Shown here: positions 1 through 39,051 of the stretch, one piece after another
Position numbering within the stretch: the stretch's first letter is position 1
How the letters are laid out: the number at the start of each line of letters is the position of its first letter
Made by a program: the position numbers and the translations under genes
Assembly (NCBI GenBank): GCA_018715925.1
Contig: DVKQ01000059.1
Location: 1 to 39,051, forward strand
DNA from: Candidatus Onthousia faecipullorum
Lineage (GTDB): Bacteria > Bacillota_I > Bacilli_A > RF39 > UBA660
DNA: 39,051 nt
Direction of reading: 5' to 3'
The notes under the pieces: generated by a model
The model's input: the letters and a program-made list of their open reading frames with translations, nothing else
What the model was told of the DNA's origin: nothing
The model's database searches: none

Positions 1-1
1 T

Positions 2-1726
2 ATAAGAGCAGGTACTTTAGATTTAGTACTTGGAGAAGGTAATGAATTAACTTTAGAAAAACAAATACCTATAGAAGATGAAGAAGGTATGAGTTTAGAT
101 GGCTTTACTTTTTCTTTAACAAATAATGGTAATATAGAAAGTGATTATACTATCTATTTAGATGATATAGCGTTAGATGAAGGAGAAAGTAGAATACCTG
201 ATTCTAGTATAAGATATAGTTTAACTAGAAATGAAGAAGTATTTATGACTAGAAATATGACAACAATGGGAAGTAATCCAAATAGAAGAGTAGACTTTGG
301 TACTATTGGAGTAGATGAAACGATTAACTATACTTTAAGAATATGGATAGATTATGATGCAACTAAAGAAGAGGCAAGTGGTAAGACATTTAAAGGGAAG
401 TTAAGAGTAGTTGCAACTCAACCTGTAGGAGAAGAAGTATCAACAGTATTGTTAGATAATATTCCTAAAGAAAACCAATATGATGATGGAATAGATACAT
501 TTATAACAGGAGAAGATCCAAATAATTATATATGGTATAGTGGTAAGTTATGGAGAGCAGTATCTATAAATAATACAGAGAATACAGTTAAGTTAGTAAC
601 CCAGTGGAATATAAGTGCAATACCATATAATGCAAGTGGTAATCCAGCTTTTGAAGGAAGTTATATGGAATCATGGTTAAATGATACCACAGTAGATGGT
701 TTCTTAGGTAATTTGAGAGATTATGAGAACTTTATTGTGATAGATAGTGTATGGAATGCAACAATGGATTCCAATGATTTAGGGAATATAGAAAGACCAA
801 ATGGAACGACAACAGTAACAACACCTGTAGGGTTACTTAATATATATGAATATCAATCTAGTAATAATGGAGGAGTATATGGTTATTTAAATAATGGGCT
901 TGATTGGTGGTGTATTACACCTTATAACTCAACTAATGTCCGTTCCATAACATTTATTGGTGCTGTGAATAATGGTGCACCATCAGCAGCTTTTGGTATT
1001 AGACCATCAATAAATTTAAAATCTAACGTAAAAATCGTAGATGGTGATGGAACAGTAGATAATCCATATAGATTAAGTGGTGACAATGATACCGACCTTT
1101 CAGGAACGCTACTTAATACAAGATATAGTGGAGAATATATAACTTTTGGAAATGATGAAAATAATCTGTATAGGATAGTAAGCCGTGAAACAGAAGGTTT
1201 AACTAAGATAACAAGTGCCGAACCATTAAAGAGTTCTGGAGCATTTAAAACTATGGAATTTGATAGCAATAATAATGCAAATTATTCGAGTACAAATACT
1301 ATAGGTGCGTTTCTAAATGGAGAATATCTAGTAAGTTATGTGGATAGTGGATATAGGAATATGATAGAAGATAACACTATATGGTATTTAGGAACTGTAA
1401 GAGGTTATGCAAGTTATAAACTAGCAAAATATACGGATGAAACAGGTAATACCTTAACTTCAAATATAACATCCGCAACAATAGGGTTACTTAGAATGGG
1501 TGAGTTAATGGCAGGTCAATTTGATAAATATAATAACAATACATTTTATTGGACACTAACACTATATGATTTTTATGTACGTAGTGTTAATACCAATGGT
1601 GCTTCTACAGGTACTTCACCAGTTTTAGCCGGTGTAAAGCCATCCATAAATCTAAAATCTAATGTAGTAATTACTGGAGGAGACGGTACTAAAGAGAATC
1701 CTTTCACTTTGGAACTTGCTGATTAA
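2..1726 (+). CDS. Putative surface/secreted protein, 5' partial; TasA/camelysin-like N-terminal part followed by two related modules each ending [RK]PSINLKSNV-x-I-x(2)-GDGT-x(2)-NP
   Basis: Reading frame is open to position 2 upstream of the listed ATG (IRAGTLDLVLGEGNELTLEKQIPIEDEEGM). Duplicated motif RPSINLKSNVKIVDGDGTVDNPYRL / KPSINLKSNVVITGGDGTKENPFTL. Confidence 0.7.
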   Translation: MRAGTLDLVLGEGNELTLEKQIPIEDEEGMSLDGFTFSLTNNGNIESDYTIYLDDIALDEGESRIPDSSIRYSLTRNEEVFMTRNMTTMGSNPNRRVDFGTIGVDETINYTLRIWIDYDATKEEASGKTFKGKLRVVATQPVGEEVSTVLLDNIPKENQYDDGIDTFITGEDPNNYIWYSGKLWRAVSINNTENTVKLVTQWNISAIPYNASGNPAFEGSYMESWLNDTTVDGFLGNLRDYENFIVIDSVWNATMDSNDLGNIERPNGTTTVTTPVGLLNIYEYQSSNNGGVYGYLNNGLDWWCITPYNSTNVRSITFIGAVNNGAPSAAFGIRPSINLKSNVKIVDGDGTVDNPYRLSGDNDTDLSGTLLNTRYSGEYITFGNDENNLYRIVSRETEGLTKITSAEPLKSSGAFKTMEFDSNNNANYSSTNTIGAFLNGEYLVSYVDSGYRNMIEDNTIWYLGTVRGYASYKLAKYTDETGNTLTSNITSATIGLLRMGELMAGQFDKYNNNTFYWTLTLYDFYVRSVNTNGASTGTSPVLAGVKPSINLKSNVVITGGDGTKENPFTLELAD

Positions 1727-1836
1727 ATAATTTGATTGTTTATTGCAAAAGTTCATATTAATTTATGGGCTTTTTCTTTTGCAAAAAACTCTATATTTTT
1801 CTTCTTTTAAATAGTATAATGTAATTATAGAAGGTG

Positions 1837-2544
1837 ATGCTTGTGTCTTATATTAGTGTTAAAAATTTAACTAAAATTTATAAAATGGGAGAAGTTACTA
1901 TTAAAGCCTTGGATAATGTTTCTTTTGATATTGATGAAGGTGAACTTACTGTTGTCTTAGGTCCATCTGGAGCAGGAAAAACAACTATATTAAATATACT
2001 TGGAGGGATGGATTCTGCAACTAGTGGTAGTGTTGTTATTGATAATAATGATATCGCTAAATATAATAATAAAAAACTAACAGACTATAGACGTTATGAT
2101 ATTGGTTTTGTTTTTCAGTTTTATAACCTTATAGGTAACTTAACTGCCTTAGAAAATGTTTCCCTTGCTAGTCAAATATGTAAACATCCTATGGACTCTA
2201 GTGAAGCTTTAAAAAGAGTAGGACTCTTAGATAGAAGAAATCACTTTCCCGCACAGTTAAGTGGTGGAGAACAACAACGTGTCTCTATCGCTCGTGCTAT
2301 CGCTAAAAATCCTAAAATATTACTATGTGATGAACCTACTGGTGCCCTAGATTCTAAAACTGGTAAAAAGATAATCGAATTACTACAAGATACTTGTCAT
2401 AAAACTAAAACAACAACTATTATTATTACCCATAATGCTGTTATCGCTGATATTGCCGATAAAGTTATTAAAGTTAAAAATGGTAAAATAGAAAGTATTA
2501 CTGTTAATAAGCATCCTAAACTAGTTAAGGAGATTGATTGGTAA
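1837..2544 (+). CDS. ABC transporter ATP-binding protein (LolD/MacB-like)
   Basis: Walker [10 protein letters not shown], signature [14 protein letters not shown], Walker [13 protein letters not shown]; overlaps the permease ORF. Exact start among the first codons is uncertain. Confidence 0.92.
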
Positions 2545-5500
2545 TGTTAATCTTTAAGAATAGTTTTAGAAAAATATGGAAGTCTAAGGGAAGATTCTTA
2601 TCCTTAATCCTTATTGTTATCCTTGGTACCTCTTTCTTTGCAGGTGTTAGAGAAACTGCAACTGATATGATTAGAACACTAGATAATTACTATGATGAAA
2701 CTAATCTTTATGACTTTAAGATTGTTAGTACCATGGGATTAACTTTAGATGATATTTCATCACTTAAAGATATTAAAGGTATAAAAGAAGTTTTAGGAAG
2801 TTATTCTTTTGACACTCTAATAGACGGGAATGCTGTTAAAGTAAGTGCTTTATCAGATATTAGTAAAGTAACCTTAATTGATGGAAAAATGCCTGAAAAT
2901 AATACTGAGTGTCTTTCTTTAGAAGGATACTTTGAAATAGGAGATACTATTACTATAGATGATGATACCTATCTTAATAATAATACTTGTAAAATAGTAG
3001 GAACGGTTAATAGTAGTAGTTATATTTATGAAAATAAAGGAATCTCTACTGTAGGTGATGGTAAACTTGATAGTTTAATTTATGTAGTTAAAGATAACTT
3101 TAAACTAGATTACTATACAGAAATATACTTAATAGCAGAGAATACTAAAGAAGAATTATCTTATAGTGAAGAGTTTGATGAAATAATAGAGAAAGTTAAT
3201 AAAGAATTACAAGAGTTAAAGCCTTTAAGAGAAACTGCAAGATATGAAGAGATACTTAAAGAGGCTATGGATAAGATTATAGAGGCAGAGGATGAACTTA
3301 ATCGTGTCAAAAGTGAAAATGAAACTAAGTTTAATAATGCCCTAATAGAGTTAAATTCTAATAAAATTACTCTTGATGAAGGATTAGAAGAGTATAATAG
3401 TGGACTAGAAAGTTTAAATAAAACTAAAGAATCTACAGAGGAAGAACTTAATAATGGTTTTAATGCTTTAGAAAGTGCTAAAGTAGAGTTTAATAATGCT
3501 TTAAGTAGTATAGGACTTACTGTTGATAAGTTGCAACCTACACTTGATACTATTAATACAAATATAGAACAACTTGAACAACAATTAAATAATATAGATC
3601 CTAGTGATAGTCTCTATGAAACATTAACTGCAAGACTTAATGAATTAAAGATTAATAAGACTAATATAGAAACATTAATTAATACTAATAATACCTTAAT
3701 AGAACAAGAGACTACTTTAAATAATTCTCTTAATACTTGGAATAGAGAATATAATAACGCCTTAAATGAGTTTAATAATGCTAAGAAAGATATAGATAGT
3801 GGTTATCGGGAATTAAATAAAGGCTATGAAGAGTATAATACTAACTATAATTTATATCTTGAAGAAATAAGAGAATATGAAAAAGAGATAAATGATGCCA
3901 AAGTTGAAGTAAATAATATTGAAAAACCTGTTTGGTACTTATTAACTAGAGAAGATTTAACAGGCTATACTTCCTTTTATGAAAGTGCTACTAAAGTAGA
4001 TTCTATCGCAGCCGTATTTCCTATATTCTTTATCTTAATAGCATTTCTAATGGCTTTTAATACTATGAATAGAATGATTGAAGAAGAACGAAGTGAGATA
4101 GGAGCCTTTATATCTTTAGGTATTAAAAAATCTACTATTACTTTTAGTTACCTTTTATATGTATTTATCGCTTGTATCCTAGGACTTGTTATAGGTCTTA
4201 GTATCGGTTATAGTCTAATACCAAGAATCCTTTATACAGTATACTCTGCATCATTTACAATTCCAGAACTATCTACTTATGCAAATCCATATGCTTGTCT
4301 AATAATAGTTTTAACAACCTTTATTTTAATGAGTCTTGTTGTCTTAATAACTCTTATTAAAGACTTTAAACTTGCTCCTGCTACTATATTAAGACCAGCT
4401 TCTCCTAAATCAGGTAAAAAAATATTATTAGAACATATTAAACCTTTCTGGAAGAGATTATCTTTTTCATGGAAGATAACACTACGTAATTTATTTAGAT
4501 ATAAAAAAAGAATCTTTATGACTGTTTTAGGAATATCAGGATGCACTGCCTTACTTCTAACAGGTTTTGGTATTAAAGATAGTTTAAGTGATTTCCTTGA
4601 TATTCAGTTTAATGATATAACTCATTATGATGCTACTTTAGTCTTAAATGATGATGTTAATAAAGATGATGTTACTAAGTCTTTGATTGATAATAATCTA
4701 ACTAATTATATAAATACTAACATATCTAGTTTTACTTTTAAAGCTAATAATAAGAACTTAGACTTTACTTTAATTGCCTTTATGGATGATGATAGTGTGA
4801 ATGATTTTGTTACCTTAAAGTCTATTGATGGAGAAGATTTAACCTTAAGCGATGATGGAGTTATTATTACTGAGAAAATGGCTTCTTTATTAAATGCAGA
4901 AGTAGGAAAAAATATTAGTATCAGAAATAGTGATAATCGCCTATTTGTTGTTAAAGTATTAGGTATTTGTGAAAACTATATAAGTAATTATCTTTATATG
5001 AATAGTACTTATTATGAAGAGATATTTGAAGATAATAACTATAATAGCTTTCTTGTTAACTTAGATGAATCGACTGATAAAGAAGAATTATCTAATAATC
5101 TCTTAGATACGGGATACTTTGGAGCGATTCAATATACAGAAGATAGTATGACAATGTTTAATGACATAATTAGAGGTATGAATAATATAGTCTATCTTAT
5201 AATAGCATTTTCAAGCTTTCTTGCTATCACAGTCCTATATAACTTAACTATTATTAATATAAATGAAAGAAAAAGAGAAATAGCAACTCTAAAAGTATTA
5301 GGTTTTAGAGATAGGGAAGTATCTAGTTATGTCTATAGAGAGACTATAATATTAACAATAGTAGGTATAATTGTTGGTATATTCTTAGGCTTTTCTCTAA
5401 ACACTTTTGTCTTAATGATAGCAGAAACAGATGAGCTTCTATTTATAAAGATAATTAAACCTCTAAGTTATGTCTTATCTTTCATTATTATTATAATATT

Positions 5501-5579
5501 TAGTATAATAGTTCAAGTAATAACTTTCTTTATTTTAAAGAGAGTAGATATGATAGATTCTTTAAAATCAGTAGAATAA
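2538..5579 (+). CDS. ABC transporter permease, FtsX-like, with long coiled-coil extracellular domain
   Basis: N-terminal TM, Asn/Glu-rich coiled coil, two FtsX-like TM blocks (IGAFISLGIKKSTI, REIATLKVLGFRDREV). Confidence 0.88.
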   Translation: MVMLIFKNSFRKIWKSKGRFLSLILIVILGTSFFAGVRETATDMIRTLDNYYDETNLYDFKIVSTMGLTLDDISSLKDIKGIKEVLGSYSFDTLIDGNAVKVSALSDISKVTLIDGKMPENNTECLSLEGYFEIGDTITIDDDTYLNNNTCKIVGTVNSSSYIYENKGISTVGDGKLDSLIYVVKDNFKLDYYTEIYLIAENTKEELSYSEEFDEIIEKVNKELQELKPLRETARYEEILKEAMDKIIEAEDELNRVKSENETKFNNALIELNSNKITLDEGLEEYNSGLESLNKTKESTEEELNNGFNALESAKVEFNNALSSIGLTVDKLQPTLDTINTNIEQLEQQLNNIDPSDSLYETLTARLNELKINKTNIETLINTNNTLIEQETTLNNSLNTWNREYNNALNEFNNAKKDIDSGYRELNKGYEEYNTNYNLYLEEIREYEKEINDAKVEVNNIEKPVWYLLTREDLTGYTSFYESATKVDSIAAVFPIFFILIAFLMAFNTMNRMIEEERSEIGAFISLGIKKSTITFSYLLYVFIACILGLVIGLSIGYSLIPRILYTVYSASFTIPELSTYANPYACLIIVLTTFILMSLVVLITLIKDFKLAPATILRPASPKSGKKILLEHIKPFWKRLSFSWKITLRNLFRYKKRIFMTVLGISGCTALLLTGFGIKDSLSDFLDIQFNDITHYDATLVLNDDVNKDDVTKSLIDNNLTNYINTNISSFTFKANNKNLDFTLIAFMDDDSVNDFVTLKSIDGEDLTLSDDGVIITEKMASLLNAEVGKNISIRNSDNRLFVVKVLGICENYISNYLYMNSTYYEEIFEDNNYNSFLVNLDESTDKEELSNNLLDTGYFGAIQYTEDSMTMFNDIIRGMNNIVYLIIAFSSFLAITVLYNLTIININERKREIATLKVLGFRDREVSSYVYRETIILTIVGIIVGIFLGFSLNTFVLMIAETDELLFIKIIKPLSYVLSFIIIIIFSIIVQVITFFILKRVDMIDSLKSVE

Positions 5580-5603
5580 TTTAATAATAGTTAATACCTA
5601 ACA

Positions 5604-5632
5604 AAACTGTAATAAAACTTACAGTTTTTTTG
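5604..5632 (+). terminator. Rho-independent terminator
   Basis: AAACTGTAA-taaaac-TTACAGTTT followed by T-run. Confidence 0.8.
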
Positions 5633-5816
5633 TCTATAAGGAAAAGCTGTGAAAAAGATAATTTTGAAGTAATTCTATTTACAAAGTTATATTTATTTGA
5701 TATATTCTTATTGACGTTTATGCTTAAAACTTAACTTTTTATGTAACTACATATTAATTTATGTAGGTTTTCTTCGTTTTCAAGGGACTTTACTAATAAT
5801 TATAAGGAGGGATAAT

Positions 5817-7817
5817 ATGTCTATTAGTAAAGAAGAAATAGTAAAAGAAAAGAAGAAGTTACAAGATGTTTTAGAAAGACTAGATAAAGAAATTGATGAG
5901 TCTAGTAGTGATTTGTTCTTAAAGGAAGAAGAACTTATTAATTTTAGAAAGCTTAATTATGAAGATAAGTCATCTTTTGATAAAGCTGAATTTAATCAAG
6001 TAATGACTAGTGATAGTTTAGAAGCTTTAAGAGTACTTAGTAAAAGAAAATATTATAAATCTTTAATTAATATTAAAGATAAACCCTATTTTGCATCTTT
6101 TCTCTATAAAGATAATGAAGGTAATACTTATGATATTTATATGGCTTTAACTTATTTAAAAGATGAGAATTATGATAATATTTTATATGACTGGCGAAGT
6201 CCTATTTGTAGCTTGTTTTATGATTATGAAGTAGGACCTTGTAAATATAAAGTAGATGAATTTACTCATGAAGGAAATCTTTTATCTAAAAGACAATATA
6301 TAATTGAGAAGAGAGAACTAATAAGTGTTTTTGATAATTCTTTGAATATAGATGATGAATTATTACAAAAAGTAATCGCTACTACTGATAATGAAAAGAT
6401 GAAAAATATTGTTAATACTATTCAAGCAGAACAAAATAAGATAATTCGTAACTTAGATGATCATAATCTAATAGTACAAGGTATTGCAGGAAGTGGGAAA
6501 ACATCTGTGGCCTTACATCGTATTGCATTTCTTCTATATAGAATTAATAATTTAAGTTCTAATAATGTTTTAATCTTTTCTCCTAATAAGATTTTTTCAG
6601 AATATATTTCTAATGTCTTACCAGAGTTAGGAGAAGCGAATACACTTGAGACAACCTTTAGTGATTACTTAAGTTACTTCTTAAAAGAATATAAAAATAT
6701 AGAGAGTTTTCCATCATTTATTAGTAAATATTATAAAGGTAATAAAGAAGATTATGATATTATTAGATATAAACAAAGTAAAGAGATTATTAAAGACTTA
6801 GATAATTATATTAGTGATTTAATAAAGAGCTTTAAAGTTACTAATGATATAGAACTAGATAAGATTAATGAAGTTAGTAAAGAAGAACTAAATTACTTAC
6901 TTAAAGATAAATATAGTAGATTTCCTTTAGTAGAAAGAATTGATGAAGCTTCTAAATATTTATCATTAAAATATTATGGAACACCAGGTAAAAGAAAGGC
7001 ACAGATTAGAAAGTTAATTAAAGATAATATTAATGTCACTTTAAATATAAAAGATATTTATAAAGACTTCTTTAAAAGTAATTATGCTAAGTATAAGTTA
7101 GATATCAAAAATACTAAAGTAATAGGTTATGATGATGCTTTACTAGTATCATATTTAAAAGGTAAGTTATTTGGCTTTCCTTATAATAATTATATTAAAC
7201 AAGTAGTTATAGATGAAGCCCAGGACTATAATTACTTACAGTATGTAATTATTAAAGAGATGTTTAAGAAAGCTGACTTTACAATACTAGGTGATGTTAA
7301 TCAGAATATTAATCCTTATTATAAATATGATTCTTTAGAAGAATTAAAAGAGATATTTAATGATAGTAATTATTTAGAGTTATTAAAGACTTATAGATCT
7401 ACTAAAGAGATAATAGAATATACTAATAAGATATTAAATTTAGATTATGTTAATGCCATTAAGAAGAGTAATAATAAAGATGTAATAATTAGAAATCCTA
7501 AAGACATTAAAGAGTTATTACTTACTGATATAAGCACTCTTACTAATACATATAAATCTCTTGCTATCATCACTAAAGAAGATAGAGAGGCAGAAGTTAT
7601 TTTTGATTTGTTAAAAGATGATTTAGGTATTAGTTTATTAACAGAAGAGTCTAAAGCTTTTATTAAAGATTTAGTAGTAGTACCAAGTTATATTGCAAAA
7701 GGGTTAGAGTTTGATAGTGTTATCATAGTAGATAGTGATGAGTCTTTTAAGAAGAATAAATATCTATATTATGTCGCTTGTACGAGAGCAAGAGAGGAGC
7801 TTATTATCTATGAGTAA
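5817..7817 (+). CDS. helD: HelD-like UvrD/Rep-family helicase (RNA polymerase recycling factor family)
   Basis: N-terminal coiled coil, IVQGIAGSGKTSVALHRIAFLLY Walker A, VVIDEAQDYNYLQY, C-terminal YYVACTRAREELIIY. Confidence 0.85.
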   Translation: MSISKEEIVKEKKKLQDVLERLDKEIDESSSDLFLKEEELINFRKLNYEDKSSFDKAEFNQVMTSDSLEALRVLSKRKYYKSLINIKDKPYFASFLYKDNEGNTYDIYMALTYLKDENYDNILYDWRSPICSLFYDYEVGPCKYKVDEFTHEGNLLSKRQYIIEKRELISVFDNSLNIDDELLQKVIATTDNEKMKNIVNTIQAEQNKIIRNLDDHNLIVQGIAGSGKTSVALHRIAFLLYRINNLSSNNVLIFSPNKIFSEYISNVLPELGEANTLETTFSDYLSYFLKEYKNIESFPSFISKYYKGNKEDYDIIRYKQSKEIIKDLDNYISDLIKSFKVTNDIELDKINEVSKEELNYLLKDKYSRFPLVERIDEASKYLSLKYYGTPGKRKAQIRKLIKDNINVTLNIKDIYKDFFKSNYAKYKLDIKNTKVIGYDDALLVSYLKGKLFGFPYNNYIKQVVIDEAQDYNYLQYVIIKEMFKKADFTILGDVNQNINPYYKYDSLEELKEIFNDSNYLELLKTYRSTKEIIEYTNKILNLDYVNAIKKSNNKDVIIRNPKDIKELLLTDISTLTNTYKSLAIITKEDREAEVIFDLLKDDLGISLLTEESKAFIKDLVVVPSYIAKGLEFDSVIIVDSDESFKKNKYLYYVACTRAREELIIYE

Positions 7818-8286
7818 AATATATTTAGACAAAGTAGGGTATGAAAACTACTTAAAGAGTCTTGAAGATATTAAAAAAGAAATAGATGAGAATGCTAAAC
7901 TTATGAGTATTTATGCTAGTGATGATGCTTATGGAGATGGATGGCACGATAATTTTGCTTATGAAGAGACTATGCATAAAGAAGCAGAACTATTTCAAAA
8001 GTATAATAAAAAGAAAAGTATGTTAAAAGATATAGTTATTGTAGATAAAGAATCTAATGGAACAGTTAGTATTAATACAAAAGTAGAGTTATTATTTATT
8101 GATGATGAGATAGTAGAAGAATATATAATAACAGGTGATATTAATAGTAATATAGATGATAATAGTATTACAATAAACAGTCCTTTAGGTTCTGCAATTT
8201 ATGGTAAAAAAGTAGGAGATAAAGTAAGTTATAAAGTAGGAGATAATACTTATAATGTAGAAATATTAGGGATAATTGTTAGATGA
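7810..8286 (+). CDS. GreA/GreB-family transcription factor
   Basis: MSKIYLDKVGYENYLKSLEDIKKEI; C-terminal SPLGSAIYGKKVGDKVSYKVGDNTYNVEILGI typical of the Gre C-terminal domain. Start set at ATG 7810, 8-nt overlap with the helD 3' end. Confidence 0.8.
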   Translation: MSKIYLDKVGYENYLKSLEDIKKEIDENAKLMSIYASDDAYGDGWHDNFAYEETMHKEAELFQKYNKKKSMLKDIVIVDKESNGTVSINTKVELLFIDDEIVEEYIITGDINSNIDDNSITINSPLGSAIYGKKVGDKVSYKVGDNTYNVEILGIIVR

Positions 8287-8295
8287 AAAGTAATG

Positions 8296-8375
8296 TTAAA
8301 TAAAATGACCAGGGGCTTCTAAAGTTTCCCTGGCACTACTGGTATTAATATACCATTTTAATTATAGTCTGTCAA
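8296..8375 (-). ncRNA. Candidate minus-strand small RNA with promoter and terminator hairpin
   Basis: Minus strand: TTGACA (8370-8375), 17-nt spacer, TG-G-TATATT (8347-8352), then CCAGGG-AAACTTTAGAAGC-CCCTGG hairpin and TCATTTTATTT. Confidence 0.5.
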
Positions 8376-8428
8376 AACAAATTTGGTAAGTCATAAATAA
8401 TTAAATAGCCAATTAGTAAAAACTTCAA

Positions 8429-8460
8429 AGATACTTTAATATAGGTATCTTTTTAATTTT
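8429..8460 (+). terminator. Rho-independent terminator
   Basis: AAAGATAC-tttaatatag-GTATCTTTTTAATTTTT. Confidence 0.75.
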
Positions 8461-8509
8461 TGGAGCAAAAAAATGTTTCTCGTTAATTATATATATGAGG
8501 AGAACATTT

Positions 8510-9040
8510 ATGAGCATGAAAAAAGTTGGCTCGATAGAAGTATATGAGCTTGATGAAAATTTAGACAAATATACTAGGAAAGAAAGGGAAGAGTATATAA
8601 ATGAACTCTTTAAACAAGAGTATCAGGGTAAAGAAATATCTTATCTTCTGAATGGGGAAGAGATAAAGGCTTTGATTAACCAAAAAACTAGAAGGAATTT
8701 TAGGGCATATCAGCATTCAGGAAAATATGAAACAAAAAAGTCATATAATGCTAGACAAAATATTGCTTTTAGTGATAATTATATTGATATGATATCGAAT
8801 ACGTCTTATAATTATTCAAAAGCTGAGAGCAAAGAACATCAAAAAAGACATCATAAAAATACTAGATGGCATTATTTTAACAAAATTATTAAATGTAATA
8901 ATTGTTTTTATTCTGTTAATATTGATGTGCTTGAAAAAGATAATAATTATTTTATATATAATACAAAATTAAAAGAAGTGGATGCTCCAGCATTAAACCG
9001 AAGTATGATATCCACCTCTTCTGTTATTAATATATCATAA
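8510..9040 (+). CDS. Orphan protein, possibly related to PBECR/LPD-type domains of polyvalent phage proteins
   Basis: ORF track 8495-9040; SD gaGGAGaacattt favours ATG 8510 (MSMKKVGSIEVYELDENLDKY). C-terminal HHKNTRWHYFNKIIKCNNCFYSVNIDVLEKDNNYFIYNTKL. Domain label is a weak impression only. Confidence 0.5.
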   Translation: MSMKKVGSIEVYELDENLDKYTRKEREEYINELFKQEYQGKEISYLLNGEEIKALINQKTRRNFRAYQHSGKYETKKSYNARQNIAFSDNYIDMISNTSYNYSKAESKEHQKRHHKNTRWHYFNKIIKCNNCFYSVNIDVLEKDNNYFIYNTKLKEVDAPALNRSMISTSSVINIS

Positions 9041-9058
9041 GTACTAAATGATACGCAA
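8965..9058 (-). ncRNA. Candidate small RNA unit A1
   Basis: Minus strand: TTGCGT (9053-9058), 18-nt spacer, TGA-TATATT (9029-9034). Hairpin arms 8974-8983 / 9010-9020, inner CUUCGG/CUGGAG helix, then CTTTTAATTTT tail. Confidence 0.55.
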
Positions 9059-9060
9059 GT

Positions 9061-9167
9061 AAAATTTAAAAAAATTAAAGAGGTGTTAATCCCGTTACAA
9101 GAAGTAACAGAATAAAATAACCACCTCTTCTATTGACAATATATCATCATTTGCAGATTATATGCAA
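9061..9167 (-). ncRNA. Candidate small RNA unit B1
   Basis: Minus strand: TTGCAT (9162-9167), 18-nt spacer, TGA-TATATT (9138-9143). Outer helix AAGAGGTG/CACCTCTT, inner GTTAC-ttctt-GTAAC, then TTTAATTTTTTT. Confidence 0.55.
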
Positions 9168-9264
9168 GGAAAAATTAAAAGAAGTGGATGCCCCAGTATT
9201 ATACCGAGGTGTGATATCCACTTCTCTTGCTGCTAATATATCATAAGCACTAAATAATATGTAA
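9168..9264 (-). ncRNA. Candidate small RNA unit A2
   Basis: Minus strand: TTACAT (9259-9264), 18-nt spacer, TGA-TATATT (9235-9240). AGAAGTGGAT/ATCCACTTCT, inner CCUCGG/CUGGGG, then CTTTTAATTTTTC. Confidence 0.55.
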
Positions 9265-9267
9265 GAG

Positions 9268-9369
9268 AAATTTGAAAAATAAAGAGGCGACGTTCCCGTT
9301 ACAAATGTAACAGAATGAAATTATCGCCTCTTCTACAAATAACATACATTAATATTGGTTAATAATCAA
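9268..9369 (-). ncRNA. Candidate small RNA unit B2
   Basis: Minus strand: TTGATT (9364-9369), 17-nt spacer, TATGTT (9341-9346). AAGAGGCGA/TCGCCTCTT, inner GTTAC-attt-GTAAC, then CTTTATTTTTC. Confidence 0.5.
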
Positions 9370-9423
9370 GAATTTTAATGCATAAAGTTATTTTTTTTGA
9401 TATTCTATTATTGGGTGAAATTT

Positions 9424-10089
9424 ATGGAAAAAATATTAATTGTAGAAGATGATGAAACTTTAAGAGATGAGCTATCTAATTTATTATCTAATTCAGGTTA
9501 TGAAGTATTAGTGTTAACAGACTTTAAAAATAGTAAAGAAGAGATTATTAAACTTAATCCAGATTTAATCCTTTTAGATATTAATATTCCCTATCTAAAT
9601 GGAGAAACATTACTTAAAAGTCTTCGTGATGATAAAATAAATACTCCAGTTATTATGCTTACTAGTAGTAATAAAACAATTGATGAAGTATTATCTATTA
9701 GTTATGGAGCAGATGATTATATTACTAAACCATATAACCCTACTATTCTTTTACTTAGAATTAATAATATATTTAAAAGGATGAAGAAAAGCTTTGATTA
9801 CTTAGAATATGATGATTTAAAGATATATCCTAATAAAGGAATTATTGTTAAAGATGGGGAAGAGTTTTATTTAACTAAAAATGAAATGTTAATATTTACT
9901 TATCTTTTAAATAATAGGGGTAGTATTGTAAATCGTGATGATCTAATGAGTTATTTATGGAATAGTGATCTTTATATAAATGATAATGCTTTAACAGTTA
10001 ATATTAGTAGATTAAGAGGAAAACTTTATGAGATGGGATACGATGACGTTATTGTTACAAGAAAGGGAGAAGGTTATTTATTAAAATGA
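9424..10089 (+). CDS. OmpR-family response regulator (BceR-like)
   Basis: EKILIVEDDETLRDELSNLL, LILLDINIPYLNGE, C-terminal winged-helix (LTVNISRLRGKL). Start taken as ATG 9424 within the ORF-track frame. Confidence 0.9.
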   Translation: MEKILIVEDDETLRDELSNLLSNSGYEVLVLTDFKNSKEEIIKLNPDLILLDINIPYLNGETLLKSLRDDKINTPVIMLTSSNKTIDEVLSISYGADDYITKPYNPTILLLRINNIFKRMKKSFDYLEYDDLKIYPNKGIIVKDGEEFYLTKNEMLIFTYLLNNRGSIVNRDDLMSYLWNSDLYINDNALTVNISRLRGKLYEMGYDDVIVTRKGEGYLLK

Positions 10090-11093
10090 AACTAAGTACT
10101 TATTTAAAAGATAAACTATATGCCTTTATAATCTTTATTAGTTATATAATTATTTTAATATTATTCTTAATCGCTTTAAAATTATCTAGTAGTATCATTA
10201 TCTTTATGGCTGTTTTTACTATTGTAATCTTTTTTGTTATTTTATTTTTTGATTACTTTAGGAAAAGAAATTTCTATAATGAATTACTTGATAAATTAAA
10301 TACATTAGATAAAAAATATCTTTTGATAGAGATGTTACTTGAACCAAACTTTTTAGAAGGTAGGATACTTTATGATGTTTTAGATGAAGTTAATAAAAAT
10401 GAACATGATTTGATTAGTAATTTAAAAAATAAACAAGAAGACTTTAAAGAATATATAGAGTTATGGATACACGAAGTTAAACTTCCTCTTGCAAGTCTTA
10501 CCTTAATTAATAGAAAAGATAAAAATACTTTAAGAGAGTTAAAGAGAATAGAAGATGATGTAGAACAAATTCTTTATTATGTAAGATGTGAAAATGCTAA
10601 TAATGATTATTTAATTAAAGAGTGGAATCTTGATACTATTATTAAAAATGTAGCATTAAGAAATAAAGATGATTTACTTGCCTTAGGTATAGACTTTAAA
10701 GTAGATAATTGTAATTTAAGAGTATTAACAGATTCTAAATGGTTAGAGTTTATTATTAATCAGATTGTTAGTAATAGTATTAAATATAAAAAAGATAAAG
10801 ATTCTTCTTTAGAAATAAATGGTGAAGATTTTGATAATTATGTTACTATTACAATCTATGATAATGGTAAAGGTATTAGTAAAAGTGATTTACCAAGAGT
10901 TTTTAATAAGACTTTTACAGGTAATAATGGAAGAAGTACTAGTTCTAAATCTACAGGTATGGGGCTTTATTTATGTAAAGAGTTATGTGAAAAATTAGGA
11001 CATAAAATAGAGATTGATTCTAAAGTGGATGAATATACTAAAGTTACTATTACAATTTATAAAAAGGATTTTTATAATGTTACAAAAAAGTAA
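10086..11093 (+). CDS. Intramembrane-sensing histidine kinase (BceS-like)
   Basis: Two short N-terminal TMs, WIHEVKLPLASL, DNGKGISKSDLPRVFNKTFTG, STGMGLYLCKELCEKLG. Confidence 0.88.
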   Translation: MKLSTYLKDKLYAFIIFISYIIILILFLIALKLSSSIIIFMAVFTIVIFFVILFFDYFRKRNFYNELLDKLNTLDKKYLLIEMLLEPNFLEGRILYDVLDEVNKNEHDLISNLKNKQEDFKEYIELWIHEVKLPLASLTLINRKDKNTLRELKRIEDDVEQILYYVRCENANNDYLIKEWNLDTIIKNVALRNKDDLLALGIDFKVDNCNLRVLTDSKWLEFIINQIVSNSIKYKKDKDSSLEINGEDFDNYVTITIYDNGKGISKSDLPRVFNKTFTGNNGRSTSSKSTGMGLYLCKELCEKLGHKIEIDSKVDEYTKVTITIYKKDFYNVTKK

Positions 11094-11163
11094 GATTCTG
11101 TAAGGTTAAACAGACGACAAAAGACATAAATAGTAGTATATTTCTATTCGAGGAGGAGAAATT

Positions 11164-11931
11164 ATGTCAAATTTATTAAAGATTGATAATATTGAGAAGT
11201 ATTATGGATCAAAAAGTGGTTTAACTAAAGCGATTAATAATATTTCTTTTGAAGTAAGTAAAGGTGAATTTGTCGCTATTATGGGATCATCTGGTAGTGG
11301 TAAAACAACTTTACTTAATTGTATTTCTACTATTGATAGAGTAACTTCAGGTCATATTTATATGAATGGTGTTGATATTACTAAATTAAAGGGAAATGAT
11401 TTAAATAAGTTTAGAAGGGAAGAGTTAGGTTTTATCTTTCAAGATTTTAATCTATTAGATACCTTAACTGCTTATGAAAATATTGCTTTAGCTCTTTCTA
11501 TTCAAGATAAAGGATATCAAGAAATAGATAAACTTATTAAAGATACTGCTAAAAAATTAGGAATAACTCATATTTTAAACAAATATCCATATCAAATGAG
11601 TGGTGGTGAGAAGCAAAGAGTTGCTAGTGCACGTGCTATTATTACAGAGCCTAAATTAATACTTGCAGATGAACCTACTGGTGCTTTAGATTCTAAATCC
11701 AGTAAAATGTTACTCGATAGTTTTAATTACTTAAATGATGAGTTAAATGCTACTATTTTAATGGTTACTCACGATGCTTTTACAGCTAGTTATGCTAAAA
11801 GAGTAATATTTATTAAAGATGGAGAGATTTTCAATGAAATTATAAGGGGAGATAAGAGTCGAAAAGAGTTCTTTGATGAGATTATTGATGTAGTTACCCT
11901 TTTAGGAGGGGATTTAAATGATGCTCTTTAA
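11164..11931 (+). CDS. ABC transporter ATP-binding protein (BceA-like)
   Basis: [44 protein letters not shown]. Confidence 0.92.
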   Translation: MSNLLKIDNIEKYYGSKSGLTKAINNISFEVSKGEFVAIMGSSGSGKTTLLNCISTIDRVTSGHIYMNGVDITKLKGNDLNKFRREELGFIFQDFNLLDTLTAYENIALALSIQDKGYQEIDKLIKDTAKKLGITHILNKYPYQMSGGEKQRVASARAIITEPKLILADEPTGALDSKSSKMLLDSFNYLNDELNATILMVTHDAFTASYAKRVIFIKDGEIFNEIIRGDKSRKEFFDEIIDVVTLLGGDLNDAL

Positions 11932-13978
11932 ATTAGCTTTTAAAAATATTAAGAAGAGTGTTAGTGACTATGCTATTTACTTTTTTACTTTAGTACTTGG
12001 TGTTGCGATATTCTATGTTTTTAATGCAATAGACTCACAGACAGCGATGATGAGGGTATCAGAGAGTACTAGAGATATAATAGACTTAATGTTAAATATG
12101 TTAAGTGGAGTATCAGTCTTTGTTTCTTTTGTTTTAGGTTTCCTTATAATTTATGCTTCAAGATTTTTAATGAAACGAAGGAATAAAGAGTTTGGTATTT
12201 ATATGACTCTTGGGATGAGTAAAGGTAAAATTTCTAAAATACTAGTAGTAGAAACATTCTTAATTGGTTTATTATCACTTGTAGTAGGACTAGTACTTGG
12301 TTGTGCTTTATCTCAAGTTATGAGTGTTATTGTTGCTAATATGTTTGAAGCAGACCTTACCGAGTTTACCTTTGTTATAAGTACTAATGCTATTATTAAG
12401 ACGATAATTTACTTTAGTATAATGTACTTACTTGTTATGATATTTAATACTATTAGTGTATCACGTTGTAAGTTAATAGATTTAATAAATGCTAATAAGA
12501 AGACGGAAACTGTTAAGTTAAAAAATCCTTATCTATGTATAGTTATCTTTGTGATAGCAGTTGTTATGTTAGGATATGCGTATTATCAAGTAACAGGTAA
12601 TGTAGAAAACTTAAGAGAAACTTGGCAAGTGTTTTTACCAATAGGTCTTGGTGCTGTAGGTACATTTTTACTATTTTTCTCACTATCAGGACTTGTCTTA
12701 AGAGTATTACAACACTTTAAGAAATTCTATTATAAAGGCTTAAATAGTTTTACGATAAAACAGTTTAGTAGTAAGATTAATACAACAGTATTTTCTATGA
12801 CTGTTATATGTTTAATGTTATTTGTAACAATCTGTGTCTTTTCTAGTTGCATGTCTATGAAAAATGCTATGACATCTAACTTACAAGAACTAGCACCTAT
12901 TGATATCCAGTTTTTAAAAACTAAAAATATACCAAAAGAGTATATGGAAGAGTTTGGATATAGTGAACAGCAGGTAAATAATTCTTATATAAGTATAGAA
13001 GAGGATTTAAATAGTGTAGGATTTAATATAAATGATTATTATAAAGATATAGTAAATATTAATACTTATACAACACCTAATCTTACTTTAAAAGATACTC
13101 TAGGTAGTACTTATAGTTATATGAAAGAAAAATATCCATTTATGACTTATGATGCAATAGAAGAGATTGTTACTGTTAGTGACTATAATAAAGTTGCCAA
13201 ACTACTAGGACTTGATACTTATACTTTAGACTCTGATGAATATCTAGTAATTGCAGATTATGATAATATGGTAAGTGTTAGAAATGCTGCCTTAGGATTA
13301 AATACTCCTATTATTATTGATGGTAAGACTTATTATCCTAAGTATGATAAATGTAAAGATGGTTTTTTAGTAATATCTAATAGTCATATTAATGCTGGTG
13401 TCTTTATTGTACCAGATGATGCTGTTAGTAATTTAACAGTAGAAGAAGAGTATATGTATGCTAATTATAAAGCAGATACAGAAGAGGAAAAACAAGAAAT
13501 AGAAGACCTTTTGATTAGTAAAAGTGATGCTCTTACAAATATTGGTTCAACAATAAGTGCTGGTACAAGACTTTCTATATATGAAGGTAGTGTAGGTCTT
13601 GGTGCTTTAGTAACTTTTATTGGTCTATATCTTGGTGTAATCTTTTTAATAAGTAGTGCAGCGATACTTGCTTTAAAAGAGTTAAGTGAAGCGACAGAAA
13701 ATAAAGAAAGATTTAAGATGTTAAGAAAAATTGGGGCCGATGAAAAACTTATTAATAAAGCTTTATTTAGACAAATAGCCATATTCTTCTTAGCACCTCT
13801 TGTAATTGCTATCATCCATTCTATCTTTGGTATTATGTTTTGTAATTATATCTTAGAAACATTTGGTAATGAAAGTCTGTTGCTTGCAATAGTCTTAACA
13901 GCATTACTTCTTGTAATAATATATGGAGGATACTTGCTAATTACATATTATTGTAGTAAGAGAATAATTAAAGAATAG
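11918..13978 (+). CDS. ABC transporter permease (BceB-like, FtsX superfamily)
   Basis: Multi-TM with large extracellular loop; FKLAFKNIKKSVSDYAIYFFTLVLGVAIFYVFNAID is typical of BceB-type permeases. Confidence 0.88.
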   Translation: MMLFKLAFKNIKKSVSDYAIYFFTLVLGVAIFYVFNAIDSQTAMMRVSESTRDIIDLMLNMLSGVSVFVSFVLGFLIIYASRFLMKRRNKEFGIYMTLGMSKGKISKILVVETFLIGLLSLVVGLVLGCALSQVMSVIVANMFEADLTEFTFVISTNAIIKTIIYFSIMYLLVMIFNTISVSRCKLIDLINANKKTETVKLKNPYLCIVIFVIAVVMLGYAYYQVTGNVENLRETWQVFLPIGLGAVGTFLLFFSLSGLVLRVLQHFKKFYYKGLNSFTIKQFSSKINTTVFSMTVICLMLFVTICVFSSCMSMKNAMTSNLQELAPIDIQFLKTKNIPKEYMEEFGYSEQQVNNSYISIEEDLNSVGFNINDYYKDIVNINTYTTPNLTLKDTLGSTYSYMKEKYPFMTYDAIEEIVTVSDYNKVAKLLGLDTYTLDSDEYLVIADYDNMVSVRNAALGLNTPIIIDGKTYYPKYDKCKDGFLVISNSHINAGVFIVPDDAVSNLTVEEEYMYANYKADTEEEKQEIEDLLISKSDALTNIGSTISAGTRLSIYEGSVGLGALVTFIGLYLGVIFLISSAAILALKELSEATENKERFKMLRKIGADEKLINKALFRQIAIFFLAPLVIAIIHSIFGIMFCNYILETFGNESLLLAIVLTALLLVIIYGGYLLITYYCSKRIIKE

Positions 13979-13988
13979 TACAACTTTA

Positions 13989-14015
13989 AAAGGAGTCGAT
14001 TTCGACTCCTTTGGT
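13989..14015 (+). terminator. Rho-independent terminator
   Basis: AAAGGAGTCGA-tt-TCGACTCCTTT perfect stem. Confidence 0.7.
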
Positions 14016-14184
14016 GTTTATATAAGTTTTTTAGTTTCATTAATTTTTGTTAATAATTTATATTTTTTTAATGACACAGGCTTAGTTAAAAATAAATGTA
14101 TATTAAAGCATTGAAAATAGTATAATTAGACATATAAGTTTGGCATCTCATGAAAAAATTTATTTTCTTTTTAATATTTTAATT

Positions 14185-14221
14185 GTAGTCTATTGACTAC
14201 TGCGTTACATTGCTATATACT
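14185..14221 (+). promoter_or_regulatory. Promoter with palindromic candidate operator upstream of the XRE regulator
   Basis: TTGACT (14193-14198), 17 nt, TATACT (14216-14221); palindrome GTAGTC-TATT-GACTAC (14185-14200) overlaps the -35. Confidence 0.55.
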
Positions 14222-14238
14222 CGTTTTAGGTGATAAGT

Positions 14239-14493
14239 ATGAATAAAATAAAAGATGAAAAAAGAATAATGGAATTAGAATACAAATTAATATGTGATTT
14301 TATAAAACTAAGGGGTGAATTAGGTCTTAGTCAACAAAAAATGGCTGATGAAGTTGGAGTAGTAAGAGAAATGATAGCAGTTATTGAGAATAGAAAAAAA
14401 CATCCACAGATAAATACTTTAATTAAAATTTTGGAACCTTTTGGTTACACTTTATCAATAACAAAAATAAAGGAGGAAGATAATGAAAAATAA
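14239..14493 (+). CDS. XRE-family HTH regulator
   Basis: FIKLRGELGLSQQKMADEVGVVREMIAVIENRKKHPQINTLIKIL. Confidence 0.85.
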   Translation: MNKIKDEKRIMELEYKLICDFIKLRGELGLSQQKMADEVGVVREMIAVIENRKKHPQINTLIKILEPFGYTLSITKIKEEDNEK

Positions 14494-15313
14494 TGTTATA
14501 ACAGTAAAAGATATTAAAATTTCGATTGTTAATGATAATAATGAAGATTACATTTGTATTTCCGATATTGCAAAGGGTAAGAGTGATAATTCACGTGCTG
14601 CAGATGTTATCAGAAATTGGTTGAGGAATAGATATACATTAGAATTTTTATCTACTTGGGAACAATTAAATAATCCTAATTTTAAAGTGTTCGAATCTGA
14701 ACACTTTATAGAACAGGTTGGATTATTAACTTTTACGCCAAGTGTTACAGAGTGGACTGAAAGGACTAATGCTATAGGTTTGTATGTTAAAAGAGGAAAA
14801 TATGGAGGAACTTATGCTCATAAAGATATTGCTTTTGAATTTGCTTCGGCAATAAGCCCTGTATTTAAACTATATTTAATAAAAGAATTTCAACGATTAA
14901 AAGCAGAGGAAAGCAAAAACAAAGATTGGAATGCTAAGAGGCTACTTAGTAAAAATAATTATTTAATTCATACAGATGCTATTAAAAATTATATATTGCC
15001 TAATACTGATTATTATAAAGATAAGAGCTGGTTAAAATATGCAGAAGAAGCAGATATTTTAAATGTTATTCTGTTTAAGACAACTGCTAAAGAATGGAGA
15101 AAATTAAATAAAGAACTTGCTAAGACTTCTAATATGCGTGATTATGCTACTATAAATGAATTAACAGTTTTATCTAATTTAGAGAGTCATAATGCTGAAC
15201 TAATTAAAGAAGGAAAGACTAAAGAAGAAAGATTTAATATATTATCTTCAATTGCTAGTTATCAACTTAATGTCTTAAATAAAGCAAGTGAGATAAAGAA
15301 AATAGAATCATAA
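14483..15313 (+). CDS. KilA-N domain-containing protein
   Basis: YICISDIAKGKSDNSRAADVIRNWLRNRYTLEFLSTWEQLNNPNFK...GTYAHKDIAFEFASAISPVFKLYLIKEFQRLK. Confidence 0.85.
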   Translation: MKNNVITVKDIKISIVNDNNEDYICISDIAKGKSDNSRAADVIRNWLRNRYTLEFLSTWEQLNNPNFKVFESEHFIEQVGLLTFTPSVTEWTERTNAIGLYVKRGKYGGTYAHKDIAFEFASAISPVFKLYLIKEFQRLKAEESKNKDWNAKRLLSKNNYLIHTDAIKNYILPNTDYYKDKSWLKYAEEADILNVILFKTTAKEWRKLNKELAKTSNMRDYATINELTVLSNLESHNAELIKEGKTKEERFNILSSIASYQLNVLNKASEIKKIES

Positions 15314-15413
15314 CATTTGTAAGAAATAGTATAAATTATTATTATCTTTTTACTTGTCTCTAAATTTCAATGCTAGTATAATAAGCATATAATTTACTTA
15401 TGGGGGATTTATA

Positions 15414-16292
15414 ATGAAAAAAGTATTATTTACTGATTTAGTTGATACCTTAATTAATAGTAATAATGAGTGGACTAAAGAAGTAGAAATGGTATCTAGA
15501 TATTTAAATGAGTTTTTAAGTAAAGGAAATTATGTAGCGGTAGTTACTTCTCCTAATGGTCATGGTAGTATTGGTTATATATTTAATGATATGTTAATAC
15601 CTTTACATCAATCTGTTGATAAATCTTTCAGAGATAGACTTGTATATTATTTACAAGGTAATGGCAGGATTTATGATGATGATAATGTTATTAAGAAAAA
15701 TACTCATGGTAAAATATATTATTTAGGTAATAATGGAGTTTATGGTATAGGTGTTTCTAAGAAAGAAGAAGCGATAGATGATTTTTTACAAGTTCAAAAA
15801 GAGCCTTTTAGTATGTATGCAATAGGGGATAGTGATAGAGATATACCAATGCTTTTAAGAGTTCAAGAGTTAGGTGGTTTCTCTTCTTTTATAGGTAATA
15901 GTATTGATGAAGAAGTTAGTATTAAAGATATTATTGATGAACAGTTATTTGTAGAGTTTCACTTTTCATTACAACATGTAGCAAATAAAAAAAAAGGTAT
16001 TGAAGATTATAAGAAATTAACAGAAGAAGAGATGACTATATTTTTAAAAAGGGAAGAGCGTAGAAAAGAGTTATATCAACTTTTTAATGAAGGTAAATTA
16101 GATATAGATAAAATAAAGAAAGACTATTATAAAATCTATGAACTAAGTAATTATCAAAACTTTAGTTGTAAATTATGGCCTAATGATTATTATGAGAACT
16201 ATCCTTTTAATAAAGATATGATAGATAAAATTCTTTCTATGGGATGTTTTAACTCTTTTGAAGATTATTATGTTAAAGTGTTAAAAAGATAG
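15414..16292 (+). CDS. HAD-superfamily hydrolase-like protein
   Basis: MKKVLFTDLVDTLINSNNEW and SMYAIGDSDRDIPML motifs. Confidence 0.65.
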   Translation: MKKVLFTDLVDTLINSNNEWTKEVEMVSRYLNEFLSKGNYVAVVTSPNGHGSIGYIFNDMLIPLHQSVDKSFRDRLVYYLQGNGRIYDDDNVIKKNTHGKIYYLGNNGVYGIGVSKKEEAIDDFLQVQKEPFSMYAIGDSDRDIPMLLRVQELGGFSSFIGNSIDEEVSIKDIIDEQLFVEFHFSLQHVANKKKGIEDYKKLTEEEMTIFLKREERRKELYQLFNEGKLDIDKIKKDYYKIYELSNYQNFSCKLWPNDYYENYPFNKDMIDKILSMGCFNSFEDYYVKVLKR

Positions 16293-16320
16293 TATAATAG
16301 GATAAAGGAGTAAGATACTT

Positions 16321-17355
16321 ATGAAAAACTTATTAAAAAGTCCTTTGTTTTATGGAGTAATCTATGTAATATTATATTTTATTGGTTACATAGTACTTGC
16401 TTACTATAATTATACTTATTTTGGTATTATTAAACTTATCTCTATTATAATAATTTTAATAACTATAATTTTGGGAATTATAAGTATATATAAAACAAAG
16501 AAAGAGGCTAAATTTAAGCTTTTTACCTCATATCTATTTATTGAAATAGTTACTGTTATATTATTATTCTTGATTTTAGGTTATTTTTTAGGAGATAGAG
16601 AAAGTATTGTTACTCTATATAATAAAAAGATGGTGGAATCAAGGAGTAGGTTTTTAGCAAGTGATACAGTTTCTTATTATGACTATATTAATCCTTTTGT
16701 TAGAGGAAATACTTTAAGGAAGAAAATGCATTATGATAAAGAGATTAGTAAAGAAAATTATTCAATGACAGAGTTTTTTGATGATGAGGGAGATTTAATT
16801 AACTATACATATAGTCAAAATATTGAAGAAGAAATAGAAAAAATAGATGTTAAAAATGGTAGTTATGGTTCTACGACAATAGAGAGTTTTTTAGGAAATA
16901 TTTTATATGAAAGTAGATTTAATAAAACTGATATAATTAGAGTAAGAGTTATTGATTCTGCTTTAGCAGGTAAAGATATAATTATTGTAGAAAAATCTAC
17001 TGATAATGGCTTAAGTTTTAAAAATATCTTAGAAAATGATGATAAATATTTAATTGTAAATAGAGATACTTATGTTACTTTTGTTAATGAGAATATTGGC
17101 TTTATCTTTGATTTAGGATTATTAGGCCGTGATGATAGATATAAAAAGTTTTTAGTTACTACTGATGGAGGTGAGTCTTTTAGTGATGTTTCTATTACTA
17201 TAAATGGTTATGGAGATTTAGACTACTATTATATTAATAATACACCTTATCTTAAAAAAGATAAGTTAGTTTTAGATGTATCAGTTCCAGTAGAAAATGA
17301 TTTAAAAGATATAGAGTTAGTTAGTAATGATAATGGTTTAACATTTAGTAATTAA
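16321..17355 (+). CDS. Hypothetical membrane protein with BNR-like ectodomain
   Basis: Three N-terminal TM segments; repeated TDNGLSF / TTDGGESF / SNDNGLTF motifs. Confidence 0.5.
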   Translation: MKNLLKSPLFYGVIYVILYFIGYIVLAYYNYTYFGIIKLISIIIILITIILGIISIYKTKKEAKFKLFTSYLFIEIVTVILLFLILGYFLGDRESIVTLYNKKMVESRSRFLASDTVSYYDYINPFVRGNTLRKKMHYDKEISKENYSMTEFFDDEGDLINYTYSQNIEEEIEKIDVKNGSYGSTTIESFLGNILYESRFNKTDIIRVRVIDSALAGKDIIIVEKSTDNGLSFKNILENDDKYLIVNRDTYVTFVNENIGFIFDLGLLGRDDRYKKFLVTTDGGESFSDVSITINGYGDLDYYYINNTPYLKKDKLVLDVSVPVENDLKDIELVSNDNGLTFSN

Positions 17356-17418
17356 AGGAAGTGTTAATGATATAAATATTGATTAGTATATTGAAAGTAG
17401 AAATAAGGAGGAGTTTTT

Positions 17419-17490
17419 ATGTCATTAAAAAGAGGAATAGTTGAATTAGTTGATTATGATGAAAATTGGCAAGAAAGGCCTATGAAGTAG
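17419..17490 (+). pseudogene. N-terminal fragment of a GrpB/UPF0157-like protein
   Basis: SD aaggaggag then MSLKRGIVELVDYDENWQERPMK*; family-like start truncated at the junction with an RdgB-like fragment. Confidence 0.6.
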
Positions 17491-17933
17491 TAGGTAGACC
17501 TGTTTTTGTAGCAGATACAGGTTTTTATATTGAAGATTATCCTAATAATCCAAATTATCCAGGAGCTTTTGTTAAAAGAAGTGGAGTTAGTTCTAATATA
17601 GATAATCTGCTTGAGGTTATGAAAAATGTTACTAATAGAGCATGTAAATTTGTTGATTGTTTAACCTTTTATGATGGAAATGATTTTTATACTTTTTATG
17701 GAGAAAGTAAAGGTACTTTATCACTATCAATACGTGGTAATATAGAAAGAAAAGCAATGTCTAATTTATGGAGTGTTTTTATTCCTTTGAATCATGATAA
17801 GACTTTGGCAGAAATGACTGATTATGAAAGAGACCATCGTCATGATGGTCATACATCTGCAACAGATGAATTTATTAATTGGTATGAAAATATATATTTC
17901 AAAAAGAATAATAAAATATTAAAACTTAATTAG
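17466..17933 (+). pseudogene. C-terminal portion of a RdgB/HAM1-like NTP pyrophosphatase (N-terminus missing)
   Basis: KAYEVVGRPVFVADTGFYIEDYPNNPNYPGAFVKRSGVS...DHRHDGHTSATDEF; lacks the N-terminal substrate/phosphate loop; no native start visible. Confidence 0.65.
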
Positions 17934-17945
17934 GAGATGATACTT

Positions 17946-18509
17946 ATGGAATTAGTTGATATTTATAATGACAAACATGAGAAATTAAATTATACTAAAG
18001 ATAGAAAAGAGTTAACAGAAGGAGAATTTAGACTATCTTGCTTTGTATGGATTATTAATGATAATGATGAACTCTTGATACAGCAGAGAGCTTCTACATC
18101 TAAAAAATATCCTAATAAGTGGGAAACAGCATCTGGTGGCACTCTTTTAGGTGAGGATGCAATTACAGGGGCAATTAGAGAGTTAGATGAAGAATTAGGA
18201 ATACAAGTAAATAAGGAAGATTTAAAATTTATTGGTTCATATACTCGAATAAATGATTTTGTTGAAGTGTTTTTATTAAAATCTAATATTGATATAAAAG
18301 ATTTAAAATTACAAGAGGATGAAGTACAAGATGTTAAATGGGTTTCTATAAAAGAATTTGAAAGTATTATAGAAAGTGGTAATGGTATTGATACAGTATA
18401 TTTAATCTTTAAAGAATACTATGAAAAGTATTATAATAGATATGTAGCATTTGAAGATGGTAAGCCAGTTTATAAGAATAACAGGAGTAATTGTAATAAA
18501 GAAAGTTGA
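17946..18509 (+). CDS. NUDIX hydrolase (IPP isomerase-like)
   Basis: GGTLLGEDAITGAIRELDEELGI NUDIX box; SD taggag upstream of ATG 17946. Confidence 0.85.
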   Translation: MELVDIYNDKHEKLNYTKDRKELTEGEFRLSCFVWIINDNDELLIQQRASTSKKYPNKWETASGGTLLGEDAITGAIRELDEELGIQVNKEDLKFIGSYTRINDFVEVFLLKSNIDIKDLKLQEDEVQDVKWVSIKEFESIIESGNGIDTVYLIFKEYYEKYYNRYVAFEDGKPVYKNNRSNCNKES

Positions 18510-18568
18510 TGTTAAAAAAATTATAGATAATCATCTAAATATTGTTATAGAGTAAGGAATGAGATGAA

Positions 18569-19063
18569 ATGACTCAAGAAAAAATGGAATTAGGCAAGAA
18601 AATGGATGTGGCTTTGCATTATGTCGCTTATAATTTAAGAAAAACAGGTCATAATACAAAACCAGTATTGTTTCATAGTTTTAAAGTAGCATATATGCTT
18701 TATCAATATAATTATAACGAAGATATAGTAATAGCAGGAGCTCTTCATGATTTAATTGAAGATACAAGTGTTACAAAAGAAGATATAAAAAATGACTTTG
18801 AAGAATCTATTGCTAATATAGTTAGTACAGTTAGTTTTGATTCTAATATTAAAGATGAACCAGAACAAGCTAGAGTAATGTTTCAAAACTGTATAGCTTA
18901 TGGAATAGATACTACAAATGAAACTATAAGATTATCATATGAACATACTAAGATGGAATGGTTATCTTATGAAGACGCTAAAGCTAGATTAAAATGAGAT
19001 AGTAATAGAAATGCTTTGTGGGAATTAAATTGGAAATTATTAAATAATAAAACAGATTTATAG
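18569..19063 (+). pseudogene. HD-domain protein fused in frame to a NUDIX C-terminal remnant interrupted by TGA at 18995
   Basis: HD part: ALHDLIEDTSVTKEDI. After TGA, same frame: DSNRNALWELNWKLLNNKTDL*; preceding EHTKMEWLSYEDAKARLK is NUDIX C-terminal-like. Confidence 0.55.
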
Positions 19064-19317
19064 ATTATATAATTATGTTAAGGTTATAATAGGATGTTAG
19101 AAAAAGTAGTATTAATAATAATGGTTTATTAACTATTCCTTTAAAGGAAAATAGAGACTAAATTAAGTTTTCTCTCTATATATAATTCTATTTTTATATA
19201 TAGAATTGTTTCACATCTATTGTATAACTACAAAAATAGAGCTGTTGAAAGGTAAAGGTTATTTATGTCTTTATAGTTTTCTGTTAATATAATGAACAAA
19301 TTAGGAGGTAATAATTT

Positions 19318-19713
19318 ATGAAAAGAAATATAGTATTAACTGGAATATTGAAAGATAATGATTTGTTTTTAGTAGTTAAAAGAAATGATAATGACATATT
19401 ATTTCCAGGTGCTTGGGAATTTCCTGGTGGACATTTAGAAGATGGTGAAACAATAAAACAAGGTCTAGCAAGGGAACTTAAAGAAGAAATAGGGTTTAGT
19501 GATGATTTTAATCCAATAATTACACATTATACTGACGAAATAAAACAAAAAAACGGAGAATTAGTTCATAATATAGAAATAGATTTTATTGTAGATGTTA
19601 ATTCAGATGATTTAATAATAAAATTAAGCGAAGAACATAGTGACTATAAATGGGTGGAAAAAGATTCTCTCTTATTAGATAGTTATATAAGAGAAAAAAT
19701 ATCTAAAATATAG
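19318..19713 (+). CDS. NUDIX hydrolase, MutT-like
   Basis: GGHLEDGETIKQGLARELKEEIGF. Confidence 0.88.
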   Translation: MKRNIVLTGILKDNDLFLVVKRNDNDILFPGAWEFPGGHLEDGETIKQGLARELKEEIGFSDDFNPIITHYTDEIKQKNGELVHNIEIDFIVDVNSDDLIIKLSEEHSDYKWVEKDSLLLDSYIREKISKI

Positions 19714-19850
19714 TAATAGAAAGTTAAATATAGCTATAAAATGATTTGTTTCACATAAAATGTAATTATATTAGGAAACAATTCAAAAAAACTATATGAT
19801 AGTATGTATAGTTCTATATTATATATTGGAGAAATAAATATTTCCACAAA

Positions 19851-19883
19851 AAAGCTAGAATACAATCCGTGTTCTATCTTTTT
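19851..19883. terminator. Bidirectional terminator-like hairpin
   Basis: AAAGCTAGAATAC-aatcc-GTGTTCTATCTTTTT; T-runs on both strands. Confidence 0.6.
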
Positions 19884-20370
19884 ATATATCTAAATAAATA
19901 ATTTTATTACCATGTTCTTCTATTAATTTAACTAGAGTCTTAAATCTTATAAAAATAGTATAATCATTTCTATTAGGATGAACTCCTATAGTCTTATTAA
20001 TTAAATCTTTATCAAAGACAAAGATAACTTCGGAGTTTTCATCATAAATAAAACCTAGTGGTGAGACAGAGCCTTTTTCTACATTTAGATATTTCTTTAA
20101 TCTTTCGGGACTTCCAAAAGAAAGACGTGTACTATCTAAGTCTTTAGCAAGCTTTTTAATATCTACCTTTTTGTCAGGATAACAAGTAACTAAATAATGG
20201 ATTTTACCATTAGCATTTCTTAAAAAGATGTTCTTAGGAATAAGACCTTCATTATCTAGATTAATATCTTTAATCTCTTCTATAGTATAGACTCTTTTAT
20301 GTTTAATCATTTTATATTCAATATTTTTATTATCTAGTAGTACTAATATATCTTCCATAATCCACCTCAA
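19882..20370 (-). CDS. YbaK/ProX-type aminoacyl-tRNA deacylase-like protein
   Basis: MEDILVLLDNKNIEYKMIKHKRVYTIEE...GSVSPLGFIYDENSEVIFVFDKDL...GVHPNRNDYTIFI. Confidence 0.8.
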   Translation of the reverse strand: MRWIMEDILVLLDNKNIEYKMIKHKRVYTIEEIKDINLDNEGLIPKNIFLRNANGKIHYLVTCYPDKKVDIKKLAKDLDSTRLSFGSPERLKKYLNVEKGSVSPLGFIYDENSEVIFVFDKDLINKTIGVHPNRNDYTIFIRFKTLVKLIEEHGNKIIYLDI

Positions 20371-20415
20371 TTTACTTAAATATTAGCATAAACTTAATAA
20401 AATATATAGTAATAA

Positions 20416-20445
20416 TTGACAAATTAAATATATTTTTTCTATAAT
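20416..20445 (+). promoter_or_regulatory. Sigma-A-type promoter
   Basis: TTGACA (20416-20421), 18 nt, TATAAT (20440-20445). Confidence 0.75.
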
Positions 20446-20472
20446 AAGGTTGGAAAGGAAAAATGTAGAAAT

Positions 20473-20661
20473 ATGGGTTTGATAGTAAAGAATACAAGCT
20501 TTGATGAAGTTGATGACGATATAGAGATTGGCAGCGAGGTAGTTATTAAAGATACTGGAATAACAGGGGTTGTTGTTATGAAAATAGGCTCTATTTATCA
20601 AGTTAAAATAGGTAATGCAGTATCTTCCTATACTTATGATGAAATAGAAATAAAAAAGTAA
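20473..20661 (+). CDS. Small beta-rich hypothetical protein
   Basis: 62-aa ORF directly downstream of a strong promoter and upstream of the ligase with a short gap. Confidence 0.6.
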   Translation: MGLIVKNTSFDEVDDDIEIGSEVVIKDTGITGVVVMKIGSIYQVKIGNAVSSYTYDEIEIKK

Positions 20662-20673
20662 AGGAGAATTTGT

Positions 20674-22566
20674 ATGAAGAATAATGATCTAAAATACAGT
20701 GAATATACTGATATTGATTATTACAATAATGATGCTAAGGATGCTTTAATCCCTGAAGAAGTAAATCCTTATGAGTTCCAATTAAAAGAAAATGAAAAAT
20801 ATATGAATAATGTTGCTCTTGTAACAGAACAAGGTGAAAAAATTACTTATGAGGAGTTTCACACTAGAGTAGATGAATATGCTAAAGCTTTAAAAGAAAA
20901 AGGTGTTAGAGAAGGAGATAGAATTGCTTTTGCTGCTGGTAATGTTCCATCCGCTTTATATTTAAAAAGAGCTCTTTATAAGTTAGGGGCTACTGTTTGT
21001 GCTATCAATCCAATTGAAACTGAAGCTGCTATGAAAAGTGATATTGAACTTGTTAATCCTAAGATGTTTATTGGCATTAATATGTTTTCTAAGAAGTTTT
21101 CTACTGTTAGTAAAAAATATGGAGTTGATAGTCTTTATTTCTCCCCATTTGATAGTGTAAAGACTTCTATGAAAGAAAAAACCTTATTAAATCTATTTAT
21201 GCTATATTCTAAAAACTTTGTTTTTGATAAAGAAGAAAGATTGTCTACTTATTTAAAGAAAACAAAGAATAATAACAACAATATTTCTATTGCCAACGAT
21301 ATGAACACTTATATTAGTGATATAACGTTTACAGGTGGTAGTAGTGGTACACATAAAGGGGTTATGTTAAATGGTAATGGATTAAGTACAGTTACTAAAG
21401 GTGCTAATTATGTTTTGCCTTTAAATCCAGGTGATAAGTTCTTAGGTAATTTACCAGAATTTATGGCTTTTGGAGCTTTTGCCATGCAATATGCTTTAAA
21501 TAGAAGTTTGGAAATACATTTAACTTCTAAAGCTATGCCACAAGACTTTGCAGAATTACTTTATAAAGAACAACCTAATGGTGTTTTTGGTGGACCTATT
21601 CAGTGGAATGCTTATATTGATTATGTTTTAAAGAATGCTGATAAAAATATATATGAAAAATATAAGAATTTAAGTAAAATGGGTGAAAAGGACCAAAAAG
21701 AGTTCTATAAAATAGTAAGAAATACTTTAGAAAATTTAGACTCAACTGTTAAGAATAGGCTTGATATGAGTTTCTTAAAAGCTGGAGTTTCAGGTGGTGA
21801 ACAATTAACTTCTAAAACAGAGAACTTAACTAATATTATTTTTGATGTATTTGATGCTGAAGACAGTTTATATAACGGTTTAGGTATGACTGAAATGTGG
21901 GCTCCTGTATGTGTAAAACGTGGTAATCTAAATTCCGATGGTACAATTGGTCATATGTTACCATTTGTAGGTGCTAAAGTAGTTGATCCTGTAACTTTTG
22001 AAGAGGTAGAGAAGGGTAAACCAGGTGTTTTATTTGTAACAGGTCGTGGTATGATGGAAGGCTATTATAATAATCCTTTAGAGACTAGCAAAGTTATTGT
22101 GACAGATGAAAATGGTACACGCTGGTTAAATTCTGGCGATGTTGCTATTATTGATCCTGTTACAAATGAAAAGAAATTTATAGATAGAGTAAAGAGAAAT
22201 TTTGTTTGTGGTGTAGAAAATGTTTATCCTCAACAGATAGAGAATTTATTAAGTACTATACCAGAAATCAAAGAAAGTATAGTTACTAAAATACCTAGTG
22301 ACGATTTACAATTCGTATGTAAATATCATATTAGTTTAGAAAACTCTGATATTGATATAGAAAGCTTAGAGAATAAAATAAATACTTTAATTTATGGGAT
22401 TTTAGGAGAAGCAAAACTCCCACATTATATTGAATATCATGAAACACTTCCCAAAAGTGCTAATGGTAAGCTTGCTTGGAATGTTTTACAAGATGCTGAT
22501 AATGAAAAATATAAGAATGAAACTCTAGAAAAAGAAAAAAATATTAATGTTAAAGTATTAAAATAA
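20674..22566 (+). CDS. AMP-dependent synthetase/ligase (acyl-CoA synthetase-like)
   Basis: FTGGSSGTHKGVMLNGNG, GLGMTEMWAPVCVKRG, GDVAIIDPVTNEKKFIDRVKR, LPKSANGKL. Confidence 0.88.
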   Translation: MKNNDLKYSEYTDIDYYNNDAKDALIPEEVNPYEFQLKENEKYMNNVALVTEQGEKITYEEFHTRVDEYAKALKEKGVREGDRIAFAAGNVPSALYLKRALYKLGATVCAINPIETEAAMKSDIELVNPKMFIGINMFSKKFSTVSKKYGVDSLYFSPFDSVKTSMKEKTLLNLFMLYSKNFVFDKEERLSTYLKKTKNNNNNISIANDMNTYISDITFTGGSSGTHKGVMLNGNGLSTVTKGANYVLPLNPGDKFLGNLPEFMAFGAFAMQYALNRSLEIHLTSKAMPQDFAELLYKEQPNGVFGGPIQWNAYIDYVLKNADKNIYEKYKNLSKMGEKDQKEFYKIVRNTLENLDSTVKNRLDMSFLKAGVSGGEQLTSKTENLTNIIFDVFDAEDSLYNGLGMTEMWAPVCVKRGNLNSDGTIGHMLPFVGAKVVDPVTFEEVEKGKPGVLFVTGRGMMEGYYNNPLETSKVIVTDENGTRWLNSGDVAIIDPVTNEKKFIDRVKRNFVCGVENVYPQQIENLLSTIPEIKESIVTKIPSDDLQFVCKYHISLENSDIDIESLENKINTLIYGILGEAKLPHYIEYHETLPKSANGKLAWNVLQDADNEKYKNETLEKEKNINVKVLK

Positions 22567-22590
22567 CTCGGAAAAATTCGAGTTTTTTTG
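22565..22590 (+). terminator. Rho-independent terminator
   Basis: AACTCG-gaaaaatt-CGAGTT then T-run. Confidence 0.7.
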
Positions 22591-22642
22591 CACTTCTCTT
22601 CTTTTTGTGATATATTACTATTGAAGATAGGAGTGGAAAATA

Positions 22643-24484
22643 ATGGGAGCATATTTTACTATATGTAGTTTAGTATATATTTTATTATTTGCATTTTTCT
22701 TTTTTAGTAAAGGTAGCGTAGTTAATACTGAAACTAAAATATATAAATTTTTAATTATTACTACGACGATAGGTCTAATATTTGATATACTAGGATATTT
22801 TCTATATGTAGGTGGTTATCCTGTTGATAGCTTTTTATACTTTTTTGCTGTTAAAACAGAGTTACTATATTTTGTGGCCTGGATATTTGCCTTTACTTTT
22901 TATATTTATGTTATTTCTTATAATAGGAAAATAAATGAAGAAAAAGTTAAACATTTTAGAAAAATATTTCATTATCTATTAGGAATATTTATAGTTCTTA
23001 CTTTTATAATTTATATCTTGCCAGTTAGTTTTACATTTACTAATAATGTTGTATTTCCTCAAGGTTCATCAGTTGCTATTGTTTATATAATCGCTGCTAT
23101 TTGTATATTAATATCTATTTTCTTTGCATTAAAAAACAGAAAAAATATTATTTTATATAAATACACTCCTTTGTTTATGATGATTATTTCGATAGTTTTA
23201 ATAATAGTAATTCAAAGATTATTTCCAGACTTATTTTTAATTAATTTCTTTTTATCAATTATAGTTGCAATTTTGTATTTTACTATAGAAAATCCAGATT
23301 TGAAAATGATAGAAGAATTAAATCTTGCGAGAATACAGGCAGAAAAAGCTAATAATGCTAAGACGGATTTCTTATCAAATATGTCGCATGAAATTAGAAC
23401 ACCTCTTAATGCTATTACTGGTTTTGCCGAAGCATTGAAAGAAGAACCTGATTTACCTGATAGAGTTAGGGAAGATGTTAATGATATTTTGATGGCTAGT
23501 GATAGTTTACTTGAAATTGTTAATGGTGTTCTAGATATTTCTAAAATAGAAGCGAATAAATTAGAGATTATTAATAATAACTATAATCCTTATAAGATGT
23601 TTAATGATTTAACTACTTTAACTAAAGTTAGAATAGGTGAAAAGCCAATAGAACTTATTGTTAAAATAGATGAGACTATTCCTAAAGTACTATATGGTGA
23701 TCATACTAGAGTAAAACAAGTAATACTTAATATTTTGACAAATGCTGCAAAATATACTAAAGAAGGGCATATTATATTTAAAGTTGATTCTTTAATTAAA
23801 GGTGATATTTGTCGTTTAATAGTTTCTGTTGAAGATACTGGTATTGGTATTAAACGTGATAAGATTGATAAATTATTTGATAAGTTTGAACGTCTTGATG
23901 AAGATAGAAATACAACTATCGAAGGAACTGGCCTTGGTCTTGCAATAACTAAAAGATTAATACAACTTATGCATGGGGAATTAGTTGTTCAAAGTATATA
24001 TGGTAAAGGTAGTAAATTTACAGTATCAATTGATCAAAAAATCGCTCCAAGCGACGTAAAACTTGAAGATACAATAGAAGTAAGTAGAGAAGAACTTACT
24101 AAAGATAAAGATGTAGTTGGTAAGAGTGTTCTAGTTGTTGATGATAATAAACTTAATATTAAAGTTGCTACTAGACTATTAGAAGACTATGGTATAACAG
24201 TTGATAGTTGTATGAGTGGTGCGGAATGTTTAGAAAAAGTTAAATATATTAAATATGATTTAATCTTTATGGATGATATGATGCCTAGAATGAGTGGTAC
24301 AGAAACATTTCATAAACTAAAAGAAGATTCTAACTTTAATACTCCTGTAGTAGTTTTAACCGCTAATGCAATTGCTGGTATGGAAGAGAAATATCTTAGT
24401 GAAGGGTTTAATAGTTATTTACCTAAACCTATTGAACGTAAAGCTCTTGACAATATTATAAATAAGTATTTGAATAATCAGTAA
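22643..24484 (+). CDS. Membrane hybrid histidine kinase with C-terminal receiver
   Basis: Multi-TM N-terminus, FLSNMSHEIRTPLNAI, GTGLGLAITKRLIQLMHG, receiver VLVVDDNKLN...DLIFMDDMMPRMSG. Confidence 0.9.
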   Translation: MGAYFTICSLVYILLFAFFFFSKGSVVNTETKIYKFLIITTTIGLIFDILGYFLYVGGYPVDSFLYFFAVKTELLYFVAWIFAFTFYIYVISYNRKINEEKVKHFRKIFHYLLGIFIVLTFIIYILPVSFTFTNNVVFPQGSSVAIVYIIAAICILISIFFALKNRKNIILYKYTPLFMMIISIVLIIVIQRLFPDLFLINFFLSIIVAILYFTIENPDLKMIEELNLARIQAEKANNAKTDFLSNMSHEIRTPLNAITGFAEALKEEPDLPDRVREDVNDILMASDSLLEIVNGVLDISKIEANKLEIINNNYNPYKMFNDLTTLTKVRIGEKPIELIVKIDETIPKVLYGDHTRVKQVILNILTNAAKYTKEGHIIFKVDSLIKGDICRLIVSVEDTGIGIKRDKIDKLFDKFERLDEDRNTTIEGTGLGLAITKRLIQLMHGELVVQSIYGKGSKFTVSIDQKIAPSDVKLEDTIEVSREELTKDKDVVGKSVLVVDDNKLNIKVATRLLEDYGITVDSCMSGAECLEKVKYIKYDLIFMDDMMPRMSGTETFHKLKEDSNFNTPVVVLTANAIAGMEEKYLSEGFNSYLPKPIERKALDNIINKYLNNQ

Positions 24485-24504
24485 TTTATGCTATACTTTA
24501 TAGT

Positions 24505-25296
24505 ATGGAGGGTATTATTATGAGAGATGTAAATTTACTTATTAATAATGGTGTTAGTGTTAAGAAAAGTTTAGAGTTGTTTGGAGATATGTCGACTTAT
24601 GATGATACGTTGGGCGACTTCCTTCAAGATATTAATGAAAAGGAAATGAAAATTAAACAGACTAAAGAAAAAGGCGATATGGCTAATTATGCTATTTTGG
24701 TTCATGGTCTAAAAAGTGATGCTAAGTACTTTGGGTTTGATACTTTGGCTAATCTTGCTTTTAACCACGAAATGGCTAGTAAAGAAAATAATATGTATTA
24801 TGTAACTCTACATTTTGATGAATTGATAACTGAGCTCGATCGAATTGTCCACTTAGTTAAGCAGTATTTAGGTATGGAAGAAATTGGTACTGCTACTACT
24901 TTTGTGGCCCCTAAAAAAGATCGAGCTCTTATTGTAGTTGATGATTCTGCAGTTATAAAGAATTTTGTAAGTAAGATATTTAATAACAGGTTCGAAGTAT
25001 TACAAGCGAATGATGGAACTGAAGCTTTAAGAATAATATCTAATAATAATGAAATTAAGATAGTAGGAATGTTACTTGATCTTAATATGCCTAACTTTAA
25101 TGGTTTTCAAGTATTAGAATATTTTAGAAATAATAATTTATTTGATAGAATACCAGTTTCTATTATTACAGGAGTAGGTAATGATGAGTTAGTTGCTAAA
25201 GCTTTTAATTATCCAATAGTTGATGTCTTAAGGAAACCATTTAATGAAAGAGATATAAAAGAAGTAGTAGAAAAAACAGTACAGTATGCTCATTAA
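24505..25296 (+). CDS. Hpt + receiver domain protein
   Basis: Hpt motif VHGLKSDAKYFGFDTLANLAFNHE; receiver RALIVVDDSAVIKNF...LLDLNMPNFNGF. Confidence 0.85.
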   Translation: MEGIIMRDVNLLINNGVSVKKSLELFGDMSTYDDTLGDFLQDINEKEMKIKQTKEKGDMANYAILVHGLKSDAKYFGFDTLANLAFNHEMASKENNMYYVTLHFDELITELDRIVHLVKQYLGMEEIGTATTFVAPKKDRALIVVDDSAVIKNFVSKIFNNRFEVLQANDGTEALRIISNNNEIKIVGMLLDLNMPNFNGFQVLEYFRNNNLFDRIPVSIITGVGNDELVAKAFNYPIVDVLRKPFNERDIKEVVEKTVQYAH

Positions 25297-25325
25297 TTTG
25301 AGGATACTTTCTTTTTGGAGGACGC

Positions 25326-26213
25326 ATGAGAAAGATAGATAATAATACTTATGAAATAGAAATTAGTGATCTAAAATTTTTATTAAAAGAAAGAAATATA
25401 GATTCTAATAAAGGTGACTTTGGTAAAGCAGGGATATATGGTGGTAGTGTAGAGTATTCTGGTGCCTTAAAACTTTCATATTTATCATTAACTGCTCTTA
25501 GAAGTGGTTGTGGTATTAGTAGAGTTTTAGTTAAAAAAGAAGTATTACCTTTACTTGGTCCTAATATCTTAGAACAAACTTTGTGTATATTACCTGATTA
25601 TGACGATAATTTCTATGATAAATTAGAAGAATCTATTAAAGACTTAGATTCACTTTCTTTTGGTATGGGGTTAGGAAGTGATGATTATTTAGAAGAAATA
25701 TTAAAGTTTCTTATTAGAAATTATAGAGGTAACTTGATAATAGATGCAGATGGATTAAACACATTATCTAGAATGGATTTAAATATATTAAAGAATAGAA
25801 AGTGTAATATATTATTAACTCCTCATTTAAAAGAGTTTTCTAGACTTTGTAAAAAAGATATAAAAGAGATAAAAAGAGATTCTTTATACTTGGTTAAAGA
25901 ATTTGCTACTACTTATAACATAACTATTATTTTAAAAGGACATACTACTATTATAACTGCTGGTAATACTACTTATCTAGTTAAAACAGGATGTGCTGGA
26001 ATGTCTTCAGCAGGTAGTGGAGATGTTTTATCAGGGATACTTGCTGGACTTCTTGCTTATTTAAATTTCAGTTTATTAACAATATCTCTAGGTGTATTAA
26101 TAAATGGTATAGCAGGATGCTTAGCAGAAGAAGATAATACTGATATATCAATGATAGCAAGTGATACTATTAATAATATAGGCAATGCTATTAAAGTAAT
26201 TAGAGAAAGTTAA
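25326..26213 (+). CDS. nnrD: ADP/ATP-dependent (S)-NAD(P)H-hydrate dehydratase
   Basis: KGDFGKAGIYGGSVEYSGALKLS, LIIDADGLNTLS, LTPHLKEFSRL, GCAGMSSAGSGDVLSGILAGLLA. Confidence 0.88.
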   Translation: MRKIDNNTYEIEISDLKFLLKERNIDSNKGDFGKAGIYGGSVEYSGALKLSYLSLTALRSGCGISRVLVKKEVLPLLGPNILEQTLCILPDYDDNFYDKLEESIKDLDSLSFGMGLGSDDYLEEILKFLIRNYRGNLIIDADGLNTLSRMDLNILKNRKCNILLTPHLKEFSRLCKKDIKEIKRDSLYLVKEFATTYNITIILKGHTTIITAGNTTYLVKTGCAGMSSAGSGDVLSGILAGLLAYLNFSLLTISLGVLINGIAGCLAEEDNTDISMIASDTINNIGNAIKVIRES

Positions 26214-27041
26214 TTACTTCTTTATAAAGATTCTTGGCACTCCTTTTCTATCTGTTGTTAAAGTATATTTCTTGATAAAATCTTCTAATTCATCTTTAAA
26301 ATACCTATTATCTTCGTTAGAGTTATAAAGTAACTCTAATTTTTTTCTTAACTCAGTATTTGGAAAATTTACATAGTCTAAGAAATCCTTAAAGTCATCA
26401 ATATTTTTTAATCTATAACTAATGGGATCTAGTTTTGTTGTAAGAAATAGAAACTCTATTCCCATCATATAAATATCCATATTATAATTTATTAATCCTT
26501 CATCAATATATTTTTCGTTTCTAAATAAGAAACGATTATTACCATTAAAAACAAATTCATTAAATTCTCTTGAAGTTATACCTTTAATTTGCATACCATC
26601 ATAGTCTATGGCGTAAATATTTTCATTTTCATCAATAAAGAAATTATTATAAGAACCATCTGGAAAGTTAATATCTTCTTTATTTGCATCCATAATAATA
26701 TCATGCTTTTTAATATAAAAACTGCCAACATCTTCAAGAGTTATTTGTTCATTTCTTTTTCTTTTAGCTCTTAAATAATTAGCATAAGATGTGCCAGTTA
26801 TTTTCTTTTCTATAGAACCATTTATTTTACCATTTTCTTCATATAGAAATTCTGGACTAATTAAGTTTTTAATACTTATATCTTTGGCTAGTATTAATTT
26901 TTTTCTATATATATTTAATATTCTTTCATTTACATTTATATATTTTTTTAAAATATATCCATTTTCTAAGTCATATATCTCTTTACTTTCTGTTGTTTCT
27001 AATAACTTTAGATTACTTACATCTATATTTAGTACTTTCAT
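26214..27041 (-). CDS. Protein kinase-like fold protein
   Basis: GSYNNFFIDENENIYAIDYDGMQIKG resembles a catalytic/metal loop (N...IDYD); N-terminal ILKKY. Confidence 0.55.
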   Translation of the reverse strand: MKVLNIDVSNLKLLETTESKEIYDLENGYILKKYINVNERILNIYRKKLILAKDISIKNLISPEFLYEENGKINGSIEKKITGTSYANYLRAKRKRNEQITLEDVGSFYIKKHDIIMDANKEDINFPDGSYNNFFIDENENIYAIDYDGMQIKGITSREFNEFVFNGNNRFLFRNEKYIDEGLINYNMDIYMMGIEFLFLTTKLDPISYRLKNIDDFKDFLDYVNFPNTELRKKLELLYNSNEDNRYFKDELEDFIKKYTLTTDRKGVPRIFIKK

Positions 27042-27093
27042 AATTCCCCCTAAAGATAAAGAAAACAGTCATATGACTGTTTAATTTTATAAA

Positions 27094-27170
27094 TGGTGTC
27101 CACGACGTGATTCGAACACGTGACCGATCGCTTAGAAGGCGATTGCTCTATCCAGCTGAGCTACGCGGAC
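27094..27170 (-). tRNA. tRNA-Arg (anticodon TCT), CCA encoded
   Basis: Minus strand GTCCGCGTAGCTCAGCTGGATAGAGCAATCGC-CTTCTAA-GCGATCGGTCACGTGTTCGAATCACGTCGTGGACACCA; acceptor GTCCGCG/CGTGGAC. Confidence 0.95.
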
Positions 27171-27305
27171 AAATAAGACATTATTAATATATAACAAACT
27201 ATTAGGTTTTTCAAGAGTTTTTTTAAAAATTTACACTATATTTTGTAAAAAATTAACTTTACATTGACTAAATTTATAGAAAAGCTTTACAATAATTAAA
27301 AAGAG

Positions 27306-27872
27306 GTGTTTTCTATGTATCAAAAATATTATCGTAGACATATGATTAAAAGTGCTATAATTATAATCTTTCTATTCGTTTTTGCTATAGTTTCTACATA
27401 TTTAATATATAATAATTTTTCTAGTGAAAGAGAACAAGATATAGATACAGGAGAGATGGAAGTAGTATTTCATAATAAAGATGGTAATAAAATTAATTTA
27501 ACAAGATTTACTCCTGTAAGTGATGCAGTTGGTCTTAGTTCTACTGAATATAGTTTTACTGTTAAAAATAGTACTGATAGAAGTGTTAGTTATAAAATAG
27601 TAATAGAACCTAATATTAATAAAATAAATAATGATAATTGTTCTTCTAAAACAATACCATCTGAGTTATTAAAACTAAGTTTAAGAGTTGATCATCAAAC
27701 ACCTGAGGCTAAAATACTTAATGAATATTCTGATAATATTTTATATGAAGATACATTAGATGCTAATAGTGAAGAAGATTACTCTATTAGACTTTGGGCT
27801 ATTAATAGTGATTTTGTAATAGATAGAGATAGTCATTATCATGGTATTATAAAAGTAATAGAAGAGGGATAA
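27306..27872 (+). CDS. Membrane-anchored surface protein, TasA/camelysin-like
   Basis: Single N-terminal TM; beta-rich ectodomain SSTEYSFTVKNSTDRSVSYKIVIEP resembling the N-terminal part of the first ORF. Confidence 0.5.
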   Translation: MFSMYQKYYRRHMIKSAIIIIFLFVFAIVSTYLIYNNFSSEREQDIDTGEMEVVFHNKDGNKINLTRFTPVSDAVGLSSTEYSFTVKNSTDRSVSYKIVIEPNINKINNDNCSSKTIPSELLKLSLRVDHQTPEAKILNEYSDNILYEDTLDANSEEDYSIRLWAINSDFVIDRDSHYHGIIKVIEEG

Positions 27873-27873
27873 T

Positions 27874-28047
27874 ATGAAATTAAACAATAAGGGGTTTGCT
27901 ATTTCTACTGTTTTATATAGTTTATTAATTATGGCAACATTAATTTTGTTTTTATTGTTAGGAAACTTAAGTTTTGAGAGAAGAACTACTAGTGATTTTG
28001 TTGATAATGTTAAGACTGAGTTAAATGCTTTTGCAGATTCTCATTAA
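27874..28047 (+). CDS. Small prepilin-like membrane protein (57 aa)
   Basis: Absent from the ORF track: MKLNNKGFAISTVLYSLLIMATLILFLLLGNLSFERRTTSDFVDNVKTELNAFADSH*; basic-GF-hydrophobic N-terminus; starts 1 nt after the previous stop codon. Confidence 0.65.
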   Translation: MKLNNKGFAISTVLYSLLIMATLILFLLLGNLSFERRTTSDFVDNVKTELNAFADSH

Positions 28048-28058
28048 TTAGAAAAAAG

Positions 28059-28085
28059 TTAGCAAAAAGAGTTGACAAGTGCTAA
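28059..28085 (+). promoter_or_regulatory. Degenerate CIRCE (HrcA operator) overlapping the hrcA promoter
   Basis: TTAGCAAAA-AGAGTTGAC-AAGTGCTAA (9-9-9); TTGACA lies in spacer/right arm, downstream CATATAAT as -10. Confidence 0.8.
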
Positions 28086-28169
28086 CCTTTTGCATATAAT
28101 GATATTGGCAATGGAAAGTTTAGAATGCTAAAAACATTTGAATTATTAAACAATGCCTAGGAGGTAGTT

Positions 28170-29156
28170 ATGCTTAGTGATAGACAAAAGAAAATATTAA
28201 AATTAATTGTTGAGTCTTATATTAGACAAGCTAAGCCTGTTAGTAGTAATCAACTATGCAAAAAATTAAAATGTTCCAGTGCTACTGTTAGAAGTGAAAT
28301 GGCTAGCCTTGAAGAACTTGGCTACTTAGAGAAAACTCATACTTCTAGTGGTAGGGTTCCAAGTGAAGAAGGATATCGTTACTATGTAGATAACTTAATG
28401 GAAGCTAAGAAGATGAATGGAGAAGAAATGCTAAAATTACAAATTATTTTCCATAATCAATCATTAGAATTAAGTGATTGTATCAATAAAAGCTTACAAG
28501 TTATTTCTGATATGACTTCTTATACAGCGGTGGTGTTAGGTAAGGCAAGTCATGAGAACTTACTTAAAGAAATTAGAGTTGTACCACTTGATACTAACCA
28601 TTTAATAGTAATAGTTGTAACTGATAAAGGTAAAGTTGAACATAAAAATATTACTTTAGATAATGTTAGTATGGAAGATATTAAAAAAACTGTAGAGTTG
28701 ATTAATAACTTAATAGTAGGAACACCAATTGATGAAGTAAGTACTAAGTTAGAGTTTGAGATTAAGCCTATTATCTCTAAATATGTAGATCAGCATCAAC
28801 AACTATATAATGCTATTTATAATGTCTTTACTGATATTACAAATACCGATATTAATGTAGTTGGTAGAACTAAGTTCTTAGAACAGCCTGAGTTTGATAA
28901 TGTTGATAAGATTAGGGATTTGTTTAAAAAACTTGATGATAAAGAAATACTTCAGGAGATTAAAAGAGATGAGTCTAATAATATAGAAGTTTATATTGGT
29001 AGTGAGAATAAACTTGATGATGATGTTACTATTATTAAGACTAACTTTAAGACTGATAGTGAAGAGGGAACTCTTGCAATAATTGGTCCTAAGCGAATGG
29101 AATATGATAGAGTTGTTAGTATTCTAGAGTATTTAAAAGAAAATATAGAAAGGTAG
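28170..29156 (+). CDS. hrcA: Heat-inducible transcription repressor HrcA
   Basis: MLSDRQKKILKLIVESYIRQAKPVSSNQL; TSSGRVPSEEGYRYYVD. Confidence 0.97.
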   Translation: MLSDRQKKILKLIVESYIRQAKPVSSNQLCKKLKCSSATVRSEMASLEELGYLEKTHTSSGRVPSEEGYRYYVDNLMEAKKMNGEEMLKLQIIFHNQSLELSDCINKSLQVISDMTSYTAVVLGKASHENLLKEIRVVPLDTNHLIVIVVTDKGKVEHKNITLDNVSMEDIKKTVELINNLIVGTPIDEVSTKLEFEIKPIISKYVDQHQQLYNAIYNVFTDITNTDINVVGRTKFLEQPEFDNVDKIRDLFKKLDDKEILQEIKRDESNNIEVYIGSENKLDDDVTIIKTNFKTDSEEGTLAIIGPKRMEYDRVVSILEYLKENIER

Positions 29157-29163
29157 TGACTTG

Positions 29164-31621
<2,458 letters not shown>

Positions 31622-31685
31622 AAGAATAGAAAGGAAAACTAAGAAGTAGTGCTATATTTAGGACTACTTCTTGTTAATAAAAATT

Positions 31686-33482
31686 ATGGATAAACTATTA
31701 AAAAGAGAAGAAGTAAAAGTTACTGATAAATGGGATATAGAAAGTGTCTATAAGAACTTAGATGACTATAATAAAGATTATAATGTGGTTAAAGATAATA
31801 TTGATAAATTAAGAAATATACAAAATACATTTTTAAATAATAGTACATCTTTTAAGGAGTTCTTACTAATAGACAGTAAGACATCTAGATTAATTGAAAA
31901 GTTATATACTTATGCAGCACGTAAATATGATGAAGATACAGGTAATTCTATTTATCAAGAACTTTATTTCAAGATTAATAATTTATATCAAACTTATAGT
32001 GAAGCGACATCTTTTGTGGTTCCTATGATTTTAGAGCAAGATAAAGATACTATTATAGGATATTTAGATAAAGAACAAGAACTTAGCTCTTTTAGACATC
32101 AAATATTGGATGTTTTAAGACATAAAGAACATACTTTATCTAAAGAAGAAGAACACATTATAACAGCTTTTTCTAAAGTATTAGATAGTAGTAGTGATAC
32201 AGCAGACTTTTTAATGGATACTGATATGAAATTTGGTACTATTAAAGATGAAGAAGGTATGGAAGTAGAACTTACTTCTAGTAATTATAGTACTTTCTTA
32301 AGCTCTAAAAATAGAGATGTTAGAAAAGAAGCATTTATTAACTATCATAAAGTATATGGTAATTTTAAAAATACTTTAACATCAACATTAGCATCTACAT
32401 GTGAAGCATTATCAGTATCTAGTAAACTAAAAAAATATAATTCAAGTATAGAAGCTAGTTTATTTAATGATTTTATACCTACTAAGCTTTATAATAATTT
32501 AATTAAAGTAGTGCATGATAATTTACCAAGTCTTTATAAGTATTTTGATATTAAGAAGAAAATACTTGGTATAGATGAATTTCATTTATATGATGGTTAT
32601 GTTAGTACAGTTAAAAACATCTCAAAAAAATATAGTTTTGAAGAAGGAGAGAAACTAGTAAAAGATGCTTTAAGTGTTTTAGGAGAAGAATATGGTAGAG
32701 AACTTAATAAAGCATTTAAGGAAGGTTATATTGACAAATATCCTAATTTAAATAAAAGAAGTGGTGCCTATTCTAGTGGTAGTTATGATACAAAACCATT
32801 TGTCTTACTTAATTATGTAGGTGAATATAATGATGTATCAACACTTGCTCACGAATTAGGACACTCTATGCATACATATTTTTCTAATCATTATAATGAT
32901 TATGAAAAATCAAGTTATCCAATATTTCTTGCTGAAATAGCATCAACTGTAAATGAATTATTACTTTCATATTATATGGAAGATAATGCTAATACTAATG
33001 ATGAGAAACTATTTATCTTAAATGAAAGACTTGATCTATTTAAAGCGACTATCTTTAGACAAACTATGTTTGCAGAGTTTGAAAAATATATTCATGAATT
33101 AACTGATAAAGGGGAAGTATTAACAAGTGATGGTATTTGTAACTATTATTATGAATTAAATAAATTATATTTTGGTCCTAATGTAATAGTTGATGATGAA
33201 GTTAGATATGAGTGTTTAAGAATACCACATTTCTATACACCATTTTATGTATATAAATATGCAACTGGTTTATCTATAGCAAGTTATATTGTTAAAAATA
33301 TTTTAAATAATACTCCTAACTTTAAAGAAAAATATTTAGAATTTTTAAAGAGTGGAGGCAGAGATTATCCATTAGAAGTATTAAAAATTATAGATATAGA
33401 TTTAACTGATACTAAAGTATTTGATGAAGCGATGGAAATGTTTAAAGAAACTTTAGATAAATTTATATCTTTAAATAATTAA
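31686..33482 (+). CDS. pepF: Oligoendopeptidase F (M3 family)
   Basis: Zn motif TLAHELGHSMHTYFSNH; start set at ATG 31686 (MDKLLKREEV). Confidence 0.93.
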   Translation: MDKLLKREEVKVTDKWDIESVYKNLDDYNKDYNVVKDNIDKLRNIQNTFLNNSTSFKEFLLIDSKTSRLIEKLYTYAARKYDEDTGNSIYQELYFKINNLYQTYSEATSFVVPMILEQDKDTIIGYLDKEQELSSFRHQILDVLRHKEHTLSKEEEHIITAFSKVLDSSSDTADFLMDTDMKFGTIKDEEGMEVELTSSNYSTFLSSKNRDVRKEAFINYHKVYGNFKNTLTSTLASTCEALSVSSKLKKYNSSIEASLFNDFIPTKLYNNLIKVVHDNLPSLYKYFDIKKKILGIDEFHLYDGYVSTVKNISKKYSFEEGEKLVKDALSVLGEEYGRELNKAFKEGYIDKYPNLNKRSGAYSSGSYDTKPFVLLNYVGEYNDVSTLAHELGHSMHTYFSNHYNDYEKSSYPIFLAEIASTVNELLLSYYMEDNANTNDEKLFILNERLDLFKATIFRQTMFAEFEKYIHELTDKGEVLTSDGICNYYYELNKLYFGPNVIVDDEVRYECLRIPHFYTPFYVYKYATGLSIASYIVKNILNNTPNFKEKYLEFLKSGGRDYPLEVLKIIDIDLTDTKVFDEAMEMFKETLDKFISLNN

Positions 33483-33513
33483 CGAAGTCTATATTAGAAG
33501 GAAGGTGTAGTAT

Positions 33514-34653
33514 ATGGCAACTAAAAGAGACTATTATGAAGTGTTAGGTGTATCTAAAACTGCTAGTAAAGATGAGATAAAAAGTGCTTTTAGAAAACTT
33601 GCTAAGAAATATCATCCTGATATAAGTAAAGAAGAAAATGCGGAAGAGAAGTTTAAAGAAGTCCAAGAAGCATATTCTGTTCTTTCTGATGATAATAAGC
33701 GTCGTCAATATGATCAGTTTGGTCATGCTGGTGTTGGAGGAGCAGGAGCTGGTTCTGGCTTTGGAGGATTTAATGGTGCAGGCTTTGGTTTTGATGCAAG
33801 TGACTTAGGCGATATCTTTGATGACTTGTTCGGTGGAGGCTTCGGTTTTGGAGGCTCTAGTAGAAGTCGTGGGGGTAGTAGGGCAAGACGTGGATCTGAT
33901 ATCTTAATGCAAGTAGAACTTTCTTTTGAAGAAGCTATTTATGGTTGTGAGAAAGATTTTGACTTAGATGTAGTTAGTGAATGTGATAAATGTGACGGTA
34001 AAGGTGGCTTTGGTGAAGAGACATGTTCTAGATGTCATGGTAGTGGAACTATTACTAGTGAACAAAGAACAATACTAGGTTCATTTATGACTAAGACAAC
34101 TTGTCCAGAATGTAATGGTAAAGGTAAGACTTATAAAGAAGTATGTAGTAAGTGTCGTGGAAAAGGACAAGTTAAATCTCATAAGACTATTACTGTAAGT
34201 GTTCCTAGTGGTATTGATAATGGTGAAAGACTAAGAGTACCAGGTAGAGGACATGCTGGAGAAAATGGTGGAGCATCAGGTGATTTATACTTAGAATTTC
34301 ATATTAAAGAACATAAATACTATGAGCGAGATGGCCTTGATATTTATCTAGAAGTACCTATTAATATGGCTGAAGCAGTACTTGGTTGTAAAAAAGAAAT
34401 ACCTACAATCTATGGTAATGTTAAATTAACTATACCAGGAGGTACTGATAGTGGAGATAAACAAAGACTTAAAGGTAAAGGTATTAAAGACTCTACTAGT
34501 AGAAGAGTTGGAGATATGTATGTTGTCTTTAAAGTAGTTACTCCTAAGAAGTTAGCTCGTGATCAAAAGAAATTATTTGAATCTCTTGCTAAAACTCCTT
34601 TAGATGATAGCGAGATAGATAGATTTACAAGATTTACTAAAAACAATGATTAA
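33514..34653 (+). CDS. dnaJ: Chaperone DnaJ
   Basis: [32 protein letters not shown]; CxxCxGxG zinc-finger repeats. Confidence 0.98.
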
Positions 34654-34680
34654 GTTACGAAAACTCGTAACTTTTTTATT
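34654..34680 (+). terminator. dnaJ terminator
   Basis: GTTACGA-aaac-TCGTAAC-TTTTTT; repeated at 35153. Confidence 0.85.
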
Positions 34681-34691
34681 ACATTTTTTTA

Positions 34692-34720
34692 TTAATATCT
34701 AGAAATTAATATGATACTAT
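34692..34720 (+). promoter_or_regulatory. Toxin-like gene promoter, copy 1
   Basis: TTAATA, 17 nt, TGA-TACTAT; conserved in copy 2. Confidence 0.6.
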
Positions 34721-34771
34721 AGTTATAGGGACATTTAATAGTTGGGTGAGACCTCAGAAAGGAGGCTTATA

Positions 34772-34864
34772 ATGAACAAGAAAGATTCTTTAATTTTTTC
34801 TCTAGTAATTATGTTGTTTCTTCAAGATATCTTGTTGTTACTCGCAATACTTTCTCTAAGATGA
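34772..34864 (+). CDS. Small hydrophobic type I toxin-like peptide (30 aa), copy 1
   Basis: MNKKDSLIFSLVIMLFLQDILLLLAILSLR*; SD AAGGAGG; convergent antisense promoter downstream. Confidence 0.6.
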   Translation: MNKKDSLIFSLVIMLFLQDILLLLAILSLR

Positions 34865-34870
34865 TAGAAA

Positions 34871-35011
34871 CCACCTAACTTAGCTATGGTTTAGGTGGCT
34901 CTTACTAAAAAATAGGGGCACACTCAACAAGCGAATATTAAGTGTTCCTTTTATATTGTATGAAAATTTTTCTTACATATACATCTTATCATATAAGTAT
35001 CTTTTAGGCAA
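34871..35011 (-). ncRNA. Candidate antisense (antitoxin-like) RNA, copy 1, including its promoter
   Basis: Minus strand TTGCCT (35006-35011), 17 nt, TGA-TAAGAT (34983-34988). Hairpins 34915-34948 and 34871-34898 (CCACCTAA/TTAGGTGG), each with a downstream U-rich stretch. Confidence 0.5.
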
Positions 35012-35034
35012 GTGATTTTTGTATATAATTTCCT

Positions 35035-35130
35035 CGTGACCAAAAGAAATTATTTGAATCTCTTGCTAAAACAGATTTAGATGATAGTGAAATAGATAGA
35101 TTTAATAAATTTACTAAGAACAATGATTAA
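35035..35130 (+). pseudogene. Detached dnaJ C-terminal remnant
   Basis: [31 protein letters not shown] versus intact [31 protein letters not shown]. Confidence 0.9.
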
Positions 35131-35152
35131 TTGTTTATAAATATGAAGAAAA

Positions 35153-35180
35153 GTTACGAAAACTCGTAACTTTTTTATTA
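35153..35180 (+). terminator. Duplicated dnaJ terminator
   Basis: GTTACGA-aaac-TCGTAAC-TTTTTT. Confidence 0.8.
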
Positions 35181-35189
35181 CATTTTTCC

Positions 35190-35218
35190 TTGATATCTGG
35201 AAATCAATATGATACTAT
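35190..35218 (+). promoter_or_regulatory. Toxin-like gene promoter, copy 2
   Basis: TTGATA, 17 nt, TGA-TACTAT. Confidence 0.65.
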
Positions 35219-35278
35219 ATTTACAGGGAATACTTAACAATTGAGTACTTGCCTACTCTAAATAAGGAGGGGCTTGAT

Positions 35279-35359
35279 ATTATTAGAAAAATAGACTTTT
35301 TAGTTACTGCTTTAATCATAATTATCTTCTTATTAATCGCCTTGCTTTTCGTAAAGTAA
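35279..35359 (+). CDS. Small hydrophobic type I toxin-like peptide, copy 2 (candidate ATT start)
   Basis: ATT at the position of the copy 1 ATG, 8 nt after GGAGG: (M)IRKIDFLVTALIIIIFLLIALLFVK*; no ATG/GTG/TTG in frame. Confidence 0.4.
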   Translation: MIRKIDFLVTALIIIIFLLIALLFVK

Positions 35360-35373
35360 ACACCAAATAAGAA

Positions 35374-35522
35374 AAGTACTTAATCGCAAGATTAAGTACT
35401 TAAACCTAAAAAAATAATAGGGGCAAGACTCAATTCTGGCAAATTAAGTATTTCCCTCATTTTTTATTGTATGAAAATTTTTCTTACATATACATCTTAT
35501 CATATAAGTATCTTTCGTGCAA
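35374..35522 (-). ncRNA. Candidate antisense (antitoxin-like) RNA, copy 2, including its promoter
   Basis: Minus strand TTGCAC (35517-35522), 17 nt, TGA-TAAGAT (35494-35499); perfect 11-bp hairpin AAGTACTTAAT/ATTAAGTACTT (35374-35401). Confidence 0.5.
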
Positions 35523-35583
35523 GAGTTTTTCTTTACTTTTGATCTAAAATATGGTAAAATAAACACTACTTAAGAGGGGTGGT

Positions 35584-37587
35584 TTGGTTATGAGTATTTG
35601 GAAAGAAAAACTTAGCTTTGATCCTAAATTATATGAAGAAGTAGATTCATTTTTTGAAAATTTACATGATAATGAAACCTTAGAATATCGTACTGTTCAA
35701 CATACTATGGCTTTAGATATAGTGGATGCTATTAAAAATAAAGAAATATTATTAATGGAAGCAGGAGTAGGTAGTGGTAAATCTTGGGGATATTTAGTAC
35801 CTTTGTTATATGCAAGTAAAGATAAAGAACACTTTAAAGGATTTTTAATCTCCACTTCTTCTATCGCTCTACAAGAACAATTAAAAACTGAAATAGAGAA
35901 ACTATCTAAAATGTTAAATGTAGATATTCCTATTACTATCGCTAAAGGGCGTAATAACTTTATTTGTAAAAAGCGTCTTGATGATTATATTAAACATCAT
36001 GATGAAGATAAAAATTTAAAAGAATTAGAGAAAAAAGTTAATGGTGGACATATTGATAAAGAAGAGTATCAAGATATCCCTATTCATGTTTGGAAGAAAA
36101 TAAATATTAATTACGTTAATTGTAGTAGTTGTATATATAAAAATACTTGTGAATATATTTTAAAACGTGAAAAATGGAAAGAATCTAAATATGTTATATG
36201 TAATCATGATTTATTAATAGAAGCATTAAAAAGAGATAATAATGATTTAATTTTACAAGATCCCTCTATATTAGTTGTAGATGAAGCTCATAACTTAGAA
36301 GAAAAAATTAGAAATTCATATAAGAATAGTATATCTAAAAGTAAATTAGAAGCTTTAATATTAAAAATTAACTTTATGATAAGTGATGATGAGAGTCTTG
36401 ATGGTTATGAAAATAATCCTATTATTGAATCTTTGAATAAAGTATTTAGAATGATTAGTACAAAGGCTAAATATAAATATCGTAAAAATGCTAAAGAAAA
36501 TATAGAAGTTTTTGATGAAGAGACTAGTGGTTTTGATATATCTTCTTCTTTAAAAGAAGAAATAGTTAATTTAATTAATAGATTAGAGAATCTTATTAAG
36601 GAATCTAGTAATTATAAATATTTAGATAAAAGACTAATTAGTACTATTAATATATTAAAAGACTATATTAAAGTATTTAAAGACTTAATTAGTGATAATA
36701 GTGAAAATATATATTGGGCATCGTTTCTTCCTAATACTAAAAGTCATATAACCTTAGAATATGTTAAAAAAGATATTTATAAACAGGCTGCTAGACTTTT
36801 AAGTAATAATAATTATGCTAAAGTATTTACTTCTGCTACTATGACAACTGGTGATGGAGATTATAATTATTTTGCTAATAACTTAGGGCTTAATAGAATA
36901 AATGGAGTACCTATAATAAGAGAATATCCTGGTAAGTCACCCTTTGATTATGATAATGATGCACTTTTATATTTAAGTAAAGACTGTATATCTCCTAAGA
37001 GCTCAGATAGAGAACTATATCTAGATTCTATTGCAACTAAAGTAGATGAGTTAATTAATATTACTGAAGGTAGAAGTTTGGTACTATTTACATCTAAAGA
37101 AGATATGAAAAGAGTGTATAGTAAAGTTACTATGAATAATCATGACTTTAATATTATGTTACAGACTGATGATGTTAGTGCTGATACCTTAAAGATAAGA
37201 TTTAAAGAAGATGAGAGTTCTGTATTATTTGCAACAGGTTCTTTCTTTGAAGGGATAGATGTAAAGGGTGAGGCCTTAGAAAATGTTATTATTACTAAGT
37301 TACCTTTTCCAGTAGTTAATCCTATTATAGAAGAAAAAGCTAGTCATTTTAGAGATGGATTTAGAGAAGTATATTTGCCAGAGATGATTATTAAACTAAA
37401 ACAAGGAGCAGGAAGACTTATCAGAAGTTCTACTGATAAAGGTATTGTTTCAATACTTGATTCTAGATATAAAGAGTATCAAGATGTAATACTAGAGTCT
37501 TTACCATTTGGTAACTGTACTACTGATATTGAAGAAGTAAAGGCCTTTGCTACTAATAAATTAGGTATTACTAAAATAAAAAAATAG
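35584..37587 (+). CDS. DinG/XPD-family ATP-dependent helicase
   Basis: LLMEAGVGSGKSWGYLVPL, Cys cluster CKKRL...CSSCIYKNTCEY, VVDEAHNLEEKIR, LKQGAGRLIRSSTDKG. Confidence 0.88.
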   Translation: MVMSIWKEKLSFDPKLYEEVDSFFENLHDNETLEYRTVQHTMALDIVDAIKNKEILLMEAGVGSGKSWGYLVPLLYASKDKEHFKGFLISTSSIALQEQLKTEIEKLSKMLNVDIPITIAKGRNNFICKKRLDDYIKHHDEDKNLKELEKKVNGGHIDKEEYQDIPIHVWKKININYVNCSSCIYKNTCEYILKREKWKESKYVICNHDLLIEALKRDNNDLILQDPSILVVDEAHNLEEKIRNSYKNSISKSKLEALILKINFMISDDESLDGYENNPIIESLNKVFRMISTKAKYKYRKNAKENIEVFDEETSGFDISSSLKEEIVNLINRLENLIKESSNYKYLDKRLISTINILKDYIKVFKDLISDNSENIYWASFLPNTKSHITLEYVKKDIYKQAARLLSNNNYAKVFTSATMTTGDGDYNYFANNLGLNRINGVPIIREYPGKSPFDYDNDALLYLSKDCISPKSSDRELYLDSIATKVDELINITEGRSLVLFTSKEDMKRVYSKVTMNNHDFNIMLQTDDVSADTLKIRFKEDESSVLFATGSFFEGIDVKGEALENVIITKLPFPVVNPIIEEKASHFRDGFREVYLPEMIIKLKQGAGRLIRSSTDKGIVSILDSRYKEYQDVILESLPFGNCTTDIEEVKAFATNKLGITKIKK

Positions 37588-37597
37588 AATAAAATAT

Positions 37598-37626
37598 TTG
37601 ACAAGTGTGTAAAATAATAGTATATT
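37598..37626 (+). promoter_or_regulatory. Sigma-A-type promoter upstream of the T-box leader
   Basis: TTGACA (37598-37603), 17 nt, TATATT (37621-37626). Confidence 0.75.
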
Positions 37627-37633
37627 AATAACA

Positions 37634-37915
37634 TCAAAAACATTGATGAAAAGAAGTAACTATTTCTAATCTTTAAAAGAGAGCTTGTGGTTGGTGGAAA
37701 CAAGTAAAGTGTGGATAGTGAATAACATTTCGGAGTGCTTAAAGAAATTAAGTAGACTAAGCCGGGTGCAGACCGTTACATTTGCTAGATTTGATAGAAT
37801 CGAAAAAGTGATTATAAAGTTAATAATTCCTTTATAATAAATTGGGTGGCACCGCGGAAGACTAGTTTCGTCCCATAGTACTATAAGTATTATGGTATAA
37901 GACTAGTCTTTTATT
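37634..37915 (+). promoter_or_regulatory. T-box riboswitch leader
   Basis: AGAGAGCTTGTGGTTGGTGGAAACAAG stem I, GGGTGGCACCGCGG (37844-37857), TTCGTCCC, terminator AAGACTAGT...ACTAGTCTTTTATTATTT. Confidence 0.93.
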
Positions 37916-37929
37916 ATTTATTAGAAAGG

Positions 37930-38553
37930 ATGATTTTTATGTATGAATTAGGAATGATTGATAAGTTATCTAAAAGTTTTAGATTATCAAAAGAAGAATC
38001 TCATCGTATTGAGATGACTAAAGAAGCTTTTCAATTTTGTAAAAAATTAGAGAAAAGGGGAATCCATTTTGATCGCTGTATAAGACATGAAGAAACGACT
38101 GGATGTGTTGATTATAGTAGGTGGAGTTATTGCTTAGGTGATGATTATGCTGTAGGTAAACACTTATTAGTTCAAGAAAGAAAAGGAGATAAGAATAAAT
38201 ATCTAGTTATAACTGATAGTTCTAAACAAGTAGATTTAAAAGCTTTAAAAGAAGAATTATCTTGCCGTAAACTAGAGTTTGTTAGTCCTAGTGATATGGA
38301 GAGTTTAATTAATGCGACACCTGGTAATGTTTCTATATTTAACATGATATATGATGAAAATAAAGAAATTAATTTAATTATAGATGAAGATCTATTAGAG
38401 GCAAGTGAAGTAGCTTTTCATCCCTTATATAATGGTATGAGTATATTTATGCCACTATCTGAATGCTTTAATTTTCTTGAAACTATAGGTAGAAGTGCTG
38501 AAGTTATGGCAATTCCTGCAAAGAAAGAAGAAAAAGTTTTAATAAAACAATAA
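37930..38553 (+). CDS. YbaK/ProX-like aminoacyl-tRNA editing domain protein
   Basis: LLVQERKGDKNKYLVITDSSKQVDLKALKEELSCRKLEFVSPSDMESLINATPGNVSIFNMIYDENKEINLIIDEDL...FHPLYN. Confidence 0.78.
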   Translation: MIFMYELGMIDKLSKSFRLSKEESHRIEMTKEAFQFCKKLEKRGIHFDRCIRHEETTGCVDYSRWSYCLGDDYAVGKHLLVQERKGDKNKYLVITDSSKQVDLKALKEELSCRKLEFVSPSDMESLINATPGNVSIFNMIYDENKEINLIIDEDLLEASEVAFHPLYNGMSIFMPLSECFNFLETIGRSAEVMAIPAKKEEKVLIKQ

Positions 38554-38657
38554 TAATGATATACTGATGCTTATGAAATTGATCAATATATGAAAAAAAA
38601 TCTAAAGGACTAAATATAGACGAAATAATAAATAAATAGATAGTGAGATGATTAATA

Positions 38658-39051
38658 ATGAATAAAAATGCTGAAGAAGTTTTATTAAAATTAGGATATA
38701 GTAAAGAGGATGCAGAAAATATTCTAAATAATGAATCATTAGTAAGTTTTAAGGGAGATACTTTAGTTGTTCGTATAAAAATAAATTTTGAATGTTTAAT
38801 AGCGTTAGGCTATAGTAAAGAAGATGTCTTAAAAATGACAAAACAATTTCCTTCTTTATATGGATTAAGTATAGAAAATATAAAAAAGAAAATAGGAGAT
38901 TTGATGTCACTAGGATATAGTAAAGAAGATGTCCTAAAGATGACAAAACTTCTTCCATCTTTATATAATTTAAGTATAGAAAATATAAAAAAGAAAATAG
39001 AAGATTTAATATTATTAGGTTATACTAAAGAAGATGTCCTAAAGATGACAA
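38658..39051 (+). CDS. Tandem-repeat protein with mTERF-like 35-aa repeats, 3' partial
   Basis: Not in the ORF track (runs off the edge): MNKNAEEVLLKLGYSKEDAENIL...LGYSKEDVLKMTKQFPSLYGLSIENIKKKIGDLMS LGYSKEDVLKMTKLLPSLYNLSIENIKKKIEDLIL LGYTKEDVLKMT. Confidence 0.7.
   Translation, partial: MNKNAEEVLLKLGYSKEDAENILNNESLVSFKGDTLVVRIKINFECLIALGYSKEDVLKMTKQFPSLYGLSIENIKKKIGDLMSLGYSKEDVLKMTKLLPSLYNLSIENIKKKIEDLILLGYTKEDVLKMT
38805..39051 (+). repeat. 105-bp coding tandem repeat
   Basis: Repeat starts at 38805, 38910 and 39015; near-identical nucleotides (e.g. tatagtaaagaagatgtcctaaagatgacaaaa). Confidence 0.85.

What the first reader, a model, noticed from the sequence alone, without database searches (positions are those of the whole stretch)
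8296..9369. Orphan ORF bracketed by minus-strand small RNA units: possible RNA-controlled toxin/defence cassette
ORF 8510-9040 sits between a fifth minus-strand RNA-like unit (8296-8375, TTGACA-N17-TATATT plus CCAGGG hairpin) and the A/B array. Unit A1 is antisense to the ORF's last ~60 nt. The ORF's SD lies in an inverted repeat (AAATGTTTCTC / GAGGAGAACATTT, 8471-8509) that could block ribosome access, as in several type I toxin mRNAs. Together: a translationally occluded ORF plus multiple small structured RNAs, some convergent. This resembles but does not match the type I (single antisense RNA) and type III (same-strand repeat RNA upstream of toxin) layouts.
Basis: inference. Interest (0 to 1): 0.85.

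Follow-up and report, generated by a model that had tools for sequence, protein, structure and literature searches.

The report
Shuffling ORF with antisense hairpin-RNA array
In one genus of uncultured bacteria, a gene whose second half is swapped between species always sits tail to tail with a row of two to four tiny hairpin RNA genes that decay when the gene is lost, which looks like a new layout of RNA-controlled toxin but has not been tested in the laboratory.

Summary
The anatomy is real. Four minus-strand units (8964-9340), each with promoter, covarying hairpin and U-rich tail, lie convergent to ORF 8510-9040; the last is antisense to the ORF's 3' end. The ORF is known only from this genus and this locus, and 12 of 12 ORF loci (intact or broken) have 2-4 such units, of three loop types in varying order. 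Five genomes have the array without the ORF; there 7 of 9 units carry defects, against 1 of 32 beside an ORF. One genome has the neighbouring bce genes with neither. The ORF is broken in three genomes beside intact arrays. Its promoter and first 58 codons are nearly identical between species; the rest is an exchanged, diverged cassette weakly resembling LPD3. The 'fifth unit' is a different RNA that flanks Abi_2/AbiD genes of this genus and is orphaned here; ORF and abi never co-occur at this locus. Best reading: a site that swaps RNA-linked toxin or defence genes, where the array RNAs restrain the ORF product, probably by binding the protein as in type III toxin-antitoxin systems, but from a downstream, antisense array of separately transcribed RNAs. 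Cis-antisense control is the main rival. Toxicity is untested; SD occlusion is doubtful.

The parts
8302..8340 (-). 'Fifth unit': hairpin RNA with core AAACUUUnGAAGC, promoter TTGACA(8375-8370)-N17-TATATT(8352-8347); relative of the RNA flanking Abi_2/AbiD genes; orphan here (abi gene absent at the locus)
   Evidence: Same element beside 289-aa Abi_2 genes in G008, G010, G011, G013, G021, G032; covarying stem; promoter scan 11/12; no Rfam match
8427..8461 (+). Terminator-like hairpin that closes the upstream gene block; 5' border of the conserved ORF block
   Evidence: Read from sequence; present before the ORF in relatives whatever the upstream gene, and a version is kept in G029 and G022, which have no ORF
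8471..8509 (.). Inverted repeat AAATGTTTCTC / GAGGAGAACATTT around the probable -10 region and SD
   Evidence: 2 of 200 shuffles fold as well; conserved in relatives, but inside a block that is nearly invariant anyway
8510..8683 (+). Constant N-terminal part of the ORF (codons 1-58)
   Evidence: 88-100% DNA identity between species per 50-nt bin up to 8650; pN 0-0.024
8684..8965 (+). Variable part of the ORF, LPD3-like (weak), exchanged between species
   Evidence: pS about 0.4-0.6 between most pairs, 0.00-0.02 between some genomes whose flanks differ; block of 100% identity G030/G034; LPD3 14.3 bits, residues 23-150 on model 3-114/114, below cut-off 27
8964..9028 (-). Array unit A1 (type A), promoter TTGCGT-N18-TATATT (9058..9029); antisense to the ORF 3' end
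   Evidence: R1 79.1 bits; fold z -4.6
9069..9137 (-). Array unit B1 (type B), promoter TTGCAT-N18-TATATT (9167..9138)
   Evidence: R1 64.8 bits; fold z -5.5
9170..9234 (-). Array unit A2 (type A), promoter TTACAT-N18-TATATT (9264..9235)
   Evidence: R1 81.1 bits; fold z -4.4
9273..9340 (-). Array unit B2 (type B), promoter TTGATT-N17-TATGTT (9369..9341), divergent from bceR
   Evidence: R1 64.1 bits; fold z -5.7
9424..10089 (+). bceR-like response regulator bordering the array (landmark, not judged to be part of the system)
   Evidence: Pfam Response_reg + Trans_reg_C; orthologue without array or ORF in G029

Best explanation
A type III-like toxin-antitoxin or abortive-infection module in an unusual layout. 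The 176-aa ORF makes a growth-inhibiting protein with a constant N-terminus and an exchangeable C-terminal effector part. The minus-strand array makes 2-4 separate ~60-70-nt hairpin RNAs, each with its own promoter and terminator, that keep the protein inactive, most likely by binding it; several copies give excess antitoxin. Release, for example by a phage that stops host transcription, would free the toxin. Shown by sequence: the parts, their covariation, obligatory co-occurrence, decay of the array without the ORF, repeated ORF inactivation, cassette exchange. Inferred: transcription of the units, toxicity, RNA-protein binding, defence role, trigger.
For: In same-genus genomes the ORF occurs only at this locus and in 12 of 12 genomes with 2-4 units. 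Structure is conserved with compensatory changes (63 cells, 9 pairs), as expected if structure rather than complementarity is recognised. Array without ORF: 5 genomes, 7 of 9 units with a defect in promoter, stem or U-tract, against 1 of 32 next to an ORF. ORF broken at codon 4 (G026), codon 9 (G006) and about codon 63 (G024) beside intact arrays, as for a costly toxin whose antidote is kept. The C-terminal part plus the first two units moved together between G030 and G034. The locus otherwise holds an Abi_2/AbiD gene with its own RNA, and abi and ORF never co-occur here, so it looks like an exchange site for defence-type genes. AbiF is a known toxin neutralised by direct binding of a hairpin RNA (PMC12373285).
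Against: No test of toxicity and no solved or confidently predicted fold. The protein reaches the cut-off of no family in Pfam, NCBIfam or PADLOC. The array is downstream and antisense, unlike type III loci as described. The same 4-unit array serves two ORFs with very different C-terminal parts (G000/G015), so there is no strict variant-to-RNA matching. The decay statistic rests on five related genomes. Co-occurrence alone is not significant. No transcript data.
Confidence: 0.42

Rival explanations
1. Type I-like antisense control. The last unit, convergent with the ORF, pairs with the ORF mRNA 3' end (or blocks its transcription), and the other units add trans-acting antisense copies, lowering translation or stability of the mRNA.
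For: In every ORF locus the last unit overlaps the ORF 3' end. A1 is fully complementary to the ORF 3' end, A2 pairs at -78 and B1 at -39.6 kcal/mol, well beyond shuffles.
Against: B2 is barely beyond chance (z -2.0) and loop types A, B and C differ, so most units are not kept complementary to the ORF end. Stems covary to keep the fold. No complementarity to the ribosome-binding site. Pairing of A2 and B1 may be a by-product of repeat homology.
Confidence: 0.25
2. The array is a stand-alone small-RNA regulator family (or a regulator of the bce locus or of the Abi gene) that happens to sit beside the ORF.
For: All resolved arrays adjoin bceR. The array is found without the ORF beside abi genes and reads in the same direction as them in G008, G011 and G032.
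Against: G029 has the bce orthologue without the array. abi genes elsewhere in the genus have only the AAACUUUnGAAGC RNA and no array. Units decay when the ORF is gone. No pairing with the bceR 5' region beyond chance.
Confidence: 0.15
3. The ORF is an immunity, anti-restriction or other benign LPD3-type protein and the array is mainly a set of insulating terminators and promoters.
For: LPD3 comes from polyvalent proteins of phages and conjugative elements, and its function is unknown (PMC5512222).
Against: Terminators do not need their own promoters, covarying inner helices or three loop types. The ORF is repeatedly broken while arrays persist. Units decay without the ORF.
Confidence: 0.12

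Closest known systems
Type III toxin-antitoxin systems (ToxIN, CptIN, TenpIN)
   Same: Protein gene next to a repeated structured RNA; several RNA copies; plausible RNA-protein neutralisation
   Different: Array downstream and on the opposite strand; each unit has its own promoter and terminator instead of one processed precursor; two-helix hairpins; no ToxN-family protein
AbiF/AbiD (Abi_2) with its antitoxin RNA (RCd22, abiF motif RF03085)
   Same: The fifth unit is such an Abi-associated RNA (39 nt, own promoter), and abi genes occupy this very locus in sister genomes
   Different: The ORF is not Abi_2; the array RNAs differ from both the fifth unit and RF03085; the fifth unit itself is not hit by RF03085
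Type I toxin-antitoxin systems
   Same: Convergent small RNA antisense to the 3' end of the ORF
   Different: 176-aa charged protein instead of a small hydrophobic peptide; several divergent RNA copies; structure conserved rather than complementarity
Polymorphic toxins / LPD3 domain of polyvalent proteins
   Same: Constant N-terminal part with an exchangeable C-terminal part; weak full-length LPD3 resemblance
   Different: Stand-alone, no secretion or phage head domain seen, no immunity gene; below the Pfam cut-off

Membership tests
Type III toxin-antitoxin | RNA repeats upstream of the toxin in one operon from a single promoter (PMC5086642) | tested here: not met
   Units lie downstream, on the opposite strand, each with its own promoter-like sequence
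Type III toxin-antitoxin | Toxin homologous to ToxN/CptN/TenpN endoribonucleases | tested here: not met
   No such match in Pfam or NCBIfam; PDB profile search gave nothing significant
Type III toxin-antitoxin | RNA binds and inhibits the protein toxin | not testable with these tools
   Needs co-expression and binding assays; indirect support only
Type III toxin-antitoxin | Antitoxin folds as a pseudoknot | tested here: inconclusive
   Consensus fold is a two-helix hairpin; pseudoknots were not modelled
Type I toxin-antitoxin | Small RNA antisense to the toxin mRNA | tested here: met
   By the last unit through its position; A2 and B1 through repeat homology
Type I toxin-antitoxin | Small hydrophobic membrane toxin | tested here: not met
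   176 aa, rich in charged residues
AbiF/AbiD RNA-linked system (fifth unit) | Structured RNA adjacent to an Abi_2 gene | tested here: met
   Met in sister genomes; in the window the abi gene is missing
AbiF/AbiD RNA-linked system (fifth unit) | RF03085 abiF motif | tested here: not met
   No match in Rfam scans, E up to 10 for the window and up to 1 for relatives
LPD3 (PF18798) | Score above the gathering cut-off | tested here: not met
   14.3 bits against 27, though over the full model; 3 of 10 homologues hit it at E<=0.5
PBECR/BECR RNases | BECR fold with helix His and strand Ser/Thr | tested here: inconclusive
   Models too poor to judge (mean pLDDT 43 and 50)

The most novel reading that the evidence does not exclude
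A new class of RNA-neutralised toxin: a polymorphic, exchangeable effector controlled by a downstream antisense array of separately transcribed hairpin RNAs with several specificities, where the set of loop types in the array lets a cell tolerate or acquire different effector variants.
Probability: 0.25. Interest if true: 0.85.

Novelty: new variant of a known kind. Interest (0 to 1): 0.62.

Why it matters
If the RNAs neutralise the ORF product, this would be an RNA antitoxin layout outside the type I and type III plans. It would have built-in copy-number and loop-type variation, in a locus that also hosts Abi_2/AbiD genes, the proteins thought to have given rise to Cas13. It would make directly testable how RNA antitoxin arrays diversify, and whether orphan arrays and orphan Abi RNAs act as antidote reservoirs.

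Tried and rejected
AlphaFold2 on the full ORF (pLDDT 43) and on the LPD3-like part (pLDDT 50): too poor, so no fold search was run. PDB profile search: nothing significant. Pfam, PHROGs, NCBIfam and PADLOC on the ORF: only sub-threshold or no hits. Phage, plasmid and viral-contig searches for the ORF: no true relative; the four viral hits match 33 residues of an unrelated short ORF. Attempts to collect LPD3 relatives for a profile comparison failed. Rfam: no family for the array; weak ctRNA and Ysr201 hits are far below cut-off. A link between the array and the bce genes was rejected because G029 has bce without the array. The idea that the fifth unit is an array member was rejected on sequence and structure. 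Strict pairing of ORF variant with array type was rejected by G000/G015.

Full report
Setting. The window is contig 33 of a 1.41-Mb assembly. The closest named relatives are assemblies labelled uncultured Bacilli/Tenericutes. Upstream genes on the + strand are HelD-like (5817-7817) and GreA-like (to 8286); downstream is a BceRS-AB-like block (9424-13978).

What is there. Four minus-strand units lie at 8964-9340. Each has a TTGCAT-like -35, 17-18 nt, TATATT (one TATGTT), a hairpin of two stacked helices and a U-rich tail. Thirty-six units from 13 loci were collected, 32 of them distinct. RNAalifold gives 18 pairs; 9 pairs change on both sides in at least one sequence, 98.6% of cells are paired, and the covariation score is 0.493 against 0.274 in shuffles and at most 0.21 for slid pairings. 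Three loop types recur: A (CCUCGG..CUGGGG), B (CUGUUAC..GUAACGGG) and C (CCUCGA..UUGGGG). Arrays have 2-4 units and differ in order and number between genomes. Strong matches to the model occur only at this locus in 100 related genomes; the two best matches elsewhere, when inspected, look like ordinary terminators.

The ORF. Homologues exist in same-genus genomes only, at the same place, upstream of the array and bceR: 12 genomes carry the gene, intact or broken, and G008 carries only the 3' remnant that overlaps a unit. The last unit overlaps the 3' end of every ORF. The stretch 8450-8650 is 88-100% identical between species per 50-nt bin, mostly 96% or more, while the following ~300 nt fall to 38-92%. 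Codons 1-58 show pN 0-0.024. Codons 59-150 show pS of about 0.4-0.6 between most genomes, including pairs whose bceR pS is only 0.10-0.28, and 0.00-0.02 in three pairs. G030 and G034 are 100% identical from about codon 60 through codon 160 and 90-98% through the first two array units, while flanks are near 66-91%. This is cassette exchange between conserved flanks. The exchanged part resembles LPD3 weakly but over the full model. LPD3 is a domain of unknown function from polyvalent proteins (PMC5512222).

Coupling of ORF and array. Among genomes with this bce locus, 12 have ORF and array, 5 have the array without the ORF (G008, G011, G022, G025, G032), 1 has neither (G029), and five others end at a contig edge at or near the array. 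Among 9 units of ORF-less genomes, 7 show a defect: a changed -10 (G025, G032), wrong promoter spacing (G022), two or more broken pairs (G011, G025, G032) or a shortened U-tract (G008, G022, G025, G032). Among 32 units beside an ORF only one does (TATGTT in the window's own B2) (Fisher 1.2e-5 by unit, 0.0014 by genome; both to be discounted because the genomes are related and the rule was set after looking). Co-occurrence alone is not significant (Fisher 0.33). The ORF is broken at codon 4 in G026, codon 9 in G006 and about codon 63 in G024, with intact arrays beside it; assembly errors cannot be fully excluded.

The fifth unit. In G008, G011 and G032 the position next to the array is taken by a 289-aa Abi_2 gene (Pfam 140 bits, PADLOC AbiD 165 bits), preceded on the same strand by the same CCAGGG hairpin RNA as in the window. 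Other Abi_2 genes of the genus carry a covarying version (ACUUAGG stem, same AAACUUUnGAAGC core) upstream and often a second copy downstream. In C. difficile an Abi_2 protein, AbiF, is toxic and is neutralised by direct binding of an RNA with two 33-35-nt motifs (PMC12373285). The fifth unit is therefore probably the antidote RNA of a lost abi gene. Seven ORF-bearing genomes, including this one, keep it without abi at the locus. It is not matched by RF03085.

Mechanism. The pattern of ORF never without array, array sometimes alone and then decaying, ORF often broken, and effector part exchanged is what a toxin-antitoxin pair would leave. Conservation of structure with changing sequence favours recognition by a protein. 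Antisense action remains possible because the last unit is complementary to the ORF end and A2 and B1 are partly so. My estimates are type III-like 0.42, antisense 0.25, unrelated regulator 0.15, benign ORF 0.12. None of the functional steps has been tested.

SD occlusion. The repeat 8471-8509 is real but overlaps the likely promoter between the terminator-like hairpin 8427-8461 and the SD. Whether its left arm is in the mRNA depends on a start site that is not known.

Noticed in passing
window 8302-8340 (-); L021, L047, L065, L067: Hairpin RNA with core AAACUUUnGAAGC flanks Abi_2/AbiD genes of this genus on both sides; an Abi-linked RNA not covered by Rfam RF03085, and an orphan in this window and in six other ORF-bearing genomes.
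   Followed up: partly
L139:1-55 and L140:2265-2315: In G030 the array seems interrupted by what look like the terminal inverted repeats of an insertion element, splitting the contig.
   Followed up: no
array units, window 8964-9340 (-): The 5' arm (GAGGUGGAU) resembles a Shine-Dalgarno sequence and the 3' arm (AUCCACUUCUUU, AACACCUCUUU) the 3' end of 16S rRNA; could be mimicry or simply the purine/pyrimidine bias of terminator stems.
   Followed up: no
L063 and L087, upstream of Abi_2 genes: Other Abi_2 genes carry quite different hairpins directly upstream (CUUCGGU..ACCGAAG; CCCACCGCG..GGUGGG), so Abi_2-linked RNAs are diverse in this class.
   Followed up: no
between greA and bceR in G000 and relatives (L123-L139): A variable gene slot: uncharacterised 140- and 133-aa proteins, a 125-aa oxidase-like protein, a radical-SAM/SPASM protein, Abi_2 or the ORF.
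   Followed up: partly
window 14483-15313; 37634-37878: KilA-N domain protein and a T-box leader (138.8 bits).
   Followed up: no
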